From NCBI GenBank assembly GCA_945928865.1, contig CAMENZ010000001.1:186001-250000 (forward strand): a stretch of 64,000 nucleotides of DNA. The letters are read 5' to 3'. The stretch comes from an uncultured Clostridia bacterium (GTDB taxonomy: Bacteria; Bacillota; Clostridia; Peptostreptococcales; Anaerovoracaceae). Below are positions 1 to 64,000 of this stretch, piece after piece (positions within the stretch are counted from its first letter, which is position 1; each line of letters opens with the position of its first letter). The notes under the pieces were generated by a model that was not told where the DNA came from, made no database searches, and was given only the letters and a program-made list of their open reading frames with translations. The position numbers were made by a program, and so were the translations under genes.

Positions 1-606
1 ACAGAAGGAAAGGAAGTTAGGGCAACTTCTATGAAGCAGGAAGTGGACAGGTGTAAAATTGCTTTAGAAGAAGCATTACAGGGAAAGACGGTTGCCTTTG
101 TATGTAGTGGAGATGCAGGTGTTTACGGTATGGCAGGTATTATGTCAGAGGTGGCAGAAGCTCATCCTGAGGTTGAAATTAAAACGGTGGCAGGTATTAC
201 GGCAGCTTGCAGTGGAGCTGCAGTTTTAGGAGCACCTCTAATTCACGATTTTGCTGTAATTTCTTTAAGCGACCTTTTAACTAAATGGGAAATTATCGAA
301 AAGAGACTTAGATTGGCGGCAGAAGGTGATTTTGTTATCTGTTTATATAATCCGAAAAGTAAAAAACGCCATGACTACATAGACAAGGCAGCTGAAATTG
401 TTGCAAAGGTCCAGGGCTGGGATTTGCCTTGCGGATATGTTAAACACATAGGCAGGGATGGAGAATACAGCAAAATCTGCACTCTCCAAGACTTATTAAA
501 CAATGATGATATTGATATGTTTACAACCATATTTATGGGTAACAGCACTACTAAGGTAATCAATGGCAAGTTAGTCACACCTAGGGGGTATCATCTTGAC
601 AAATAA
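1..606 (+). CDS. cobJ: Precorrin-3B / cobalt-factor III C17-methyltransferase, 5'-truncated by window edge
   Basis: The frame is open from base 1, so the gene starts upstream of the window; 201 residues are visible of a usual length near 240. The enzyme methylates C17 and drives ring contraction in corrin synthesis, using SAM, in the cytoplasm. The SAM-binding motif GDAGVYGMAG is seen near visible residues 37-46, followed by AGITAACSGAA and a YNPKSKKR stretch, all typical of the CbiH/CobJ branch of tetrapyrrole methylases. It overlaps the next gene, cobK, by 11 bases and is the first visible gene of a cobalamin operon. The ATG at 31 is internal and should not be used as the start. Confidence 0.92.
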   Translation, partial: TEGKEVRATSMKQEVDRCKIALEEALQGKTVAFVCSGDAGVYGMAGIMSEVAEAHPEVEIKTVAGITAACSGAAVLGAPLIHDFAVISLSDLLTKWEIIEKRLRLAAEGDFVICLYNPKSKKRHDYIDKAAEIVAKVQGWDLPCGYVKHIGRDGEYSKICTLQDLLNNDDIDMFTTIFMGNSTTKVINGKLVTPRGYHLDK

Positions 607-1369
607 AAAGGTGCTGGTATTTGCAGGCACTTGGGAAGGTCATAAGCTAGCTGAACATTTTGAAAACCATGGATATAGTGGAGAGTTTTGCGTTGCCACA
701 GAGTATGGTGGGGAGATTTTGAAGATGGGAAAAGCTTCAAGCTCTATAAAAATCTTAGAGGGCAGAATGATGCCGGAAGCTATGGAAGAAAAACTGAGAA
801 ATACAGCTTATGATTTGATAATCGATGCTACACACCCCTATGCAGTAGTGGTTACAGAAAATCTCAAAGAGGCTTGCAAGAAAACAAGCAGGGAATATGT
901 TAGACTTCTCAGGCGTGAAACCGAATTAGAGGGAGAAGGCATAGTGCAGGTTAAGGATATTGAAGAGGCTGTGGAATTCTTAAACAGCATAGACGATAAG
1001 GTTTTACTAACCACAGGTTCTAAGGATTTGAGTCGTTTCGCAGAAGTCGACAACTTCAAGGAAAGACTTTTTCCAAGAATTTTACCGAGCCATGAATCTC
1101 TTGATTTAGCTTTAAATGCCGGTATTCCTTCAAAAAATATAATATGTATGCAGGGACCTTTTTCAGCAGACTTAAATATAGCCACTATGAAGCAGTTTGG
1201 TTGTAAGTTTTTAGTGTCTAAAAATACGGGTAAGGCAGGCGGTATGGAAGACAAACTAAAGTGTATAGATGCCGGATATAAGCTTTTGATTATAGGAAGA
1301 CCTAATAAGGAAGAGGGCTTAAATTTAGAAGAAGTAATTGACAAAGTAGACCAATTATTTAAGAAATAA
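596..1369 (+). CDS. cobK: Precorrin-6A / cobalt-precorrin-6A reductase
   Basis: Predicted to reduce the macrocycle of (cobalt-)precorrin-6A with a pyridine nucleotide. The 257-residue length is normal. The N-terminal AGTWEGHKLAEHF and the central DATHPYA motif (about residues 78-84) are hallmarks of the CbiJ/CobK family, as is LTTGSKDLSRF near the middle. The start is a TTG at 596 that overlaps the end of cobJ, so translation is probably coupled. The gene lies between methyltransferases of the same pathway, which fits the biochemical order. A gap of 59 bases separates it from the next gene. Confidence 0.92.
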   Translation: MTNKKVLVFAGTWEGHKLAEHFENHGYSGEFCVATEYGGEILKMGKASSSIKILEGRMMPEAMEEKLRNTAYDLIIDATHPYAVVVTENLKEACKKTSREYVRLLRRETELEGEGIVQVKDIEEAVEFLNSIDDKVLLTTGSKDLSRFAEVDNFKERLFPRILPSHESLDLALNAGIPSKNIICMQGPFSADLNIATMKQFGCKFLVSKNTGKAGGMEDKLKCIDAGYKLLIIGRPNKEEGLNLEEVIDKVDQLFKK

Positions 1370-1428
1370 TATCTAGACAGCTATGTAATTTTTAGAAGGG
1401 CTGTAGATTTAACAGATAGGATAAGAAA

Positions 1429-2628
1429 ATGAAAGTTATTATTGCAGGAGCCGGAGTTGGCTCTGAAAAAATGTTTACAGGAGATTTTATTGAAGTCCTT
1501 AAGGGAGCAGATTTAGTTCTGACTTCCGAACGACTTTTGGATAGTCTAAGTAAAATAAATGAAAATGTAGAGGTTATGGGCGTTTTAGATACGGTAAAGT
1601 ATATAAATGAGAGAGCGGATCAAAACCTTAATGTTGTAGTGGCTGCGTCTGGTGATACGGGCTTTTATAGTATTGCCAAGACAGTGAGCCGTATGGTAGA
1701 TTCTAAGATAGAAATTGAATATAGAGCCGGAATTGGAAGCTTGGCATATTTTGCCAGCAAAATCCAAATAGGCTATGAGAATATGAAGTTAATAAGTTTA
1801 CATGGAAAGGAAAAATCCATAGTGCCTTATGTAAACTATAATCAATATGTATTTTCTTTAAGTGGCGGAACTCTTAAGGCGCATAATATAATAAATGAGC
1901 TTTGCGAAAAGGGTTTAGGCAGGGTTACTGTTTATGTGGGAGAAAATTTATCTGATGAAACAGAGACTATAGTTATAGGTAGTGCAGAAGAATTAAAGGA
2001 TAGAATTTTTGGGGATTTGGCAGTTTTAGTAATTGAAAATGACAATTTTACCAACTCATATAAGAGTTTAAGAGATGAGGATTTTATCAGAGGTAAAAGC
2101 CCTATGACTAAGCAGGCTATTAGGAACCTTTCCGTAGCGGCTTTAGAAATTAAGCCTCAAGATGTGGTATATGATATAGGTGCAGGAACAGGTTCGGTTA
2201 CCTGTGCTATGGCTCTTAAAGCTAATGAGTCGATGGTTTATGCCATTGAAAAAGAACAGGCGGCTTTAGAATTATTAGAAAACAATATGGACAAACTGGA
2301 CATAAGAAATATTACTTATGTATCAGGACTGGCACCTGAGGGTATGGAAAGTTTTCCGCCGGCAGACAAGGTATTTATCGGTGGTTCCTCAGGTAATCTA
2401 AGAGATATTGTAAATACAGTTTTAGCAAAAAATGATAAGGCTATGTTTGTTGTTACAGCCGTATCCTTAGAAACTTTAAATGAAGCGGTTAGCTTATTTA
2501 ATGACGGAACCTACGATACAGAAATCAGTTCTGTCAGCGTGGCAAATGCTAAGAAATTAGGTAGGTATAATTTGATGATGGGAGAAAACCCCGTATATAT
2601 TATTAAAGGAGTTAAAAAATTTGACTAA
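1429..2628 (+). CDS. cbiET: Fused cobalt-precorrin-7 C5-methyltransferase and precorrin-6B C15-methyltransferase (decarboxylating)
   Basis: A two-domain protein of 399 residues. Residues 1 to about 200 are a CbiE-type tetrapyrrole methylase (IIAGAGVGSEKMF at the start, VVAASGDTGFYSIAK near 70). Residues from about 215 on are a Rossmann methyltransferase of the CbiT type with SAM motif DIGAGTGSVT near 249-258. Together they methylate C5 and C15 and remove the acetate carboxyl, the same combination as CobL of the aerobic pathway. The ATG follows AGGATAAGAAA. Its stop overlaps the TTG start of cbiA by 8 bases. Confidence 0.92.
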   Translation: MKVIIAGAGVGSEKMFTGDFIEVLKGADLVLTSERLLDSLSKINENVEVMGVLDTVKYINERADQNLNVVVAASGDTGFYSIAKTVSRMVDSKIEIEYRAGIGSLAYFASKIQIGYENMKLISLHGKEKSIVPYVNYNQYVFSLSGGTLKAHNIINELCEKGLGRVTVYVGENLSDETETIVIGSAEELKDRIFGDLAVLVIENDNFTNSYKSLRDEDFIRGKSPMTKQAIRNLSVAALEIKPQDVVYDIGAGTGSVTCAMALKANESMVYAIEKEQAALELLENNMDKLDIRNITYVSGLAPEGMESFPPADKVFIGGSSGNLRDIVNTVLAKNDKAMFVVTAVSLETLNEAVSLFNDGTYDTEISSVSVANAKKLGRYNLMMGENPVYIIKGVKKFD

Positions 2629-4003
2629 AAATTTTAATCGCATAATGATAGTTGGAAGTGGCAGCGGTTGTGGTAAAACTACTGTAACCTGTGCACTTCT
2701 TAAGGCTTTAAAAAATAGAAATGTGAAGGCTATATCTTTTAAATGTGGACCGGACTATATAGACCCTATGTTTCACAGCAAAATAATTGATACACCTTCC
2801 AGAAATTTAGATTTATTCTTAGTAGGTGAAGAACCCTTGAAATACCTTTTCTCAAAAAACAGTGAGAATTATGTACTATCTGTAGTAGAGGGTGCTATGG
2901 GTATGTATGATGGTAAGGGTTTTGAAAATGATGATTTCTCTGCTAATCATATAAGCAAGATTACAGGAACTAATGAAATTTTAGTTGTAGATGTTAAGGG
3001 TAAAAGTTTTTCCCTCTTAGCAGAAATATCAGGTTATTTAAATCTTAGAGAAAACAGACTTAAGGGGATTATACTTAACCATTGCAGTAAGCCAATGTAT
3101 AGCTACTATAAGTCTATGATAGAACAAAATTTGAACATTAAGGTATATGGCTATTTACCTTTTATGAAGGAAGTAGTTTTAGAAAGCAGACATTTAGGAC
3201 TTATTACTGCAGATGAGATAGAAAATCTTAAAGATAAAATTCAAATTTTAGGGGCAACAGCAGAAGAAACCTTAGATATTGAAGGAATTATGGCTTTAGC
3301 CGAAACTTCTGAACCTATGAGTTATACAGAGGATTTTATACCTCAGGGATATAGAGATTTTATTTTAGGAGAAAGAGAGGCGGAACCTGTTAGAATTGCT
3401 TTAGCTAAGGATAAGGCTTTTTCCTTCTATTACGAAGATAATTTGAGTTTGTTTAGAAAGTTAGGTGCGGAATTAGTTGAGTTTTCACCGGTAAATGATG
3501 AAAAACTTCCGGAAAATATTAAAGGCTTAATTTTAGGTGGCGGTTATCCGGAGGAACATATAGAAAAAATTTCTAATAATTCTCCTATGAAAAATGCCGT
3601 AAAAGCTGCTGTAGAAGCGGGGTTACCAACCTATGCGGAGTGTGGCGGGTTTATGTACCTGTGTGAGACTATCACCGTAGATGGCAAAACCTATGACACT
3701 GTAGGTGCTATTAAGGGTAATTCTGTTATGACAGACAAATTAGTTAGATTTGGATATAAAAATTTAATTGCACAGGAGGATAACCTTATGTGTAAAGCAG
3801 GTGAATCTATAAAATGTCATGAATTTCATCATAGCGAAACAGATAATTATGGAGAAACCTTTATGTCCATAAAGGGAAAGCAAAATCTTCCTTGCGTAAA
3901 TGGAAATGCCAATTTATATGCAGGCTATCCGCATTTACATCTTTGGGGTAACATGGATTTTGCTATAAACTTTATAAATAAGTGTAAAAATTTCAGGAGA
4001 TAG
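2621..4003 (+). CDS. cbiA: Cobyrinic acid a,c-diamide synthase
   Basis: Glutamine- and ATP-dependent amidation of the a and c side chains of cobyrinic acid. The N-terminal half has a P-loop-like GSGSGCGKTTVTCAL (residues 12-26) and FKCGPDYIDPMFH. The C-terminal half is a class I glutamine amidotransferase domain with LILGGGYPEEH and the catalytic cysteine in AECGGFMYL (about residue 341). The 460-residue length matches the family. It uses a TTG start that overlaps cbiET, preceded by AAAGGAG. It lies 4 bases upstream of cbiB. Confidence 0.95.
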   Translation: MTKNFNRIMIVGSGSGCGKTTVTCALLKALKNRNVKAISFKCGPDYIDPMFHSKIIDTPSRNLDLFLVGEEPLKYLFSKNSENYVLSVVEGAMGMYDGKGFENDDFSANHISKITGTNEILVVDVKGKSFSLLAEISGYLNLRENRLKGIILNHCSKPMYSYYKSMIEQNLNIKVYGYLPFMKEVVLESRHLGLITADEIENLKDKIQILGATAEETLDIEGIMALAETSEPMSYTEDFIPQGYRDFILGEREAEPVRIALAKDKAFSFYYEDNLSLFRKLGAELVEFSPVNDEKLPENIKGLILGGGYPEEHIEKISNNSPMKNAVKAAVEAGLPTYAECGGFMYLCETITVDGKTYDTVGAIKGNSVMTDKLVRFGYKNLIAQEDNLMCKAGESIKCHEFHHSETDNYGETFMSIKGKQNLPCVNGNANLYAGYPHLHLWGNMDFAINFINKCKNFRR

Positions 4004-4007
4004 TTTT

Positions 4008-4970
4008 TTGGAAATAATAGTTTGTGCATCAATAGGATTTGCAATAGATTTAATATTGGGAGACCCCCATTTCATACCCCATCCTGTACAGTTTATAGGC
4101 AGGTTAATTACCGGTTTTGAAAAACTTCTCAGGAAGATTTTTAAGGGCAGCAATAGAAAAGAATTTGTGGGTGGAATTTTTTTGACTTTTATGGTTATGA
4201 TATGTACCTTTTTAGTGGCATTTGGGCTTTTGAAAGGTGCAGATTTAATAGACCATAGGCTAAAAATTGCTTTGGAAATTGTTTTTTGTTACCAAATTTT
4301 TGCTACAAAATCTCTCAGGAAAGAGAGTATGAGAGTGTATAAGGAAATAGAAAAAGAGGACTTAGAGGGAGCCAGAAAATATCTTTCTTGGATAGTAGGC
4401 AGAGATACGGCAGAACTGAGTTTCGTGCAAATTACTAAGGCTGTTATAGAAACTGTTGCAGAGAATGCTTCTGATGGGGTCATAGCGCCTATGATGTTTA
4501 TGTTAATAGGTGGAGCACCTTTGGCATTTTTATATAAGGCGGTTAATACATTGGATTCTATGGTGGGTTATAAAAACGATAAATACCTTTACTTTGGCAG
4601 ATTTTCAGCTAAGTTAGATGATGTTTTTAATTATATTCCTGCTAGAATTACAGCATTTGCCTTTATTTTAGCAAGCTTTATTTTAGGTTATGACGGTAAA
4701 GGAGCCTACAGAATTTATAATAGAGACAGAAGGAATCATGCTAGCCCTAACAGCGGCCATCCTGAATCCGCTTGTGCAGGAGCTTTAGGAATTCAATTAG
4801 CAGGGGATGCTTATTATTTCGGTAAACTTTATAAGAAACAGACTATAGGAGATAATACAAAACCTGTGTCTAAAGAGGATATTATAAGGACTAACAATCT
4901 TATGTATACTGCTAGTATATTAGTGCTATTTGTAGCTATAGCCTTAAGATTTATATGGGAATATATATGA
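4008..4970 (+). CDS. cbiB: Adenosylcobinamide-phosphate synthase (membrane)
   Basis: Joins aminopropanol phosphate to adenosylcobyric acid. The 320-residue integral membrane protein has the family signatures GDPHFIPHPVQFIG (residues 19-32), ENASDGVIAPM and NSGHPESACAGALG (about 246-259), with several hydrophobic segments. It starts with TTG at 4008 after TTTCAGGAGATAG. The stop TGA at 4968-4970 shares bases with the likely ATG of cobD, which suggests coupled translation; CobD makes the aminopropanol phosphate that CbiB uses. Confidence 0.95.
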   Translation: MEIIVCASIGFAIDLILGDPHFIPHPVQFIGRLITGFEKLLRKIFKGSNRKEFVGGIFLTFMVMICTFLVAFGLLKGADLIDHRLKIALEIVFCYQIFATKSLRKESMRVYKEIEKEDLEGARKYLSWIVGRDTAELSFVQITKAVIETVAENASDGVIAPMMFMLIGGAPLAFLYKAVNTLDSMVGYKNDKYLYFGRFSAKLDDVFNYIPARITAFAFILASFILGYDGKGAYRIYNRDRRNHASPNSGHPESACAGALGIQLAGDAYYFGKLYKKQTIGDNTKPVSKEDIIRTNNLMYTASILVLFVAIALRFIWEYI

Positions 4971-6115
4971 AAAATTGCAATGTAAAAAAAATAGATAATA
5001 CAGTTAATATAAAGGAAGCTCATGGAGGGAATGTATATATTTACGGAAAGGATTTCTTAGACTTTTCGGCTAACTTAAATCCTTTAGGCTTAGCTTCTGA
5101 AATAAAAAATACTATTATAGAGAATATAGATAGCTATGATATTTATCCGGATATAGAGGCTAGAGAGGTAAGGGCAGAATTAGGAAAGTTCTATAGTGCA
5201 TATAATCTAGGAGCTGAAAATTTTCTTATGGGAAATGGAGCAGGGGATTTAATTTATAGAATATTTTTAGGGCTTAGACCTAAGAAAACTTTAATTGTAG
5301 CACCTACTTTTTCTGAATATGAAGAAGCTGCCGGCTTGGTGGGTTCAGCTATAGAATATTTTCGACTTACAGAGGAAGAAAATTTTAGACCTTCAGATAA
5401 AATTTTAGACAGTATTCATAGAGATATAGACTTGGTTTTCATTTGCAATCCAAATAATCCTACAGGTATCACTGTTAAAAAGGATTTGATGATTAAAATT
5501 GCTGAAAAATGCAGGGATGAAAATGCGGTGTTAGTAGTGGATGAATGTTTTTTAGAGCTGACAGAGGAAGAAGAAAACTCATCTCTTATGGGGGAAATTA
5601 AACATTCAGACAATGTGATAATCCTTAGGGCTTTCACTAAAACCTATGCTATGGCAGGGTTGCGTTTAGGATATATAGTCTTTGGGAAGGCGGATTTTGG
5701 AGAAAAAATTCGCAAGGCAGGTCAGCCTTGGCAGGTTTCTACAGTGGCTATGAAATCCGGAGTAGAGGCATTAAGATTAGAAAGCTATTTAGGTAAAAGT
5801 CAAGAATATATTAGAAAAGAAAGAAATTTCATTTCAGATAAGTTGAGAAGTTTAGGCTTTAAAGTTTTTTCTTCGGAAGCAAATTATGTGTTTTTTAAAG
5901 GGAAGCCCGGCCTTACAGAAAAATTAAAAGAGAAAAAAATTCTAATAAGAAATTGTAGTAATTATAGATTTTTAGATGAAGGATACTACCGTGTAGCTGT
6001 TAAAACTTCATCAGAAAACAAAAAATTGATAAGTGCCTTAGAAAAGGTGTTGAGTTCATCTAATCTCAAGGACGATAGGGCAAAATCTGAAAATCTCAGT
6101 GAGGAGGAAATATAA
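4967..6115 (+). CDS. cobD: L-threonine-O-3-phosphate decarboxylase (PLP fold type I)
   Basis: Predicted to decarboxylate L-threonine phosphate to aminopropanol phosphate, the linker of the cobalamin lower loop. It resembles histidinol-phosphate aminotransferases. FSANLNPLG, NPNNPTG, VVDECF and AFTKTYAMAGLRLGY are visible, with the likely PLP lysine near residue 225. I chose ATG 4967 because GGGA lies at a proper distance and it overlaps the cbiB stop as ATGA; an in-frame ATG at 4955 is possible. The last 30 residues are charged and poorly conserved in type. The stop overlaps cobQ as TAATG. An 11-bp word GGCGGATTTTG lies inside at 5689. Confidence 0.9.
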   Translation: MKNCNVKKIDNTVNIKEAHGGNVYIYGKDFLDFSANLNPLGLASEIKNTIIENIDSYDIYPDIEAREVRAELGKFYSAYNLGAENFLMGNGAGDLIYRIFLGLRPKKTLIVAPTFSEYEEAAGLVGSAIEYFRLTEEENFRPSDKILDSIHRDIDLVFICNPNNPTGITVKKDLMIKIAEKCRDENAVLVVDECFLELTEEEENSSLMGEIKHSDNVIILRAFTKTYAMAGLRLGYIVFGKADFGEKIRKAGQPWQVSTVAMKSGVEALRLESYLGKSQEYIRKERNFISDKLRSLGFKVFSSEANYVFFKGKPGLTEKLKEKKILIRNCSNYRFLDEGYYRVAVKTSSENKKLISALEKVLSSSNLKDDRAKSENLSEEEI

Positions 6116-7560
6116 TGGGCAAAGCAATAATGATACAGGGAACCTGCTCCAACGCAGGAAAAAGCTTGATTACAGCAGGACTTTGTCGTATTTTAAAGCA
6201 GGAGGGCTATAGGGTTGCTCCTTTTAAGGCTCAAAATATGGCGTTAAATTCATATATATCCAGCGAAGGTTTAGAGTTGGGAAGAGCTCAGGCGATGCAG
6301 GCAGAGGCTTGCCAAATAAAGCCGGAAAGCAGAATGAATCCTCTTTTACTTAAGCCTACCAGTGATAAAGGCTCTCAGGTAATTGTAAATGGAGAGGTTT
6401 ATGGGAATTTAACTGCACAGGAGTTCTATAAAAAGAAACATATTTTTAAGGACAAGGTTAAGGAAGCCTATGATAGTTTGGCTGCTGACTATGATGTTAT
6501 AGTAATTGAAGGAGCGGGAAGTCCGGCAGAAATCAACTTAAAGGAAGATGATTTAGTGAATATGGGAATGGCTAAGATGGCGGATGCACCGGTTATTTTA
6601 GTGGGAGATATTGATAGAGGAGGAGTTTTTGCTTCTCTTGCAGGGACTATGCTTTTATTTGATGAAGAAGAAAGGCAGAGAGTAAAAGGGGTTCTCATAA
6701 ATAAGTTTAGAGGAGATGTTACTATTTTAGAGCCGGGACTTAGAATGTTAGAGGACATTATAAAAGTTCCTGTTGTGGGAGTTGTACCCTATATAGATGC
6801 CGATATTGATGATGAGGACAGTTTAAGCAGTAAATTTACTTCTAAGGAGATGGGAAATTTAATCGATATAGCGGTTATTAAATTACCTAGAATTTCTAAT
6901 TTTACAGATTTTAATCCTTTAGAATATGTAGATGGGGTAGGGGTAAGATATGTAAGCTCTACTAAGGAACTGGGAAATCCGGATATGATAATTTTACCGG
7001 GTACTAAAAATACTATGGAAGACTTATTATGGTTAAGACAATCAGGTTTAGAAGCGGCTATATTAAAATTTAGCAGAAGTGAAAAGCCTATTTTTGGAAT
7101 ATGTGGGGGATATCAGATTTTGGGACAAAGCATATCTGATCCTGAGGGAGTAGAATATGAGGGAACCTTAAAGGCTATGGGCTTATTACCTCATGAAACC
7201 TTATTTGGCAATCAGAAAATCAGAAATAATAATGGCGGAGTTTTAAGTTCTGTAGATGGAATCTTTCAAGACTTATCCGGCAAAGAGTATTTAGGTTATG
7301 AAATTCACATGGGAACTTCCGGAGATTATGGGAATATAATCAATAAGGGCAATGTGTATGGAACCTATATTCACGGTATATTCGATAAGGAAGAAATTTC
7401 ACAGGTAATAGTTAAAGAATTATTTAAGATGAAGGGCTTAGATCCGGAAGATGTGAAAACCTTTGATGTAGAAAAATATAAACAGGAACAATATGATATT
7501 TTGGCTAGGGAACTTAAGAAAAGTTTGGATATGGATTTAATTCACAGTATGCTGAAATAG
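6115..7560 (+). CDS. cobQ: Cobyric acid synthase (amidation of side chains b, d, e, g)
   Basis: ATP- and glutamine-dependent amidase of adenosylcobyrinic acid a,c-diamide. The 481-residue protein has N-terminal IQGTCSNAGKSLITAGLCR, the ALNSYISSEGLELGRAQAMQ block, and a C-terminal glutamine amidotransferase domain with catalytic cysteine in GICGGYQILG (about residue 330) and YIHGIF (about 420). These distinguish CobQ/CbiP from CbiA. A GAGGAGG site precedes the ATG, which overlaps the cobD stop. Cobyric acid is the substrate of CbiB encoded just upstream. Confidence 0.95.
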   Translation: MGKAIMIQGTCSNAGKSLITAGLCRILKQEGYRVAPFKAQNMALNSYISSEGLELGRAQAMQAEACQIKPESRMNPLLLKPTSDKGSQVIVNGEVYGNLTAQEFYKKKHIFKDKVKEAYDSLAADYDVIVIEGAGSPAEINLKEDDLVNMGMAKMADAPVILVGDIDRGGVFASLAGTMLLFDEEERQRVKGVLINKFRGDVTILEPGLRMLEDIIKVPVVGVVPYIDADIDDEDSLSSKFTSKEMGNLIDIAVIKLPRISNFTDFNPLEYVDGVGVRYVSSTKELGNPDMIILPGTKNTMEDLLWLRQSGLEAAILKFSRSEKPIFGICGGYQILGQSISDPEGVEYEGTLKAMGLLPHETLFGNQKIRNNNGGVLSSVDGIFQDLSGKEYLGYEIHMGTSGDYGNIINKGNVYGTYIHGIFDKEEISQVIVKELFKMKGLDPEDVKTFDVEKYKQEQYDILARELKKSLDMDLIHSMLK

Positions 7561-7576
7561 TAGAAAGGAAAAGAAG

Positions 7577-8197
7577 ATGAAAATTGATAATATTAGACCC
7601 GAAGATATTGAAAAGAAAAGTTTTGAAATTATTCAGTCTATTCTAGGAGACAGACAGCTTCCGGCGGAGCATGAACATATTATAAAGAGATGTATTCATA
7701 CATCGGCAGATTTTGAATATGCGGACAGTATGTATTTTAGTGAAGGAGTTGCTGATTTAATTGGAGATGCCATCAAGTCAGGAGCATATATTGTTACGGA
7801 TACTAAGATGGCTCAGTCTGGTATAAATAAGAAGAGGATTACCGAATATGGCGGAGAGGTTTTATGCTTTATAGGTGATAAGGATGTGGCGGAAATGGCT
7901 AAGGAAAGAGGGGTAACCCGTTCCTATATAAGTATGGAAAAGGCAGCCACTTTAGATAAGCCGGTTATTTTAGTGGTAGGAAATGCACCTACTGCACTGT
8001 TCTCTATCGTTAGCTTAGTTAAAGAGGGTAAGTTAAATCCTGTGGCTGTAGTGGGAGTTCCTGTGGGCTTCGTAAATGTTGTAGAATCTAAGGAAACGCT
8101 TATAGAATCAGGGATTCCTTGTATAGTTGCAAGAGGCAGGAAAGGTGGTAGCAATATAGCGGCGGCTATTATAAATGCTATACAGTATAAGGGATAA
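7577..8197 (+). CDS. cbiC: Precorrin-8X / cobalt-precorrin-8 methylmutase
   Basis: Moves the methyl group from C11 to C12 to give (hydrogeno)cobyrinic acid. The length of 206 residues is normal. The catalytic histidine is in RCIHTSADF (residue 41), followed by VTDTKMAQSGI and the C-terminal VGVPVGFVNVVESK and ARGRKGGS blocks typical of CobH/CbiC. It is the last gene of the cobalamin run: the spacing to cobQ is 16 bases, with AGAAAGGAAAAG before the ATG, and a terminator follows at 8235. Missing steps (such as cbiD, cbiF, cbiG, cbiL) must lie outside the window. Confidence 0.94.
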   Translation: MKIDNIRPEDIEKKSFEIIQSILGDRQLPAEHEHIIKRCIHTSADFEYADSMYFSEGVADLIGDAIKSGAYIVTDTKMAQSGINKKRITEYGGEVLCFIGDKDVAEMAKERGVTRSYISMEKAATLDKPVILVVGNAPTALFSIVSLVKEGKLNPVAVVGVPVGFVNVVESKETLIESGIPCIVARGRKGGSNIAAAIINAIQYKG

Positions 8198-8234
8198 AAT
8201 TATAATATCTAGTAAAACGATTTTGAATAATATG

Positions 8235-8272
8235 GCTGGAGAAAAAAAGCTTTACATTTTCCAGCTTTTTTT
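8235..8272 (+). terminator. Rho-independent terminator of the cobalamin operon
   Basis: GCTGGA(G)AAAA pairs with TTTTCCAGC around an A-rich loop and is followed by a run of seven T. It sits 38 bases after cbiC, which fits the end of the operon. Confidence 0.75.
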
Positions 8273-8355
8273 ATACTATATAGTTAGTTAAAACTAACCG
8301 GATGTTTTGAAATTTACTTATATCTTGTGCGAAACTACATTAAGGAGAATTTAAA

Positions 8356-9318
8356 TTGAAAAACCTGAGAATTATCGATAAAGGAACTTATAAAATATAT
8401 AAGATGGATTTAGAAACAGGAGAAGTAGCTTTTACAGTCTATGACATATCTGATTTTTTGAAATTAATATATAAGGACGCTTCCGGTAAAGGGAAAATTT
8501 GTCTTAAAGGAGAACTGTTGGAAGGACTTTCTATTGATTTTATACAGGAGGGTTCTTTAGAAGATTTGAGATGTAAAAATGAAAACTGTTTAGTAAAAGA
8601 TATGACTGTAATTGAAAAGCATATAAAGGGTGAGCAGAAAAAATATGCTTTAACCAGCAATGAATATAAGGGAATTTCAATTATTATAGACTATGAAAAG
8701 TTAAATAAAAATGTTAAAAAAGATTCTTTGATTTTAGATGTTGTCGAAAAGTTTTTTAATCACCATGAAGATAATTTAGAAAATCAGGATAATTCCTATA
8801 ATAAACTTTGTTATAGAGATATGGCATTGGCGCAGAAATTCAGAGAATTATATAAAATCCCTGAAAGCATAAAGGAAGATTATATAAAAATAAAAGTTTT
8901 GGAGATTTTGCTATATTTAAGGGGGATGGAGAATGTTTTAAATACTTTAGCTGCTCCATATACGCCTCAGCAATTAGTATTAGCAAAATCTGTAGAGCAA
9001 TACTTGTTAGAAAATATGGATAAAAGAGTTACTTTAGATATGTTGGTGGAAAGGTTTAAGGTATCAGGTTCTAATATTAAAAAAGCCTTTAAGAATGTAT
9101 ACGGGATTTCTGTATATGCGTATATAAGAAGGGAAAAGATGGAAGCGGCAGCGGTTCGTATATGTGAAAGTGATGAGAACATATTGAGCATTGCGGGAGA
9201 TTTTGGATATGATAATGGAAGCAAGTTCGCTAAAGCTTTTAGGGAAATTAAGGGGATGAGTCCTACTGATTATAGGCTAAAATACGGATATAATATGGAT
9301 TTTTTTATTAAAGATTAA
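8356..9318 (+). CDS. AraC-family transcriptional regulator
   Basis: A 320-residue protein whose last 100 residues form a double helix-turn-helix of the AraC type: VTLDMLVERFKVSGSNIKKAFK is the first helix pair and ILSIAGDFGYDNGSKFAKAF with GMSPTDYR is the second. The N-terminal 200 residues have no motif I recognise and look like the ligand-sensing part of the PchR-like subgroup. It starts with TTG at 8356 after AAGGAG. It stands alone behind the terminator of the cobalamin operon, so a link to metal or corrinoid uptake is only a guess. Confidence 0.85.
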   Translation: MKNLRIIDKGTYKIYKMDLETGEVAFTVYDISDFLKLIYKDASGKGKICLKGELLEGLSIDFIQEGSLEDLRCKNENCLVKDMTVIEKHIKGEQKKYALTSNEYKGISIIIDYEKLNKNVKKDSLILDVVEKFFNHHEDNLENQDNSYNKLCYRDMALAQKFRELYKIPESIKEDYIKIKVLEILLYLRGMENVLNTLAAPYTPQQLVLAKSVEQYLLENMDKRVTLDMLVERFKVSGSNIKKAFKNVYGISVYAYIRREKMEAAAVRICESDENILSIAGDFGYDNGSKFAKAFREIKGMSPTDYRLKYGYNMDFFIKD

Positions 9319-9424
9319 GCTAAAAAGAGCATATTTTATCTAAATAGAGCCGAACAAATATTTAACAAATGGTAAAATACTTAGAATAAGTTATTGTGAA
9401 TTTTGGAGAAAAGAAGGTGAGAAA

Positions 9425-9505
9425 ATGAAAAAACACAGTTTTTTTGCATGGATGACAGTATGTTGTTTCTTACTTACAATGATTACAGGTTATAGGAGGG
9501 AGTAA
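9425..9505 (+). CDS. Tiny hydrophobic protein upstream of the metal ATPase unit (tentative)
   Basis: A 26-codon frame starts at ATG 9425 after AAGAAGGTGAG and stops at 9505, two bases before the next gene. The product is a single hydrophobic segment (FFAWMTVCCFLLTMITG) with a twin cysteine and a basic N-terminus. The good ribosome site and tight packing against the next gene support a real product; the small size keeps confidence low. It could be a membrane microprotein of the ATPase unit or a translational leader. Confidence 0.4.
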   Translation: MKKHSFFAWMTVCCFLLTMITGYRRE

Positions 9506-9507
9506 TT

Positions 9508-9783
9508 ATGAAGAAAGTATTAGAGGGTTTAAGCTTATTTGCCGGTGGAGTATTATTTGGAACTGCAGGTCTTAAAATCTTAGGTAGTAGTGATGCTAAG
9601 AAAGTATATGTACATTCTACAGCAGCGGCTCTTCGTGCTAAGGAATGCGTTATGACTACAGTTACTAAGGTTACTGAAGCCGGAGATGATATTTTAGCTG
9701 AGGCAAAGGCTATAAATGAAAAGAGAGAGGCAGAAGCTGCTAAGGAAGTTGTAGAAGATTTCTTTAAGGCGGAAGAAGTTTAA
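9508..9783 (+). CDS. DUF6110-like small protein, partner of the P-type ATPase
   Basis: A 91-residue protein with an N-terminal glycine-rich hydrophobic segment (LFAGGVLFGTAGLKIL), then an Ala/Lys/Glu-rich helical tail with no enzyme motif. Such small proteins are found beside heavy-metal ATPases in Firmicutes, and I assign it to the DUF6110-type family from memory, without a search. The GGAGGGAG site is strong. The stop overlaps the ATPase start as TAATG, so the two are probably made together. It may be a membrane-anchored metal-handling partner; the function is not known. Confidence 0.65.
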   Translation: MKKVLEGLSLFAGGVLFGTAGLKILGSSDAKKVYVHSTAAALRAKECVMTTVTKVTEAGDDILAEAKAINEKREAEAAKEVVEDFFKAEEV

Positions 9784-11852
9784 TGAAGTGTACCATATTA
9801 CATGAATCTCCTAATAGAATGAGAATTCATGTGGAAGAAGAGCCTATGAGCTTAAGTCAGGCAGATATTTGGGAATTTTATCTTAAATCAGTAGAAGGCA
9901 TTATGGATGCCAAGGTTCATGATAGAACCGGAAACATTATAATTACTTATATTTGTAATAGAGAAAAGATTATAAAATGTCTGTCGGAATTTTCATACGA
10001 AAAAGCTCTTTCTTTAGTACCGGAGCATACAGGGCGACAATTAAACAGAGAATATGAAAACAAGTTAGCCTTTACTGTTTTGAAGAGAGTTATAGGCAAG
10101 GCATTTTTACCTTATCCTTTAAAAACTGCATTCGCTATATTTTATGGGACAAAATATATTTCTAAGGCTTTAAAGGCATTGTCTAAAAGGAATGTCAATG
10201 TGGATGTTTTAGATGGAACTGCTATAGGTATATCCTTAGTTAGAGGCAATTTTTCTACGGCAGCTTCTATTATGTTAATGCTTAAGGTTGGCGAAATTTT
10301 AGAAGAATGGACCCATAAGAAAACTGTAGACGATTTGGCTAGGAGTATGGCTTTAAATGTGGACAACACTTGGCTTATTCAAGATGGGAAAGAAATTTTG
10401 ACTTCTATTAATGAGATTAAAGTAGGAGATAAAATTTTAGTAAGGACAGGAAATGTAATACCTTTAGATGGCAAAGTTTTAGTTGGAGAAGCTATGGTAA
10501 ATCAGGCATCTATAACCGGAGAATCTATACCGGTGCATAAAGCTGAAGGTAGCTATGTATATGCCGGAACTGTTGTAGAGGAAGGTTGTATAACTATTTC
10601 TGTAGATAAAGATTTAGGCAGTGGTAGATATGATAGAATTGTTAAGATGATAGAAGAATCTGAAAAGCTTAAGTCTAATACTGAGAGCAAAGCGGGAAAA
10701 CTGGCAGATAAGCTAGTTCCTTATACCTTAGGGGCTACAGTCATTACATACTTATTAACTAAGAATGTTACTAAAGCCTTATCTATTTTAATGGTTGATT
10801 TCTCCTGTGCTCTTAAATTATCCATGCCAATAGCGGTTTTATCTGCTATGAGAGAAAGCAATTTCTATAATATTTCTGTTAAAGGTGGAAAGTTTATGGA
10901 AGCTGTATCAGAAGCAGATACCATAGTTTTTGATAAAACCGGCACTTTAACTCATGCAGTGCCTAAGGTAGCCGGAATCGTAACCTTTGGCGGAAAAGAT
11001 GAAACAGAAATGCTTAGACTAGCTGCTTGCTTAGAAGAACATTATCCTCATTCTATTGCTAATGCTGTGGTAGAGGAGGCTAAATCCAGAGGATTAATTC
11101 ATGAGGAAAATCACTCTACTGTAGAATATGTTGTAGCTCATGGAATTTCCAGCAAAGTAGGAGATGAAAAGGTTATTATAGGCAGTCATCATTTTGTTTT
11201 CCAAGATGAAGGCGCTGTGATTCCGGAGGGCGAAGAAGTAAAATTTGACAATATTCCACCGGAGTATTCACAACTGTTTTTAGCCATTTCAGGAAAGCTG
11301 GCTAGTGTGATTTTGATAGAAGATCCGCTGAGAGAAGAGGCTATGGCAGTGATAAATAGTTTGAAGAAACTAGGCATAAAAAAGACCATAATGATGACGG
11401 GAGATAATGACCGTACAGCTAAGGTTATAGCTGAGGCTGTGGGAGTAGATGAATATTATGCCGAGGTTTTGCCGGAGGATAAGGCTAATTTTATCAAAGC
11501 AGAGAGAGAAGCAGGACGCAAGGTAATTATGATAGGAGATGGTATAAATGATTCTCCTGCATTATCCGAGGCGGATGTAGGTATAGCTATAAGTGAGGGT
11601 GCTGCTATAGCAAGGGAAATTGCAGATATTACTATTTCTGCAGATAATTTATTTGCCTTAGTTACACTTAAATCTGTAAGCGATGCATTAATGGCAAGAA
11701 TAAAGAAGAATTATAGATTTATAATATCTTTTAATTTTATGCTTATTTTGTTAGGTGTAGGTGGAGTAATTCCGCCAACTACATCGGCATTTTTACATAA
11801 TCTGTCTACTTTAGGTGTGAGTGTAAAAAGCATGACAAATTTGTTAGAATAG
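9783..11852 (+). CDS. P1B-type heavy-metal translocating ATPase with unusual SCALK metal motif
   Basis: A 689-residue metal pump. Residues 1-75 look like a degenerate HMA domain without a CxxC. The actuator motif is TGES (about 245), the phosphorylation site is DKTGTL (about 383), an HP-like element is YPHSIANAVV, and the hinge is MMTGDND then GDGINDSPALSEADVG (about 585). In the membrane helix that normally carries CPC, the sequence is FSCALKLSMP (Cys near 342), so one Cys remains and Pro is lost. This suggests specificity different from classic Cu or Zn/Cd pumps. Two small genes upstream and a fur-rubrerythrin pair downstream point to metal homeostasis, possibly iron or manganese. Confidence 0.88.
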   Translation: MKCTILHESPNRMRIHVEEEPMSLSQADIWEFYLKSVEGIMDAKVHDRTGNIIITYICNREKIIKCLSEFSYEKALSLVPEHTGRQLNREYENKLAFTVLKRVIGKAFLPYPLKTAFAIFYGTKYISKALKALSKRNVNVDVLDGTAIGISLVRGNFSTAASIMLMLKVGEILEEWTHKKTVDDLARSMALNVDNTWLIQDGKEILTSINEIKVGDKILVRTGNVIPLDGKVLVGEAMVNQASITGESIPVHKAEGSYVYAGTVVEEGCITISVDKDLGSGRYDRIVKMIEESEKLKSNTESKAGKLADKLVPYTLGATVITYLLTKNVTKALSILMVDFSCALKLSMPIAVLSAMRESNFYNISVKGGKFMEAVSEADTIVFDKTGTLTHAVPKVAGIVTFGGKDETEMLRLAACLEEHYPHSIANAVVEEAKSRGLIHEENHSTVEYVVAHGISSKVGDEKVIIGSHHFVFQDEGAVIPEGEEVKFDNIPPEYSQLFLAISGKLASVILIEDPLREEAMAVINSLKKLGIKKTIMMTGDNDRTAKVIAEAVGVDEYYAEVLPEDKANFIKAEREAGRKVIMIGDGINDSPALSEADVGIAISEGAAIAREIADITISADNLFALVTLKSVSDALMARIKKNYRFIISFNFMLILLGVGGVIPPTTSAFLHNLSTLGVSVKSMTNLLE

Positions 11853-11879
11853 GTAGAGACAAAAGTTGATAAGATAGAA

Positions 11880-11921
11880 ATATGCTGGAAGGTAGAACAT
11901 TTGCTTTTCAGCATATTTTTT
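11880..11921 (+). terminator. Rho-independent terminator after the metal ATPase
   Basis: ATATGCTGGAA pairs with TTTTCAGCATAT (one wobble) around a 14-base loop, followed by a T run. It separates the ATPase unit from fur. Confidence 0.8.
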
Positions 11922-11981
11922 ATGGGAAAATCAATTCACCTTATATTTTTATAATTTTCACAGAAAATACATAAAAAAGTA

Positions 11982-12010
11982 TTGACATCGGAGGTACAAG
12001 TATATATAAT
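11982..12010 (+). promoter_or_regulatory. Sigma-A promoter of fur-rubrerythrin
   Basis: A consensus TTGACA at 11982 and a consensus TATAAT at 12005 are separated by 17 bases. The start would fall near 12017, inside the Fur/PerR-type palindrome at 12019, so repressor binding would block transcription. Confidence 0.85.
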
Positions 12011-12018
12011 AATGATAA

Positions 12019-12033
12019 TAAGAATTATTCTTA
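12019..12033. promoter_or_regulatory. Fur/PerR-type operator (7-1-7 palindrome)
   Basis: TAAGAAT-T-ATTCTTA is a perfect 15-bp palindrome with the 7-1-7 layout of Fur/PerR boxes. It lies directly behind the -10 box of the promoter that serves the fur-family gene, which fits autoregulation. That the gene product itself binds here is inferred from position. Confidence 0.7.
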
Positions 12034-12063
12034 AAAATTCTTAATTATTGTAGGAGATAGCCA

Positions 12064-12462
12064 ATGTCAAAATTGGGAAAAGTATTACAACAGCTCATAT
12101 ATGAATCAGATAAACATATGACGGCAGAAGAAATATTCTTACTATGCAAGGAGAAAGAACTCAAAATCTCCTTAGCTAGCGTTTATCGAGTGTTAAATAC
12201 TCTAGTAGATGAAGGTCATATAAGGAAGGTATCCATATCTGATGGTTCAGATGTGTTCGATAAGTCCACAGAAGATCATGGTCATTTAGTATGTTCATGT
12301 TGTAAAAAGGTAACAGATGTATATATTGAAGATTTTAAGTTGATTTTGAGCCAGCTTACCGGAAAGGAAGTTGATTCATATCACTTGAATATGGAGTATA
12401 TATGTGAAGAATGTAATTCGAGAAAGGAAAAGAAAAATGGCAAACAAATACGCAGGAACTAA
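12064..12462 (+). CDS. Fur/PerR-family metal-dependent repressor
   Basis: A 132-residue protein with a winged helix ([32 protein letters not shown]) and the family metal region [11 protein letters not shown] followed by a C-terminal CEEC. The four cysteines form the structural zinc site. The histidine and acidic residues could bind regulatory Fe or Mn. Whether it senses iron (Fur) or peroxide (PerR) cannot be decided; the coupled rubrerythrin argues for PerR. ATG 12064 follows TAGGAGATAG. The last 26 bases overlap the rubrerythrin start region, including its ribosome site. Confidence 0.88.
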
Positions 12463-12976
12463 AACAGAAAAGAATTTATGGGAAGCATTTGCAGGAGAAT
12501 CTCAGGCAAGAAACAAGTACACTTATTTCGCATCAGCTGCTAAGAAAGCTGGTTATGAGCAGATTGCTGCATTATTCCTAAACACAGCAGACAACGAAAA
12601 GGAACATGCTAAACTTTGGTTTAAAGAATTAGGTGGAATCGGTGATACTGCTGCAAACTTACTTGCTGCTGCAGAAGGTGAAAATGCAGAATGGACTGAT
12701 ATGTATGAAAGAATGGCTAAGGATGCTGAGGAAGAAGGATTCCCGGAATTAGCTGCACGTTTCAGAGGCGTAGGCGCTGTAGAAAAGGTTCACGAAGAAA
12801 GATACAGAAAGCTTTTAGCGAATGTTGAAGCTATGGAAGTATTCAAGAAAGCCGGCGTTACAATTTGGGAATGCCGTAACTGTGGACACATTGTAGTTGG
12901 AACAGTAGCACCGGAAGTTTGCCCTGTATGTAATCACCCACAGGCTTACTTTGAAGTTAGAAAAGAAAACTACTAA
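12437..12976 (+). CDS. rbr: Rubrerythrin
   Basis: A 179-residue peroxide-reducing non-haem iron protein of anaerobes. The N-terminal ferritin-like four-helix domain shows [17 protein letters not shown] and NEKEHAKLW (di-iron ligands); the C-terminal rubredoxin domain has CRNC and CPVC (about residues 145-165). The start at ATG 12437 is chosen by the classic [14 protein letters not shown] beginning and AGAAAGGAAAAG upstream; an in-frame ATG at 12404 lies inside fur. It is co-transcribed with the Fur-family gene, so it is probably induced by peroxide or metal status. Confidence 0.95.
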
Positions 12977-13000
12977 TATAAAAGAAATTTAATGGTCTTA

Positions 13001-13030
13001 AAAACTCGGCTCCGCCGAGTTTTTTATTTT
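13001..13030 (+). terminator. Rho-independent terminator after rubrerythrin
   Basis: ACTCGGC (13004-13010), loop TCC, GCCGAGT (13014-13020), then a long T run. A GC-rich, textbook structure. Confidence 0.93.
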
Positions 13031-13310
13031 TGTTGTTGGTGTGTTTTAGCTATGGTTCTGAAGGTAGTCTCTGAGAAACAAAGAACCACCGGCTCAACCG
13101 GTGGTTCTGATTGGGCGGTAAGGGTGGGGGGGTGAGGGTTTTTAGGATCAATTATGGGGTAGGGCAGGCGGATTTTGCCTGATATGGGGTTGGATCTACA
13201 AAATATACTGTGAAAATGTGGAAATGGTGATGTCATAGTGTAGTTAGAGTGTTGGAACACTAAGAAAATGTGTAGACTAGATGAATTTGTTGTTTTTTCT
13301 GAAAATTTGT
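13031..13310. other. Non-coding stretch with a perfect hairpin and an uptake-type word
   Basis: No credible gene is seen on either strand. The region holds a perfect hairpin with 11-bp arms (AGAACCACCGG at 13082-13092, CCGGTGGTTCT at 13098-13108, loop CTCAA) with no T run behind it on the plus strand. It also holds one exact GGCGGATTTTG at 13167-13177, flanked by GGCA and TGCC so that the word sits in a small hairpin. A run of seven G lies between them, near 13126. Confidence 0.6.
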
Positions 13311-13339
13311 TTGCATAGTGATATGGCAGATGATATAAT
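13311..13339 (+). promoter_or_regulatory. Promoter of the surface protein gene
   Basis: TTGCAT at 13311 and TATAAT at 13334 are 17 bases apart. The predicted leader is about 140 bases before the ATG at 13487, long enough to hold regulation, but I see no known riboswitch in it. Confidence 0.65.
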
Positions 13340-13486
13340 GTGTACGATTTTAGCACACATTAGACGAGATTATAGGATACTTAGAAATTAGCTATAGAAA
13401 ATGGCTTAGATAGATTATGATGACAAATAATTTAAACTCTTAGATCTGAAGGCGAATGTGACAATTGATAGAAAGAGGAGTATAAA

Positions 13487-15667
13487 ATGACGAAAAAGCT
13501 AATGACAATTTTAACAACGATTGCTGTTTTAGTGGGAATGTTTCCAACAGCTGCGTTGGCAGAGGATTCAGCAGTTTTAGCAGGTAATGCTAGTGCTGTG
13601 GTGGTAGAAAAGGCAGAAACTGCAGCACCAACGAATGAAGGCTCTATGGTGGCAGAACCTGCTGCAACGATAGAAACAAAGTCGGAAGAAAATATTACGG
13701 CTGCAAGTGCCGATAAAGAAAGGGCTACCACTCCGTCCTATGAAGGAAAGGTAGAATTTATCGGTCAGTGGGTAGGTGAGTCCAGTAGGATTGCAGATCC
13801 TGAGATTAGACTTTTTAAATCTGCCGGTGATAAATTAGGTGCTCCCTTAGCTAATGGCGGACTATTAAGGGGATTAGCTAAGAATTTCCTTGGTTGGTCA
13901 ACTATGCCAATTGTTAAAAATGGTGAGTTACCTGATGGTGCTAAGCTTTTTTCTAAGGATGATACTATAGCTACGGCTTTTCCTAATGGCATTACAGATG
14001 GTGCAAAGCTATATGGTGTGTATTATTCTCTTAATGAATTAGATAAGCCGTTTCCAGGGGATCAGTTCGCCCTTTTGAGTTTAATGAAAATGGATACATC
14101 TATAGTGAATGAAAACAAAGTATTTATAAATGTGGGTGTTTCAAATACAGATGTTTCAAAGGAGCAAACATTGCCTGACACACAGTTGGTAGAAGGAGAT
14201 GCACTTGTTCCTACAGACAGTGATAAAATAAATTATGTTGTAGACTATTATAAGGAAAAGGATGATAAACTTACAGTAAATGAAGTTGTTTTAAATGCGG
14301 AATTTAGAATGAATAAACTTCTTTCCATGTTGGTGTATAAAAATCCTGTGGGAAGTAATGCTTTGAGACCTATGTTAAGTTATGACTACAATACAAGATA
14401 TGATAATGGGAATTTTAATAATGAAGATGGCAAGAAAGCAGGTTACACATATACGGATTTAGAAGTTATATTAGATGATAATATAACAGTGCCGGAAGCT
14501 TTATATTTAGAGTTTTCAGGATATTCATGGAGACCTCTTTATGTTTTAAATGCGACAAAGGAAGCTTTAAATGTTATAAACCCAAGTAATGGTGAAGTGT
14601 TAGGCAATGGTGTCAGTGCATTTAAGTCTTTGGTGAAGAATGATAGTCCGAATGTGAGATTTGCCATTGAAACTAAGGGTGCTCATAAATTTGTAGTACG
14701 TGTGGTTTTAAGAGAAGGTAAGGACGAAAAAATTGCTGAAGATGGTATAGCTGCAGATGCGGGACAGAGCATAGCAGATAAAATCACTAAAAATATGACT
14801 TTGAGAGTTATTTCTAAGGCTGAATTAAAGGCGAATGATAGTAACCTTTCAGAAGAAAATGCTAATAAAAAGATTTTAACTATATCTAATACTATGGCTA
14901 GAGAATTAGCTGATAGTGCAGCAGAAAAAATGTTAAAGGTTAATGGAACTGTTAGAGGACATTTCATAGCATCTGCAGGCTCTGTAAGTCGAAACGTATT
15001 TGGTATGAATATTACATTGGATTTAAAAGCTGATGCAGCTATAAAAGATGTTAAAGCGAATGAACTTAACTTATCATATGTTCATAAAGCACATAACATC
15101 ATCTACACTTTCGTTAGCGGAACTCATGGAAAAGACCTTCCGACAGAAGTTATAGAAAAAAAGCCAAAGGATGAATTTTCAAAGCCTGATGGAACAAAGG
15201 TGGCTTTAGGTCTTTTACCAGATGTTGTAACAGAGGATGGTATATGGAAATTTACTAAATGGGCTTTAGATAAAGACGGAAAGAGAATAGATATTAAGGA
15301 TGAGGCTACAGTTGATGGTGATGATTTAGTGTTAGTAGGTGAATGGGCGTTTACTGCTAAAAAAACTCCACAGAATCCAACAACTCCGTCAAATCCGGTT
15401 CAGCCTCCTGTAGTACCTTTAGAACCGACACCTGTACCTAATGAGCCTGCTCCGGCAGATCCAACCAATCCGGCAAAACCTGAAGCGGAAGATGTTGATG
15501 ACAACGAGACTCCTAAGGATAGTAAACCTAGCAAGCCAAATCATAAAAGTGACAATCAGATTCCTAGAACCGGTTATGAAGATATGACTAGGGTTTACGG
15601 AATGCTTATGTTAGGAGCTGTAGCATTAGGTGTTATCTATGTTACTAAGAGAAGAAAAGAAGACTAG
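13487..15667 (+). CDS. Sortase-anchored cell-wall surface protein with SHIRT-like domain
   Basis: A 726-residue protein with a signal peptide (residues 1-25, cleavage after AALA), a large unassigned central part, and a domain near 540-622 that reads like a SHIRT domain (YTFVSGTHGKDLPTEV at its start and VGEWAF at its end). A Pro-rich wall-spanning stretch near 625-690 follows, then a sorting signal IPRTG, a hydrophobic segment and the basic tail KRRKED. IPRTG is a variant of LPxTG. The protein is probably a wall-linked adhesin. The AGAGGAG site precedes the ATG. It stands alone with its own promoter and terminator, in an accessory region next to a non-coding repeat. Confidence 0.85.
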   Translation: MTKKLMTILTTIAVLVGMFPTAALAEDSAVLAGNASAVVVEKAETAAPTNEGSMVAEPAATIETKSEENITAASADKERATTPSYEGKVEFIGQWVGESSRIADPEIRLFKSAGDKLGAPLANGGLLRGLAKNFLGWSTMPIVKNGELPDGAKLFSKDDTIATAFPNGITDGAKLYGVYYSLNELDKPFPGDQFALLSLMKMDTSIVNENKVFINVGVSNTDVSKEQTLPDTQLVEGDALVPTDSDKINYVVDYYKEKDDKLTVNEVVLNAEFRMNKLLSMLVYKNPVGSNALRPMLSYDYNTRYDNGNFNNEDGKKAGYTYTDLEVILDDNITVPEALYLEFSGYSWRPLYVLNATKEALNVINPSNGEVLGNGVSAFKSLVKNDSPNVRFAIETKGAHKFVVRVVLREGKDEKIAEDGIAADAGQSIADKITKNMTLRVISKAELKANDSNLSEENANKKILTISNTMARELADSAAEKMLKVNGTVRGHFIASAGSVSRNVFGMNITLDLKADAAIKDVKANELNLSYVHKAHNIIYTFVSGTHGKDLPTEVIEKKPKDEFSKPDGTKVALGLLPDVVTEDGIWKFTKWALDKDGKRIDIKDEATVDGDDLVLVGEWAFTAKKTPQNPTTPSNPVQPPVVPLEPTPVPNEPAPADPTNPAKPEAEDVDDNETPKDSKPSKPNHKSDNQIPRTGYEDMTRVYGMLMLGAVALGVIYVTKRRKED

Positions 15668-15750
15668 TTTTTAATTAGGACAAAATCTGAAATTTCAAAC
15701 AAAATGGCAGAGATGCCTTTAAATAACAAATCTCTAAATTTTAATTATAT

Positions 15751-15810
15751 AAAAAGAAGCTACCAAGTGAGGTTGAAGTATCAGTACCTTATGAGGTAGC
15801 TATCTTTTTG
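15751..15810 (+). terminator. Terminator after the surface protein gene
   Basis: AAAAAGAAGCTACC pairs with GGTAGCTATCTTTTT (one bulge) around a loop of about 30 bases; T residues end the stem. It can work on both strands. Confidence 0.7.
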
Positions 15811-15829
15811 TAACGAATTTTAATATGAT

Positions 15830-16287
15830 TTGGCTAGAAGTACTGTGAAATGTGGATTTTGATTTTTTCACAGTATTCGTATTTTTGTTCATATAAGCTC
15901 TTTCCTGTGCCGTGTAAGCGGAAACGCCAAAACATAAGGGAACTCAAAGGTTTCCTGTTGAGCTACCATACTTTTTTGAACCCGTGCAAATGAAATTCGT
16001 AAAAACATAAGGGGTAGAAAGGATTTTATTCAATACTCCCATAAAATAGCTTTATGATTTAATGAATTTTATGGAACCCTAGCCTATAATCTTGATTTTC
16101 CCTCAAATCTCTAATACCCACTATTTATAATATTTCTATGCCGCATAATATAGTGCGGTTTCCAGCAAAATCTAAAATCAACACTATTTTTAATGGCTTA
16201 GCAATATATGAGATAGTGTCAACATCCTGAAAATCCTAAAACAGCACTATTTTAAAGCATTATCCGATTTTTTTCATAAATTACCAG
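15830..16287. repeat. Dispersed non-coding repeat, copy A
   Basis: No protein frame is credible here. Three blocks recur elsewhere in the window. Block 1 (15830-15857) matches copy C at 46653-46680 on the minus strand. Block 2 (15891-16016) matches copy B at 35055-35181, with about ten differences in 126 bases. Block 3 (16103-16287) matches copy B at 35471-35655 with equal length, and its end (16210-16287) matches copy C at 46566-46643 on the minus strand. Hairpins include TACTGTGAAA/TTTCACAGTA (15841-15875), GCG-GAAA-CGC, and CCGCA/TGCGG (16141-16158). It could be a structured RNA, a decayed mobile element, or both. Confidence 0.75.
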
Positions 16288-16572
16288 CCCTATTAAGCTT
16301 TCTCACATAGCAAAATCCAAACCATCAATTCACAGTTTATTTATCAACCTTCTTTGTCCTACAAGCCATAATATCATATCGGAATCATAAAAAAATAGTG
16401 AAAATTAGTGAAAAAATAATGAAACAATACTGGAAAAAATAGCTTATCTGCATTATACTTTTTATAAACAGCTTTCGCAAAATCCAACAAGTCAAGGATT
16501 TTCGATACTATAAGAAGTTATAAAAAGTTATCAGTCTTTAAGAAAAATTAAAATTATGACAGAGGAGAAGCT
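16288..16572. other. Non-coding stretch between repeat copy A and the aldolase gene
   Basis: AT-rich and without a gene. It contains the phrase TTTGTCCTACAAGCC at 16352, which is close to TTTGTCCTATAAGTC at 46757 near repeat copy C, so the repeat may extend into it. Several AATAGTG/AATTAGTG words occur near 16390-16410. No clear promoter for the following gene stands out. Confidence 0.45.
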
Positions 16573-17553
16573 ATGAGCAGGCTTATAAAAATATTTACGA
16601 ATGAATGGATAGAAAAAGCTGGTAAAAAAACAGCTGGCGAAGGAAAACCTTTTAAGGCGATTTTAGATGATGGGGCACAGATTTTGGGCGAGGAAATACC
16701 TGTTTTCTATGGTGATTTTGCAGAGATGAGGGAGGCAGAGCTAGTAGAGAGGGAAGATGTGCTAAGAGCTTTTGAGGGGCTGTCGGCTATGTTTTTGGTG
16801 GATGAAAAGGGGCAGGCTCCGGTTAGGGCTATAATATCCGGCAGAAATTCCTATGAGCTGGAAAAGGCGGAAGAAATTTTAGATAAGGTCTGTAAGGTTG
16901 AGATTTTGAGCCTTAAAATCGGGGGAGCGAAGAGCCTTTTACCTGAAGCCGCTACACTTATGAGGGATAAGTATATTAACAGTTATTCCAAGTCAGAGAT
17001 GGATAGACAGAATAGTAAGACTCCTGAAACTTTGCTTCGTGAGAAGCTGGTGGAATATGGCAAAAAGCTGGTTGAGGAAGGTTTGGTAAGTGGGACTTGG
17101 GGCAATTTATCTGTTAGGCTGGACGAAAATAATATGCTGGTAACTCCGTCAGGCATTGATTATTATAGCTTAACCCCTAAGGATATGGTGAAGGTGGATA
17201 TTCACACTCTAAAGTGGGAGCCTGCGGAGTCTCAAGGGCTTAAGCCTACTTCGGAAAAGCAGGTTCACAGTTTAATTTATGAAAATCGTCCGGAGGTTAA
17301 AAGCGTTATTCACACACATTCTACTTATTGCAGTGTGTTCGCTGCCTGTGAAAAGGATTTATCGGACAAAATCCGTACTGCAAAATATGCTTTGCCCGGC
17401 ACTTTGGAAATAGCGGAGTTTACTTTAGAAGCTTTAGGTAAAAACAGAGGGGCTTTAATGAGTCATCATGGAATGGTAGCTGTGGGAGAAACCTTAGAAG
17501 AGGCATTTTTAAATGCTAGGGATATTGAAGAAGAAGCCGAGAAGAAATTGTGA
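16573..17553 (+). CDS. Class II aldolase/adducin-family protein with a long N-terminal extension
   Basis: Residues from about 150 to 326 form a class II aldolase domain with GTWGNLSVR, VTPSGIDYYSL, the zinc motif HTHS (about 243) and HHGMVAVG. Enzymes of this fold cleave sugar phosphates such as fuculose-1-phosphate or dehydrate methylthioribulose-1-phosphate. The first 145 residues are not part of the usual domain (about 215 residues long) and I do not recognise them. The ATG follows GAGGAG. There are no sugar kinase or isomerase neighbours, so the substrate cannot be named. It lies in an accessory region between a repeat element and a gene remnant. Confidence 0.82.
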   Translation: MSRLIKIFTNEWIEKAGKKTAGEGKPFKAILDDGAQILGEEIPVFYGDFAEMREAELVEREDVLRAFEGLSAMFLVDEKGQAPVRAIISGRNSYELEKAEEILDKVCKVEILSLKIGGAKSLLPEAATLMRDKYINSYSKSEMDRQNSKTPETLLREKLVEYGKKLVEEGLVSGTWGNLSVRLDENNMLVTPSGIDYYSLTPKDMVKVDIHTLKWEPAESQGLKPTSEKQVHSLIYENRPEVKSVIHTHSTYCSVFAACEKDLSDKIRTAKYALPGTLEIAEFTLEALGKNRGALMSHHGMVAVGETLEEAFLNARDIEEEAEKKL

Positions 17554-17638
17554 AGAAAAAAGTAAATTTTGTGTAAAAATGATATTAACAAAAAAATAGA
17601 TACAGTAGTATAGTTTAGGTATAAAATAAGAATAGATT

Positions 17639-17705
17639 TAACGAGGGTAGCTAACGGAAGCAGGTGTGAATCCTGCACTATGGATGCTATAAGCCATGAC
17701 CAGAT
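17639..17705 (+). promoter_or_regulatory. Possible degenerate cobalamin riboswitch
   Basis: CGGAAGCAGGTGTGAATCC followed by TGC matches the conserved core of B12 riboswitches (GGAAgc-nGGTGnnAATCC-nGC), and TATAAGCCATGACCAG resembles the downstream AAGCCA..ACC part. The usual GCCCCCGCnACTGT block between them is missing or reduced to CACTATGG, so the element looks shortened by deletion. It directly precedes and partly overlaps a surface-protein fragment. Confidence 0.45.
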
Positions 17706-18042
17706 TAAGACTATTAAGTTAAAAGCTAATGTTAAATACACTAAGAAGGGTAAAATCAAAGTTTTAGCAAAGGTTTCAAAGAGTAAGAAGGCTATAGAGG
17801 CTATGAAGGGAATGGGCTTAAATGTAGAATATAAATTCTATAGAAGCACTAAGAAAAATGGTAAGTATAAGGCTATTATTACAAAATCTAAACCGTCATT
17901 TGTTAATACTAAAGGAAAGATAGGAAAGACATACCAATACAAGGCAACTATGATTTTCAAGAATGATAAGGGTGAAGTGGTAGGAAAAACTAGTCTAAAA
18001 CAGTGTAAGATGGCTAGTAAAAAATGGAAGAAAGTTGCTTAG
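17680..18042 (+). pseudogene. C-terminal fragment of a secreted/surface protein (fibronectin III-like tail)
   Basis: The frame has 120 residues, very rich in lysine, with YRSTKKNGKYKAI and a GKTYQYKATMIFK strand pair. This matches in style the C-terminal module of the transglutaminase protein at 40694 (YRSTKKYSGYTKI). There is no signal peptide and no ribosome site, and the ATG at 17680 falls inside a riboswitch-like sequence. I read it as what is left of a larger cobalamin-regulated surface protein after an internal deletion. A short real protein cannot be excluded. Confidence 0.5.
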
Positions 18043-18072
18043 CTTTCATCTTTAAAAAATATATTTTTCGTA

Positions 18073-18100
18073 GGAAAAGGGGTTTATTCCTTTTTCTATT
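18073..18100 (+). terminator. Probable terminator after the surface-protein remnant
   Basis: GGAAAAGG and CCTTTTTC can pair (one mismatch) around GGTTTATT, with T-rich sequence on the right. Confidence 0.4.
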
Positions 18101-18206
18101 TTGTATATTATATAAGGGGTATTAAGGGATTTCAATTACAATGTAGTGTGGCTTCATTACAAAATCAAAAAACTTTAAAAAATCTAAAAAAATATTATAT
18201 AGGTGC

Positions 18207-18235
18207 TTGACAAATTATGTATGATGTTATATAAT
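18207..18235 (+). promoter_or_regulatory. Promoter of the tRNA cluster
   Basis: TTGACA at 18207 and TATAAT at 18230 are separated by 17 bases, both full consensus. This fits a stable-RNA promoter; the first tRNA starts 55 bases downstream of the -10 box. Confidence 0.85.
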
Positions 18236-18289
18236 CTCTATTGTTGTCGAAAGAATTTGACATAGAATTTTAAAGACAAAATATGGCAT

Positions 18290-18364
18290 TCCAGAGTAGC
18301 TCAATGGTGGAGCAGGCGGCTGTTAACCGCAAGGTCGTGGGTTCGAGCCCCACCTCTGGAGCCA
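18290..18364 (+). tRNA. tRNA-Asn(GTT)
   Basis: Complete cloverleaf with acceptor TCCAGAG/CTCTGGA, anticodon loop CTGTTAA, T arm GTGGGTTCGAGCCCCAC, and encoded CCA end. First gene of a three-tRNA run. Confidence 0.96.
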
Positions 18365-18368
18365 ATGT

Positions 18369-18457
18369 GCCGGAGTGGCGGAATTGGCAGACGCACAGGA
18401 CTTAAAATCCTGCGATCCTTACCGATCGTACCGGTTCGACCCCGGTCTCCGGCACCA
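18369..18457 (+). tRNA. tRNA-Leu(TAA)
   Basis: Class II tRNA with acceptor GCCGGAG/CTCCGGC, anticodon loop CTTAAAA, a long variable arm (GATCCTTACCGATC), T arm CCGGTTCGACCCCGG, and encoded CCA. It lies 4 bases after tRNA-Asn. Confidence 0.96.
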
Positions 18458-18530
18458 ATATTTCGTAATAGAACTTAATATCAAAGCTAACCTTGTGGAC
18501 GGATAGTAGTTTCTATATCGAAACTTATAT

Positions 18531-18606
<76 letters not shown>

Positions 18607-18614
18607 TGATTACA

Positions 18615-18649
18615 ACCTTGGAATTTGTTAAAGATTTCAAGGTTTTTTT
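18615..18649 (+). terminator. Terminator of the tRNA cluster
   Basis: ACCTTGGAA pairs with TTTCAAGGT (one G-T) and is followed by seven T. Confidence 0.88.
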
Positions 18650-18743
18650 GTTATATTGATGCGAATTTAGGAGGGAAAAATGGGCTTTCTACATAGATTC
18701 AGATAAAAATTTAGCGATAAAAATAAAATTTTTTAAAAAACTA

Positions 18744-18772
18744 TTGACATTATCTCTATATGATTATATAAT
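18744..18772 (+). promoter_or_regulatory. Promoter of the GntR-ABC operon
   Basis: TTGACA at 18744 and TATAAT at 18767 with 17-base spacing. The operator palindrome begins 4 bases after the -10 box. Confidence 0.88.
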
Positions 18773-18776
18773 GACA

Positions 18777-18798
18777 TTGTCTTAAGTACTTAAGACAA
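18777..18798. promoter_or_regulatory. GntR-type operator, perfect 22-bp palindrome
   Basis: TTGTCTTAAGT followed by ACTTAAGACAA is a perfect inverted repeat lying over the expected transcription start. The position, directly before a gene for a YtrA-like repressor, indicates autoregulation. Confidence 0.8.
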
Positions 18799-18867
18799 GA
18801 TAAAAGGTAAAGGATGGTATCAACCTGAGCCATAGAGCAATTATTTATATTCAAAGGGGGTACTTTT

Positions 18868-19227
18868 ATGAAATGGAAGTTAGATGATAGTAGACCTATA
18901 TGGCCCCAGCTTAAAGAGCAGATAATGAAGGCAATAGTTTCGGGAGAATATCCAAAAGGGGAAGGTTTTCCGACAGTGAGAGATTTATCAGAAGAAGCAG
19001 GGGTGAACAGAAACACTATGCAGAGAGCTTTAAGTGAGCTGGAAGGTATGGGGCTGGTTATTACTAATAGAACAACAGGCAGAACTGTTACTGAGGATGA
19101 GAATTTAATAGAGAAAATCAGGGAAGAATTAGCCGGGGAAAATGTAGAAATTTTTTTAAATGAAATGGCTGCTTTGGGATATAGCCCGACAGAAGTTATT
19201 AGATTTATAGAAAGGGGTTTGAAATAA
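18868..19227 (+). CDS. GntR-family (YtrA-like) transcriptional repressor
   Basis: A 119-residue protein with a winged helix-turn-helix (IWPQLKEQIMKAIVSGEYPKG, then FPTVRDLSEEAGVNRNTMQRAL) and only a short helical tail, as in the YtrA subfamily that controls ABC transporters. The ribosome site is AAGGGGG. The stop directly abuts the ATG of the ABC gene. Repression through the palindrome at 18777 is inferred from position. The inducer is unknown; YtrA relatives often respond to cell-envelope stress. Confidence 0.9.
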   Translation: MKWKLDDSRPIWPQLKEQIMKAIVSGEYPKGEGFPTVRDLSEEAGVNRNTMQRALSELEGMGLVITNRTTGRTVTEDENLIEKIREELAGENVEIFLNEMAALGYSPTEVIRFIERGLK

Positions 19228-19962
19228 ATGAAAGTAGACAAGGTTGTAGAATGTAGAAGCCTATACAAAAGCTATTCTGGAAAGGAAGCTTTAAAGGGAA
19301 TAGACCTTAGCTTAGGTAGGGGGAAAATCGTAGGTCTTTTAGGCCCTAATGGCAGTGGCAAAACTACTCTTATAAAGATATTAAATGGTCTGCTTACGCC
19401 GACCGCAGGGGAAGTTCTTATAGATGGAGAAAAGCCGGGAGTTTATACAAAATCTGTAATCAGTTACTTACCGGATAAGACATATTTTGCTGATTGGATG
19501 AAGGTGGAGGATGCTTTGGATATGTTCCAAGATTTCTACAAGGATTTTGATAGAAATAAGGCGAATAATATGTGCAGCTCCATGAACATTGATCCTAAAG
19601 TGAAGATTAAGACTATGTCAAAGGGTACTAAGGAAAAGGTTCAGCTCATTTTAACTATGGCTAGAAAGGCTCAGTTATATCTTTTAGATGAACCTATTGC
19701 AGGGGTTGATCCGGCGGCTAGAGATTTTATCTTGAGTACTATTATAAACAATTATAATGAAGAGGGAACCGTAGTTATTTCAACTCATTTAATTTCTGAT
19801 ATTGAAAGAGTTTTAGATGAGGTTGTATTCATTAAGGATGGGGAAATTGTAAGACATAGCACTGTAGATGAAATAAAAGCAGAAGAAGGCAAGTCTATAG
19901 ATGATGTTTTCAGAGATACTTTTAAAATGGTATTTACAGGGGGTAATGGAAATGACAGGTAA
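19228..19962 (+). CDS. ABC transporter ATP-binding protein
   Basis: A 244-residue ATPase with Walker A GPNGSGKTT, a divergent signature motif MSKGTKEKVQL, Walker B LYLLDEPIAGVDP and switch histidine in STHLISDIE. The coupling with a YtrA-like regulator and a membrane protein gives a complete three-gene exporter module, similar to the Ytr and Bcr types. The stop overlaps the start of the permease by 11 bases. The substrate cannot be told from sequence. Confidence 0.92.
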   Translation: MKVDKVVECRSLYKSYSGKEALKGIDLSLGRGKIVGLLGPNGSGKTTLIKILNGLLTPTAGEVLIDGEKPGVYTKSVISYLPDKTYFADWMKVEDALDMFQDFYKDFDRNKANNMCSSMNIDPKVKIKTMSKGTKEKVQLILTMARKAQLYLLDEPIAGVDPAARDFILSTIINNYNEEGTVVISTHLISDIERVLDEVVFIKDGEIVRHSTVDEIKAEEGKSIDDVFRDTFKMVFTGGNGNDR

Positions 19963-20755
19963 ATTAATAAAATATGAATTAAAATCTGCCATAAGGCAGA
20001 TAGGCATAGTTTGGGTAGCTTTGATAGTAATGTCAGTAATTGTAGGTTTTTTAAAACCTTCTATAACAGGTATGCTGCCAAATGAAAATATAGTTAGAAT
20101 GATATTAGATGTTGTACCATCTGTAGTATTTTTCGGAGTATTTGTAGCCTCTATAGTAATTACCATAATTATAGTAGTTATGAGGTTTTACAAAGGTTTG
20201 CTGGGGGATGAAGGTTATTTGATGCACACCCTTCCCGTAACAGCCAGACAGTTGGTTGTTTCAAAAGGATTAGCAGCGGCTTTAGTATCCGCTATTAGCA
20301 TTATATTGGCAACTGTATCTATTTGCTTGATTTTGGGAGTTTCCAATTTTTCGATGATTGCAGAATTTATTAAAGAATTTTTCCAACTTATGAGAGAAAA
20401 TGGTTGGGCAGTTATTATCCTTTTAGAATTTATAGTTTTAGGTATAACTAGCATGATGTGTAATATATATAGGGTTTACACTTCTATGTCTATCGGACAA
20501 CTGTCAGGAAAACACAGGGTTTTAGCATCTTTAGGTGCTTACATGGGTATATATGCTATTACTTCTGTAATATATATTAAGTTATTAAATGCAGGTACTG
20601 ATTTGTTTGTTAGTATGGGAAATTTAGAAACTCTGGAAGCTGTGGATGCTGCAAAAATTGCACTTTTAATTACCATAGCATGTCAGGTGGTAGAATTATT
20701 AATACTCCACTTTACAACAGAAACACTTTTAAAGAAGAAATTGAACTTATTATAG
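19952..20755 (+). CDS. ABC transporter membrane permease
   Basis: A 267-residue membrane protein with about six hydrophobic segments and a cytoplasmic basic loop, typical of ABC-2-like permeases next to YtrA regulators. ATG 19952 is chosen because AGGGGGTAATGG precedes it and MTGKLIKYELKSA is the normal beginning of such permeases; an ATG at 19901 lies deep in the ATPase gene. AAAATCTGCC occurs at 19981 as a partial copy of the dispersed 11-bp word. Confidence 0.85.
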   Translation: MTGKLIKYELKSAIRQIGIVWVALIVMSVIVGFLKPSITGMLPNENIVRMILDVVPSVVFFGVFVASIVITIIIVVMRFYKGLLGDEGYLMHTLPVTARQLVVSKGLAAALVSAISIILATVSICLILGVSNFSMIAEFIKEFFQLMRENGWAVIILLEFIVLGITSMMCNIYRVYTSMSIGQLSGKHRVLASLGAYMGIYAITSVIYIKLLNAGTDLFVSMGNLETLEAVDAAKIALLITIACQVVELLILHFTTETLLKKKLNLL

Positions 20756-20773
20756 AAAATTTTCATACAAAAA

Positions 20774-20799
20774 TAGCTTGTATGTTTCAATACAAGCTA
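20774..20799. other. Perfect hairpin after the ABC operon
   Basis: TAGCTTGTAT and ATACAAGCTA pair perfectly around a 6-base loop. No T run follows, so it is not a standard terminator; it may protect the mRNA end. Confidence 0.5.
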
Positions 20800-20819
20800 A
20801 GGCACTTTATAAGTGATGA

Positions 20820-20852
20820 TGTAACCTCAGTGATATGGGGTTACATTTTTTT
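20820..20852 (+). terminator. Terminator of the GntR-ABC operon
   Basis: TGTAACC and GGTTACA pair around TCAGTGATATGG, followed by seven T. Confidence 0.82.
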
Positions 20853-20952
20853 ATTTTTAAAAATTCATTGACAAAACAGTAAAATATGGCAAAAGTTGTC
20901 CGGTTTATTAAGTACGGTCATTTAATAGAACGGATACAACAAAATCCGCCTT

Positions 20953-22119
20953 CTATAGCTCATCTATCGTAGGGGAAACTTGATAAAAGTTTTTTAAGGC
21001 TTCATACTCTTTTTTATGGGCGATAGCCTTCGCTTTGTTATAAGCCTTGTTTTTTACGGCTTTGATCATTATGTTTCTTCCTGTATGCTCTAGGGAAGTG
21101 AATTCTATCATTGCAACGTTGTACCCTTTTTCCTCTAATTTTATGGCTCTTAAGCCGTCAGTTAAATATTCTGTAAGTCTATCTTTTAAAATCCCGTGTT
21201 TGAGCATAGGTTGATGGATAGAGTTGTTTATCTGCTTAAAAAGTTCGTGCTGGCAGCAGGGTACGCTTAATATAACCTTAGTGTTCCACCTCACTGCATT
21301 TATTAGGGCATAGTCTGTAGCTGTATCACAGGCATGAAGGGTTACCACCATATCTGCATAATCAGAGGTAAAATCGGCTATATCCCCTTTCATAAACTTT
21401 AAATCTTCGTATCTTAAATCTATTGCAACCTTACTACAAAAATCTATAACATCTTCCTTTAAATCTAAACCGATTATATCTACATTTCTGTTTTTCAAAA
21501 TCTTCAGATAATAATACAGTGCGAAAGTAAGATATGCCTTTCCACAGCCAAAGTCTATGATTTTAAGGGTTTTGTTCTCTGGTAAGTGGGGAAATACATC
21601 TTCTACAATTTCCAAGTATCTATTTATTTGTCTGAATTTATTGTAGTGCTTGGGTATTACTTTTCCTGCGTTATCCATAACCTTAAGTTTTATTAAAAAA
21701 TCACAAGGTGTTCCATCAGGTATAATGTAATTTTTTACTTTATTATGGTCTAAATTTAACTCCTGTGGTTTGATTTTAGGAGGCTCTTTAGAAGTTGAAA
21801 GGTGAGGTTTTTCAGGCTTTGCAGCTAAAAGCTGGACTTCCTTATCTTTGCAAAAGATATTGAGCTGTTTGAAGCTTTCTTCCACTAGCCTTTGGCTTTC
21901 TAAAAGCATAGACTCTAAATCTAAGTTTTTATGAAAAACCTTGTTATAGGTGTGAAACTCTAATTGATAAGCTACATCTTCGCCTAAATTTATAGGTCTT
22001 AAAATAACCTTGTTAAATTCTAAAACTTTTTTTCTTTTATTGGAAAATATGGCTTTAACAAAATCCGCCTGTAAAAGTTCTCTGTTTAATATATCTGATA
22101 ATTTATTGTTTGAATTCAA
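20953..22119 (-). CDS. SAM-dependent methyltransferase of the METTL25/RRNAD1-like family
   Basis: A 388-residue protein. Residues from about 130 to 340 form a Rossmann methyltransferase with motif I IIDFGCGKAYLTFALYYYL, an acidic loop GLDLK, and the characteristic VTLHACDTATDYAL and VPCCQHEL blocks. These resemble the bacterial relatives of METTL25/RRNAD1 (Methyltransf_32). The N-terminal 120 residues are specific to the bacterial form. The substrate is unknown, possibly RNA. It stands alone on the minus strand. One GGCGGATTTTG word lies in its 5' end (22059) and another just behind its stop (20940). Confidence 0.82.
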   Translation of the reverse strand: MNSNNKLSDILNRELLQADFVKAIFSNKRKKVLEFNKVILRPINLGEDVAYQLEFHTYNKVFHKNLDLESMLLESQRLVEESFKQLNIFCKDKEVQLLAAKPEKPHLSTSKEPPKIKPQELNLDHNKVKNYIIPDGTPCDFLIKLKVMDNAGKVIPKHYNKFRQINRYLEIVEDVFPHLPENKTLKIIDFGCGKAYLTFALYYYLKILKNRNVDIIGLDLKEDVIDFCSKVAIDLRYEDLKFMKGDIADFTSDYADMVVTLHACDTATDYALINAVRWNTKVILSVPCCQHELFKQINNSIHQPMLKHGILKDRLTEYLTDGLRAIKLEEKGYNVAMIEFTSLEHTGRNIMIKAVKNKAYNKAKAIAHKKEYEALKNFYQVSPTIDEL

Positions 22120-22243
22120 TGTAAAACTCCTTTAAATTGTAAAAATAACTTGTTTTTTTAAGGGTAACAAAGAAAGTTCAGCAAGTCAACAAAAAATACT
22201 CAAAAAAACTATGCAAATTCACATAGGTTACAAGGGTTTACTA

Positions 22244-22272
22244 TTGAAAAATGGGGGGATTTATGTTAATAT
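22244..22272 (+). promoter_or_regulatory. Probable promoter of typA
   Basis: TTGAAA at 22244 and TAATAT at 22267 with 17-base spacing and TGT before the -10 box (extended -10). Confidence 0.55.
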
Positions 22273-22364
22273 TGTTTAATATGGGTTAGTTTTTGCAGAA
22301 TTTAGGAACTGCCTATAAAAAATAAATTTGAAATTCTTTAGATAGTGAAAAGAGGTAGTGCCAG

Positions 22365-24242
22365 ATGGCGAAAGATAAGATTATAAATATAGCAGTTATA
22401 GCCCATGTAGACGCGGGAAAATCTACTTTAGTAGACGCTTTTTTAAATCAAAGCGGTATATTCCGTGCAAATGAAGAAATAGTAGATTGTGTTATGGATT
22501 CGGACGATATAGAGCGTGAGAGAGGTATAACAATATATTCTAAGAACTGTTCCATAATGCATAAAGATGTGAAGATAAATATAGTAGATACACCGGGACA
22601 TGCTGACTTCAGTTCAGAGGTAGAGCGTATAATGAAAACGGTAGATACGGTGATTTTGTTGGTGGACTCATCAGAAGGTCCTATGCCACAGACCCGTTTT
22701 GTATTAAAGAAATCTTTAGAACAGGGTTTAAATCCTATTTTATTTATCAATAAATTAGATAAGAAGGATGCCAGAATTGAAGAGGTAGTGGATGAGGTTT
22801 ATGAGCTTTTCATGGACTTAAATGCTAATGATAAGCAGTTGGATTTCCCTATTTTATATGGTATAGCCAGACAGGGAATCGCCGTTAGGGATCCACAGGA
22901 AGTTTTAGGCGTAGATTTAGGAGAGGGTGAAACTAAGATTAAAAAGAGCCCACAGGGTTATGGTGGCTTAGACTTGACTCCTTTATTTGAAACGATTATA
23001 GAACATTGCGATCCATATCCGGATTTAGATAGCGAACCTTTACAGTTCCAAGTATCTTCTTTAGGCTATGATGATTATATTGGAAGACTTGGAATCGGCA
23101 GAATTAACAGAGGTGTTATTAAAGAGGGTCAGACCGTAGCTGTTTCAAAATCTGACGGTTCCTTAGTACAGAGAAAAGTAAACCAAATATTCGTATATAG
23201 AGGTTTGAAGCGTACACCTGTAAGTGAAGGCAGATGTGGGGATATAGTAGTTGTATCAGGTATAGCGGATATTTCAATAGGTGAAACTATATGTGATGCA
23301 CAAAATCCGGAACCTTTAGAAATGATTCATATTGAAGAACCGACTCTTTCTATGAACTTTATGGTAAATAAGTCGCCTTTTGCAGGAAAGGTAGGTAAGT
23401 TCGTAACTTCCAGACATATTAGGGAAAGATTAAATAAGGAATTAGAAGTAAATGTAGGGTTAGTTGTAGAGGAAACTGATTCCACTGACTGCTTTAAAGT
23501 AAGTGGTAGAGGAGAGCTACACTTATCAATTTTAATTGAAAATATGAGAAGAGAGGGTTATGAATTAGCCGTATCTAAACCTGAAGTAATCTTGCGCAGA
23601 GGTGAAGACGGCAGAACTTTAGAACCTATAGAAGAAGTCGTAATCACTGTTCCTGATATTTACGCAGGAACTGTCATAAATAAGCTTAATATCAGAAAGG
23701 GTCTTATGACTCAGATGTCAGGAGAAAACGGATATTCTAAAATTGAATATCAGGTTCCTACCAGAGGTTTACTAGGCTATAGAAGTGAATTCATCAATGA
23801 TACTCACGGAGAAGGAACTATGGTTAGAAGATTCTTCGATTTTGATGATTGGAAGGGAGATATTCCACAGAGAGTAAATGGTGTAGCCATCGCTCAGGAA
23901 GAAGGGGTATGTACTTCCTACGCATTATTTAACATCGGTGAAAGAGTGCAGATGTTCGTAGAACCGGCTACTAAGGTTTATGAAGGAATGATAGTAGGTA
24001 TGAACTCTAGAGATGAAGATATGGTTGTTAATCCATGTAAGGCAAAGAAGGTTTCTAATATGAGAGCTTCCGGCTCTGATGAAGCTATTAAGCTCAACCC
24101 TCCTAGAGTATTTACTTTAGAAGAAGCATTAGAGTTTATCAATGATGATGAGTTAGTAGAAATAGTACCTGATGATATTAGAATAAGAAAGAAACTTCTT
24201 CGTGAAATAGATAGAAGGAGAAGTGGCAGAATTTACGAATAG
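22365..24242 (+). CDS. typA: TypA/BipA ribosome-associated GTPase
   Basis: A 625-residue translational GTPase. G1 is AHVDAGKST (residues 12-20), G2 lies in RERGITI, G3 is DTPGHADF, G4 NKLD. Then follow the EF-Tu-like domain 2, an EF-G-like fold, and the TypA-specific C-terminal domain with TRGLLGYRSEF. TypA binds ribosomes and aids assembly or stress translation. Most TypA proteins read HVDHGKTT in G1, so the Ala and Ser here are a variant more like EF-G or TetM. The overall sequence is clearly TypA. GAGGTAG stands upstream of the ATG. Confidence 0.93.
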   Translation: MAKDKIINIAVIAHVDAGKSTLVDAFLNQSGIFRANEEIVDCVMDSDDIERERGITIYSKNCSIMHKDVKINIVDTPGHADFSSEVERIMKTVDTVILLVDSSEGPMPQTRFVLKKSLEQGLNPILFINKLDKKDARIEEVVDEVYELFMDLNANDKQLDFPILYGIARQGIAVRDPQEVLGVDLGEGETKIKKSPQGYGGLDLTPLFETIIEHCDPYPDLDSEPLQFQVSSLGYDDYIGRLGIGRINRGVIKEGQTVAVSKSDGSLVQRKVNQIFVYRGLKRTPVSEGRCGDIVVVSGIADISIGETICDAQNPEPLEMIHIEEPTLSMNFMVNKSPFAGKVGKFVTSRHIRERLNKELEVNVGLVVEETDSTDCFKVSGRGELHLSILIENMRREGYELAVSKPEVILRRGEDGRTLEPIEEVVITVPDIYAGTVINKLNIRKGLMTQMSGENGYSKIEYQVPTRGLLGYRSEFINDTHGEGTMVRRFFDFDDWKGDIPQRVNGVAIAQEEGVCTSYALFNIGERVQMFVEPATKVYEGMIVGMNSRDEDMVVNPCKAKKVSNMRASGSDEAIKLNPPRVFTLEEALEFINDDELVEIVPDDIRIRKKLLREIDRRRSGRIYE

Positions 24243-24296
24243 ACTTATGTAGGCGAATTTTGGTAAAATTCTTGTAATAATGTAGAAGGAGGTACT

Positions 24297-25100
24297 ATGG
24301 ATTTTATAAAAGAAAAGACTGTTGAAAAATTTCTTTCCTACGGAAATGAAATATTAGGCACTGTAATTTTAATAGTAATAGGTTTATTAGTTACAAAATT
24401 AGTGCTTAAAATAACTAAGAAAGCCTTAAGTAAGTCCAGACTGGATGAGGCTATGCATAAATTCATTATTACGGCTTTAAAGTATACTATGTATGTTTTA
24501 GTGCTTATAATCGTGCTTACTTCCTTAAATGTGCCTACAGCTCCTTTACTTACGGTTTTAGGTGCAGGCGGTGCGGCTATAGCTTTAGCTCTTAAAGACA
24601 GTTTAGGGAATATAGCCTCCGGTGTGATAATTCTGGCTCATCGTCCCTTTGGAAAGGGTGATGAAATAGAGGTTGCAGGAACTTCCGGTATAGTTCAATC
24701 CATAGATGTAATGCTTACTACCATTAAGACTTTTGACAATAAGGTGATTACTATTCCAAATAGTACTATTACATCTTCAATACTCACTAACTACTCTAGA
24801 GAAGAAATTCGTAGAGTGGATATAGATTTTTTAATTAGTTATGAATCAGATTCAGCTAAGGCTAAAGATGTCCTATTAGCCATAGTTGAAACTTTCCCAT
24901 TAGTCCTTAAGGAACCTGAAGCAAGGGTTTTAATAAGCGGCTATATGGAAAGTGGAGTATCTTTAACTCTTAGAGCTTGGTGCTCCACTGAAAACTACTA
25001 CAATGTGAAAGCAGAGTTAGTAGAGCAAGTTAGAGTTGCTTTTAAAGAAGCAGATATTACAATACCTTATCCACACATGGACATTCGTGTGGTCAAGTAA
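24297..25100 (+). CDS. mscS: Small-conductance mechanosensitive channel (MscS family)
   Basis: A 267-residue membrane protein with three N-terminal transmembrane segments. The pore helix AGGAAIALALKDSLGNIASG has the Gly/Ala pattern of MscS. The soluble beta domain has RPFGKGDEIEVAG, VITIPNS and a C-terminal PYPHMDIRV. It opens under membrane tension to relieve osmotic shock. GGAGGT lies before the ATG. It lies 17 bases upstream of pyc and may share its transcript. Confidence 0.93.
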   Translation: MDFIKEKTVEKFLSYGNEILGTVILIVIGLLVTKLVLKITKKALSKSRLDEAMHKFIITALKYTMYVLVLIIVLTSLNVPTAPLLTVLGAGGAAIALALKDSLGNIASGVIILAHRPFGKGDEIEVAGTSGIVQSIDVMLTTIKTFDNKVITIPNSTITSSILTNYSREEIRRVDIDFLISYESDSAKAKDVLLAIVETFPLVLKEPEARVLISGYMESGVSLTLRAWCSTENYYNVKAELVEQVRVAFKEADITIPYPHMDIRVVK

Positions 25101-25117
25101 TTTTTTAGGAGGAGAAA

Positions 25118-28100
25118 ATGAGAGAAGTAAAAAAATTCAAAAGAGTATTGGTTGCAAACAGAGGCGAAATAGCAATAAGAGTAATTAGAGCCTGTAAGGA
25201 ATTAGGCATTCGTACAGTTGCCATTTATTCCGAAGAGGACAAGCATACTCTGTTTAGAACCAAAGCAGATGAGGCTTATCAGATTGGTAAGGGTAAAACA
25301 CCTGTTGGTGCATATTTAGGAATTGATGAAATTATTGCCTTAGCTAAGGCTAAGGGGGTAGATGCTATACATCCGGGTTATGGTTTCCTGGCAGAAAATG
25401 TAGAATTTGCAGCTGCTTGCGAAAAAGAAGGTATAGAATTTATCGGACCTACTGCTGAAATGATGGATAAGTTAGGGGATAAGATAAAATCTAAAATTGT
25501 AGCGAACTCCGTAGGTGTGCCTACTGTTCCAGGTGTAGAAAAGGCAATAGCAACTGAAGCTGAAGCATTAGAATTTGCTAAAAAATGTGGTTATCCTGTA
25601 ATGCTTAAGGCAGCAGCAGGTGGTGGCGGAAGAGGTATGAGAATTGTTCACAATGAAGAGGAACTTTTACCTCAGTTTAGAAATGCCAGATCAGAAGCTG
25701 CCAAGGCTTTTGGTATAGATGATATATTTATAGAAAAATATTTAGAAAATCCAAAACATATAGAAGTTCAGATTTTGGGAGATAAAGATGGCAATATAGT
25801 TCATCTCTATGAGCGTGATTGCTCTATTCAGAGGAGACATCAGAAGGTAATTGAATTTACACCGGCTCTTTGTTTAACAGAGGCTCAGAGAAAAGCTATA
25901 TGTGAAGATGCTATTAAGATTGCACAGGCTGTAGATTATCGTTCTGCAGGTACTGTTGAGTTCTTAGTAGATAAAAACGGGGATCATTATTTTATAGAAA
26001 TGAACCCAAGAATTCAGGTAGAACATACGGTTTCTGAAATTGTAACCGGTGTAGACATAGTGCAGGCGCAGATTTTGATAGCAGAAGGGCATAGTCTGGC
26101 TTCTGAGGAAATTTCTATTCCAAGTCAGGAAAGTATTAAGGTTACAGGTCATGCTATTCAGTGCAGAATTACTACAGAAGATCCTGTTAATAGCTTCATG
26201 CCTGATACAGGAGTTATAGAAAACTATCGTTCACCGGGTGGATATGGTATTAGATTAGACGGTGGAAATGGTTTCCAAGGCTCAGAAATTTTACCGTTCT
26301 ATGATTCCTTACTGGTAAAGGTAACAGCTTTTGCCAGAACCTTTGATGATGCTAGAAGAAAGGCTATTAGAGCCTTAAGAGAAACAGAGATTAAGGGTGT
26401 TAAGACTAATATTATCTTTATGTTAAATGTGTTAAACCATCCGACTTTTGGGGCAGGAATGTGTGATACAGGGTTTATTGCCAACACTCCTGAGCTTTTA
26501 GATATGGGTAAGGTGGAAGACAGAGAACTTAAGGTAATTGAATTCTTAGGAAATAAATATGTAAATGAAACTCATGGTGAAAAGCCGTCCTTTAATGTAC
26601 CTGTATTCCCTAAATTCAGTGGAGAAAACTTAGAGGAATTAAGAGGCAGAGGAACTAAACAGCTTTTCGATGAAATGGGTCCTGAAAAGTTTGCAAAGTG
26701 GATAAGACAGCAGCATAGATTATTCATTACAGATACTACTATGAGAGATGCACAGCAATCTCTTATGGCTACAAGAGTTAGAACTGTAGATATGGAAAAA
26801 ATCGCACCTGCATTTTCTGTATATGGCAGAAACTTATTCTCTCTGGAAATGTGGGGAGGAGCTACTTTCGATACAGCCTATAGATTCTTAAAGGAAGATC
26901 CATGGGAAAGATTGGAAATGCTCAGAGAAAAATGCCCTAATATTTTAATGCAGATGCTAATAAGAGGTGCTAATACTGTAGGCTATAAAAACTATCCTGA
27001 TAATGTAATCAGAGCTTTCATTAAAGAAGCTGCTAAGACAGGCATAGATATATTTAGAATTTTCGACTCTCTAAACTGGATACAGGGTATGGAAATAGCC
27101 TTAGATGAAACTTTAAATCAGGGTATGTTAGCTGAACCTTGTCTTTGCTACACAGGAGATATTTTAGATAATTCTAAGAAAAAATATACTTTAAGCTATT
27201 ATGTAAAGATGGCGAAGGAATTAGAAAAGAGAGGCGCTCATATCTTAGGTATCAAGGATATGTCCGGACTCTTGAAGCCTACAGCTGCAGCTAAGTTGGT
27301 TGGAGCCTTAAAGCAGGAAATTGGAATTCCGGTTCATCTTCATACTCACGATACTTCCGGAAATGGAGTTGCAACTGTACTTATGGCTGCTCAGGCAGGA
27401 GTGGATATTGCAGATGCGGCAGTAAACTCCATGTCAGGCTTAACTTCTCAACCTGGCCTTAACTCTATTGTAGCGGCTCTTCAGCATTCTGATAGAGATA
27501 CAGGTTTAGATACAGATGGCTTACAGAAAATTTCAGAATACTGGAAGGATGTAAGACCTGTATATAAGAAGTTTGAATCTGAATTGGTTACATCTACAGC
27601 AGAAATATACAAATATGAAATTCCTGGAGGTCAGTATTCCAATTTACAGGCTCAAGTTGCTTCATTTGGCTTAGCTCATAAGCTTCAAGATGTAAAGGAT
27701 ATGTATAAGGAAGTAAACCAAATGTTAGGTGATATTGTAAAGGTTACTCCATCTTCAAAGGTAGTAGGTGACTTAGCAATATTTATGGTTCAAAATGGTT
27801 TAACTGCTGAAAATATTTTAGAAAAGGGTCAGGGAATAGACTTCCCGGATTCTACTGTAAGTTATTTTGAAGGTATGATGGGACAACCTGAGGGTGGATT
27901 CCCTGTAGATATACAGAAACTGGTACTTAAGGATAAGGAACCGATAACTTGCAGACCTGGTGAACTCTTAGAACCTGAGGATTTTGAAGGAATAAGAAAG
28001 CACTTGCAGGAAGATTTGGATTTAGAAGGAACTGACAGAGAAGTTATTTCCTATGCGATTTATCCAAAGGTATATGATGATTATGTTAACAGCATTAAGA

Positions 28101-28564
28101 AAGATGGTTCTTTCAGACACATGGGTTCAGATATTTTCTTCCATTCACTTCAGGAAGGAGAAACTTGTGAGGTTAAGATTGATGAGGGGAAAGTGCTCAT
28201 AGTTAAACTTCATGAGGTAAGACCTGTCGATCATGATGGTTTCAGAGAAGCTGTTTTCGAAGTTGATGGAAATCGTAGAATTATCAAGGTTAAGGACAAG
28301 TCCGTAACTGTAAACTCTTCAAATTCCGTACTTTATGCAGATGAAGAAAATCCAATGGAAATTGGTGCAAATATTCCGGGAAATATTGTTAAGGTATTAG
28401 TTAAGGAAGGCGAAACTGTTGAAGCTAATCAGCCTATAGCTGTTATTGAAGCTATGAAGATGGAAACTAATATTTTAGCTCAGGCAGGCGGCGTTGTAGA
28501 GAGAATTTATATTTCTGAAGGTCAGCAGGTGAAGGCTGGGGAAATGGTGGCGAAGTTGAAGTAA
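25118..28564 (+). CDS. pyc: Pyruvate carboxylase
   Basis: A 1148-residue biotin enzyme that makes oxaloacetate from pyruvate, bicarbonate and ATP. Domains in order: biotin carboxylase (NRGEIAIRVIRACKELGI at the start, ATP-grasp GGGGRGMR, metal site EMNPRIQVEHTVSE), carboxyltransferase from about 530 (DTTMRDAQQSLMATRVRT), the tetramerization part, and a biotinyl domain with EAMKMET near 1110. This full single-chain form is normal for Firmicutes. AGGAGGAG precedes the ATG. Its last codons lie inside a large palindrome that reaches into the thrC leader. Confidence 0.97.
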   Translation: MREVKKFKRVLVANRGEIAIRVIRACKELGIRTVAIYSEEDKHTLFRTKADEAYQIGKGKTPVGAYLGIDEIIALAKAKGVDAIHPGYGFLAENVEFAAACEKEGIEFIGPTAEMMDKLGDKIKSKIVANSVGVPTVPGVEKAIATEAEALEFAKKCGYPVMLKAAAGGGGRGMRIVHNEEELLPQFRNARSEAAKAFGIDDIFIEKYLENPKHIEVQILGDKDGNIVHLYERDCSIQRRHQKVIEFTPALCLTEAQRKAICEDAIKIAQAVDYRSAGTVEFLVDKNGDHYFIEMNPRIQVEHTVSEIVTGVDIVQAQILIAEGHSLASEEISIPSQESIKVTGHAIQCRITTEDPVNSFMPDTGVIENYRSPGGYGIRLDGGNGFQGSEILPFYDSLLVKVTAFARTFDDARRKAIRALRETEIKGVKTNIIFMLNVLNHPTFGAGMCDTGFIANTPELLDMGKVEDRELKVIEFLGNKYVNETHGEKPSFNVPVFPKFSGENLEELRGRGTKQLFDEMGPEKFAKWIRQQHRLFITDTTMRDAQQSLMATRVRTVDMEKIAPAFSVYGRNLFSLEMWGGATFDTAYRFLKEDPWERLEMLREKCPNILMQMLIRGANTVGYKNYPDNVIRAFIKEAAKTGIDIFRIFDSLNWIQGMEIALDETLNQGMLAEPCLCYTGDILDNSKKKYTLSYYVKMAKELEKRGAHILGIKDMSGLLKPTAAAKLVGALKQEIGIPVHLHTHDTSGNGVATVLMAAQAGVDIADAAVNSMSGLTSQPGLNSIVAALQHSDRDTGLDTDGLQKISEYWKDVRPVYKKFESELVTSTAEIYKYEIPGGQYSNLQAQVASFGLAHKLQDVKDMYKEVNQMLGDIVKVTPSSKVVGDLAIFMVQNGLTAENILEKGQGIDFPDSTVSYFEGMMGQPEGGFPVDIQKLVLKDKEPITCRPGELLEPEDFEGIRKHLQEDLDLEGTDREVISYAIYPKVYDDYVNSIKKDGSFRHMGSDIFFHSLQEGETCEVKIDEGKVLIVKLHEVRPVDHDGFREAVFEVDGNRRIIKVKDKSVTVNSSNSVLYADEENPMEIGANIPGNIVKVLVKEGETVEANQPIAVIEAMKMETNILAQAGGVVERIYISEGQQVKAGEMVAKLK

Positions 28565-28740
28565 TATTCCTCACTTACCTTTTCCATGTGGGATAATTCC
28601 ACACTTAATTGCTGAATTTGGGGCAGCTTCCAAACTCACTTTGTTCAAACAGTGGAAGCTGCCAGCCAAATTCCAGCTCTTTTCGTGGTAATTATCAACC
28701 ACATGTCAAAAAGTAGTTCGGAATATTACTACACTTCGCC
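28549..28740. repeat. Large imperfect palindrome between pyc and thrC
   Basis: The left arm begins in the last codons of pyc (GGCGAAG, 28549) and the right arm ends with CTTCGCC (28734-28740). Paired blocks on the way in are GTAATATTCC/GGAATATTAC, CATGTGG/CCACATG, GATAATT/AATTATC, CCAC/GTGG, GAATTTGG/CCAAATTC, and a perfect inner stem GGCAGCTTCCA (28622-28632)/TGGAAGCTGCC (28653-28663) around a 20-base loop. Each arm also contains its own small hairpin. It could be a MITE-like insertion or a large mRNA structure. Confidence 0.7.
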
Positions 28741-28802
28741 TAGTGTTAAGGTGATTTGTGGCTATTACATCACTTCGCCTAGTGTTTGGGTGATTATGGA
28801 TT
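28725..28802 (+). repeat. Tandem 39-nt repeat (two units) in the thrC leader
   Basis: Units 28725-28763 and 28764-28802 share ATTAC..CACTTCGCCTAGTG and a following GGTGATT. The first unit overlaps the right end of the large palindrome, so each unit offers a CTTCGCC that could pair with GGCGAAG inside pyc. Translated in the thrC frame they give repeated TSPSV, but no ribosome site supports translation there. Confidence 0.6.
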
Positions 28803-28819
28803 TTGTTGAGGAGAAAGAT

Positions 28820-30322
28820 ATGTTATATGAATCTACACGGGGTAGTTTAGATAGGGTAACAGGTGCTAGAGGGATTATTCAGGGTATCGCTGAGGACGGA
28901 GGGCTTTTTGTTCCTTGCCGGATACCTTCACTTGATTTGCCTTTAGAAGACTTGGCAGAAATGTCTTATAAAGAGATTGCTAAGTGGGTCTTAGGGAAAT
29001 TCTTTGATGAGTTTGAACCTGATGAAATAAGCCAATGTGTAGAGGCTGCCTATGATTATAAGTTTACTGCTGATGATGTGGTAGGTTTTAGTAAGGCAGG
29101 GCATGGATATTTCTTAGAACTTTATCATGGTAAGACTGCTGCTTTTAAGGATATGGCACTTTCTCTTTTACCTCATCTTATGAAATTAGCTCTTAAGAAA
29201 GAGGGTGAGAATAGAAGGTTGCTCATATTGACAGCTACTTCCGGAGATACGGGAAAGGCGGCTTTGGAAGGCTTTAAAGATGTGGAAGGCACAGACGTGG
29301 TGGTTTTTTATCCTGAGGGCGGTGTATCTCAGGTTCAAGAAAGACAGATGGTCAGCCAAGAGGGAAAGAACACTCATGTTTTTTCCATAGAAGGCAATTT
29401 CGATGAGGCTCAGAGTAGGGTTAAAGAGATTTTTGCCGATGAAAATTTCAAAGAGGACTTAGCTAAAGAGGGGATTATTCTATCTTCGGCTAATTCTATA
29501 AATATTGGAAGATTGGTTCCTCAGATAGTTTACTATATTTATTCCTATGGAAAATTACTTAAGATGGGAATAATAAAGGCAGGAGAACCAATGAATGTTT
29601 CCGTACCTACAGGTAATTTCGGAAACATTTTAGGAGCATATTTTGCGAAGGAAATGGGAATTCCTGTGGGGAAATTCATCTGTGCATCTAATGAAAATAA
29701 GGTGCTTGCAGATTTTTTCAACACAGGTTTATATGATATTAGGGATATTACCAGAAAGTTTATTTTAACTAATTCGCCTTCTATGGATATTTTGATTTCC
29801 AGTAATTTAGAAAGACTTTTATATCTAGGTTCAGGAAGAGATGGGGATTTTGTTAAAAACTGTATGGATTCTCTAAGGTTTATGAAGTGTTATACAACTA
29901 TGGATTCAGAGGAAATGAATTCTGTATTCGGGGAATTTCAAGGCGGAGAGGCTACAGAAGAGGAAACATTAAAGGAAATAAAGAAACTTTGGGAAGAGGC
30001 TTCTTATTTGATGGATACTCATACTGCAGTGGCATATAAGGTGTATGAAGATTATAGGGAAAGGACTTTGGATGAAAGTCCTACGGTGATTGTATCTACT
30101 GCTTCCGCTTATAAGTTTTCTGAGGCTGTTTTGGAGGCCTTAGGTTTAGAAAAACAGGAAAAAGGATTTAGGTCTGTAGAAGCTTTAGAGGCTTATACCA
30201 AGGTACCGATTCCGTACGGGTTAAAGGATTTAGAGAAAAAAGCAGTTATTCATAAGGGAAAAATAAAACCGGAAGATATGAGAACTGCCATAAAAGAGTC
30301 AGTTATTTTAACTAATATATAG
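28820..30322 (+). CDS. thrC: Threonine synthase
   Basis: Converts O-phosphohomoserine to threonine with PLP. The 500-residue long form has an N-terminal STRG..VTGARGIIQGIAEDGGLFVP, the PLP-lysine block HGKTAAFKDMALSLLPHLM, and TATSGDTGKAALEGF, as in the yeast/Proteobacteria-type class. ATG 28820 is chosen for its GAGGAGAAAG site and the standard MLYESTRG beginning; the frame is open further upstream through repeats to 28652, which is unlikely to be coding. It lies 27 bases before an ECF S-component gene. Confidence 0.94.
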   Translation: MLYESTRGSLDRVTGARGIIQGIAEDGGLFVPCRIPSLDLPLEDLAEMSYKEIAKWVLGKFFDEFEPDEISQCVEAAYDYKFTADDVVGFSKAGHGYFLELYHGKTAAFKDMALSLLPHLMKLALKKEGENRRLLILTATSGDTGKAALEGFKDVEGTDVVVFYPEGGVSQVQERQMVSQEGKNTHVFSIEGNFDEAQSRVKEIFADENFKEDLAKEGIILSSANSINIGRLVPQIVYYIYSYGKLLKMGIIKAGEPMNVSVPTGNFGNILGAYFAKEMGIPVGKFICASNENKVLADFFNTGLYDIRDITRKFILTNSPSMDILISSNLERLLYLGSGRDGDFVKNCMDSLRFMKCYTTMDSEEMNSVFGEFQGGEATEEETLKEIKKLWEEASYLMDTHTAVAYKVYEDYRERTLDESPTVIVSTASAYKFSEAVLEALGLEKQEKGFRSVEALEAYTKVPIPYGLKDLEKKAVIHKGKIKPEDMRTAIKESVILTNI

Positions 30323-30349
30323 TTGGTAAAACAACACAAGGAGGAAGAG

Positions 30350-30898
30350 ATGAAAAGTAACTCAGTAAAAACAATTGTTGCCATTGGTATAGGAGCAGCG
30401 TTGTTCTTTGTTTTAGGTAGATTTGTGGCAATCCCAAGCCCTGTGCCTAACACTAACATTTCAGTACAGTACGGTCTTTTAGGCTTCATGGCTATTAGCT
30501 TTGGTCCTATTGTAGGTGCTTTAATTGGCTTTATAGGTCATGCACTTATCGATCTTAGCTTCGGCTGGGGAATTTGGTGGAGCTGGGTAATTGCTTCAGC
30601 AGTTTTCGGCTTCATGGTAGGTTGCTTTAAGCCTTTGTTCAAAATCAATGAGGGTGAATTCGGCACTAAGGGCATAGGTAGATTCAATATTATACAAGTT
30701 TCAGGTCATGCTGTTTCTTGGGTTATAGTTGCTCCACTTTTAGATATGCTCATGTATCAGGAGCCTGTATCTAAGGTTTTCTTACAGGGCTTATCCGGTG
30801 GGTTAGCAAATGCTATTACAACTGCTATTGTCGGAACCTTAGTTTGTATAGGATATGCAGCAGCTAAGCCTAAAAAAGGCAGCTTAAAGCAGGAATAA
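30350..30898 (+). CDS. ECF transporter substrate-binding S component, UPF0397-like
   Basis: A 182-residue membrane protein with about five to six hydrophobic segments. It has IGAALFFVLGRFVAIPSPVPNT and NISVQYGLLGFMAISFGP near the N-terminus and a WWSWVIASAVFGF middle, as in UPF0397 ECF S components. It captures a vitamin or small nutrient and works with the EcfA/EcfT proteins encoded next. ATG 30350 has AAGGAGGAAGAG upstream; the longer TTG start at 30323 has none. The substrate of UPF0397 proteins cannot be told from this context. Confidence 0.82.
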   Translation: MKSNSVKTIVAIGIGAALFFVLGRFVAIPSPVPNTNISVQYGLLGFMAISFGPIVGALIGFIGHALIDLSFGWGIWWSWVIASAVFGFMVGCFKPLFKINEGEFGTKGIGRFNIIQVSGHAVSWVIVAPLLDMLMYQEPVSKVFLQGLSGGLANAITTAIVGTLVCIGYAAAKPKKGSLKQE

Positions 30899-30915
30899 TT
30901 TGAAATGTATTTTTT

Positions 30916-30965
30916 ATGGTGCAAATATGGGAAAACCCAAGCAAATTATTTGCACCATCTTTTTT
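30916..30965 (+). terminator. Terminator or attenuator inside the ECF operon
   Basis: ATGGTGCAAATA and TATTTGCACCAT form a perfect 12-bp stem with an inner TGGG/CCCA hairpin and a T run. It lies between the S component and the ATPase gene, so it may lower expression of the shared energizing module or force a separate transcript. Confidence 0.85.
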
Positions 30966-30988
30966 AGTTTTTGCAAGGAGATGAAGTT

Positions 30989-32719
30989 TTGAGTCAAGGG
31001 ATTTTGCAATTTGTAAATTTTTCTTTTAAATACAATGCCCAGGCTGAGCCTACACTTAAAAATATTAACTTGAATATAAATAAGGGTGAGAAAATTCTGA
31101 TTGCCGGTCCCTCCGGTAGCGGAAAATCCACCTTGTCAAATTGTGTTAATGGGCTTATTCCCTTTTCCTATAAAGGTGAATCTAAGGGGCAGATTTTGTT
31201 AGACGGGAAGCCTACGGATAAGCTTAGTATATTTGAAATTTCTAAGTATGTAGGAACAGTTTTACAGGATACGGATAGTCAGTTCATAGGTTTAACAGTG
31301 GCGGAGGATATAGCTTTTTCATTGGAAAATCAATGTGTAGAGGAGCCGGAACTACATAATAGAGTTAAAGAAGTGGCAGAACTAGTGAATATAGGAACTC
31401 ACCTTAAATCAGCCCCTTCTGAGCTTTCAGGTGGACAGAAACAGAGAGTAACTTTAGGTGGAGTATTAGTAGATAATGTGGATATACTCCTTTTTGATGA
31501 GCCTTTAGCAAATTTGGATCCGGAAACGGGTAAAAAGGCCATAGAGTTAATAGATAAAATCCATAAGAAATTAGGACTAACAATAATTATAATTGAGCAT
31601 AGGCTGGAAGATGTTTTATGGCGAAGTGTTGATAGAATAGTTTTAATGAACGACGGGGAAATAATCAGAGATGAGGAACCGGATAAACTTTTAGCGAAGA
31701 ATATTTTGTCTGAAAGAGGTATAAGAGAGCCTCTTTACATTACTGCTTTGAAGTATGCAGGAGTAGATTTAAATGAAGTAAGAGATGTAGCATCTGTAGA
31801 GAATATTCAGCTTTCAGAGGATGCTAAGGCTAAGGTTAGAACTTGGTTTAATTTAGATGTTAAAAAAGATAAGCCTGTATATGAGGAAACTCTTTTAGAG
31901 GCTGTAGATTTAGATTTTACTTATGAAAGTAGCCGTAGGGAAGATGTGGGACATCACGCCTTGGATAAGATAAATTTAAAGGTTAAAAAGGGAGAATTAT
32001 TAGCCATTGTAGGTAAAAACGGTGCAGGAAAATCCACTTTTTCTAAGGTGGTTTGCGGTTTTGAAAATCATCAGAGGGGACAGATTTTCTTTAAGGGAGA
32101 GGACATCAGTAGCCTTTCTATAAAGGAAAGAGCGGAAAGTATAGGCTATATTATGCAAAACCCTAATCAAATGATTTCCCAGACTATGATATTTGATGAG
32201 GTAGCTTTAGGGCTTAGAAATCTTAAACTCAGTGAGGAAGAAATTAAAGAAAGAGTCAATGAAACCCTTAAAATTTGCGGTTTATGGGCTTTTAGAAGTT
32301 GGCCAATTTCTGCCCTTAGCTTTGGTCAGAAAAAGAGAGTTACTATAGCTTCTATTTTAGTTATGGAACCTGAACTGATTATTTTAGATGAGCCTACAGC
32401 CGGACAGGACTATAAACATTATACAGATATTATGAATTTCCTCAAAGGTTTAATAAAGAAGGACATTACCATAGTTATTATAACCCACGATATGCATCTA
32501 ATGTTAGAATATGCAGATAGGGCGGTGGTTTTTGCTGACAGTAAGGTTATAGCTGACGATAAGCCATCTAAAATCCTTACGGATGAGGATATTATTAAAA
32601 AGGCAAGCCTTAAGGAGACTTCTCTTTATGATCTCTCCCTTAAATGTGGAATTCAGGAAGGTTCAGCCTTTGTAGACCATTTTATAGACTATGAAAGGAG
32701 AATTTTAGAAAATGATTAA
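30989..32719 (+). CDS. ECF transporter energizing ATPase with two fused ABC domains
   Basis: A 576-residue protein with two ABC ATPases in one chain, equal to EcfA1 plus EcfA2. The first has GPSGSGKST, LSGGQKQR and LLFDEPLANLDP; the second, from about residue 300, has GKNGAGKST, LSFGQKKR and IILDEPTAGQD. It powers uptake through the S component upstream. TTG 30989 is chosen because AAGGAG lies 8 bases before it; TTG 30971 has no site. It overlaps the EcfT gene by 8 bases (ATGATTAA). Confidence 0.92.
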   Translation: MSQGILQFVNFSFKYNAQAEPTLKNINLNINKGEKILIAGPSGSGKSTLSNCVNGLIPFSYKGESKGQILLDGKPTDKLSIFEISKYVGTVLQDTDSQFIGLTVAEDIAFSLENQCVEEPELHNRVKEVAELVNIGTHLKSAPSELSGGQKQRVTLGGVLVDNVDILLFDEPLANLDPETGKKAIELIDKIHKKLGLTIIIIEHRLEDVLWRSVDRIVLMNDGEIIRDEEPDKLLAKNILSERGIREPLYITALKYAGVDLNEVRDVASVENIQLSEDAKAKVRTWFNLDVKKDKPVYEETLLEAVDLDFTYESSRREDVGHHALDKINLKVKKGELLAIVGKNGAGKSTFSKVVCGFENHQRGQIFFKGEDISSLSIKERAESIGYIMQNPNQMISQTMIFDEVALGLRNLKLSEEEIKERVNETLKICGLWAFRSWPISALSFGQKKRVTIASILVMEPELIILDEPTAGQDYKHYTDIMNFLKGLIKKDITIVIITHDMHLMLEYADRAVVFADSKVIADDKPSKILTDEDIIKKASLKETSLYDLSLKCGIQEGSAFVDHFIDYERRILEND

Positions 32720-33542
32720 CATTTTTAACTATATAGAAAGAAATTCTCCGATACATAAACTTACAGGGGCAACAAAACTTATCGTTATGCTTCTATGGAG
32801 CTTAGGGGCTATGGTTACGTACGATACAAGGATTCTGGCAATTATGCCCATAATCAGCTTTTTCCTATTTGCCATTTCCAAAATCCGTCTAAAAGATGTT
32901 TCTTTTATGATAGGTTTTACATTAATCTTTATGTTACTTAATAATATACTGATATTTTTGTTTTCTCCAACTCATGGAGTCAGTATATATGGGAGCAGCC
33001 ATGAGGTTTTTAGCATATTAGGACCTTATGTGATTACTTGGGAACAGTTATTTTATCATTTGAATTTAGTGTTGAAATATTTATCCACTATTCCCATAGT
33101 TTTGTTATTTATATGCACAACACACCCCAGTGAGTTTGCAGCTTCCCTGAACAAAATCGGAGTACCTTACTCTATCGCTTATGCAGTATCTCTGTCTTTA
33201 AGATATATACCTGATATTCAAAGGGAGTATCACGATATAGCACAGGCACAGCAGGCTAGAGGCTTAGAAATGAGTAAGAAGGCTCCTTTCTTCAAAAGGC
33301 TTAAAAACGGTGCAGCCATTTTAATGCCTTTGATTATGCTAAGTATTGATAAAATAGAGGTTATTTCTAATGCTATGGAACTTAGAAGTTTCGGGCAAAA
33401 TAAGAAAAGAACCTGGTATACTGAAGGAAGATTTACGAAGTGGGACATAGTGGCTATCACTTTAGGTTTGGCGTTGGTGGTAGCGTCCTTCGTTATGAAT
33501 TATGTTAATGGCGGCAGATTTTGGAATCCGTTTATTAGATAA
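32712..33542 (+). CDS. ecfT: ECF transporter transmembrane component EcfT
   Basis: A 276-residue membrane protein with hydrophobic segments and the two coupling motifs of EcfT: AQQARGLEM near residue 180 and a second small-residue/Arg motif, MELRSFG, near 221. It couples ATP hydrolysis to the S component. The start overlaps the ATPase gene, so translation is probably coupled. GAAAGGAGAATT lies upstream of the ATG. With the two genes before it, this makes a complete ECF transporter. Confidence 0.92.
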   Translation: MINIFNYIERNSPIHKLTGATKLIVMLLWSLGAMVTYDTRILAIMPIISFFLFAISKIRLKDVSFMIGFTLIFMLLNNILIFLFSPTHGVSIYGSSHEVFSILGPYVITWEQLFYHLNLVLKYLSTIPIVLLFICTTHPSEFAASLNKIGVPYSIAYAVSLSLRYIPDIQREYHDIAQAQQARGLEMSKKAPFFKRLKNGAAILMPLIMLSIDKIEVISNAMELRSFGQNKKRTWYTEGRFTKWDIVAITLGLALVVASFVMNYVNGGRFWNPFIR

Positions 33543-33584
33543 CTAAAAATCACGAGAGATTTTTGGTTGGTGAAAGGAGGGTTT

Positions 33585-34814
33585 ATGGAAAAACTCTGGA
33601 CAAAAGATTTTACTATTATAACTATTGGAAGTGTAGTTTCTTTAATAGGTAACTCCATGGTAGGCTTTGCCATGAGTTTGTTTGTTTTAGACTATAAGGC
33701 TTCTACTATATATTATGCAATTTATATTTTTCTGTATACTTTACCTCAAATTGCAGCACCTATTATAGCAGGGCCTTTAATTGATAGATTTTCACGGCGA
33801 AAAACTATTTATTATTTAGATTTTGTATCTACCGGGCTATATTTAGGATTAATCGGTTTGATTACATTTGAGATATTTAGCTTTCCTATATTTGCTGCGG
33901 GAGTTTTCGTGGCAGGCATTATTAACAGTGTATATCAGGTGGCATTTGAGAGTTTTTACCCAATGCTTATTTCAGAAGGGAATTACAGCAAGGCTTATTC
34001 CATAGCGTCAACGTTAGAAAATTTTGCTTTCTTTATGATGCCTTTAGCGGCGTTTGTGTATAAAACTGTCGGTTTGATTCCGATTTTAATATTTAGTGTA
34101 GTTACATTTTTAGCGGCTGCTATATGTGAGACTAGAATAAGTGATGTGGAAGCTGACGAGAAATATTTGGTTAATGTTCATGAGTACAAAGGTAGTGCAT
34201 ATTTACAGGATATGAAGGAAGGTTGGAAATATTTAAGGGGCGAAAAAGGACTTTTAGCTATTGCAACTTATTTCGTGTTGTCAACTATGGTTTCAGGAGC
34301 GGATCAGATAATATGGTTGCCCTATTTCAAAACTACCTTTGCCAACGGTGAATATATTTTTCTTACTGTAACAGTGTTTATAGTTATAGGAAGAATGTTA
34401 GGTGGAGTTTTTCATTATAAAATTAAATTGCCTACGGAAAGGAAGTTTAATATAGCTTTAGGTGTTTATATTTCCATAGCTATTTTAGAGGGAACCTGTT
34501 TGTTCCTTCCGGTTATGGGCATGAGAATAAGTTTACTTTTAGCAGGACTTTTAGGAGTAACTTCTTATAATATTAGAATTTCAGCTACTCAAGCTTATGT
34601 GCCTAATGAGAAAAAAGGTAGATTCAACGGTATTTTCATAATGCTTATGACAGGCGGTGCTTTAATAGGGGAAGGTTTGTCTGGCGTGGTTGCAGAGTTT
34701 ATAGATATGAGATTGGTGCTTCTAGGCTTTAATATTATAGCGGGTCTTGGGGCGATTCTGATAATTGGCGGTAACAAAAGGCATGTGGCGGAGATTTATA
34801 ATAGACAGTCCTAG
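33585..34814 (+). CDS. Major facilitator superfamily transporter
   Basis: A 409-residue membrane protein with about twelve hydrophobic segments and the inter-helix motif GPLIDRFSRRKTIYY after TM2, as in MFS exporters. The middle loop near residue 195 is short. ATG 33585 follows AAAGGAGGG; an upstream GTG at 33567 lacks a site. It stands 42 bases after ecfT and may be on the same transcript. Efflux of a drug or metabolite is plausible; the substrate is unknown. Confidence 0.85.
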   Translation: MEKLWTKDFTIITIGSVVSLIGNSMVGFAMSLFVLDYKASTIYYAIYIFLYTLPQIAAPIIAGPLIDRFSRRKTIYYLDFVSTGLYLGLIGLITFEIFSFPIFAAGVFVAGIINSVYQVAFESFYPMLISEGNYSKAYSIASTLENFAFFMMPLAAFVYKTVGLIPILIFSVVTFLAAAICETRISDVEADEKYLVNVHEYKGSAYLQDMKEGWKYLRGEKGLLAIATYFVLSTMVSGADQIIWLPYFKTTFANGEYIFLTVTVFIVIGRMLGGVFHYKIKLPTERKFNIALGVYISIAILEGTCLFLPVMGMRISLLLAGLLGVTSYNIRISATQAYVPNEKKGRFNGIFIMLMTGGALIGEGLSGVVAEFIDMRLVLLGFNIIAGLGAILIIGGNKRHVAEIYNRQS

Positions 34815-34817
34815 GCA

Positions 34818-34828
34818 GGCAGATTTTG
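34818..34828 (+). repeat. Intergenic copy of the 11-bp word GGCAGATTTTG
   Basis: An exact copy of the dispersed word, 3 bases behind the stop of the MFS gene, with GCA in front as at 13164. It is listed as an example; the other copies are given in the findings. Confidence 0.7.
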
Positions 34829-34852
34829 TATATATAAAAAATTACAAATTAC

Positions 34853-34879
34853 AAAAGACCATCGAATGATGGTCTTTTT
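34853..34879 (+). terminator. Terminator after the ECF/MFS genes
   Basis: AAAAGACCATC and GATGGTCTTTTT pair around GAAT; T run included. It can act in both directions. Confidence 0.9.
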
Positions 34880-35054
34880 GCAAGGGGAAAATATGTCTGG
34901 ATTAATAGGACTGGATAATGAACTTATTGATTAGTTGTCCAAAAGTTTGATATTTAGAAGATAGGGCGACTTTTCATGAGGTTGTAGGTATGATTAATAT
35001 GGTTTATATATATGAGATTTGCAAAAGTTGTCTGAAATAATGCTTATCTTTGTC

Positions 35055-35655
35055 ATATAAGCCTATTTCATGTGCCATGTAAGCGGAAACGGCAAAACAT
35101 AAGGGAACTCAAAGGTTTCATGTTGAGCTACCATACTTTTTTGAACCCGTGCAAGTGAAATTCGCCAAAACATAAGGGGTATCAAAGGTTTTCCTCTGTT
35201 CTACCATACATTTTCACACCCGTGCAATATGTTTTAAGGGGATTTCATTGCATCCACTGTTAAAATGTATGGGAGAACTTGTAGGTTAGATTGTTTCCCC
35301 TTGCTTTTTAAGAGCGTTTTAATTGCACAGGCTTATTTGGAAGCGCGAAATAGTGTCGTCCGTCAGATTTTGCGTATTTCTCACTACAGAATTAGCCTGT
35401 ACAAGACTTGAAATAGTGTTACATATAAGAGTTTATGGATTCCCCACAACTTAAATAGTGGTATTTTTCTTCAAATCTCTAATATCCACTATTCACAAGA
35501 TTTTTATACCGCATAATATAGTGTGGTTTCCAGCAAAATCTAAAATCAACATTATTTTTGATGGGTTCGCAATACACGATATAGTGTCAGCATCCTAAAA
35601 ATCCTAAAACAGCATTATTTTGAAGCATCAGCCAACTTTTACCATAAATTACCAG
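35055..35655. repeat. Dispersed non-coding repeat, copy B
   Basis: Non-coding. Block 2 (35055-35181) and block 3 (35471-35655) match copy A at 15891-16016 and 16103-16287. Copy B adds a second, diverged unit of a 72-nt tandem repeat: 35091-35163 and 35164-35231 share CAAAACATAAGGG, CTACCATAC and ACCCGTGCAA. The hairpin CCGCA/TGCGG of copy A appears here as CCGCA/TGTGG (35509-35526), keeping pairing through a G-U. AATAGTG or its complement recurs at least six times. The right end adjoins a tRNA-like fragment and tRNA-Ser. Confidence 0.75.
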
Positions 35656-35668
35656 TCTGAGCTGCCCT

Positions 35669-35692
35669 CACGGGTTCGAGCCCCGCGTATTA
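35669..35692 (+). other. tRNA 3'-end-like fragment
   Basis: CACGGGTTCGAGCCCCGCG looks like the T arm and part of the acceptor strand of a tRNA, but no D arm or anticodon arm lies upstream and there is no CCA. It may be an attachment-site scar of an integrated element or a remnant of a tRNA gene. The outer T-stem pair is mismatched. Confidence 0.35.
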
Positions 35693-35698
35693 TTAAAT

Positions 35699-35735
35699 AA
35701 AAAAACGACCATCATATCGATAGTCGTTTTTATTT
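35699..35735. terminator. Bidirectional terminator beside tRNA-Ser
   Basis: AAAAACGAC and GTCGTTTTT pair around a 13-base loop. On the minus strand it directly follows tRNA-Ser, where it would end transcription. Confidence 0.85.
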
Positions 35736-35822
35736 GGCGGAGGACATGGGACTCGAACCCACGGGGCTGTTACACCTTACCGCATTTCCAATGCGGCCCC
35801 TTAGCCACTCGGTCAATCCTCC
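35735..35822 (-). tRNA. tRNA-Ser(GGA)
   Basis: Class II tRNA read on the minus strand: acceptor GGAGGAT with GTCCTCC, anticodon loop TTGGAAA (anticodon GGA), long variable arm, T arm GTGGGTTCGAGTCCCAT, and encoded GCCA end. It is complete. Confidence 0.95.
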
Positions 35823-35963
35823 ATAAGTTTTGGCACTCATATAGGATAACATAAATTGAGGTTATTTGCAAGAGAAATTTTTGTTTTTTAAGGAATTGAC
35901 AGGTAAGTATTGATGGGTAAGAGTGGAGCAAAGAATGTACTAGGGTATCTAGATTAAAAAGGC

Positions 35964-35989
35964 AGGGAATTTTCTTGGGAAAATTCCCT
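35964..35989. promoter_or_regulatory. Operator-like 26-bp palindrome over a -35 box
   Basis: AGGGAATTTTC and GAAAATTCCCT form perfect 11-bp arms around TTGG. The centre overlaps the -35 box (TTGGGA, 35975) of the promoter that serves the dehydrogenase gene. No T run follows, so an operator is more likely than a terminator. Confidence 0.6.
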
Positions 35990-36003
35990 ACTTATGATAT
36001 AAT
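35975..36003 (+). promoter_or_regulatory. Promoter of the 2-hydroxyacid dehydrogenase gene
   Basis: TTGGGA at 35975 and TATAAT at 35998, 17 bases apart, with TGA before the -10 box (extended -10, which tolerates a weak -35). Confidence 0.65.
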
Positions 36004-36047
36004 AGGCTTAATAGATTACATAAATTTTAGATTGACAGGAGAGTAAA

Positions 36048-36959
36048 ATGAAAATTGTAAATTTAGATGGATACACTATTACTATGGAAGATCTGAATTG
36101 GAAATCTTTAGAGAATTTAGGTGAGTATGTATATTATGAAAGAACTCCGGAGGATAAAATTGCTGAAAGAATAGCCGGTGCTACGGCGATTTTTACTTCT
36201 AAATGTAAAATAACTCGTGAGCTTATGGAAGGAGCTTCGGAGCTTAAATTTATAGGAGTTATAGCTACAGGCTTTGATAATATAGATATAGAAGCGGCTC
36301 GTGATTTAGGAATAGCAGTTTGTAATGTACCTGCCTATTCTACTCTTTCTGTTGCACAACATACATTTGCACTTATTTTGGAAATTACCAATAATGTAGG
36401 ACTTCATAACCAGCTAGTTCAAAAAGGCAAGTGGACAGGGAATAAGGATTTCTGTTTCGTAGAACAGCCTATACCTCAGCTTTCTGATATGTCCTTAGGG
36501 ATTATAGGTTATGGGAATATTGGGAAGAAAGTTGCTGAAATTGCTAAGGCATTCGGTATGACAGTTAATGTTTATAGCCAAGATAAAGAGGCAACTGTTA
36601 AATCGGATTTTATAAGTCTTCATTGTCCTGCAACGGCTGAAAACAAGGGCTTTATAAACAAAGAATTTATATCCAATATGAAAGATGGTGCAGTTATCAT
36701 CAACACGGCTAGAGGCAGTCTTATAAATGAATCAGACTTGGCGGAAGCTTTGAAATCCGGTAAGCTTAGGGCTGCTGCTTGTGATGTTTTAAGTAGTGAG
36801 CCACCTGAGAAAGACAATGCTTTATTAGGACTTCCTAATTTATTGGTTACGCCTCATATAGCTTGGGCTACCAAGACTGCAAGAAACACTATAACTCAAG
36901 TGTCGGCGGACAATTTGAAAAGCTTTCTTAATGGAGGAAATTTAAACAGAATAGTTTAG
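36048..36959 (+). CDS. D-isomer-specific 2-hydroxyacid dehydrogenase (glycerate dehydrogenase-like)
   Basis: A 303-residue NAD-dependent enzyme. The substrate domain has GVIATGFDNIDIEAARD. The cofactor domain has GIIGYGNIGKKVAEIA, and the catalytic set appears as Arg in NTARGSL, Glu in SSEPP and His in VTPHIAWAT. It is closest in pattern to hydroxypyruvate/glycerate reductases, though 2-ketoacid reductases look alike. TTGACAGGAGAG precedes the ATG. It is monocistronic, with a strong promoter, a palindromic operator and a terminator, so expression is probably regulated. Confidence 0.88.
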   Translation: MKIVNLDGYTITMEDLNWKSLENLGEYVYYERTPEDKIAERIAGATAIFTSKCKITRELMEGASELKFIGVIATGFDNIDIEAARDLGIAVCNVPAYSTLSVAQHTFALILEITNNVGLHNQLVQKGKWTGNKDFCFVEQPIPQLSDMSLGIIGYGNIGKKVAEIAKAFGMTVNVYSQDKEATVKSDFISLHCPATAENKGFINKEFISNMKDGAVIINTARGSLINESDLAEALKSGKLRAAACDVLSSEPPEKDNALLGLPNLLVTPHIAWATKTARNTITQVSADNLKSFLNGGNLNRIV

Positions 36960-36967
36960 GTTAGAGT

Positions 36968-36996
36968 AAAATCCGCCTTTGCAAAGGCAGATTTTT
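36968..36996 (+). terminator. Terminator built from an inverted pair of the 11-bp word
   Basis: AAAATCCGCCTTT and AAAGGCAGATTTT pair with one mismatch around GC and end in T residues. Each arm contains most of the dispersed word (AAAATCCGCC and GGCAGATTTT), as inverted uptake sequences do in Neisseria and Haemophilus terminators. Confidence 0.8.
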
Positions 36997-37035
36997 AACA
37001 GACCTTAAAAAAATATATATAAGAAGTGAGAAGAT

Positions 37036-37755
37036 ATGAGAATTGACAATAGAAAAAATGACGAAAAAAGACCTATAAGGGTTACTAATAATTATTTAAT
37101 GCATCCACAGGGTTCTGTGCTTATAGAAACCGGAAATACTAAGGTTATATGTACGGCTTTTGTGGAAGAAGAAACTGCCAGACATTTAAAAGGCAGTGGA
37201 CAAGGTTGGGTAACGGCTGAATATTCTATGCTTCCGGCTTCTACTATGACTAGAAAAAAGAGAGATAAGGGTGGAAAGCAGGATGGTCGTTCTGTAGAAA
37301 TTCAGCGTTTAATAGGTAGAGCTTTAAGGTCTGTAGTCAATATGCAGGAATTAGGGGAGAGAACTATTTGGATTGATTGTGATGTTATTCAAGCAGATGG
37401 TGGAACTAGAACTGCATCTATTACGGGAGCTTTTATTGCCATGGTAGAAGCAATGAAATGGCTTAAGAGTGAAGGTTTGATTGAAACTATTCCTATTACA
37501 GGCTATGTGAGTGCTATTTCTGTAGGGGTTATAGATGGAGAGCCTATGTTGGATCTTTGTTATGAAGAAGATTCCAGAGCTATCGTAGATATGAATGTTA
37601 TTATGAATGACAAGGGTGAATATATAGAAATTCAGGGAACAGGAGAAGAGAGACCTTTTTCTAAAGAGGAATTAAATCAGCTTTTAGCTTTGGGAGAAAA
37701 GGGTTGCAAGGAATTAAATCAGGTTCAAATGGAGATTGTAAATGGCGAAGGATAA
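37036..37755 (+). CDS. rph: Ribonuclease PH
   Basis: Phosphate-dependent 3'-5' exonuclease that trims tRNA 3' ends. The 239-residue protein has the family motifs GSVLIETGNTKVICTA, GWVTAEYSMLPAST and IQRLIGRALRSVV, with CDVIQADGGTRTASITGA. AGAAGTGAGAAG lies before the ATG. The end overlaps rdgB by 14 bases, a common arrangement in Firmicutes. Confidence 0.96.
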   Translation: MRIDNRKNDEKRPIRVTNNYLMHPQGSVLIETGNTKVICTAFVEEETARHLKGSGQGWVTAEYSMLPASTMTRKKRDKGGKQDGRSVEIQRLIGRALRSVVNMQELGERTIWIDCDVIQADGGTRTASITGAFIAMVEAMKWLKSEGLIETIPITGYVSAISVGVIDGEPMLDLCYEEDSRAIVDMNVIMNDKGEYIEIQGTGEERPFSKEELNQLLALGEKGCKELNQVQMEIVNGEG

Positions 37756-38371
37756 ATTTCAAGATAACAGAGCAGGTAATACAGTAGTAATATCCAGCAA
37801 AAATAAGGGTAAGTTAGCTGAATTCCAATACATATTCAGCAAATGGAATATGAAGGTGATTACTAGAGATGAAGCCGGGGTGTCGGCGGATTTTGATGTG
37901 GAAGAAGATGGTGAAACCTTTGAGGAGAATTCTTTGAAAAAGGCTGAGGCAATTATGGAAATATGCCAGTTACCAACTATGGCAGATGATTCAGGATTGA
38001 AAATTCAGGCTTTAAATGGAGCTCCCGGAGTTTTTTCTGCCAGATTTTCCGGTGAAGAGGGAAATGATATAAAGAATATCGAAAAGGTGCTGGACTTGAT
38101 GAAAGATGTACCGAAAGAAGCTAGAGGGGCATATTTTGAAACGGTTATTACTTTATTATTCCCTAGTGGTGAAAAGTTGGTAGCTAAGGGGAAATGTCAA
38201 GGCAGGATAAATGAAGAACCTTTAGGGGATAAAGGCTTTGGTTATGACCCGATTTTTATACCTGATGGATATGAGGAAACCTTTGCTCAGTTAGGTAAGG
38301 AAATTAAAAATCAGATTAGCCATAGGGCTATGGCGCTGAAAGAGTTAGAAAGATTATTGAAAGAAAGATAG
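37742..38371 (+). CDS. rdgB: dITP/XTP pyrophosphatase (RdgB/HAM1 family)
   Basis: Hydrolyses non-canonical purine triphosphates to protect DNA and RNA. A 209-residue protein with VVISSKNKGKLAEF at the start, ETFEENSLKKA, ADDSGL, GVFSARF, and GFGYDPIFIPDG with SHRAMAL at the end. It overlaps rph and is likely co-translated. One GGCGGATTTTG word lies inside at 37885. Confidence 0.95.
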   Translation: MAKDKFQDNRAGNTVVISSKNKGKLAEFQYIFSKWNMKVITRDEAGVSADFDVEEDGETFEENSLKKAEAIMEICQLPTMADDSGLKIQALNGAPGVFSARFSGEEGNDIKNIEKVLDLMKDVPKEARGAYFETVITLLFPSGEKLVAKGKCQGRINEEPLGDKGFGYDPIFIPDGYEETFAQLGKEIKNQISHRAMALKELERLLKER

Positions 38372-38390
38372 TTTGAGATAATTTGGTATA

Positions 38391-39287
38391 ATGAAAGAGA
38401 AAGTAGTTAAAGTTCTTAAAAGAATAAAATTAGTGATAAAAATGGAGTTGGAGCAGTTCCAAGACCCTTATTATCAAGGAGTACCGGCACAGCTTGCTTT
38501 TTATTTGTTTTTATCTGTACTTCCTACCATGATTTTACTATCCCAGATGTTAGGTATTTTTTCTCTGTCTTTAGAGGAAATTCAGCTTTGGGCTAGAGTT
38601 AATTTAACGGGAGAGGGACTGGATGTTTTAAATGGCTTGTTGGAATACAGACCTTCCGGAGCTAACAGCATTTTTATGGCGGTTACAGCTCTTTGGGCAG
38701 CTTCCAAGGCTCAGTTTTCCCTTCTTAGAATTACAAACTATACCTTATCAGATGGACAATTCATTGGCAAAAGTTATGTCAAGGACAGGGCTAGATCCAT
38801 GATGACTATAATAGTTGTAATGACTACCTTAGTGGTGGCGTTGGTAGCTTTGGTATATTTACCGGTGGTATTAGAGTTAGTATTCGGAAAAGGTATGACA
38901 ACAGGTTTGGGAAGTAAGCTTTGGCTGGTTATACGCTGGGTTTTAGTGGCAGTTCTTTACTTTTTAATGATGCTATACATCTACTATTTTATGCCGTCTA
39001 AGAGAGTGTCAGTTAAAGATATACTGCCGGGAAGTATATTTTCCTCAATAGGATTTTTAGGTGTAAACTTCTTTTATAGTCAATATACTAAATTCAGCAT
39101 AAATAATGATATTTTATACGGTTCTATGTCTAACATTGTAGTTTTGCTGTTTTGGTTCTGGCTAGTGGCGTGGGTACTTTGTTTGGGTATAGCTCTTAAC
39201 CGGGTATGGTGGGCAACCAGAAGTGAAAATGCAATTCCAATTCCCGAGGAAATGAAGATGAGAAGAAAACCTATCAATATTATTTGA
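38391..39287 (+). CDS. YihY/BrkB-family inner membrane protein
   Basis: A 298-residue membrane protein with about six hydrophobic segments, an early YYQGVPAQLAFYLFLSVLPT motif and a late FYSQYTKFSINNDILYGSM block, as in the YihY family (once called RNase BN in error). The role is uncertain; transport or envelope functions have been proposed. The ribosome site before ATG 38391 is poor (the upstream reads GGTATAATG, more like a -10 box), so the start is not sure. Confidence 0.88.
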   Translation: MKEKVVKVLKRIKLVIKMELEQFQDPYYQGVPAQLAFYLFLSVLPTMILLSQMLGIFSLSLEEIQLWARVNLTGEGLDVLNGLLEYRPSGANSIFMAVTALWAASKAQFSLLRITNYTLSDGQFIGKSYVKDRARSMMTIIVVMTTLVVALVALVYLPVVLELVFGKGMTTGLGSKLWLVIRWVLVAVLYFLMMLYIYYFMPSKRVSVKDILPGSIFSSIGFLGVNFFYSQYTKFSINNDILYGSMSNIVVLLFWFWLVAWVLCLGIALNRVWWATRSENAIPIPEEMKMRRKPINII

Positions 39288-39316
39288 TGAATTATTAAAA
39301 ATATTACAGTGGGCTA

Positions 39317-39339
39317 GGCGGATTTTGGCGCAAAATCTG
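39317..39339. repeat. Intergenic inverted pair of the 11-bp word
   Basis: GGCGGATTTTG, then GCG, then CAAAATCTG. The two arms can form a 9-bp hairpin with one G-U. No T run follows, so it is not an ordinary terminator. Confidence 0.7.
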
Positions 39340-39379
39340 AAAGTCCCAAACCTTTACACATAAATAGGGGGCTATTAAA

Positions 39380-40273
39380 ATGGGTCTTAAAAAAGTTTTA
39401 ATTATTATAAATCCTTGCTCAGGAACTAAAAGGGCGAATAAATATTTGACAGATATAGTGGATATATTTACTACGGCGGGTTTTGTGGCTACAGTGATTA
39501 CCACTACTAAGAGGGGCGATGGTATAGAATATGCCAAAACTATGGCAAAGGACTTCGATTTGATAACTGCTATCGGGGGTGATGGAACTTTTAATGAAGT
39601 AGTTGCCGGTTTAGTTGCCAGTGGAGTAAAAGTTCCACTAGGATATATTCCAGCCGGAAGCACCAATGATTTTGCTCAAAGTCTGCATATTCCGAAAAAT
39701 ATTTTAGATGCTGCCAGAAATATTGTAAATGGTGAACCTGTAGCTATAGATATAGGGAAGTTTAACGACAGATATTTCTCTTATGTAGCTTCTTTTGGAG
39801 CCTTTACAAAGGCATCTTATGCAACTTCACAGAATGTAAAAAATGCTCTGGGTCATCTAGCATATATTTTAGAGGGCATAAGTTCCATTACATCCATAAA
39901 GGCAGAACCTATGAAGATAACTGCCAATGGTCAAACTTATGAAGAGGATTTTATATTTGGTGCAATTTCTAATTCAACATCTATGGGTGGGATTTTGAAA
40001 CTTAGTCCGGATTTAGTGGATATGAGCGACGGTTTTTTTGAAATGCTTTTGGTTAAGGCTCCTAAGGATTTAATAGATTTGACAGAAATTATTACCATGC
40101 TTACAATGCAAGATTTTGAAAGATCGGACAAGCTGATTTTCTTGAATTCAAATAAATTTGAGATAGAAGCTAACAAAGAAACTTCTTGGTCCTTAGATGG
40201 TGAATATCAAGAGGGCAGAGAAAATATTGTCATTACTAATGAACACTTGGCTATAGAGCTGATGATGAGGTAG
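39380..40273 (+). CDS. Diacylglycerol kinase-family lipid kinase (YegS/DgkB-like)
   Basis: A 297-residue cytoplasmic or membrane-associated lipid kinase. It has the nucleotide-binding GGDGTFNEVVAGL (about residues 64-76), PAGSTNDFAQSL (about 91-102) and a C-terminal SLDGEYQEG, the core motifs of the family. It is likely to phosphorylate diacylglycerol or a related lipid and recycle it into phospholipid synthesis. TAGGGGGCT precedes the ATG. The intergenic word pair at 39317 separates it from yihY. Confidence 0.92.
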   Translation: MGLKKVLIIINPCSGTKRANKYLTDIVDIFTTAGFVATVITTTKRGDGIEYAKTMAKDFDLITAIGGDGTFNEVVAGLVASGVKVPLGYIPAGSTNDFAQSLHIPKNILDAARNIVNGEPVAIDIGKFNDRYFSYVASFGAFTKASYATSQNVKNALGHLAYILEGISSITSIKAEPMKITANGQTYEEDFIFGAISNSTSMGGILKLSPDLVDMSDGFFEMLLVKAPKDLIDLTEIITMLTMQDFERSDKLIFLNSNKFEIEANKETSWSLDGEYQEGRENIVITNEHLAIELMMR

Positions 40274-40351
40274 TATCATAGGTGAATCAAAGGGATATAC
40301 AACAAAAACTATGTATGAATAAAAATGTGTTGATATACATATATATTTGTT

Positions 40352-40630
40352 GTGCGATTAATATTCGTTATTATATGTCTATTCTCTATAAACGCTGTAG
40401 CAGAGAGTAAAGTTTTAAAGCTTAATGATTTGCTGGAAATGGACAAAAAAGCTTGCTTAGGAATCTTAGAAAAATATGGTGTTCTAGTTCCTGAAGAATA
40501 TGCTAATCGTGCATATGCAGAAAATGCTGCACAGAGAATTTTAAAAGATATTGCTTCGGACACAATCGGACCGGGAAGGTTGCCATATAGCAAAATCTAC
40601 ACGGCAAAATCTGATTATATGAAACCTTAG
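40352..40630 (+). CDS. Small putative secreted protein, unknown function
   Basis: A 92-residue frame with a GTG start, a hydrophobic signal-like N-terminus (FVIICLFSINAVAES), then LNDLLEMDKKACLGILEKYGVLVPEEY and a C-terminal GPGRLPYSKIYTA. Similar small exported proteins with a PYSY-like motif occur in Firmicutes, but I know no function. No good ribosome site is seen, so the start may be wrong or the gene decayed. Two CAAAATCT words lie at its 3' end. A terminator shared with the convergent gene follows. Confidence 0.5.
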   Translation: MRLIFVIICLFSINAVAESKVLKLNDLLEMDKKACLGILEKYGVLVPEEYANRAYAENAAQRILKDIASDTIGPGRLPYSKIYTAKSDYMKP

Positions 40631-40644
40631 AGTTTAGAAAATCT

Positions 40645-40684
40645 AAAACCCCCACTTCTTGGAAAAGTGGGGGTGATTTTTTTG
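40645..40684. terminator. Bidirectional terminator between convergent genes
   Basis: ACCCCCACTT and AAGTGGGGGT pair perfectly around a 7-base loop; a T run follows on the plus strand and A residues precede, so it serves both strands. Confidence 0.93.
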
Positions 40685-40693
40685 GTTTTCTAT

Positions 40694-43330
40694 TTAGTTT
40701 GATTTTTTACCGGATCTCAATTTAGCACTTGCAACCGTTGAGAAATTGGAATAATAGGTTTTTCCAAAGACAGTGGAGAAGGCCCGAACCTTATAATAGT
40801 ATCTCTTGCCTTTTACTAAACCTTTGCCATTGGTAAAGCTTCTTTTAGTACCATCTTTAGTGGTAGCAATTTTAGTATAGCCACTGTATTTTTTCGTAGA
40901 TCTATATATTTCAAAACCTTCGATGGAGCCTATAAGCTTATTTAAATTTTCTGTTTTACTCATATCCTCTTCACTGGAGATAGTAGGAGTATTTTCATCT
41001 GTATTTGTCAGTGAATTGTCTTTTATAATTATATCATTTAACACCTTAGCTATATCCCAAGAAAGCATTATTTTTGTTTTCTTACTGTTTAATTTAGCAC
41101 TAGCACTTAAATTCATAGTTGAGAAGTTTTCTGCAACTACCATTTTATCCTTAAGGGTTTCTTCGTAGGCAGTGAGTAATGCATTGTATTCGCTGTCTAG
41201 AACCATAGATTTTGCACTAGCATTAAATAGGCTAGCCCAAGTTGTACGATTTACGATTCCATCTTTGAGAAGACCATTTACAACCTGGAATTTGGTGATG
41301 GCAGAGCTTAGGTTTTCGTTAAAACTTTCAGCATTTAAGGTAAATTCATCTATATAACCAAGGGCATTTAATCTTTTTGCTACAGCTGTAATATATGGCT
41401 TTTTAGCATTGGAGCTGTCGCCTAGGTTGAGTTCATACTTAAAGCTATTAGGATCCAGAGTAAATTTCAAGGTGTAGGTTCCGGATTTTGGATTGAAGCT
41501 AAAGGCATTTCTATAAGAAATTTTTTGGTCATTAGCATCATAAACACCATCTAATTTATATCCTATATCAGGGTTTGCAAAGAGGGAGAAGATACCATTT
41601 CTATTTTTAGTAATTAGATTAAAGCCAAAGTTTCCATTGCTTTCAGCTTCAAAGGTACGGTTCTTACCATTTGCATAAATGTTTAAATTAGTTAAAGGGT
41701 TGTTTCTGGCTTTTACTTCAGAAAGTCTGGTACAGCCTGAAAGGTTTAAACTCTTTAAGTCATTGTTGTAAATATGTACTAGAGACAGCTTACTGTTATC
41801 GGATAAATCCGCTACTTCAAAGCTGTTATTAGGAAGTCCCAACACTTTTAACTGCTTGAAATTATTAAGGCTGATGTTGCCTTTAAAACCTTTGCTGCTC
41901 CAAAAAATCTGTTCAGTATTACCATTACCGTCTAACATAAAGTGGCTTAATCTGCCATCACCCCAAGTTCTTAAATTACTTCTAACATAGGAAGAATTAA
42001 GTAGGGAACCGTTGGTTTTAGTTCCGTAAATTGAGGAAGCGTCGTCAGAATCGTTAGGTATATCGAAGAAGTCGCCTATAGTTTCGATTTCATAAGGGTT
42101 GGTAATATACATGGCTTTTCTGTAATCAGGGAATATATTCATATACACATGACTTGTAGCTATTTGATCTTCTGATGGATCAAAATATGTATAGTTAGTT
42201 ACACCTGTGTGAACCCAAGTTCCTTTATTTTTATTATGTTTGCTGGTAGTACCTACAGTTGGATCCACGAATATCCATCTACCGTCTAAATAGGCTTCAA
42301 CCCACCAGTGATCCAGAACATGAATGTTTTTCTCTGTAATCCAATCCTGGGCAGGAATGTTAAGTCTGTGTCCGTATACAAAGCGTGTAGGTATGCCTTG
42401 AGCTCTGGCTAAGGCTAAGAATATAGCGGAGAACCCCTGACAAGTGGTGGCAACCTTACCCTCTGAAGCATTCACGGTAGTACTTCCATTTTCAAAACTA
42501 TATATATTATCGTAAGGATTAGCATATTGTAAGGAATGAGTTACAAAGGCTATAGTATCATAATAAAAATTTCCTGCCGTATATTCATAAATCTTAAGAA
42601 GCTTATCGTAATCGTTTAAAGCACCTGAAACGACACGATCGGAAACGCTTTTTATGTACGCAATTTTTTGCTCATCTATAGTATTATAAATCCTAGTGGC
42701 AGGATTTCTTAAAACGAAGTCTATATCAGATAAAGTATTATCTAAGTACCTGTCTATACCATAAAGTTTTCCGACCTCTTTAATAGTACGATTATAGTTG
42801 ATTACATCGTTGAATTTTAGGATACTTACATTTTCTCCATTAACTCTAATTTCCATATTTTTATATAGATTACCGTTCGGTAACACTTCATATTCCCCTG
42901 TAATGGAGTTTTGAGTTAATCTTCTTATGTATAGATAATATTTGCCATCGGGAATAGTATATTGACTGAAATCGAAAAGATAATCGAATTCATATAGAGT
43001 AGTACCGTCGCTGGCTAGAGATGTTAAAGTCTGAACAGGAATGTTAAGTTTTAAATCCCCAATATTATCTCCTAATCTATATAGGGATACATAAAATTGG
43101 TCTGCTTTTAAGGGTGTTTTATAGCTGATTTTCAGACTGCTTTCATCTTCTGAGTAGACAGAAAGTCTTTCTTTCTCAAAAGTATCTGTAGATTTAAAGC
43201 TATTTACACGAATAGGTTGGCTTACTTCTTTTAAAGCCGCCATTGCAAAATCTGCCTGCCCCCAGGCAAATATAATTGCTACAATTAGTAGTATTGAAAT
43301 ACTTTTTACACATTTGTTTCTGATTTCCAT
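40694..43330 (-). CDS. Large secreted protein with transglutaminase-like core, leucine-rich, peptidoglycan-binding and Fn3-like parts
   Basis: A 878-residue exported protein. A signal peptide (about 1-31) is followed by an unassigned domain. A transglutaminase-like protease core lies near 230-360, with Cys in ATTCQGFSAIFLALA and His/Asp in LDHWWVEAYLDGRWIFVDPT. A short leucine-rich stretch near 485-560 contains repeated LKSLNLSGCT-like units. Next come an InlB/Flg-type strand region, a peptidoglycan-binding-like segment near 655-710 (AVAKRLNALGY, AITKFQVVNGL), and a C-terminal Fn3-like module with EIYRSTKKYSGY. No sorting signal is seen, so wall binding may be non-covalent. It probably acts on the envelope or on host proteins; the function is not known. 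Confidence 0.85.
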   Translation of the reverse strand: MEIRNKCVKSISILLIVAIIFAWGQADFAMAALKEVSQPIRVNSFKSTDTFEKERLSVYSEDESSLKISYKTPLKADQFYVSLYRLGDNIGDLKLNIPVQTLTSLASDGTTLYEFDYLFDFSQYTIPDGKYYLYIRRLTQNSITGEYEVLPNGNLYKNMEIRVNGENVSILKFNDVINYNRTIKEVGKLYGIDRYLDNTLSDIDFVLRNPATRIYNTIDEQKIAYIKSVSDRVVSGALNDYDKLLKIYEYTAGNFYYDTIAFVTHSLQYANPYDNIYSFENGSTTVNASEGKVATTCQGFSAIFLALARAQGIPTRFVYGHRLNIPAQDWITEKNIHVLDHWWVEAYLDGRWIFVDPTVGTTSKHNKNKGTWVHTGVTNYTYFDPSEDQIATSHVYMNIFPDYRKAMYITNPYEIETIGDFFDIPNDSDDASSIYGTKTNGSLLNSSYVRSNLRTWGDGRLSHFMLDGNGNTEQIFWSSKGFKGNISLNNFKQLKVLGLPNNSFEVADLSDNSKLSLVHIYNNDLKSLNLSGCTRLSEVKARNNPLTNLNIYANGKNRTFEAESNGNFGFNLITKNRNGIFSLFANPDIGYKLDGVYDANDQKISYRNAFSFNPKSGTYTLKFTLDPNSFKYELNLGDSSNAKKPYITAVAKRLNALGYIDEFTLNAESFNENLSSAITKFQVVNGLLKDGIVNRTTWASLFNASAKSMVLDSEYNALLTAYEETLKDKMVVAENFSTMNLSASAKLNSKKTKIMLSWDIAKVLNDIIIKDNSLTNTDENTPTISSEEDMSKTENLNKLIGSIEGFEIYRSTKKYSGYTKIATTKDGTKRSFTNGKGLVKGKRYYYKVRAFSTVFGKTYYSNFSTVASAKLRSGKKSN

Positions 43331-43470
43331 TTATTAACCTCTTTTGCTTATTTTGTGCATAGGCACTTACTATTATCATTATATAAAAAAGCCTTGTGTA
43401 TTACAAGGCTTTTAAGGTTTTATTTTAGATATAATATAAATGTATAATTTATCCATTATTAAGCTGGAGG

Positions 43471-45354
43471 CTATCCTAATATTTGAGATTCCGCTTTAAT
43501 ATAATCGGTGAAATTATCCTTAATACATTTCATAGTATTTTTATGGGCATCCATAATAGTTAGGTATAAGGGTGAATCTTTATTACCTCTGAACAAGTTT
43601 ATATGTCCAAGGTATTTAAAATTATATTTATTTTCTTTAGTTAAGTTTACATATTTAAGATAGTCGAAATTATCTATATCTTTTTCATAAGCTTTTAAGA
43701 GTTTTTTAATATCATCACCATTGGATAATCCAAAGGCATAACTTTCATCATCTGCTTTAGGTTTAAATCCTATCTGCTTAAGTCCGGTAGTTTCTATAGT
43801 AGTATAGATACTTTTTATTTGATTTTTAACATCAGATGTGAATTTGTTTGAATCTTTGAATTTAGGCTCATTTACTAAATCGGAAATTTTCTTTGCCAGT
43901 TCATCTGTCATTTTTACATGAAACTCTCTAATAAAACTTGTGCCGTTTTTTAGCTCATAGTGGAAGCGAAGAGTTTCAACTAAGTCGGCATATTTCATGG
44001 ATTCATCATCTATGGTGTCACCAACGAACCTTGATGGAATTCCATCATTATCATATTTATAAAGATTATTTTCTATTACATATCTATGTAAATCTATAAC
44101 CTTTTCAAGAGTAGCTTGGTCTTTAATAGTAGCTGTACTACCGGTATTAGTATAAGGTAGTATGCCTCTGTTTAAGGATTCCACCATGCTGGTAGTATAA
44201 ACTTCTTTTACATTTGTCACATTTGGAATTTTAATACCGATTTTAGCTATATCCAAAACTGTGAAACAGAAGAATATTATAGCTAATACTAAACATAGTA
44301 TTAGAGATTTCAGGTTTTCTTTGTTAAATATTTTGATAGAACGATTGAAAACAATCTTTACTATGAATATTGTAATAAAAATACCTATGATGGAGCCTAA
44401 AATCCATACTTCTCTGGATTCATTCAGGCTGTATAGGAAAGCACCGAAAATAGACATTCCTACGAAAACAAGCAGTACTGTGATGATTTCTTCTGTTACT
44501 TTGAAAAGCATAGAATCGCCAACCTTTTCAAGCTTTATAATTCTGTAAATAAATAAGCTTAAAACTATCATCAGAATTCCTGCTATTAGATATGGCCAGT
44601 AGCTTATTTCAGCATTTCGTGTACTAAACAATATCTTGAATATAGGATTAGTTTCTAATACTTTTTCATTCGGCATACTGCCGCCTGCGGGAATACCTAT
44701 AATAAATGTGCTGCAATATAAATTGTATATTACATTTAATATGGGTAAGATGCAGAAAAACATTCCGGATAAAAGCACTTGCATAAGGGTAGAACCTACT
44801 AATACTCCTGCCAATATATATAAACCATAGTAGTAAGTAAAAACAGCTATAGAATTAAAGAGCCATTTTAAAACGGTAACTGCGTTCATTGAAAAAGTCT
44901 TGGCAATGTAGCTGTTTGAAGGATCTAATGCCCAGTTATTAGCTGACGGAATGAAAAGCAAATACATAATGGCAATTATCGCTATGGGCATGATGAACAT
45001 TAACCAACCGGACAAAATCTGACTGTTGAATAGGCGGATTTTGGAATAGGGTTGTGAGTGCATAGCGAAGGCTTGCTTTGTTTTATGAATGAAAGTCAAT
45101 GCTAAGCAGGCTGCAATAAGTGGAATTCCCATCATACAAATCCAGAAAGCAGGCATATTTAATTTCATAGATTGCATTAAATAGTATAGTGCGTTGGGTT
45201 CATTGGAATTTCTAATGAATAATGGGAAAATTCCGGAGAAAAAGTAAGCCAGTAAGGTTAATACCGGAACATACCAGTATAGTTTAAAGTTTTCCCTTAT
45301 TAAAGGCATGGAAAGCGAAAGAGGGTTGGTTGCAATTGTATTATTCTTAAACAT
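43471..45354 (-). CDS. ABC transporter membrane subunit (large, with extracellular domain)
   Basis: A 627-residue membrane protein with N-terminal hydrophobic segments (about six before residue 290), two or three more near 300-370, and a hydrophilic C-terminal domain from about 390 to 627. The gene order regulator-ATPase-permease and the overlap of 8 bases with the ATPase gene identify it as the permease. It resembles the large membrane proteins of YtrA-type operons. The C-terminal domain has no known motif. One GGCGGATTTTG with a partner CAAAATCTGA lies inside at 45013-45043. Confidence 0.8.
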   Translation of the reverse strand: MFKNNTIATNPLSLSMPLIRENFKLYWYVPVLTLLAYFFSGIFPLFIRNSNEPNALYYLMQSMKLNMPAFWICMMGIPLIAACLALTFIHKTKQAFAMHSQPYSKIRLFNSQILSGWLMFIMPIAIIAIMYLLFIPSANNWALDPSNSYIAKTFSMNAVTVLKWLFNSIAVFTYYYGLYILAGVLVGSTLMQVLLSGMFFCILPILNVIYNLYCSTFIIGIPAGGSMPNEKVLETNPIFKILFSTRNAEISYWPYLIAGILMIVLSLFIYRIIKLEKVGDSMLFKVTEEIITVLLVFVGMSIFGAFLYSLNESREVWILGSIIGIFITIFIVKIVFNRSIKIFNKENLKSLILCLVLAIIFFCFTVLDIAKIGIKIPNVTNVKEVYTTSMVESLNRGILPYTNTGSTATIKDQATLEKVIDLHRYVIENNLYKYDNDGIPSRFVGDTIDDESMKYADLVETLRFHYELKNGTSFIREFHVKMTDELAKKISDLVNEPKFKDSNKFTSDVKNQIKSIYTTIETTGLKQIGFKPKADDESYAFGLSNGDDIKKLLKAYEKDIDNFDYLKYVNLTKENKYNFKYLGHINLFRGNKDSPLYLTIMDAHKNTMKCIKDNFTDYIKAESQILG

Positions 45355-46048
45355 TTAGTCCACCTCCTAATTTTTCTATAAATATGCTTTCTACAGTTGC
45401 ACCTTCTAAAGATAGAAGACTGCCTTCAAAGGCAAGTTTACCATTAGCCAGAATTCCTAAGTAATCGCATATATCTTCCATTTCTTTAGCATTGTGAGAT
45501 GATATTAAAACAGTCATCTCTCTATCGGCAACTGCTTCCATTAAGTAATGACGAAGTTTAAGTCTGATAATAGGGTCTAAGCCGTCTATTGGTTCATCTA
45601 AAATTAAGTAGTCAGGTTGAGCTGACATGGCTAGTATGAAAGCCGCTTGCTTTCTCATACCTTTACTGAATTTACCTAAGTTTTGATTAGGTTTAAGCTG
45701 AAAACTTCTCAGCATTTCGTCGAAAATTGGCTGGCTCCAGTTCTTATATATTTTAGAAAAATATGAAGCCATATCTGTTAAGCTATAACCTCTAAAAAAG
45801 AATATTTCATCAGGAATTATTATGAGCCTTTGTTTTAAATTTTCATTATCTAAGATAGGTTCACCATCTACAGTTATTTCTCCTGAATCTGCTTTTAAAA
45901 ATCCGGCAATGTGCTTGATTACTGTGGTTTTACCCGCACCATTTAAGCCCATTAGACCGTATATGGAACCCTTTGGAACTGTAAGGCTTAGATTATCTAG
46001 AGCCTTATAGGACTCAAAGGTTTTAGATACATTTTCTAATTTAATCAT
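45347..46048 (-). CDS. ABC transporter ATP-binding protein
   Basis: A 233-residue ATPase with Walker A GLNGAGKTT, signature FSKGMRKQ, Walker B YLILDEPIDGLDP and switch histidine ISSHNAKE. The start at 46048 is chosen because AAGGAGGTAAAAAGG lies before it and MIKLENVSKTF is the standard beginning; it overlaps the regulator's stop by 8 bases. Second member of a GntR-ABC-permease operon, likely an exporter for cell-envelope stress. Confidence 0.92.
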   Translation of the reverse strand: MIKLENVSKTFESYKALDNLSLTVPKGSIYGLMGLNGAGKTTVIKHIAGFLKADSGEITVDGEPILDNENLKQRLIIIPDEIFFFRGYSLTDMASYFSKIYKNWSQPIFDEMLRSFQLKPNQNLGKFSKGMRKQAAFILAMSAQPDYLILDEPIDGLDPIIRLKLRHYLMEAVADREMTVLISSHNAKEMEDICDYLGILANGKLAFEGSLLSLEGATVESIFIEKLGGGLNV

Positions 46049-46448
46049 CCTTTTTACCTCCTTTGCAAGATAGACATTCTTCGCCATTTATGATACTTAA
46101 AACAACTTCCTTAGCCTTATCAAAATCCAAACCCATATACATAAGTTGTTTGAAAGCATCTAATAGCTTCGCCTTAACTTTTTCCAGTTCAACTGAATCT
46201 AATACTATGTCTTTTTTATCAGTTACAAAGGTCCCCACACCACTGACTGTATAAACATAGCCCTGTCTTTCTAATTCTCTATAGGCTTTTTGAACCGTAT
46301 TAGGATTCACCGCTATATACTTGGAAAGCTCACGAACGGAGGGCAGCTTAGATTCAGATGCTAAAACATCGGTCATTATAAGTTCTTTTAAATTATCCAT
46401 TACTTGTTCGTAAATAGATTTACGACTTTTTAAATCTAATTGAAACAT
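46041..46448 (-). CDS. GntR-family (YtrA-like) repressor
   Basis: A 135-residue winged-helix regulator (SIYEQVMDNLKELI, KLPSVRELSKYIAVNPNTVQKAY) with a short C-terminal tail ending in a CLSCKGG cluster. The start is placed at 46448, after AAAGGGGAA; the frame continues upstream but without a site. It heads the ABC operon, and a partly symmetrical AGTGTAC...GTACACT operator lies upstream. The cysteines in the tail are unusual for the subfamily and may sense redox or metal state. Confidence 0.9.
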   Translation of the reverse strand: MFQLDLKSRKSIYEQVMDNLKELIMTDVLASESKLPSVRELSKYIAVNPNTVQKAYRELERQGYVYTVSGVGTFVTDKKDIVLDSVELEKVKAKLLDAFKQLMYMGLDFDKAKEVVLSIINGEECLSCKGGKKDD

Positions 46449-46494
46449 AATTTCCCCTTTCTTATAATTTATTGAGAACCCCTTCTCAGTATGT

Positions 46495-46524
46495 AGTGTA
46501 CCATAGTACATAGTACACTGTCAA
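46495..46524 (-). promoter_or_regulatory. Operator and promoter of the second GntR-ABC operon
   Basis: AGTGTAC (46495) and GTACACT (46513) form inverted 7-bp arms with a partly symmetrical centre, like YtrA-family sites. A TTGACA -35 box on the minus strand (46519-46524) touches the operator, and TACACT can serve as the -10 box. Repression by the gene's own product is inferred. Confidence 0.6.
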
Positions 46525-46565
46525 CACTTTCTTTTGAATTTTTTTAGGAGAGGGGAAGAAGAGGG

Positions 46566-46760
46566 CTGGTAATTTATGGTAAAAGTGGGTGATTGCTTCA
46601 AAATAGTGCTGTTTTAAGATTTTTTAGGATGTTGACACTATTTCGTGCTTACAATCTGCATTTCACAGTACTTTTAGCCATTAAGCATATTAAAAGCTGT
46701 TCTGCTTTCTCAAAATAGCTTAAAACCAATATATACAGCGGTTGTTACCAACTCTTTTTG
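46566..46760. repeat. Dispersed non-coding repeat, copy C (shortened, inverted)
   Basis: On the minus strand, 46643-46566 matches the right end of copies A and B (AGTGTCAACATCCT, AAAACAGCACTATTTTGAAGC, TACCATAAATTACCAG). Only about 10 bases away, 46680-46653 matches the left end of copy A (TGGCTAAAAGTACTGTGAAATG). So copy C joins both ends with the middle missing. TTTGTCCTATAAGTC at 46757 resembles a phrase downstream of copy A. The stretch holds no gene. Confidence 0.7.
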
Positions 46761-46782
46761 TCCTATAAGTCTTAATTCCCAT

Positions 46783-46828
46783 AAAAAAGCACTATCCTAA
46801 AGGCGATCATAAGCCTATTGAATAGTGC
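46783..46828 (-). terminator. Terminator of the UPF0210 operon
   Basis: On the minus strand GCACTAT and ATAGTGC pair, with an inner AGGC/GCCT stem, and are followed by six T. It ends the operon that starts with the radical SAM gene. Confidence 0.75.
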
Positions 46829-46850
46829 ATATATTTTGGTCATATTAGTT

Positions 46851-48209
46851 TTAGTTTTTTAAGCTCTGTAGTGGAGCAGGAATTCTGCCACCTCTGGAAA
46901 TCATCTTAGATGGGGATTTTGTATTAACTTTCATAATTGGTCCGCTACCTAAAAGTCCTCCAAAATCTAATTCGCTACCATCTTCAACACCAATTGCCGG
47001 TATTAGTCTAACGGCAGTGGTTTTTGAGTTGACCATACCTATAGCTGCTTCATCTGCTATAATTGCAGATATGGTTTCTGATGTAGTGTCTCCCGGAACC
47101 ACTATCATATCTAAACCTACAGAGCAAACAGCTGTCATGGCTTCTAATTTTTCTATGGAGAGAACGCCATCACGGGCTGCTGCAATCATGCCGGCATCTT
47201 CGCTTACAGGGATGAAAGCTCCCGATAAGCCTCCAACAGAGGATGATGCCATAACACCACCTTTTTTAACCGCATCATTTAGCATAGCAAGGGCTGCTGT
47301 AGTACCATGAGCTCCGCATTGTTCCAGTCCTATCTCTTCTAAAATATGGGCTACGGAATCTCCGATAGCAGGAGTAGGGGCTAAGGATAAGTCTATAATA
47401 CCAAATGGTACATTGAGCATTTTTGAAGCTTCGGAGCCAACTAATTGTCCCATTCTGGTGATTTTGAAGGCAGTTTTCTTAATTAGTTCAGCCACTTCGT
47501 TTAGAGGGGCATCATCCGGAAGCTTTGCAAGGGCTGCACGAACTACGCCGGGTCCGCTTACACCTACATTTAATACAACATCCGGTTCGCCCACACCGTG
47601 GAAGGCTCCAGCCATAAATGGATTATCTTCAGGTGCATTACAGAAAACTACTAATTTAGCCGCACCTATACATTGTTTATCTTGAGTAAGTTTAGCACTT
47701 TCTCTAACTATACGACCCATAAGGGCTACTGCATCCATATTGATACCTGCCTTGGTGGAGCCAATGTTTACAGATGAACAAACCATATCCGTAAGGCTTA
47801 GAGCTCTTGGGATAGAAGCTATAAGTTCTTTATCTCCGGCGCTAAAGCCTTTTTGTACTAAAGCACTATAGCCCCCTATGAAATTAATCCCTATATCCTT
47901 AGCTACCTTATCGAGTGTGAGTGCATATTTTACAGGATCTCCGCCGCTTACGGCTACTAACATGGAAATAGGTGTAACACTTACTCTTTTATTTACAATA
48001 GGAATTCCATATTTTTTTTCTATGTATTCTCCGGTTTTCACCAAGTCCTTAGCTTTTTCATATATTTTGTTGTAAACCTTTTCACAGGAAATATCAATAT
48101 CACTATGGGCACAGTCTAATAGAGATATCCCCATAGTTATAGTTCTAATATCTAAGTTTTCCTCCTGTATCATGGTGATGGTTTCCATTATATCGTTGAG
48201 ATTAAGCAT
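46851..48209 (-). CDS. UPF0210 (PFL/DUF711) family protein
   Basis: A 452-residue protein with the conserved features of UPF0210: [20 protein letters not shown] near the start, [22 protein letters not shown], and [26 protein letters not shown] at the end. The fold is related to pyruvate formate-lyase-like/DUF711 proteins; the function is unknown. It is always found beside a small ACT protein, as here, 9 bases downstream of it, so the pair probably acts together, with the ACT protein as sensor. Confidence 0.93.
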
Positions 48210-48218
48210 TCTGTCCTC

Positions 48219-48482
48219 CTAAATTCTGTGCATTGAGTTAAAAATATCTTCGTGCATTACACGAACTACCATATCTGGAACGGAAGCTCTGATGTGCATT
48301 TCCAATTCATCTAATTGACAGGAAAGGTCTTCAATATTGATTACCATAACCATACAAAAATACCCATCTAATACAGATTGAGTTACTTCATAAACATTGG
48401 CATTTTTATCAGCACAGTCACCTGCTACCTTAGCTAAAATTCCCACCATGTCCTTACCGATTACTGTTACAACTGCTTTCAT
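48219..48482 (-). CDS. ACT-domain protein (UPF0237 family)
   Basis: An 87-residue single ACT domain (VVTVIGKDMVGILAKVAGDCA, then VYEVTQSVLDGYFCMVM). Such proteins bind small ligands such as amino acids or nucleotides. It is coupled to the UPF0210 gene downstream, and its ATG overlaps the stop of the radical SAM gene upstream by 4 bases. The ligand is unknown. Confidence 0.92.
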   Translation of the reverse strand: MKAVVTVIGKDMVGILAKVAGDCADKNANVYEVTQSVLDGYFCMVMVINIEDLSCQLDELEMHIRASVPDMVVRVMHEDIFNSMHRI

Positions 48483-49528
48483 TTTAATCCTCCTAATTTT
48501 TCAGGTGCAAAATCCGCCTGCACCAGATATTCTTCATCTTCTAAACTTAAACCTAGCTGAAAGTCTTTATAGTAGGAAAAGTTCAGTTGGGCATATTTTG
48601 AACTAAAATATTTACGATTTTCGGCTTTGTGGCCAAATATATTACCAAAAGACTTTTCATTAGCAATTATTTTAACATTAAAAGTATGATTTGGGTAATA
48701 TAATTTTTTGATTTGATCCTCTATTTCGTCTCTGGCAATTCTACCTTCGATTAATTGTCGGAAAGCGGGATGGAATCCAATTTCATCAGACATAATTTCA
48801 CTGGACTTTAAGCCTACTCTTATTATGTTTATGCCTGCTTTATGTAAAATTTTATACATTTCTTTCGTTCTAAGAATGGCATCTTCTGCTTCTAAAGGCT
48901 TATAATCGCCTCTTAAATACATTTCATACAGCTCTGTATCAGCTATGGTTACAGTAGGATATAGTCTAGCGATTTCAGGATTTAATTTAACTGTTTCCTT
49001 GGCTGAAAAAATATCTTTTTCCAAGTCGTCCTCAGGTAAGCCTACCATTAGCTGAATTCCTAGGGTAAAGCCATAGGCTTTAACTAGTCGGCAGGCTTCG
49101 TATATAACCTTTGCGTTATGGCCTCTGCCGGAGGCTTCTAAAACAGTTTCATCAAAGGATTGTACGCCTAATTCTATGACATCTACACTATAGTTTTTTA
49201 AATTTTCTAGAATTTTTAAATTTATATAATCTGGTCTGGTAGAGAGATGTATTAAATTTATCTTTCCCAAGTCCTTATATTTTTTAGCTATTTTAAGAAA
49301 TTGATTTTGTTCTTCTAAGGGGAGTCCTGTAAAGGAACCGCCATAAAAGGAAATTTCAACAGTTTCTACATTATCTAAGGTGGTGAGCCACTGATTTATG
49401 GTTTCTTCTGCCATTTGAGGAGTAATATCACCATTTCTGGAGGTTATTTTCCTTTGATTACAAAATACGCAGTCGTGGGGGCAACCTCTATGAGATATGA
49501 AAATTGGTATAATAGCGTGTTTTTTCAT
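48479..49528 (-). CDS. Radical SAM protein (Elp3-like, without acetyltransferase domain)
   Basis: A 349-residue enzyme with the 4Fe-4S motif CPHDCVFC (CxxxCxxC, about residues 16-23), FYGGSFTGLP, the LSTRPDYI and VIELGVQSFDE blocks, and a C-terminal part with DEIGFHPAFRQL. The pattern is that of Elp3/radical SAM family members without the GNAT domain, often called radical SAM protein of unknown role in Firmicutes. One exact word lies near its 3' end (48508), inside a GGTGCA/TGCACC hairpin. The same transcript carries the ACT-UPF0210 pair. Confidence 0.85.
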   Translation of the reverse strand: MKKHAIIPIFISHRGCPHDCVFCNQRKITSRNGDITPQMAEETINQWLTTLDNVETVEISFYGGSFTGLPLEEQNQFLKIAKKYKDLGKINLIHLSTRPDYINLKILENLKNYSVDVIELGVQSFDETVLEASGRGHNAKVIYEACRLVKAYGFTLGIQLMVGLPEDDLEKDIFSAKETVKLNPEIARLYPTVTIADTELYEMYLRGDYKPLEAEDAILRTKEMYKILHKAGINIIRVGLKSSEIMSDEIGFHPAFRQLIEGRIARDEIEDQIKKLYYPNHTFNVKIIANEKSFGNIFGHKAENRKYFSSKYAQLNFSYYKDFQLGLSLEDEEYLVQADFAPEKLGGLK

Positions 49529-49642
49529 TATTTTAATACCTTTTCTAAAAATTAACTTGTTCTATTTTAACACATTTTTAGCCTTATTGCATTATTGATT
49601 TAAGATATAAATAGTGATAAAATATTCTTAAAATTTTGAAGG

Positions 49643-50197
49643 GTGGTGGTGTGCTTGCCTAAGAATCTATACATAGTTTTAAGCAAGACAAATACTAAGG
49701 TTGGACAGGCTATAAGACTGATAACATGGAATGACTATAATCATGTTTCTATTTCTTTGGATGAAAGTTTACAACCTTTGTATTCCTTTGCTAGAAGGAA
49801 AAATGGCAGCCCTTTAGATGGTGGGTTTGTAGAAGAATCTTGGTTGAGATACTTATATAGAGATAAGGATGCTAAAGTTAAAGTGTTTACATTGCCTGTA
49901 GAAGATAAGATTTATAATGAAATCGCAGACCATATTAAGAAGATGCAGGAAAATAATAATAAATTTGATTATGATTTTAAGGGCCTGATTTTAAAAAGAG
50001 AGCATGAAATAAATAGAACCTGTGTAAGTTTTGCTGAGGATATTTTGAGAATTGCAAGTAATAATAAAAACCTTAATTTGCGAAATATAAAGGAAATAGC
50101 CATGTATTTAAGAGGGAGTGCAGAAGAGGAAAGGGTTATTAGAGCCTCTGAAAAAGAGGCTTTTGTTTGGGGAAATGACAGGTATTATGAGGAATAA
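49643..50197 (+). CDS. Permuted papain-like (NlpC/P60-related) hydrolase-like protein
   Basis: A 184-residue protein with NHVSISLD (His) near residue 33 and TCVSFAEDIL (Cys) near 131, in the order His-then-Cys of permuted NlpC/P60 enzymes such as YiiX. The YSFARR and FDYDFKGL stretches between them fit this fold. No signal peptide is present, so it may act in the cytoplasm on lipid or peptide bonds. The start is uncertain: GTG codons repeat at 49643-49651, and TTG 49655 (LPKNLYIV) is a better-spaced choice behind AAGGGTGG. Confidence 0.65.
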   Translation: MVVCLPKNLYIVLSKTNTKVGQAIRLITWNDYNHVSISLDESLQPLYSFARRKNGSPLDGGFVEESWLRYLYRDKDAKVKVFTLPVEDKIYNEIADHIKKMQENNNKFDYDFKGLILKREHEINRTCVSFAEDILRIASNNKNLNLRNIKEIAMYLRGSAEEERVIRASEKEAFVWGNDRYYEE

Positions 50198-50243
50198 TCA
50201 CCAAAATCACAAATTAAAAACTTAACCAACACACATTTACCTA

Positions 50244-50272
50244 TTGACATAGTAGGTGAATGGGTTTATAAT
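50244..50272 (+). promoter_or_regulatory. Promoter of the iscS-iscU-cysK-rrf2 cluster
   Basis: TTGACA (50244) and TATAAT (50267), 17 bases apart, both consensus. ACCTA and TAGGT flank the -35 box as short inverted repeats (50239-50257), and AGGTG/CACCT flank the -10 region; both could serve an Rrf2-type repressor. Confidence 0.8.
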
Positions 50273-50357
50273 GCACCTATAAAATACAAATTAATGGATT
50301 TTACTAAAGAGACTGAAAGTTTTTGTTTGAAACGGAAGTCTTCATAGGAGGATGAAA

Positions 50358-51548
50358 ATGGCTAAAATATATGCAGATAATGCTGCGACTACTAAGATGA
50401 GCAGAAGGGCTATAGATACCATGGTTAAATGCATGGAAGAATATTATGGCAACCCTTCCAGCCTTTATGAAGTAGGACAAGAGGCACAAGAAAAATTGAC
50501 TGAAGCTAGGGAAAAGGTGGCTAGACTTTTAGGATGTGAGGCAAGAGAAATTATTTTCACATCAGGTGGAAGTGAAGCTGATAACCAAGCTATTATATCG
50601 GCAGCTAAATTAGGTGCTAAAAAAGATAAAAAACATATTATATCCACAGCTTTTGAACATCATGCTGTACTTCATACTTTGAATAAGTTGGAAAAAGAAG
50701 GTTTTGAAGTAACTCTTTTAGATGTGCATGAAAATGGTTTGGTAACGCCGGAGCAGGTGGAAGAAGCTATTAGACCGGATACTTGTTTGGTAACGATTAT
50801 GTATGCTAATAATGAAATAGGTACAATTCAGCCAATTAAAGAAATCGGTAAAATTTGTAAAGAAAAGGGAGTTCTGTTCCACACTGATGCAGTTCAGGTA
50901 GCAGGACAGCTTCATATAGATGTAAAAGAACAGAATATAGATATGTTATCTATATCTGCTCATAAGTTCCACGGACCTAAGGGTGCAGGAGCTTTATATG
51001 CTAGAAAAGGAATTGTGATTACCAATTTAATTGAAGGCGGAGCTCAGGAAAGAGGCAAGAGAGCAGGTACTGAAAATGTTCCGGCTATCTGTGCTATGGC
51101 TGAAGCCTTAGAAGAAGCTTGCGAAAAAATTGAAAAAAAGACAGCTAAACTTTTAGAAATGAGAGAAGTTTTAATTGAAGGTATTTCTAAGATTCCTCAT
51201 TCTATTTTAAATGGAGATAAAGAAAAGAGATTACCGGGAAATGTTCATTTCTGTTTTGAGGGTATAGAAGGTGAAGCATTACTTTTGTTGATGGATGATA
51301 AAGGAATTTGTGCATCTTCAGGAAGTGCTTGTACATCCGGTTCATTAGATCCAAGCCATGTACTGCTGGCTATAGGCAGACCTCATGAAATTGCTCATGG
51401 TTCTATTAGACTAAGCCTTTCAGAAGAAAATACTATGGAAGAAATGCCTAAGATTATTAAGGCATTAGAAGAAGTAGTTACATACTTAAGAAGAATTTCT
51501 CCTGTGTGGCGTGATTTAGAACAGGGAAAAGTAGAACATATAATTTAA
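50358..51548 (+). CDS. iscS: Cysteine desulfurase (IscS/NifS type)
   Basis: A 396-residue PLP enzyme that moves sulfur from cysteine to the IscU scaffold. It has YADNAATTKMS at the start, GGSEADNQAI, the PLP lysine in SAHKFHGPKGAG (about 203), and the catalytic loop CASSGSACTSGSLDPSHVL (about 321-340) of group I desulfurases. ATG 50358 is chosen over ATG 50352 because AGGAGG lies 6 bases before it. It is followed by iscU, cysK and an Rrf2 regulator, forming a cysteine/Fe-S unit. Confidence 0.95.
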   Translation: MAKIYADNAATTKMSRRAIDTMVKCMEEYYGNPSSLYEVGQEAQEKLTEAREKVARLLGCEAREIIFTSGGSEADNQAIISAAKLGAKKDKKHIISTAFEHHAVLHTLNKLEKEGFEVTLLDVHENGLVTPEQVEEAIRPDTCLVTIMYANNEIGTIQPIKEIGKICKEKGVLFHTDAVQVAGQLHIDVKEQNIDMLSISAHKFHGPKGAGALYARKGIVITNLIEGGAQERGKRAGTENVPAICAMAEALEEACEKIEKKTAKLLEMREVLIEGISKIPHSILNGDKEKRLPGNVHFCFEGIEGEALLLLMDDKGICASSGSACTSGSLDPSHVLLAIGRPHEIAHGSIRLSLSEENTMEEMPKIIKALEEVVTYLRRISPVWRDLEQGKVEHII

Positions 51549-51601
51549 TATAAAGAGTAATTAAGAAAGAAAAAATAAATTGAAAAGAAAAAATCGGCGT
51601 A

Positions 51602-51612
51602 GGCGGATTTTG
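51602..51612 (+). repeat. Copy of the 11-bp word in the iscS-iscU gap
   Basis: GGCGGATTTTG lies 15 bases before the iscU start, next to its AGGAGG site, and a near-inverted AAAATCGGC stands just before it (from 51589). Confidence 0.65.
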
Positions 51613-51626
51613 TAGGAGGATTTAAA

Positions 51627-52010
51627 ATGGCATTATATAGTGAACAAGTTATGGATCATTTCCGTAACCCAAGAAATTTAGGAGCAATTGAAGATGCAGA
51701 TGCAATTGGTGAAGTTGGCAATGCAACTTGTGGAGATATTATGAGAATATATCTCAAAATTAATGATGAAGTTATTACAGATATAAAGTTTGAAACTTTC
51801 GGATGTGGAAGTGCTATAGCTTCCAGCTCTATGGCTACTGAACTTATTAAAGGAAAGACTATTTCTGAAGCTTTAGCTTTAACTAATAAGGCGGTAACAG
51901 AGGCATTAGGCGGACTTCCTGCTCATAAGATTCACTGTTCAGTATTAGCAGAGGAAGCTATACAGGCTGCTATAGAGGACTATAGAAAGAGACAAGAAAG
52001 TAAGAACTAA
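51627..52010 (+). CDS. iscU: Fe-S cluster scaffold protein IscU/NifU-N
   Basis: A 127-residue scaffold with the three cluster cysteines in [24 protein letters not shown] and [11 protein letters not shown], plus the conserved Asp in CGD and Lys in PAHKIH. It starts [17 protein letters not shown], the usual beginning. It receives sulfur from IscS. GTAGGAGGATT precedes the ATG. It lies 17 bases before cysK. Confidence 0.96.
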
Positions 52011-52027
52011 CCGAGAAAGGTGAGAAT

Positions 52028-52960
52028 ATGAAAAAGATTTTTAGGTCGGCTGAAGACTTAATAGGTAAGACTCCTTTGGTTCAGTTGACTAATATAGAAA
52101 AGAAGCTGGGGCTTAAGGCACATTTATTAGCAAAGCTGGAATATTTTAATCCGGCAGGTTCTGTTAAGGACAGAATAGGACAGGCTATGATAGATGAGGC
52201 TGAGAGAACAGGTTTACTTAAGGAAGATTCTGTAATTATAGAACCTACCAGTGGAAATACAGGCATTGGTTTAGCCAGTGTAGCTGCTATTAGAGGGTAT
52301 AGGACTATAATTGTTATGCCGGAAACCATGTCTGTGGAAAGAAGAAAAATGATGAAGGCCTATGGTGCAGAGTTGGTTTTAACAGAGGGTGCACTGGGAA
52401 TGAAAGGTGCAATTTCTAAGGCTTGTGAATTGGCAAAGGAAATACCTAATAGTTTCATACCTTCTCAATTTGAAAATCCTGCAAATCCACAGATTCATTT
52501 TAGAACTACAGGACCTGAAATTTATCAGGATACGGATGGTCAGGTAGATATGTTTGTGGCAGGCGTGGGTACAGGTGGTACAGTTACAGGAGTGGGCAAG
52601 TATTTGAAATCGCAAAATCCGAATATTCAAATTATTGCTGTAGAGCCTGATGCTTCACCGGTATTATCACATGGTACGGCAGGAAAGCATAAAATTCAGG
52701 GAATTGGAGCAGGTTTTGTGCCTGATACTTTAGAACTTTCTGTTTTAGATAAGGTGATGACTGTATCTAATGAAGAAGCCTTTGAAAATGCAAGGCTTAT
52801 GGGGAAATATGAGGGTCTTCTGGTGGGGATTTCCTCCGGAGCGGCTCTTAAAGCAGCTATTGAGTTAGCAGAAAAAGAAGAAAATGCAGACAAAAATATT
52901 GTGGTTTTAATTCCGGATACAGGAATGCGTTATTTGTCTACAGAACTTTTTTCAGAATAG
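52028..52960 (+). CDS. cysK: Cysteine synthase A (O-acetylserine sulfhydrylase)
   Basis: A 310-residue PLP enzyme that makes cysteine from O-acetylserine and sulfide. The PLP lysine is in [11 protein letters not shown] (about 44), then [14 protein letters not shown] and [15 protein letters not shown], with [10 protein letters not shown] at the end. In Bacillus CysK also binds the Rrf2-type regulator CymR; here the next gene encodes an Rrf2 protein, so a similar link is possible. Confidence 0.95.
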
Positions 52961-53050
52961 TCCATAAGGCTAATTAATAAAAGTAAATTATAATGCTTAA
53001 ACCTTAGTTGATATGGTTTGAGTGTAGGATTAAAGATATGAGGTGATGTT

Positions 53051-53464
53051 TTGATTATATCTACAAGAGGCAGATATGCTCTTAGGGTAATGGTTGATCT
53101 GGCAGAACAGGGTACAGATAGTTATATACCTTTGAGAGATATTTCAAGTAGACAGGAAATTTCACAAAAGTATTTGGAAAGCATTATGACCTTGCTATCT
53201 AAAAATAAAATGGTAGATGGTATGCATGGAAAAGGTGGAGGTTATAGATTAAACAAGGCACCTAAGGATTATAGGGTAGGGGATATTTTAAGGCTTACTG
53301 AAAAAAGTCTTTCTCCTGTTTCTTGTTTAGGACTTGAAGAGGGCTGTTGTGAAAACTCCACTGAGTGTAGAACTCTACCTCTATGGAACAAACTTAGTGA
53401 TATGATAAATGAATATTTAGACGGTGTTACAATTTCAGATTTAATGCGTAAGGAGAAAACCTGA
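53051..53464 (+). CDS. Rrf2-family regulator (IscR/CymR-like, cysteine-rich)
   Basis: A 137-residue DNA-binding protein with MIISTRGRYALRVMVDLAEQG, a winged helix (IPLRDISSRQEISQKYLESIM) and GKGGGYRLNKAP. The C-terminal part has SCLGLEEGCCENSTEC, which could supply three Fe-S ligands as in IscR. Its position after iscS-iscU-cysK and before no other cys gene suggests it controls cysteine synthesis and Fe-S assembly by feedback. TTG 53051 after TGAGGTGATG is the start. CymR has no such cysteine cluster, so an Fe-S sensor is more likely. Confidence 0.88.
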   Translation: MIISTRGRYALRVMVDLAEQGTDSYIPLRDISSRQEISQKYLESIMTLLSKNKMVDGMHGKGGGYRLNKAPKDYRVGDILRLTEKSLSPVSCLGLEEGCCENSTECRTLPLWNKLSDMINEYLDGVTISDLMRKEKT

Positions 53465-53484
53465 ATATAGGTTTTCTCTTTTTT
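53453..53484 (+). terminator. Terminator overlapping the rrf2 stop
   Basis: GAGAAAACCT and AGGTTTTCTC pair perfectly around GAATAT and are followed by a T run. The stop codon of the regulator gene lies in the loop region. Confidence 0.92.
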
Positions 53485-53550
53485 ACAAGTTGGATATTTT
53501 ATAAAATTCAATTTTATAGTATTGAGGTAAAGGGAATAAAAGGGAACATA

Positions 53551-54432
53551 ATGACTGATAAGAAATATGAAGAAATGTATGATGTGGCGATTATAGGAAC
53601 AGGTCCTGCGGGACTTTCTGCTGCTTTAAATATGAAGATTAGAAATAAGTCTATGATTTTAATTGGTAATAAAAATAGCAGCAGAAAAGTTAATATCGCC
53701 AGTGAAGTAAATAATTATTTAGGTTTTCATAAAATAAAAGGTAAAGATTTGGCAGATAATTTCATTAAGCATATTGATGAAATGGGTATAGAAATTGAGG
53801 ATGTAAGGGTTACGATGGCATTTCCTATGGGAAGTTATTACAGCTTACAGACTTCAGAAAATCAAATATTAAATGCAAAATCTATAATTGTAGCTACAGG
53901 AGTCAGCTTCGGCAAAGCCTATGAAAATGAAGAGAGCTTTTTAGGCAGAGGTGTTAGTTACTGCGCAACCTGCGACGCTCCATTATATAAGGGTAAAACT
54001 GTGGCAATTATCGCAGCAACTAAAAAAGAGGAAGCAGAAGCTAATTTTATGGCAGAAGTTGCTGGAACAGTGTATTACATTCCTCTTTATAAGGGAGAAG
54101 TAGAAGTATCTTCCAAAATCCAAGTAATCAAAGATATTCCTAAGGCAATTTTAGGTGGAATGAAAGTTGAAACCTTAGAATTGGAAAATCAGAGCCTTTC
54201 AGTAGATGGCGTTTTTATCTTAAGAGATAGTATCGCTCCTGCACAGCTTATTCCGGGACTTAAGGTGGTCGAAAATTATATAGAAGTTAATAGAAAGATG
54301 GAAACTAATTTAGCCGGTTGTTTCGCTTGTGGAGATATAGTTGGTAGACCTTATCAATATATAAAAGCAGCAGGAGAAGGTAATGTGGCAGCTTTATCAG
54401 CTGTAGCCTATTTGGATGAATTAGAAAAGTAA
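53551..54432 (+). CDS. Thioredoxin reductase-like flavoprotein with degenerate NADPH site (FFTR-like)
   Basis: A 293-residue protein with FAD-binding GTGPAGLSAAL at the start, the redox pair CATC in VSYCATCDAPLY (about 131-134), and the second FAD motif GCFACGDIVGRPYQ near 254. In place of the GGGDSAxxE motif for NADPH it has IAATKKEEAEA, and the HRRxxxR block is absent. This is the pattern of ferredoxin-dependent flavin thioredoxin reductases in clostridia. It is followed by a peroxidase gene, which could use the reduced thioredoxin. It shows no alkyl hydroperoxide reductase features. Confidence 0.85.
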   Translation: MTDKKYEEMYDVAIIGTGPAGLSAALNMKIRNKSMILIGNKNSSRKVNIASEVNNYLGFHKIKGKDLADNFIKHIDEMGIEIEDVRVTMAFPMGSYYSLQTSENQILNAKSIIVATGVSFGKAYENEESFLGRGVSYCATCDAPLYKGKTVAIIAATKKEEAEANFMAEVAGTVYYIPLYKGEVEVSSKIQVIKDIPKAILGGMKVETLELENQSLSVDGVFILRDSIAPAQLIPGLKVVENYIEVNRKMETNLAGCFACGDIVGRPYQYIKAAGEGNVAALSAVAYLDELEK

Positions 54433-54489
54433 TTTTAATATGGCAAAATCCATATATTAAAAATAGAGTTAGAAAAGGAGATTTTGAAA

Positions 54490-55032
54490 ATGAGTTTTTA
54501 TGATTTAAAAGTTGAAGCCCCTGATGGAAGTCAGGTTGAGATGAACAATTTTAAGGGGAAGGTAGTGTTAGTTGTAAATACAGCTACAGGATGTGGATTT
54601 ACCCCTCAGTATGAACAGCTGGAAAAAATGTATGAAGATTTTCATGATAAGGGTTTTGAAATAGTAGATGTGCCTTGTAATCAGTTTCGTGGACAGGCAC
54701 CTGAGTCTGATGAAGAGATACATCAATTTTGTCGTATAAAATATAATACTCAGTTCCCACAGATGAAGAAATCTGAAGTAAATGGAGAAAATGCTATAGA
54801 ATTATTCAAATATCTTAAAGATAAAAAGACTTTTGAAGGTTTTGGAAAAGGGGCAAAGGCGTTAGCTATGGCGGCAATGCTTAAGACTATAGATAAGGAT
54901 TATAAAAATAATTCAGAAATTAAATGGAATTTTACTAAGTTTCTTGTGAACAGAGAAGGTGAGGTAGTCGGAAGATTTGAGCCTACTTATGATATGGGAA
55001 AACTTAGAGATGTGGTAGAAGACTTGCTTTAA
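54490..55032 (+). CDS. Glutathione peroxidase-family thiol peroxidase (Cys type)
   Basis: A 180-residue thioredoxin-fold peroxidase. The catalytic Cys is in NTATGCGFTPQY (about 37), with Gln in PCNQFRGQAP and Trp-Asn in KWNFTKFLVN, the usual triad/tetrad. The active codon is TGT, so it is not a selenoprotein. In this family the bacterial members usually take electrons from thioredoxin. ATG 54490 is chosen for its spacing to AAAAGGAG. It follows the flavoprotein gene by 57 bases. Confidence 0.92.
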   Translation: MSFYDLKVEAPDGSQVEMNNFKGKVVLVVNTATGCGFTPQYEQLEKMYEDFHDKGFEIVDVPCNQFRGQAPESDEEIHQFCRIKYNTQFPQMKKSEVNGENAIELFKYLKDKKTFEGFGKGAKALAMAAMLKTIDKDYKNNSEIKWNFTKFLVNREGEVVGRFEPTYDMGKLRDVVEDLL

Positions 55033-55081
55033 TAAAGGTAAGAGGCATTAAAAAATGTGAAAAAAGTTCGGTAAAAATGTA

Positions 55082-55139
55082 TTGACAAGGGTCCTTTTTA
55101 TGTTGTAACATAAGCAGGTTAAATTAAATTTTAATTTAA
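55082..55139 (+). promoter_or_regulatory. Promoter and 21-bp palindrome upstream of mntP
   Basis: TTGACA at 55082 has a weak partner TAACAT (55106-55111). Behind it, TTAAATTAAA-T-TTTAATTTAA (55119-55139) is a perfect 10-1-10 palindrome. Position suggests a metal-dependent operator, but it is AT-rich and may be chance. Confidence 0.45.
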
Positions 55140-55166
55140 GGCTAATTGTTTTGGAAGGACTGCAAA

Positions 55167-55751
55167 ATGGATTTTAATATACTTTTTTTTACTAATAGTA
55201 TTTTATTGGGTTTAGGGTTAGCTATGGATGCTTTTTCCGTGTCTGTAACTAATGGTTTAAATGAAGCGCATATGAAAAAGGTGAAGATGTTGGCAATCGC
55301 CGGAGTTTTCGCCTTTTTTCAATTTATTATGCCTATGGCTGGCTGGTTTTTAGTACATTCTTTTATAGAATACTTTAACGCTTTTGAAAAGTTTATTCCG
55401 GCGATTGCCTTGATTATGTTACTTTATATAGGTATCAAAATGATTTTAGAAGGTAAATGTGAAGGAGAAGAATGCGCTATTTATAAATTGACCTTTGGCA
55501 CTTTGATTTTGCAAGGGATTGCAACTTCTATAGATGCTCTTTCTGTAGGCTTCACCATAGCAGACTATATGGGTTATATGGCGTTTATATGTAGCTTAAT
55601 AGTTGCCTTAACTACTTTTGTTGTCTGTTTTGCCGGAGTGATAATCGGCAAGAGGTTTGGAAAAATCCTTAATAATAAAGCACAGATTTTAGGTGGTATA
55701 ATTCTCATTATTATAGGATTAGAAATTTTTATCAAAGGTATCTTTTTTTAG
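55167..55751 (+). CDS. mntP: Manganese efflux pump MntP
   Basis: A 194-residue membrane protein with six hydrophobic segments and the characteristic MDAFSVSVTNGL near the N-terminus and its repeat TSIDALSVGFTI in the second half. It exports Mn(II) and protects from manganese excess. ATG 55167 follows GGAAGGACTGC; the frame extends to a TTG at 55146 without a site. No yybP-ykoY manganese riboswitch is recognised upstream, but a 21-bp palindrome lies there. Confidence 0.92.
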   Translation: MDFNILFFTNSILLGLGLAMDAFSVSVTNGLNEAHMKKVKMLAIAGVFAFFQFIMPMAGWFLVHSFIEYFNAFEKFIPAIALIMLLYIGIKMILEGKCEGEECAIYKLTFGTLILQGIATSIDALSVGFTIADYMGYMAFICSLIVALTTFVVCFAGVIIGKRFGKILNNKAQILGGIILIIIGLEIFIKGIFF

Positions 55752-55753
55752 AA

Positions 55754-55773
55754 AATGTTGTTAAGACAACATT
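55754..55773. promoter_or_regulatory. Palindrome upstream of the ferredoxin-like gene
   Basis: AATGTTGT and ACAACATT are perfect 8-bp arms around TAAG. No T run follows. A TATAAT lies at 55793, so the site is about 20 bases in front of the -10 box; an operator is possible. Confidence 0.4.
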
Positions 55774-55844
55774 AAAGTGGCTATGTTTTGTGTATAATGG
55801 CTATGATATTTATTATAAATGAAGATATTTAGGAGATAGATAAT

Positions 55845-56540
55845 ATGCTAAGAAAAATAATTAAAATTGATGAGAGTAAATGTGATGGCTGTGGAATTTG
55901 TGCTGAGGCTTGTCATGAAGGAGCTATAGGAATAATCAATGGTAAGGCAAAGTTATTGAGAGAAGACTATTGTGACGGATTAGGAGATTGTTTGCCGGCT
56001 TGTCCTACAGGAGCAATTAGCTTTGAGGAAAGAGAAGCTGCGGCTTATGATGAGGCAGCAGTAAAGGCAGCTATGAAGAAAAAGCAGGGGCTAGGAATTT
56101 CAGGCTGTCCTGGTTCAATGATGAAAAATCTTAAGGGTGAAGACAATAGTCAGGAAGTTTTAGGGAAAATAAAAAGTCAGTTGTCCCAGTGGCCTATTCA
56201 GATTAAGCTGGCACCGGTAAATGCTCCTTTTTTTAGTGGAGCAAATCTACTTATTGCAGCTGATTGTACGGCTTTCGCTTATGGGGATTTTCATAGAGAT
56301 TTTATAAAAAATAGAGTTACCTTGATAGGTTGCCCTAAGTTAGATGAGGGAGATTATCAACATAAGCTTACAGAAATTATATCTAACAATGATATTAAGA
56401 GTTTGACCATAGTGAGAATGGAAGTTCCTTGTTGTGGAGGAATAGAAAATGCTGCTAAGCAGGCACTTATGAATAGTGGGAAGTTCATACCTTGGCAGGT
56501 GGTTACGATTTCTTTGGATGGGCAGATTTTGTCTCAATAA
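55845..56540 (+). CDS. Ferredoxin-like protein with two 4Fe-4S motifs
   Basis: A 231-residue protein. The N-terminal 60 residues carry two clusters: CDGCGICAEAC (about 13-23) and a second set, CDGLGDCLPACP (about 44-55). The rest has GCPGSMMKNL and a C-terminal VPCCGGIENAAKQAL with two further cysteines; it looks like the DUF of ferredoxin-containing proteins found in anaerobes. Probably cytoplasmic electron transfer. The last codons form an exact GGCAGATTTTG word (56521). Confidence 0.88.
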   Translation: MLRKIIKIDESKCDGCGICAEACHEGAIGIINGKAKLLREDYCDGLGDCLPACPTGAISFEEREAAAYDEAAVKAAMKKKQGLGISGCPGSMMKNLKGEDNSQEVLGKIKSQLSQWPIQIKLAPVNAPFFSGANLLIAADCTAFAYGDFHRDFIKNRVTLIGCPKLDEGDYQHKLTEIISNNDIKSLTIVRMEVPCCGGIENAAKQALMNSGKFIPWQVVTISLDGQILSQ

Positions 56541-56546
56541 ATAATT

Positions 56547-56575
56547 AAAAAAGGGGCTAGAAAGCCTCTTTTTTA
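56547..56575. terminator. Bidirectional terminator
   Basis: AAAAAGGGGCT pairs with AGCCTCTTTTTT around AGAA (one wobble). It lies between convergent genes. Confidence 0.85.
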
Positions 56576-56628
56576 ATCTATTCTTAATTATAAATACTTT
56601 CTATTTCTATAAGATTTGTTTAGTTATA

Positions 56629-57318
56629 TTAACTTAGCCATTTGATCAACTCGTCTAAATCCATATATCCCGGGAAAATCTTTAGCAGTTTTCCATTTTC
56701 ATAAAGGGCTAAAGTTGGGTAACAATCTATTTTATGTATTGCATTTAATTCAGGTTCTGCATCACCGTCTACTGTACAGAATTTATATGTTGGGAATTTA
56801 GTTTCCGCCTTTTTTAGATGTGGCTCTAAGGCTTTACACCAGCAGCACCAATCTGTGCTGAAATCTAAAACAACCCTGCCTTCAAATTTCAATACTTCTT
56901 CTTCAAAGTTTGAGGAGGTAAGTTTTACAACGGGGACTACATTTACCTTAAGCGTTCTCTTTAGTTTTTTGTTAGCCATACTCGTAATAATAATCTTAGC
57001 AGTTCCTTCCTTCAAAGGTCTAATACGGTAATTGAAATTACTGACTTTTTCTATTGTTATATTTTCATTGGTGGATTTTACAATAATTTCTTTAGACATA
57101 TTTTTTAATAGAAATTTTACTTTTATAGCACCTTTCCCTTTGGATTTAATATTAAAGACTTCACCGATATTTACCCTTATTGTCTTATTCGACAGGGATA
57201 AAGGTTTGGTGGTCTTAGCGTTAGTTTTACTATCTGCAAAAGCAGTTAGACCGGTAGCACTGATAATTAAAGATACACATAGGGTAAGTGCTAAAAATTT
57301 AATAGTAGAAAATTTCAT
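56629..57318 (-). CDS. Secreted thioredoxin-like protein with an Ig-like N-terminal domain
   Basis: A 229-residue exported protein. A signal peptide (about 1-29, FADS end) is followed by a beta-rich Ig-like domain (about 35-130) like bacterial Big_2 modules, then a thioredoxin domain (about 130-229) with active site WCCWCKALEP (CxxC), KIDCYPTLALYENG with cis-Pro, and GYMDLDEL. It may oxidise or reduce thiols of surface proteins. The extra Cys inside the CxxC is unusual. No membrane anchor is seen. It is a single gene. Confidence 0.85.
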   Translation of the reverse strand: MKFSTIKFLALTLCVSLIISATGLTAFADSKTNAKTTKPLSLSNKTIRVNIGEVFNIKSKGKGAIKVKFLLKNMSKEIIVKSTNENITIEKVSNFNYRIRPLKEGTAKIIITSMANKKLKRTLKVNVVPVVKLTSSNFEEEVLKFEGRVVLDFSTDWCCWCKALEPHLKKAETKFPTYKFCTVDGDAEPELNAIHKIDCYPTLALYENGKLLKIFPGYMDLDELIKWLS

Positions 57319-57463
57319 GACAACTTAGGTGAAATTATTTAAAAATATTCACCGTCTCCTTTCTTAATTTGAAAATATATTGGATTTTATGATAGGTCTA
57401 TTATAACAGATATAATTTTAATTTCCATACTATATATTGCTGCACAATGAATCTATAAAATAG

Positions 57464-57492
57464 TTGAATTAAACCCTAAGGTATAATATAAT
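57464..57492 (+). promoter_or_regulatory. Promoter of the fhs operon
   Basis: TTGAAT at 57464 and TATAAT at 57487, 17 bases apart. The leader to the ATG at 57553 is about 55 bases. Confidence 0.75.
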
Positions 57493-57552
57493 ATTGGCTA
57501 TGAATTATACAATATGGCATACCTATTTTGCTGAATATTTAGGAGGAAAATA

Positions 57553-59229
57553 ATGGAGTTTAAGACTGATATTGAAATTGCACAGGGGTGTGAAAAGCAA
57601 AAAATTACTGAGATAGCTAAGGCTTGTGGTATTGAAGAAAAGTATTTAGAGCAGTACGGCAATTACAAGGCTAAGGTTGATTATAGTTTCTTAAAAGAAA
57701 AAGAGAATGAACCTAACGGTAAGCTGATTTTAGTAACAGCTATAACTCCTACACCTGCGGGAGAAGGAAAGACTACTACTTCTGTAGGTTTGGCAGATGG
57801 CTTAAGAAAAATCGGAAAGAAGGCAGTTGTAGCTCTCAGAGAACCGTCTTTAGGTCCGGTGTTTGGAGTTAAAGGTGGAGCTGCAGGTGGTGGATATGCA
57901 CAGGTAGTTCCTATGGAAGATATAAATCTTCATTTTACAGGTGATTTTCATGCTATAGGTGCAGCTAATAATCTTTTAGCTGCTATGCTTGACAACCATA
58001 TTCAGCAGGGAAATAGCTTAGGTATAGATGTAAAGGCTATAACTTGGAAAAGAGCTGTAGATATGAACGATAGACAGCTTCGTCATATTGTAAACGGTTT
58101 AGGTGGTAGAATGCAGGGAGTGCCTAGAGAAGATGGTTTTGAAATAACTGTAGCTTCTGAAATTATGGCAGTTCTCTGTTTGGCAAAGGATATTTTAGAC
58201 TTAAAGGAAAGACTGGCTAATATTATAGTAGCGTATAATTATGATGGAAAGCCTGTAACAGCACATGATTTGAAGGCAGAAGGTGCTATGGCAGCCTTAC
58301 TTAAGGATGCTTTAAAGCCTAATTTAGTTCAAACTTTAGAAGGAACACCTGCATTTATTCATGGGGGACCTTTCGCAAATATTGCTCATGGCTGTAATTC
58401 TATTACTGCCACAAAGATGGCTATGAAGTTGGGAGATTTTGCTATTACAGAAGCCGGTTTTGCAGCAGATTTGGGAGCAGAAAAGTTCTTAGATATTAAA
58501 TGCAGAATGGCAGGAATTAATCCATCTGCAGTGGTGGTCGTAGCCACTGTAAGAGCTTTGAAATATCATGGTGGAGTGGCTAAGGCAGACCTTAATAATG
58601 AGAATTTAGAAGCTTTAGAGAAGGGATTACCTAATTTATTACAGCATGTATCAAATATTAAAAATGTATTCGGTCTTCCTTGTGTGGTTGCTATCAATGC
58701 TTTCCCTACAGATACGGAAGCAGAATTAGATTTAGTTGAAGAAAGATGTAAAGCCTTAGGCGTTAATGTGGCTCTTTCTGAGGTATGGGCTAAAGGCGGC
58801 GAAGGTGGAAAGGCTTTAGCTGAGGAAGTTGTAAGGCTTTGTGATGAACCTAATAACTTCGATTTTGCATATAAGGAAGAAGAAAGTATAGTTGAGAAGT
58901 TAAATTCTATATGCACTAAGATTTATCACGGAAATGGAGTAGAGCTTACTGCAGAGGCTAAGAAACAAGCAGCAAAACTTGAAGAGCTGGGCTTCGGAAA
59001 TCTTCCTATCTGTATGGCAAAAACTCAGTATTCTTTCTCTGATAATCAAAATCTTTTAGGAGCACCTAAGGATTTCACTATTACTGTTAGAAATTTAAAG
59101 GTTTCCGCAGGAGCCGGCTTTATCGTAGCTTTGACCGGAGATATTATGACTATGCCCGGACTTCCTAAAGTTCCGGCAGCAGAAAAGATAGATGTTGATG
59201 AGAATGGTGTAATTTCAGGACTTTTCTAG
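57553..59229 (+). CDS. fhs: Formate-tetrahydrofolate ligase
   Basis: ATP-dependent formation of 10-formyl-tetrahydrofolate from formate. The 558-residue length and the P-loop [19 protein letters not shown] (about 72-90), [23 protein letters not shown] and the C-terminal [18 protein letters not shown] are diagnostic. The AGGAGG site precedes the ATG. It is the first gene of a fhs-folD-formate transporter operon, the methyl branch of one-carbon metabolism. Confidence 0.97.
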
Positions 59230-59247
59230 GTAGAGGGATATAAATTT

Positions 59248-60135
59248 ATGGCGATAATTTTAAAAGGTGATGTAGTGGCTCAAGCTTTAAATGAGGAGAG
59301 CAGCACCTTAGTGGATGAATTGAAAAATAAAGGGATAATCCCTAAATTAGTAATAATAAGAGTGGGCGAAAAGAAGGAAGATTTAGCCTATGAAAGAGGT
59401 GCTAAAAAAAGTATGGAAAAGGTTGGGGTTTTAACAGAGGTTAAAGCTTTACCTGAAGATATAAGTCAAGATGAAATGGAAAAGGTGATTTCAGAAGTGA
59501 ATTCGGATGAATCAGCCCATGGGATTTTGCTTTTTAGACCCTTGCCAAAAACTCTTGATGAAGAAAAAATCATTAGCCTCATAGCACCTGAAAAAGATGT
59601 GGACTGTGCTAATGGGAACTCCTTAGTTGGAGTTTTCACAGGTAAAGGTGGAGAAAAGGGATGCTTTGCACCTTGCACTGCCAGGGCGGCTATGGAGATT
59701 TTGAAATATTATGATATAAAAATTTCAGGTAAAAAAGCCGTAGTTTTAGGTCGTTCCTTAGTAATTGGCAAACCGGTAGCCATGATGCTTTTAGATGAAA
59801 ATGCTACAGTCACAATATGCCATTCTAAGACAGAAAATATGGAAAAAATCTGTAGTGAAGCAGATATTTTAGTATCGGCTATGGGAAGGCTTAAGAGTGT
59901 TAATGAAAATCATGTAAATACCAATCAAGTTATAATAGATGTAGGGATTAATTGGGATGCAGAAAAAGGTGGCATTTCAGGTGATGTAGACTTTAACAAT
60001 GTGGAAAATTCAGTTAAGGCGATTACCCCTGTTCCGGGAGGTGTAGGTGGAGTAACCAGCAGTGTTTTAGCTAACCATGTAGTAAAAGCTGCTCAAACAA
60101 AAACGAATTTTAAGCCTAATAGGGAGGACCGTTAA
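59248..60135 (+). CDS. folD: Methylene-THF dehydrogenase / methenyl-THF cyclohydrolase
   Basis: A 295-residue bifunctional enzyme between 10-formyl- and 5,10-methylene-THF. The active block YERGAKKSMEKVG includes the catalytic Lys (the usual YxxxK pattern), followed by GILLFRPLPKTLDEEKI, PEKDVDCAN, the Rossmann GRSLVIGKPVAMMLL and TPVPGGVGGVTSSVLANH. It follows fhs by 18 bases and abuts the transporter gene. Confidence 0.96.
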   Translation: MAIILKGDVVAQALNEESSTLVDELKNKGIIPKLVIIRVGEKKEDLAYERGAKKSMEKVGVLTEVKALPEDISQDEMEKVISEVNSDESAHGILLFRPLPKTLDEEKIISLIAPEKDVDCANGNSLVGVFTGKGGEKGCFAPCTARAAMEILKYYDIKISGKKAVVLGRSLVIGKPVAMMLLDENATVTICHSKTENMEKICSEADILVSAMGRLKSVNENHVNTNQVIIDVGINWDAEKGGISGDVDFNNVENSVKAITPVPGGVGGVTSSVLANHVVKAAQTKTNFKPNREDR

Positions 60136-60762
60136 TTGGACTTTAAAAAGAATATAATTTATTCCATAATAGGTGGAATGTGCATTTCCATAGGCGGTGC
60201 CACCTTTTTAGCCAGTGAAAGTTTGATTATAGGGGCTATATTGTTTGTTGTGGGACTTTTTACCATAGTAACCTTTGGCTTTAATCTTTTTACGGGCAAG
60301 GCTTGTTATTTACTGGATAATGATGGAAAATATGCTGTAAATACGGCTATTATATGGGTTGGAAATTTTATTGGAGCCTTTTTAACTGCTCAGCTAATTT
60401 CTCTTACAAGGCTTGTGTCTATAAGTGCTAGAGCTAAGGAATTAGTAGGTTTTAAGTTAGGTGATGATTTAATCAGCATATTTATTTTAGCTATATTCTG
60501 TAATATTTTAATTTTTATAGCTGTAGACGGTTTTAAAAATAATCCTCATGAAATAGGCAAATATTTTTCCCTGTTTTTCGGAGTAGTAGTTTTTATAGTA
60601 TGCGGTTTTGAACACTGCATAGCAAATATGTTTTATATATCAATGGCAGGAATGTGGAACACGGAAGCCTTTATATTTATCTTGGTGAATTCTATAGGTA
60701 ATTTAATAGGTGGATTATTTATACCTGTTATGAAAAAAGTAGTTATTTCCTCTGAGGCTTAG
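60136..60762 (+). CDS. Formate/nitrite transporter family protein (short form)
   Basis: A 208-residue membrane protein with six hydrophobic segments and family motifs (GGMCISIGGATFLA near 14, LFTGKAC near 54, FEHCIANMFYI near 157, NSIGNLIGG near 190). Family members of about 260-280 residues have longer N- and C-termini, so this is a compact form. It starts with TTG, directly after the folD stop. With fhs and folD in front, formate import or export is the likely role. Confidence 0.85.
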   Translation: MDFKKNIIYSIIGGMCISIGGATFLASESLIIGAILFVVGLFTIVTFGFNLFTGKACYLLDNDGKYAVNTAIIWVGNFIGAFLTAQLISLTRLVSISARAKELVGFKLGDDLISIFILAIFCNILIFIAVDGFKNNPHEIGKYFSLFFGVVVFIVCGFEHCIANMFYISMAGMWNTEAFIFILVNSIGNLIGGLFIPVMKKVVISSEA

Positions 60763-60796
60763 ATTTTGAATCTATAATTAAAGGCTCAAAATCTAA
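60759..60796. other. Hairpin at the end of the transporter gene
   Basis: TTAGATTTTGA (60759-60769, includes the stop codon) and TCAAAATCTAA (60786-60796) pair perfectly. No T run follows. The arms resemble the dispersed word with a change (CTTAGATTTTG). Confidence 0.5.
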
Positions 60797-60835
60797 AAGT
60801 TCAGCCTAAGAGTAAATATAAATAATTTTAATGTA

Positions 60836-60960
60836 GAGTAAGGATAGTGCGTTAAGTGCTTTAGGATGGGATGTTGCCTAAGGACGAAAGAGTTGCCGGC
60901 TTAGAGGACTAAATCTAGGTTTAGGGAAATTCTGCGTTGCTATACCTGCGTCCGCTGCTG
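60836..60960 (+). promoter_or_regulatory. Tetrahydrofolate riboswitch (folT type)
   Basis: GGATAGTGCGTTAAGTG, GGATGGGATGTTGCC, GGACGAA, and the end TGCGTCCGCT match the conserved core of the THF-I riboswitch. It directly precedes a folate transporter gene, the standard target. The outer P1 helix is not obvious. Confidence 0.85.
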
Positions 60961-60971
60961 CAAGAATGAGC

Positions 60972-61006
60972 AAACTCTTTCCTGTAGCAACTGCAGAAAG
61001 GAGTTT
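60972..61006 (+). promoter_or_regulatory. Hairpin hiding the ribosome site of the folT fusion gene
   Basis: AAACTCTTTCCTG pairs with CAGAAAGGAGTTT, which contains the AAAGGAG ribosome site. A THF-bound riboswitch would probably favour this hairpin and lower translation. This is inferred from base pairing only. Confidence 0.65.
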
Positions 61007-61009
61007 TAT

Positions 61010-62125
61010 ATGAAAAACAAGAAAATCAACATAAATATGTTGGTAATAATGGCACTTATGGTTGCCATGCACATTATTTTATCCCGTTTTTTATCTTTTA
61101 ATGCTTGGAATATGAAGATAGGTTTTGCCTTTCTTCCTATTTTCCTAACCGGTTATATCGGAGGCGTTATACCAGCTGTTCTAGTTGGTGTTATGGCTGA
61201 CCTTATAGGAGCATCTTTGTTCCCAAGTGGGCAGTTTTTCTTCGGATTTACTTTAAATGCTATAATAATCGGTATAATTATGGGACTTTGTTTACATAAG
61301 AAACAGGATTTAAAGCGTATAATTTTAGCTTCTTGGCTTGAACAGTTAGGCGTATCCTTATGGATAACCCCTATATGGCTTTCAATACTATATGGTGCAC
61401 CATATAGAGCTTTAATCTATTCCAGAATTCCACAGATCGCTTTGATGGCAGTGGTGGAACCTTTAATGATTTATTTATTCTTTAAGGCTGTAGAAAAGGT
61501 GAATCTTAAAAATACAGTAACAGAAGTAGATAGAGATACTTTAGACCCTAAGAGAAATCTTAGAAAAGTTGTTATTGAAAAGAGAGAGTCCTTGAGTCCG
61601 GAAGAAAGAAAGGCTAAATCTGAAAATATATGTAGAAAGCTCATAGATGGTGAAGACTTTAAAGGAGCTAAGAAAATTCTCTTATACAAGGCTATTAAGT
61701 CAGAAGTGGATTTAAGCTACTTAGAGGCAGAAATTCGTAAAATGGAAGATTTTAGAGATAAAAAGGTTATAGCATATCCTTTGGTAAAGAGTGCTAATGA
61801 GATGATCGCTTTAGCTCCTAATACAGAAGAGGATTTTGTAGAAGGTTTCCATAATATTCTAGAACCTAAGGCTGATGCTTCGGAAAAGGTTGAGGCGGCA
61901 GATTTTGATATAATTGTTTGTCCATGTACGGCCTTTGATGAAGAAGGAAATCGCATGGGAATGGGTGCCGGATATTATGATAGATACTTAGCTCAGTGTG
62001 GAAATGCTAAGATTGTAGCGGTTGCCTTTGAATGTCAAAAGGTAGCCACTGTATTCCCGGAAGCTTGGGATAAGAGAATGAATGCTGTTTACACAGAAGA
62101 ACAGGTTTATAGATTTTTAAATTAA
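61010..62125 (+). CDS. Fusion of folate ECF S component (FolT) and 5-formyl-THF cyclo-ligase
   Basis: A 371-residue fusion. Residues 1-165 form a FolT membrane domain with about six hydrophobic segments (MALMVAMHIILSRFLSF, GYIGGVIPAVLVGVMADLIG). Residues from about 180 form 5-formyltetrahydrofolate cyclo-ligase with RKVVIEKRESLSPEERK (substrate/ATP part), AFDEEGNRMGMGAGYYDRYL (the GMGxGYYDR motif), and VATVFPEAWDKRMNAV. One protein could capture folate and recycle 5-formyl-THF. It uses a THF riboswitch. GCAGAAAGGAG precedes the ATG. Confidence 0.9.
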   Translation: MKNKKININMLVIMALMVAMHIILSRFLSFNAWNMKIGFAFLPIFLTGYIGGVIPAVLVGVMADLIGASLFPSGQFFFGFTLNAIIIGIIMGLCLHKKQDLKRIILASWLEQLGVSLWITPIWLSILYGAPYRALIYSRIPQIALMAVVEPLMIYLFFKAVEKVNLKNTVTEVDRDTLDPKRNLRKVVIEKRESLSPEERKAKSENICRKLIDGEDFKGAKKILLYKAIKSEVDLSYLEAEIRKMEDFRDKKVIAYPLVKSANEMIALAPNTEEDFVEGFHNILEPKADASEKVEAADFDIIVCPCTAFDEEGNRMGMGAGYYDRYLAQCGNAKIVAVAFECQKVATVFPEAWDKRMNAVYTEEQVYRFLN

Positions 62126-62155
62126 TTTTGAAAAAATGAAAGTGAGGTAGCAGGT

Positions 62156-62812
62156 ATGACTTATGAAGAAATCAAGCAAAATGAATCAGTTAGAACTTAT
62201 ATTTCTCAAGCTGACGCATCCTTAAAGGCTTTAGGATATACGGAACATAGTTTCGCTCATGTTACTTTAGTGGCTGTGAAGGCGGGATATATTTTAGAAA
62301 CCTTAGGTTTCGATGAGAGAACTGTTGAGCTTGCGAAAATTGCCGGCTATCTCCATGATATAGGGAATTTAGTCAACAGAGTAGATCACAGTCAAAGCGG
62401 AGCTGTTATGGCATTCAGAATTTTAGATAATCTGAATTTTTCTCCGGAAGAAATCGCTGTAATTACAACTGCCATAGGTAACCATGACGAAGGTACAGGT
62501 GTAGCGGTAAATCCTGTAGCGGCGGCTTTAATAATAGCTGATAAATCAGATGTAAGAAGAAGTAGAGTGAGAAATCAGGATACAGGAAAATTTGATATTC
62601 ACGATAGAGTGAACTATTCTGTAACAGAAGCAGAGCTTAAAATAAATCAGGCTCATACCCTCATTAAGCTGAAGTTAAATGTAGATTTGAATTACGGTTC
62701 AGTAATGGATTATTTTGAAATTTTTATGAATCGTATGATAATGTGTCGTAAGGCAGCCGAAACCTTAGGGCTAGAATTTAAACTTATGATTAATGAGCAG
62801 CAGCTTATTTAA
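62156..62812 (+). CDS. HD-domain phosphohydrolase
   Basis: A 218-residue protein with an HD metal site: H in EHSFAHV, HD in GYLHDIGNLVNRVDHS, H in GNHDEG and a distal Asp in IIADKSDVRRSRVRN. This is the layout of dGTPase/nucleotidase-like HD proteins. The substrate is unknown; a nucleotide is likely. GTGAGGTAGCAGG lies before the ATG. It is followed by the homocysteine methyltransferase gene. Confidence 0.88.
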   Translation: MTYEEIKQNESVRTYISQADASLKALGYTEHSFAHVTLVAVKAGYILETLGFDERTVELAKIAGYLHDIGNLVNRVDHSQSGAVMAFRILDNLNFSPEEIAVITTAIGNHDEGTGVAVNPVAAALIIADKSDVRRSRVRNQDTGKFDIHDRVNYSVTEAELKINQAHTLIKLKLNVDLNYGSVMDYFEIFMNRMIMCRKAAETLGLEFKLMINEQQLI

Positions 62813-62813
62813 T

Positions 62814-63704
62814 ATGGCACAAAATCCGACTTTCCAAGAGTTTTTAGCTAAAAATCTTGTGTTTTTAGATGGAGCTTCCGGCACAGAGCTTTTTAAGCTG
62901 GGTGCTAAATTCGGCGAAGCTTTAGAATTGTGGAATATTAATAAAGCGGTTGAGGTTAAAAACCTTAATAAAGGATATTTTAAGGCTGGGAGCCATGTGG
63001 TAAACAGCCTTACTTTTGGCATTCTTAATAGGGATTTTTCTATGGAAGAAATGGAAAAATTGGTTGAGGCTGCTATTTATAATTGTAGATGTGCTAGAGA
63101 AGAAGCCGGAATGGAGCATCCCACTTTTATAGGCTTTAATTTAGGCCCTACAAATAAAAAAACAAATAATTATGATGACATAGTCCGCTCTTTTTCAAAA
63201 CTTGCCTGTAAAGGTGAGATTGCAGGAGCGGACCTTGTTGTGTTAGAAACCTTTATGGATTTTGGAGAAACGAAAGCAGCCTTAGAAGGTGTTAGAGAAG
63301 GCTCAAATTTACCTATAGTTTTAATGAATTATTATGGTGAAGATAAGAAACTTTTTTCGGGAGAAAGTCCTGTAGAAGTTTTGGATTTGTGCAAAGAATT
63401 TAAGGTGGAAGCAGTAGGTGCAAATTGTATTTCAAATATAAATTTAATGATGCAAATTGCAAAGGATTTTTTAAGAGAAGGTAGTGTACCGGTGGCTATG
63501 AAAGCTAATGCAGGCATACCGCAGACAGTAGCCGTTTCCGAGAAAGAGGAGATTACAGAAATGGTATATCCTATTTCCAAGGTGGATTTTGGAAAGACTA
63601 TGTTAAGGTTGAAAGAAAATGGAGTTCGCCTTTTAGGTGGGTGTTGTGGTACAGATAGAGAGTATATAAGCAATATGGTGAAACTAATAAAAAAATCAGA
63701 ATAA
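62814..63704 (+). CDS. Homocysteine S-methyltransferase-domain protein (MetH N-terminal type)
   Basis: A 296-residue TIM barrel with LVFLDGASGTELFKLG, the zinc cysteine in VGANCISN (about 205), and the zinc pair in LLGGCCGTDREYI near the C-terminus. It transfers a methyl group to homocysteine, perhaps as a stand-alone subunit with a corrinoid protein encoded elsewhere, which would fit the B12 operon in this window. ATG 62814 lies one base after the HD stop; ATG 62793 inside the HD gene is the alternative. Neither has a good ribosome site. Confidence 0.88.
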   Translation: MAQNPTFQEFLAKNLVFLDGASGTELFKLGAKFGEALELWNINKAVEVKNLNKGYFKAGSHVVNSLTFGILNRDFSMEEMEKLVEAAIYNCRCAREEAGMEHPTFIGFNLGPTNKKTNNYDDIVRSFSKLACKGEIAGADLVVLETFMDFGETKAALEGVREGSNLPIVLMNYYGEDKKLFSGESPVEVLDLCKEFKVEAVGANCISNINLMMQIAKDFLREGSVPVAMKANAGIPQTVAVSEKEEITEMVYPISKVDFGKTMLRLKENGVRLLGGCCGTDREYISNMVKLIKKSE

Positions 63705-63796
63705 ATTTAGGTATTTTTTAATGCAATAACTTGCAATTTGTGATAAAATATAATGGCGAATGTAGCATTGAAAAGTTAGTAGTTTGGAGGAAAAAT

Positions 63797-64000
63797 ATGA
63801 GAAAAATTGTAGCTACAGAGAAGGCTCCTAAGGCTATAGGACCTTATGCTCAGGCAAATATTTTAGGTAATTTAATGATTACTTCAGGACAGATTCCTTT
63901 AGATGCTGTAACCGGAGAGGTTGTAGGCAGTGAAATAGAGGCTCAGACTAAGAAGGTTATGGAAAATCTTAAGGCAGTTTTAGAAGAGGGTGGAAGCTCT
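63797..64000 (+). CDS. ridA: RidA/YjgF-family enamine/imine deaminase, 3'-truncated by window edge
   Basis: 68 codons are visible. MRKIVATEKAPKAIGPYAQA, then LMITSGQIPLDAVTGEVVG and AQTKKVMENLKAVLEEGG match the RidA family, which clears reactive 2-aminoacrylate from PLP enzymes. GGAGG lies before the ATG. The end lies outside the window. Confidence 0.93.
   Translation, partial: MRKIVATEKAPKAIGPYAQANILGNLMITSGQIPLDAVTGEVVGSEIEAQTKKVMENLKAVLEEGGSS

Follow-up and report, generated by a model that had tools for sequence, protein, structure and literature searches.

Closest described systems and the fused gene

FolT, the S component of ECF folate transporters (family TIGR04518; E. faecalis 4z7f, L. 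delbrueckii 5d3m/5jsz), is described in PMC4525288 as having both its N- and C-terminus in the cytoplasm and as contacting folate, in the E. faecalis protein (EfFolT), through R26, K36, D64, F80, T81, N117, T121, R142 and K145. According to PMC11109136, S components end with helix 6, and an AxxxA motif in helix 1 is tied to their docking on EcfT. As for the ligand, PMC6609329 describes 5-formyl-THF as the most stable folate, imported by FolT, and as an inhibitor of folate enzymes that needs a cyclo-ligase (MTHFS) to be used. An S-component fold followed by a C-terminal soluble domain is known from the 5TMR histidine kinases, receptors without AxxxA whose soluble part signals, and in these receptors the C-terminal soluble domains have been proposed to limit toppling (PMC11109136). 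In queuosine salvage, finally, QPTR-TGT joins a salvage transporter to an enzyme acting on what it imports (PMC11130926).

Within the window, by which we mean the whole stretch of 64,000 nucleotides of DNA that was analyzed, a single ORF on the forward strand (61010-62125) runs from ATG to TAA, encodes 371 aa with 0 internal stops, and was recovered again in the whole genome at G000:C1:247010-248122. As the sequence-only reading had claimed, FolT and a 5-formyl-THF cyclo-ligase lie here in one chain, with both profiles well above their cut-offs: residues 5-160 match TIGR04518 (ECF_S_folT_fam, NCBIfam; 134.9 bits vs a cut-off of 60), residues 181-363 match TIGR02727 (MTHFS_bact, an NCBIfam equivalog; 145.6 bits vs 84.9) over profile positions 1-182 of 182, and in Pfam the protein matches PF12822 (36.9 bits, cut-off 30.7) and PF01812 (120.2 bits, cut-off 27). 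That reading was also right on the sizes of the two parts, about 165 and 190 residues, and on the retention of family motifs, GMGAGYYDR being present in the window protein. The gene and its surroundings comprise the following features:

57553 to 59229, forward strand: fhs, formate-THF ligase (PF01268, 917.7 bits)
59248 to 60135, forward strand: folD, methylene-THF dehydrogenase/cyclohydrolase (PF02882 and PF00763)
60136 to 60762, forward strand: gene of the formate/nitrite transporter family, FNT (PF01226, 104.2 bits)
60832 to 60959, forward strand: THF-I riboswitch aptamer (RF01831; cmscan 61.6 bits, gathering score 36, E 1.7e-11, model positions 1-99 of 99)
60973 to 61005, forward strand: hairpin, likely expression platform, pairing the Shine-Dalgarno-like AAAGGAG at 60997-61003 (RNA fold)
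61010 to 62125, forward strand: FolT::MTHFS fusion gene (371 aa ORF, two family profiles)
61010 to 61504, forward strand: FolT S-component half, residues 1-165 (TIGR04518; phmmer to 4z7f, 2.5e-21; six helices in the model)
61505 to 61549, forward strand: linker, residues 166-180 (alignments; pLDDT below 50 for residues 165-179)
61550 to 62122, forward strand: MTHFS half, residues 181-371, with GMGAGYYDR (TIGR02727; phmmer to 1sou, 3.8e-24, and 2jcb, 3.7e-17; Foldseek to 2jcb, 5.5e-11)
62156 to 62812, forward strand: HD-domain protein, downstream (PF01966, 32.3 bits)
62793 to 63704, forward strand: gene of the homocysteine S-methyltransferase family (PF02574, 129.7 bits)

The THF riboswitch (60832-60959) and the one-carbon cluster around the gene are absent from the sequence-only reading. 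Elsewhere in the window, at 56629-57318 on the reverse strand, a 229-aa ORF with WCCWCK and a signal-peptide-like start has a C-terminal thioredoxin domain (PF00085, 77.5 bits); the rest of its N-terminal part gave no match at E 0.001.

Distribution and origin of the fusion

Searching with the window protein gave a match that was full-length and free of stops in at least 8 of 349 genomes of the family, namely the window's own genome (genus g1) and G280-G286, the latter being all seven genomes of genus g70 that were searched. The g70 fusions are 50-52% identical to the window protein, and the split form occurs in none of the seven. An order sample of 393 genomes returned five of the same seven g70 genomes and no further fusion among the matches listed, and a class-wide sample of 391 genomes, with an alignment of the 8 fusions as query, had, among the matches listed, the fusion of the own genome only and no g70 genome. 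Family, order and class samples overlap one another and, the distribution being based on matches listed, a strongly diverged fusion could be missed; these counts nonetheless bear out the earlier impression that the fusion is unusual. Neither commonness nor prior description, which the sequence-only reading had named as outcomes that would speak against it, was found, the literature having been searched in limited scope: limited searches, mostly of open papers and with enzyme abbreviations not covered, gave no description of a FolT-MTHFS fusion, and the accessible main text of the gene-fusion survey PMC4921024 mentions neither formyltetrahydrofolate nor cyclo-ligase. Three of five loci in a contig scan (RUG141, Tb.RUG.297 and Reindeer_1_mag_186) carry the fusion, these being probably the same records as G283, G280 and G286, and the isolate labels of the three MAGs suggest rumen or reindeer gut samples. 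On plasmids, 84 records matched and none covered 80% of the query. G279 was considered as a g70 genome without the fusion and rejected, as it belongs to g69.

That an assembly error, a frameshift or a pseudogene joined two genes is hardly credible. One indel could in principle create such a chain, given that folT and MTHFS lie in different frames in two unfused relatives (G193 and G295). The same full-length fusion in seven other genomes at 50-52% identity, however, argues against an assembly error, so that the outcome set beforehand as fatal to the claim, a frameshift or misassembly, did not occur (7/7 g70 genomes). In the three g70 proteins scanned (L055, L056 and L002) both halves are well above the family cut-offs, and dN/dS between g70 genomes is 0.03-0.08 in both halves (10 of 12 values computable, and rough because dS is often above 1), far below 1 and thus at odds with a pseudogene. 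The fusion is therefore genuine, narrowly distributed and inherited; both of its parts come from known families, and it was built from an existing folate-uptake cluster.

The ancestry of each half was followed in quick trees, to which each of 51 mapped loci could contribute its best tblastn stretch (E <=1e-6, 110 residues or more), the FolT of G303 being outside the FolT tree. In both, FolT (30 rows) and MTHFS (39 rows), the 8 fusions fall on one side of a branch, with SH-aLRT support of 96 and 98. An rpoB tree of 27 rows, drawn from 27 of 30 genomes (G295 and G297 gave no match, and the partial G095 was left out), groups the fusion genomes likewise with a support of only 76, and its nearest unfused rows are g61, g75 and g16. 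As each half-tree puts all 8 fusions in one clade, a single origin is likely, and independent fusions in g1 and g70 are not favored.

Gene order was compared in the window and 27 loci, which were chosen for having matches and are no sample of the family. Six of the loci are g70 fusions, three have folT directly before a separate MTHFS, five read folT, FolC, MTHFS, two have MTHFS before folT and FolC, one has folT alone, and ten have MTHFS with no folT match in the stretch examined, G303 being one of these. Many of the loci compared have fhs, FTCD_C and folD upstream, the FTCD_C of L002, L061 and L062 being confirmed by a Pfam match. The closest unfused arrangements are those of G193, G295, G302 and G303, which share with the window the succession of riboswitch, folT and MTHFS and differ from it in encoding two proteins from overlapping or near-adjacent genes. 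In G193 and G295, fhs, folD and FNT also stand upstream in the window order, the full series being fhs, FTCD_C, folD, FNT, THF riboswitch, folT and MTHFS, that is, the order of the window plus FTCD_C; the overlap between folT and MTHFS is 4 bases in the former and 1 base in the latter. In G303 a diverged folT was found by profile (FolT-family frame, 65.6 bits, cut-off 60); it ends in TAG and is in frame with the MTHFS frame that starts a few bases later. The length of the fused linker is about that of a native FolT tail plus a native MTHFS head. With these neighbors in unfused relatives and a linker of this length, the most likely origin of the fusion is that neighboring genes under common control were joined, probably once.

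Such an origin raises the possibility that the fusion is neutral, i.e. that overlapping co-regulated genes lost a stop and a start, and that both activities persist with tethering bringing no kinetic or regulatory gain. We take this explanation seriously, although we do not think it the probable one. In its favor are a joint nearly end to end, with a linker of the composition just given, and the overlaps of 4 bases and 1 base in G193 and G295; in addition, the linker diverges more than the domains in three g70 pairs (G284-G285, G281-G282 and G281-G284), and other lineages have MTHFS attached to FolC or QueH, suggesting that it is easily appended. Set against this are the retention of the fusion in 8/8 genomes of two genera across about 50% protein divergence, the lack of any split form in the seven g70 genomes, and the fact that MTHFS has steps of folate uptake and retention among its partners.

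Fusions of the second kind, FolC-MTHFS, were found in g13 and g15 as proteins of 605-657 aa, 4 of the 5 candidates scanned exceeding the cut-offs of both TIGR01499 and TIGR02727. Those identified by profiles are:

L063, 2697 to 4514: FolC-MTHFS fusion
L065, 2715 to 4688: FolC-MTHFS fusion
L069, 4239 to 6080: FolC-MTHFS fusion
L072, 2579 to 4402: FolC-MTHFS fusion

They resemble FolT::MTHFS in that MTHFS is joined to a folate-pathway partner, and differ in that this partner is the soluble folylpolyglutamate synthase; in L063, L064 and L065 the FolC-MTHFS gene lies directly 3' of folT. In L067 (2534-3762, G064), FolC is apparently split in two frames, the MTHFS frame holding the second FolC half, below cut-off. 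The QueH-MTHFS fusion, seen in the one such locus scanned, is at 600-1799 of L124 (G383, genus g95, another family; PF02677 and PF01812), and MTHFS is found in similarly long frames in G373 and G390 of the same genus.

The two halves and their linker

The N-terminal half is like known FolT systems in its full family match, its six model helices, its AxxxA, most of its putative folate contacts and the presence of EcfT-type genes elsewhere in its own genome; it differs from them in what follows it, a C-terminal soluble enzyme. In a MAFFT alignment, seven of the nine folate contacts are identical to those of EfFolT (R26, K36, D64, F80, T81, T120 and R139 of the window protein; a pairwise phmmer alignment shifts the R142 region by a gap), and the two changed ones are N117, which is S116 here, and K145, which is Q142. 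Replacement of K145 by Ala is reported to lower the folate affinity of EfFolT about 110-fold. We rejected the change from K145 to Q as a fusion-specific change of substrate because Q is also found in unfused proteins: it occupies this position in 28 of 30 rows (8 fusions and 20 unfused family or order rows), with K in the two outside rows. At positions 120-121, on the other hand, T-P is present in all 8 fusions, as in E. faecalis FolT, and sets them apart from the other Clostridia FolT compared, the 22 unfused rows having N or Q at 120. H21 and W118 of the window protein also look particular to the fusions. Judging from these alignments, residues 21, 118, 120 and 121 may reflect a possible shift in ligand preference. 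The helix 1 motif is A15-LMV-A19 in the window protein, and among the g70 fusions the same site reads AxxxA in one of seven and GxxxA in six of seven.

The C-terminal half is like bacterial MTHFS (TIGR02727; 2jcb, 1sou, 1ydm) in having a full-length domain with GMGAGYYDR; unlike that free cytosolic enzyme, it is attached to a membrane protein. All 8 fusions share GMGAGYYD without change, the final R of GMGAGYYDR being replaced by T in three of them. The glycine-rich GxGxGYYD motif has a role in nucleotide binding.

A structural model built from 6 sequences has a mean pLDDT of 67.1 and a pTM of 0.46, with the linker below 50. In Foldseek searches with this predicted model, the FolT half matched 7nnt (8.3e-7) and the MTHFS half matched 2jcb (5.5e-11, TMt 0.78); model and Foldseek thus offer modest evidence that agrees with the sequence matches. 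Among the fusions the linker is short and variable in both length and sequence. A tight domain interface, which we considered, is not supported given this variability and the low pLDDT. Nothing supports channelling, as the linker is short, variable and of low confidence in the model, and no specific coupling is evident because it is poorly conserved.

The 5TMR histidine kinases, in which S-component folds with C-terminal soluble domains serve as receptors (PMC11109136), invite a further explanation, namely that the MTHFS half senses 5-formyl-THF or ATP and controls the docking of FolT, or that the FolT half is itself a receptor. We find it quite improbable. Besides the fold and the soluble extension, the likeness ends, as Pfam and NCBIfam profiles found no signalling domain in the 371-aa chain, the soluble part here being a folate enzyme whose profile is matched over all 182 positions with its glycine-rich motif intact; AxxxA, moreover, is kept in the window protein, and its genome has no second FolT above cut-off and no match to dihydropteroate synthase (DHPS). 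QPTR-TGT of queuosine salvage is like the fusion in its principle, that of a transporter joined to the enzyme that uses its import, and differs in its transporter class and pathway.

Control, folate supply and proposed role

The hairpin between riboswitch and gene has a free energy of -18.1 kcal/mol (z -3.40), and none of 200 shuffles was as stable. The sequence of its 5' arm (60973-60980) complements that of aptamer bases 60887-60894, and the best fold with GAAAGGAG unpaired has a value of -48.0 vs -52.6. From these folds, the riboswitch would be expected to shut off the fusion gene through the hairpin, which would hide the ribosome-binding site. A promoter and terminator scan was at background, with 5 promoter-like sites vs 5.0 in shuffles and 0 terminator-like ones vs 0.9. 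THF riboswitches also lie 5' of the unfused folT-MTHFS pairs in L021, L022, L029 and L033, and 5' of folT genes at other loci. None was found at gathering score in two sets of g70 loci (one of 7, among which L015 starts 300 bases before the gene, and one of 6), nor in the g70 folD-folT gap in two that were tried with E up to 1; riboswitch control is hence not a constant feature of the fusions. The g70 loci L055-L058, L132 and L133 are fhs-FTCD_C-folD-folT::MTHFS clusters without a riboswitch found, and several unfused relatives carry one.

The window organism looks like a folate scavenger, judging by its gene content. Its genome (98.98% complete, 1.55 Mb) has FolC, DHFR and four EcfT-type genes (PF02361 matches above cut-off), and FolT::MTHFS is in it the sole MTHFS match and the only match above the FolT cut-off, five other S-component-like stretches scoring below. 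Outside the window, at 1264-2298 of L009 (G000:C1), a 344-aa S-component-like ORF below the riboflavin and folate S-component cut-offs adjoins a putative ECF ATPase ORF and lies near an EcfT-type match. DHPS gave no match in any of the 8 fusion genomes; the seven from g70 are 85-94% complete, so that single absences are weak, yet all eight agree. Among nine unfused relatives, DHPS is above cut-off in three, weak and below cut-off in two, and without a match in four, from which it follows that the apparent auxotrophy is common to the group and not special to the fusion. In each of the 8 fusion genomes the only match to the fusion query is the fused gene itself (for g70 this is the outcome of one query at E 0.001), and with no DHPS match besides, these genomes probably rely on the fused FolT for folate import. 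As DHFR is present, folic acid may serve as well as 5-formyl-THF.

Taken together with the published import of 5-formyl-THF and the need for a cyclo-ligase, and with the cytoplasmic C-terminus of FolT, this scavenger look makes import and activation by one protein the best reading of the gene. On the strength of its sequence, we lean, if only slightly, toward a working folate importer with an attached enzyme that activates 5-formyl-THF on the cytosolic side. Its N-terminal half would capture folates outside, dock on a shared ECF module whose genes lie elsewhere and release folate into the cytosol, where the C-terminal half, held at the cytosolic face by the short flexible linker, would convert 5-formyl-THF and ATP to 5,10-methenyl-THF, which could feed the one-carbon pathway of the genes just upstream (FolD and Fhs). 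In such apparent auxotrophs a main form imported would probably be a reduced folate such as 5-formyl-THF, and one protein would then import the vitamin, make the folate usable and keep inhibitory 5-formyl-THF low, with plentiful THF probably shutting the window gene at its riboswitch. Transport, enzyme activity, imported form and riboswitch logic are here what we infer for the fusion, and any gain from tethering would lie in proximity and 1:1 supply, not in channelling. Weighing against the reading are the Q in place of K145, shared though it is with unfused proteins, and GxxxA at the helix 1 site of six of the seven g70 fusions. Conversion at the site of folate entry, which the sequence-only reading had in mind, fits what has been published on the topology of FolT and on 5-formyl-THF use.

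If the limit on toppling by C-terminal extensions were general, it would argue against transport by the fusion; either a C-terminal extension is compatible with toppling, or the fusion genomes have another importer. We suggest only tentatively, and think it rather doubtful, that an ECF S component tolerates and maybe exploits an attached cytosolic enzyme, consumption of 5-formyl-THF at the release site favoring net import of reduced folate. MTHFS being fused with FolT in one lineage of the family and with FolC in others is a hint that, among imported forms, 5-formyl-THF matters physiologically. If the gene does encode an import-and-activate unit, it would contradict the view that a soluble extension at the C-terminus keeps S-component folds from toppling, and would offer a natural test of it, as an auxotroph's importer would then have to topple while carrying a soluble enzyme of 190 residues. 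It would also link the function of FolT to the salvage of reduced folates in little-studied Clostridia.
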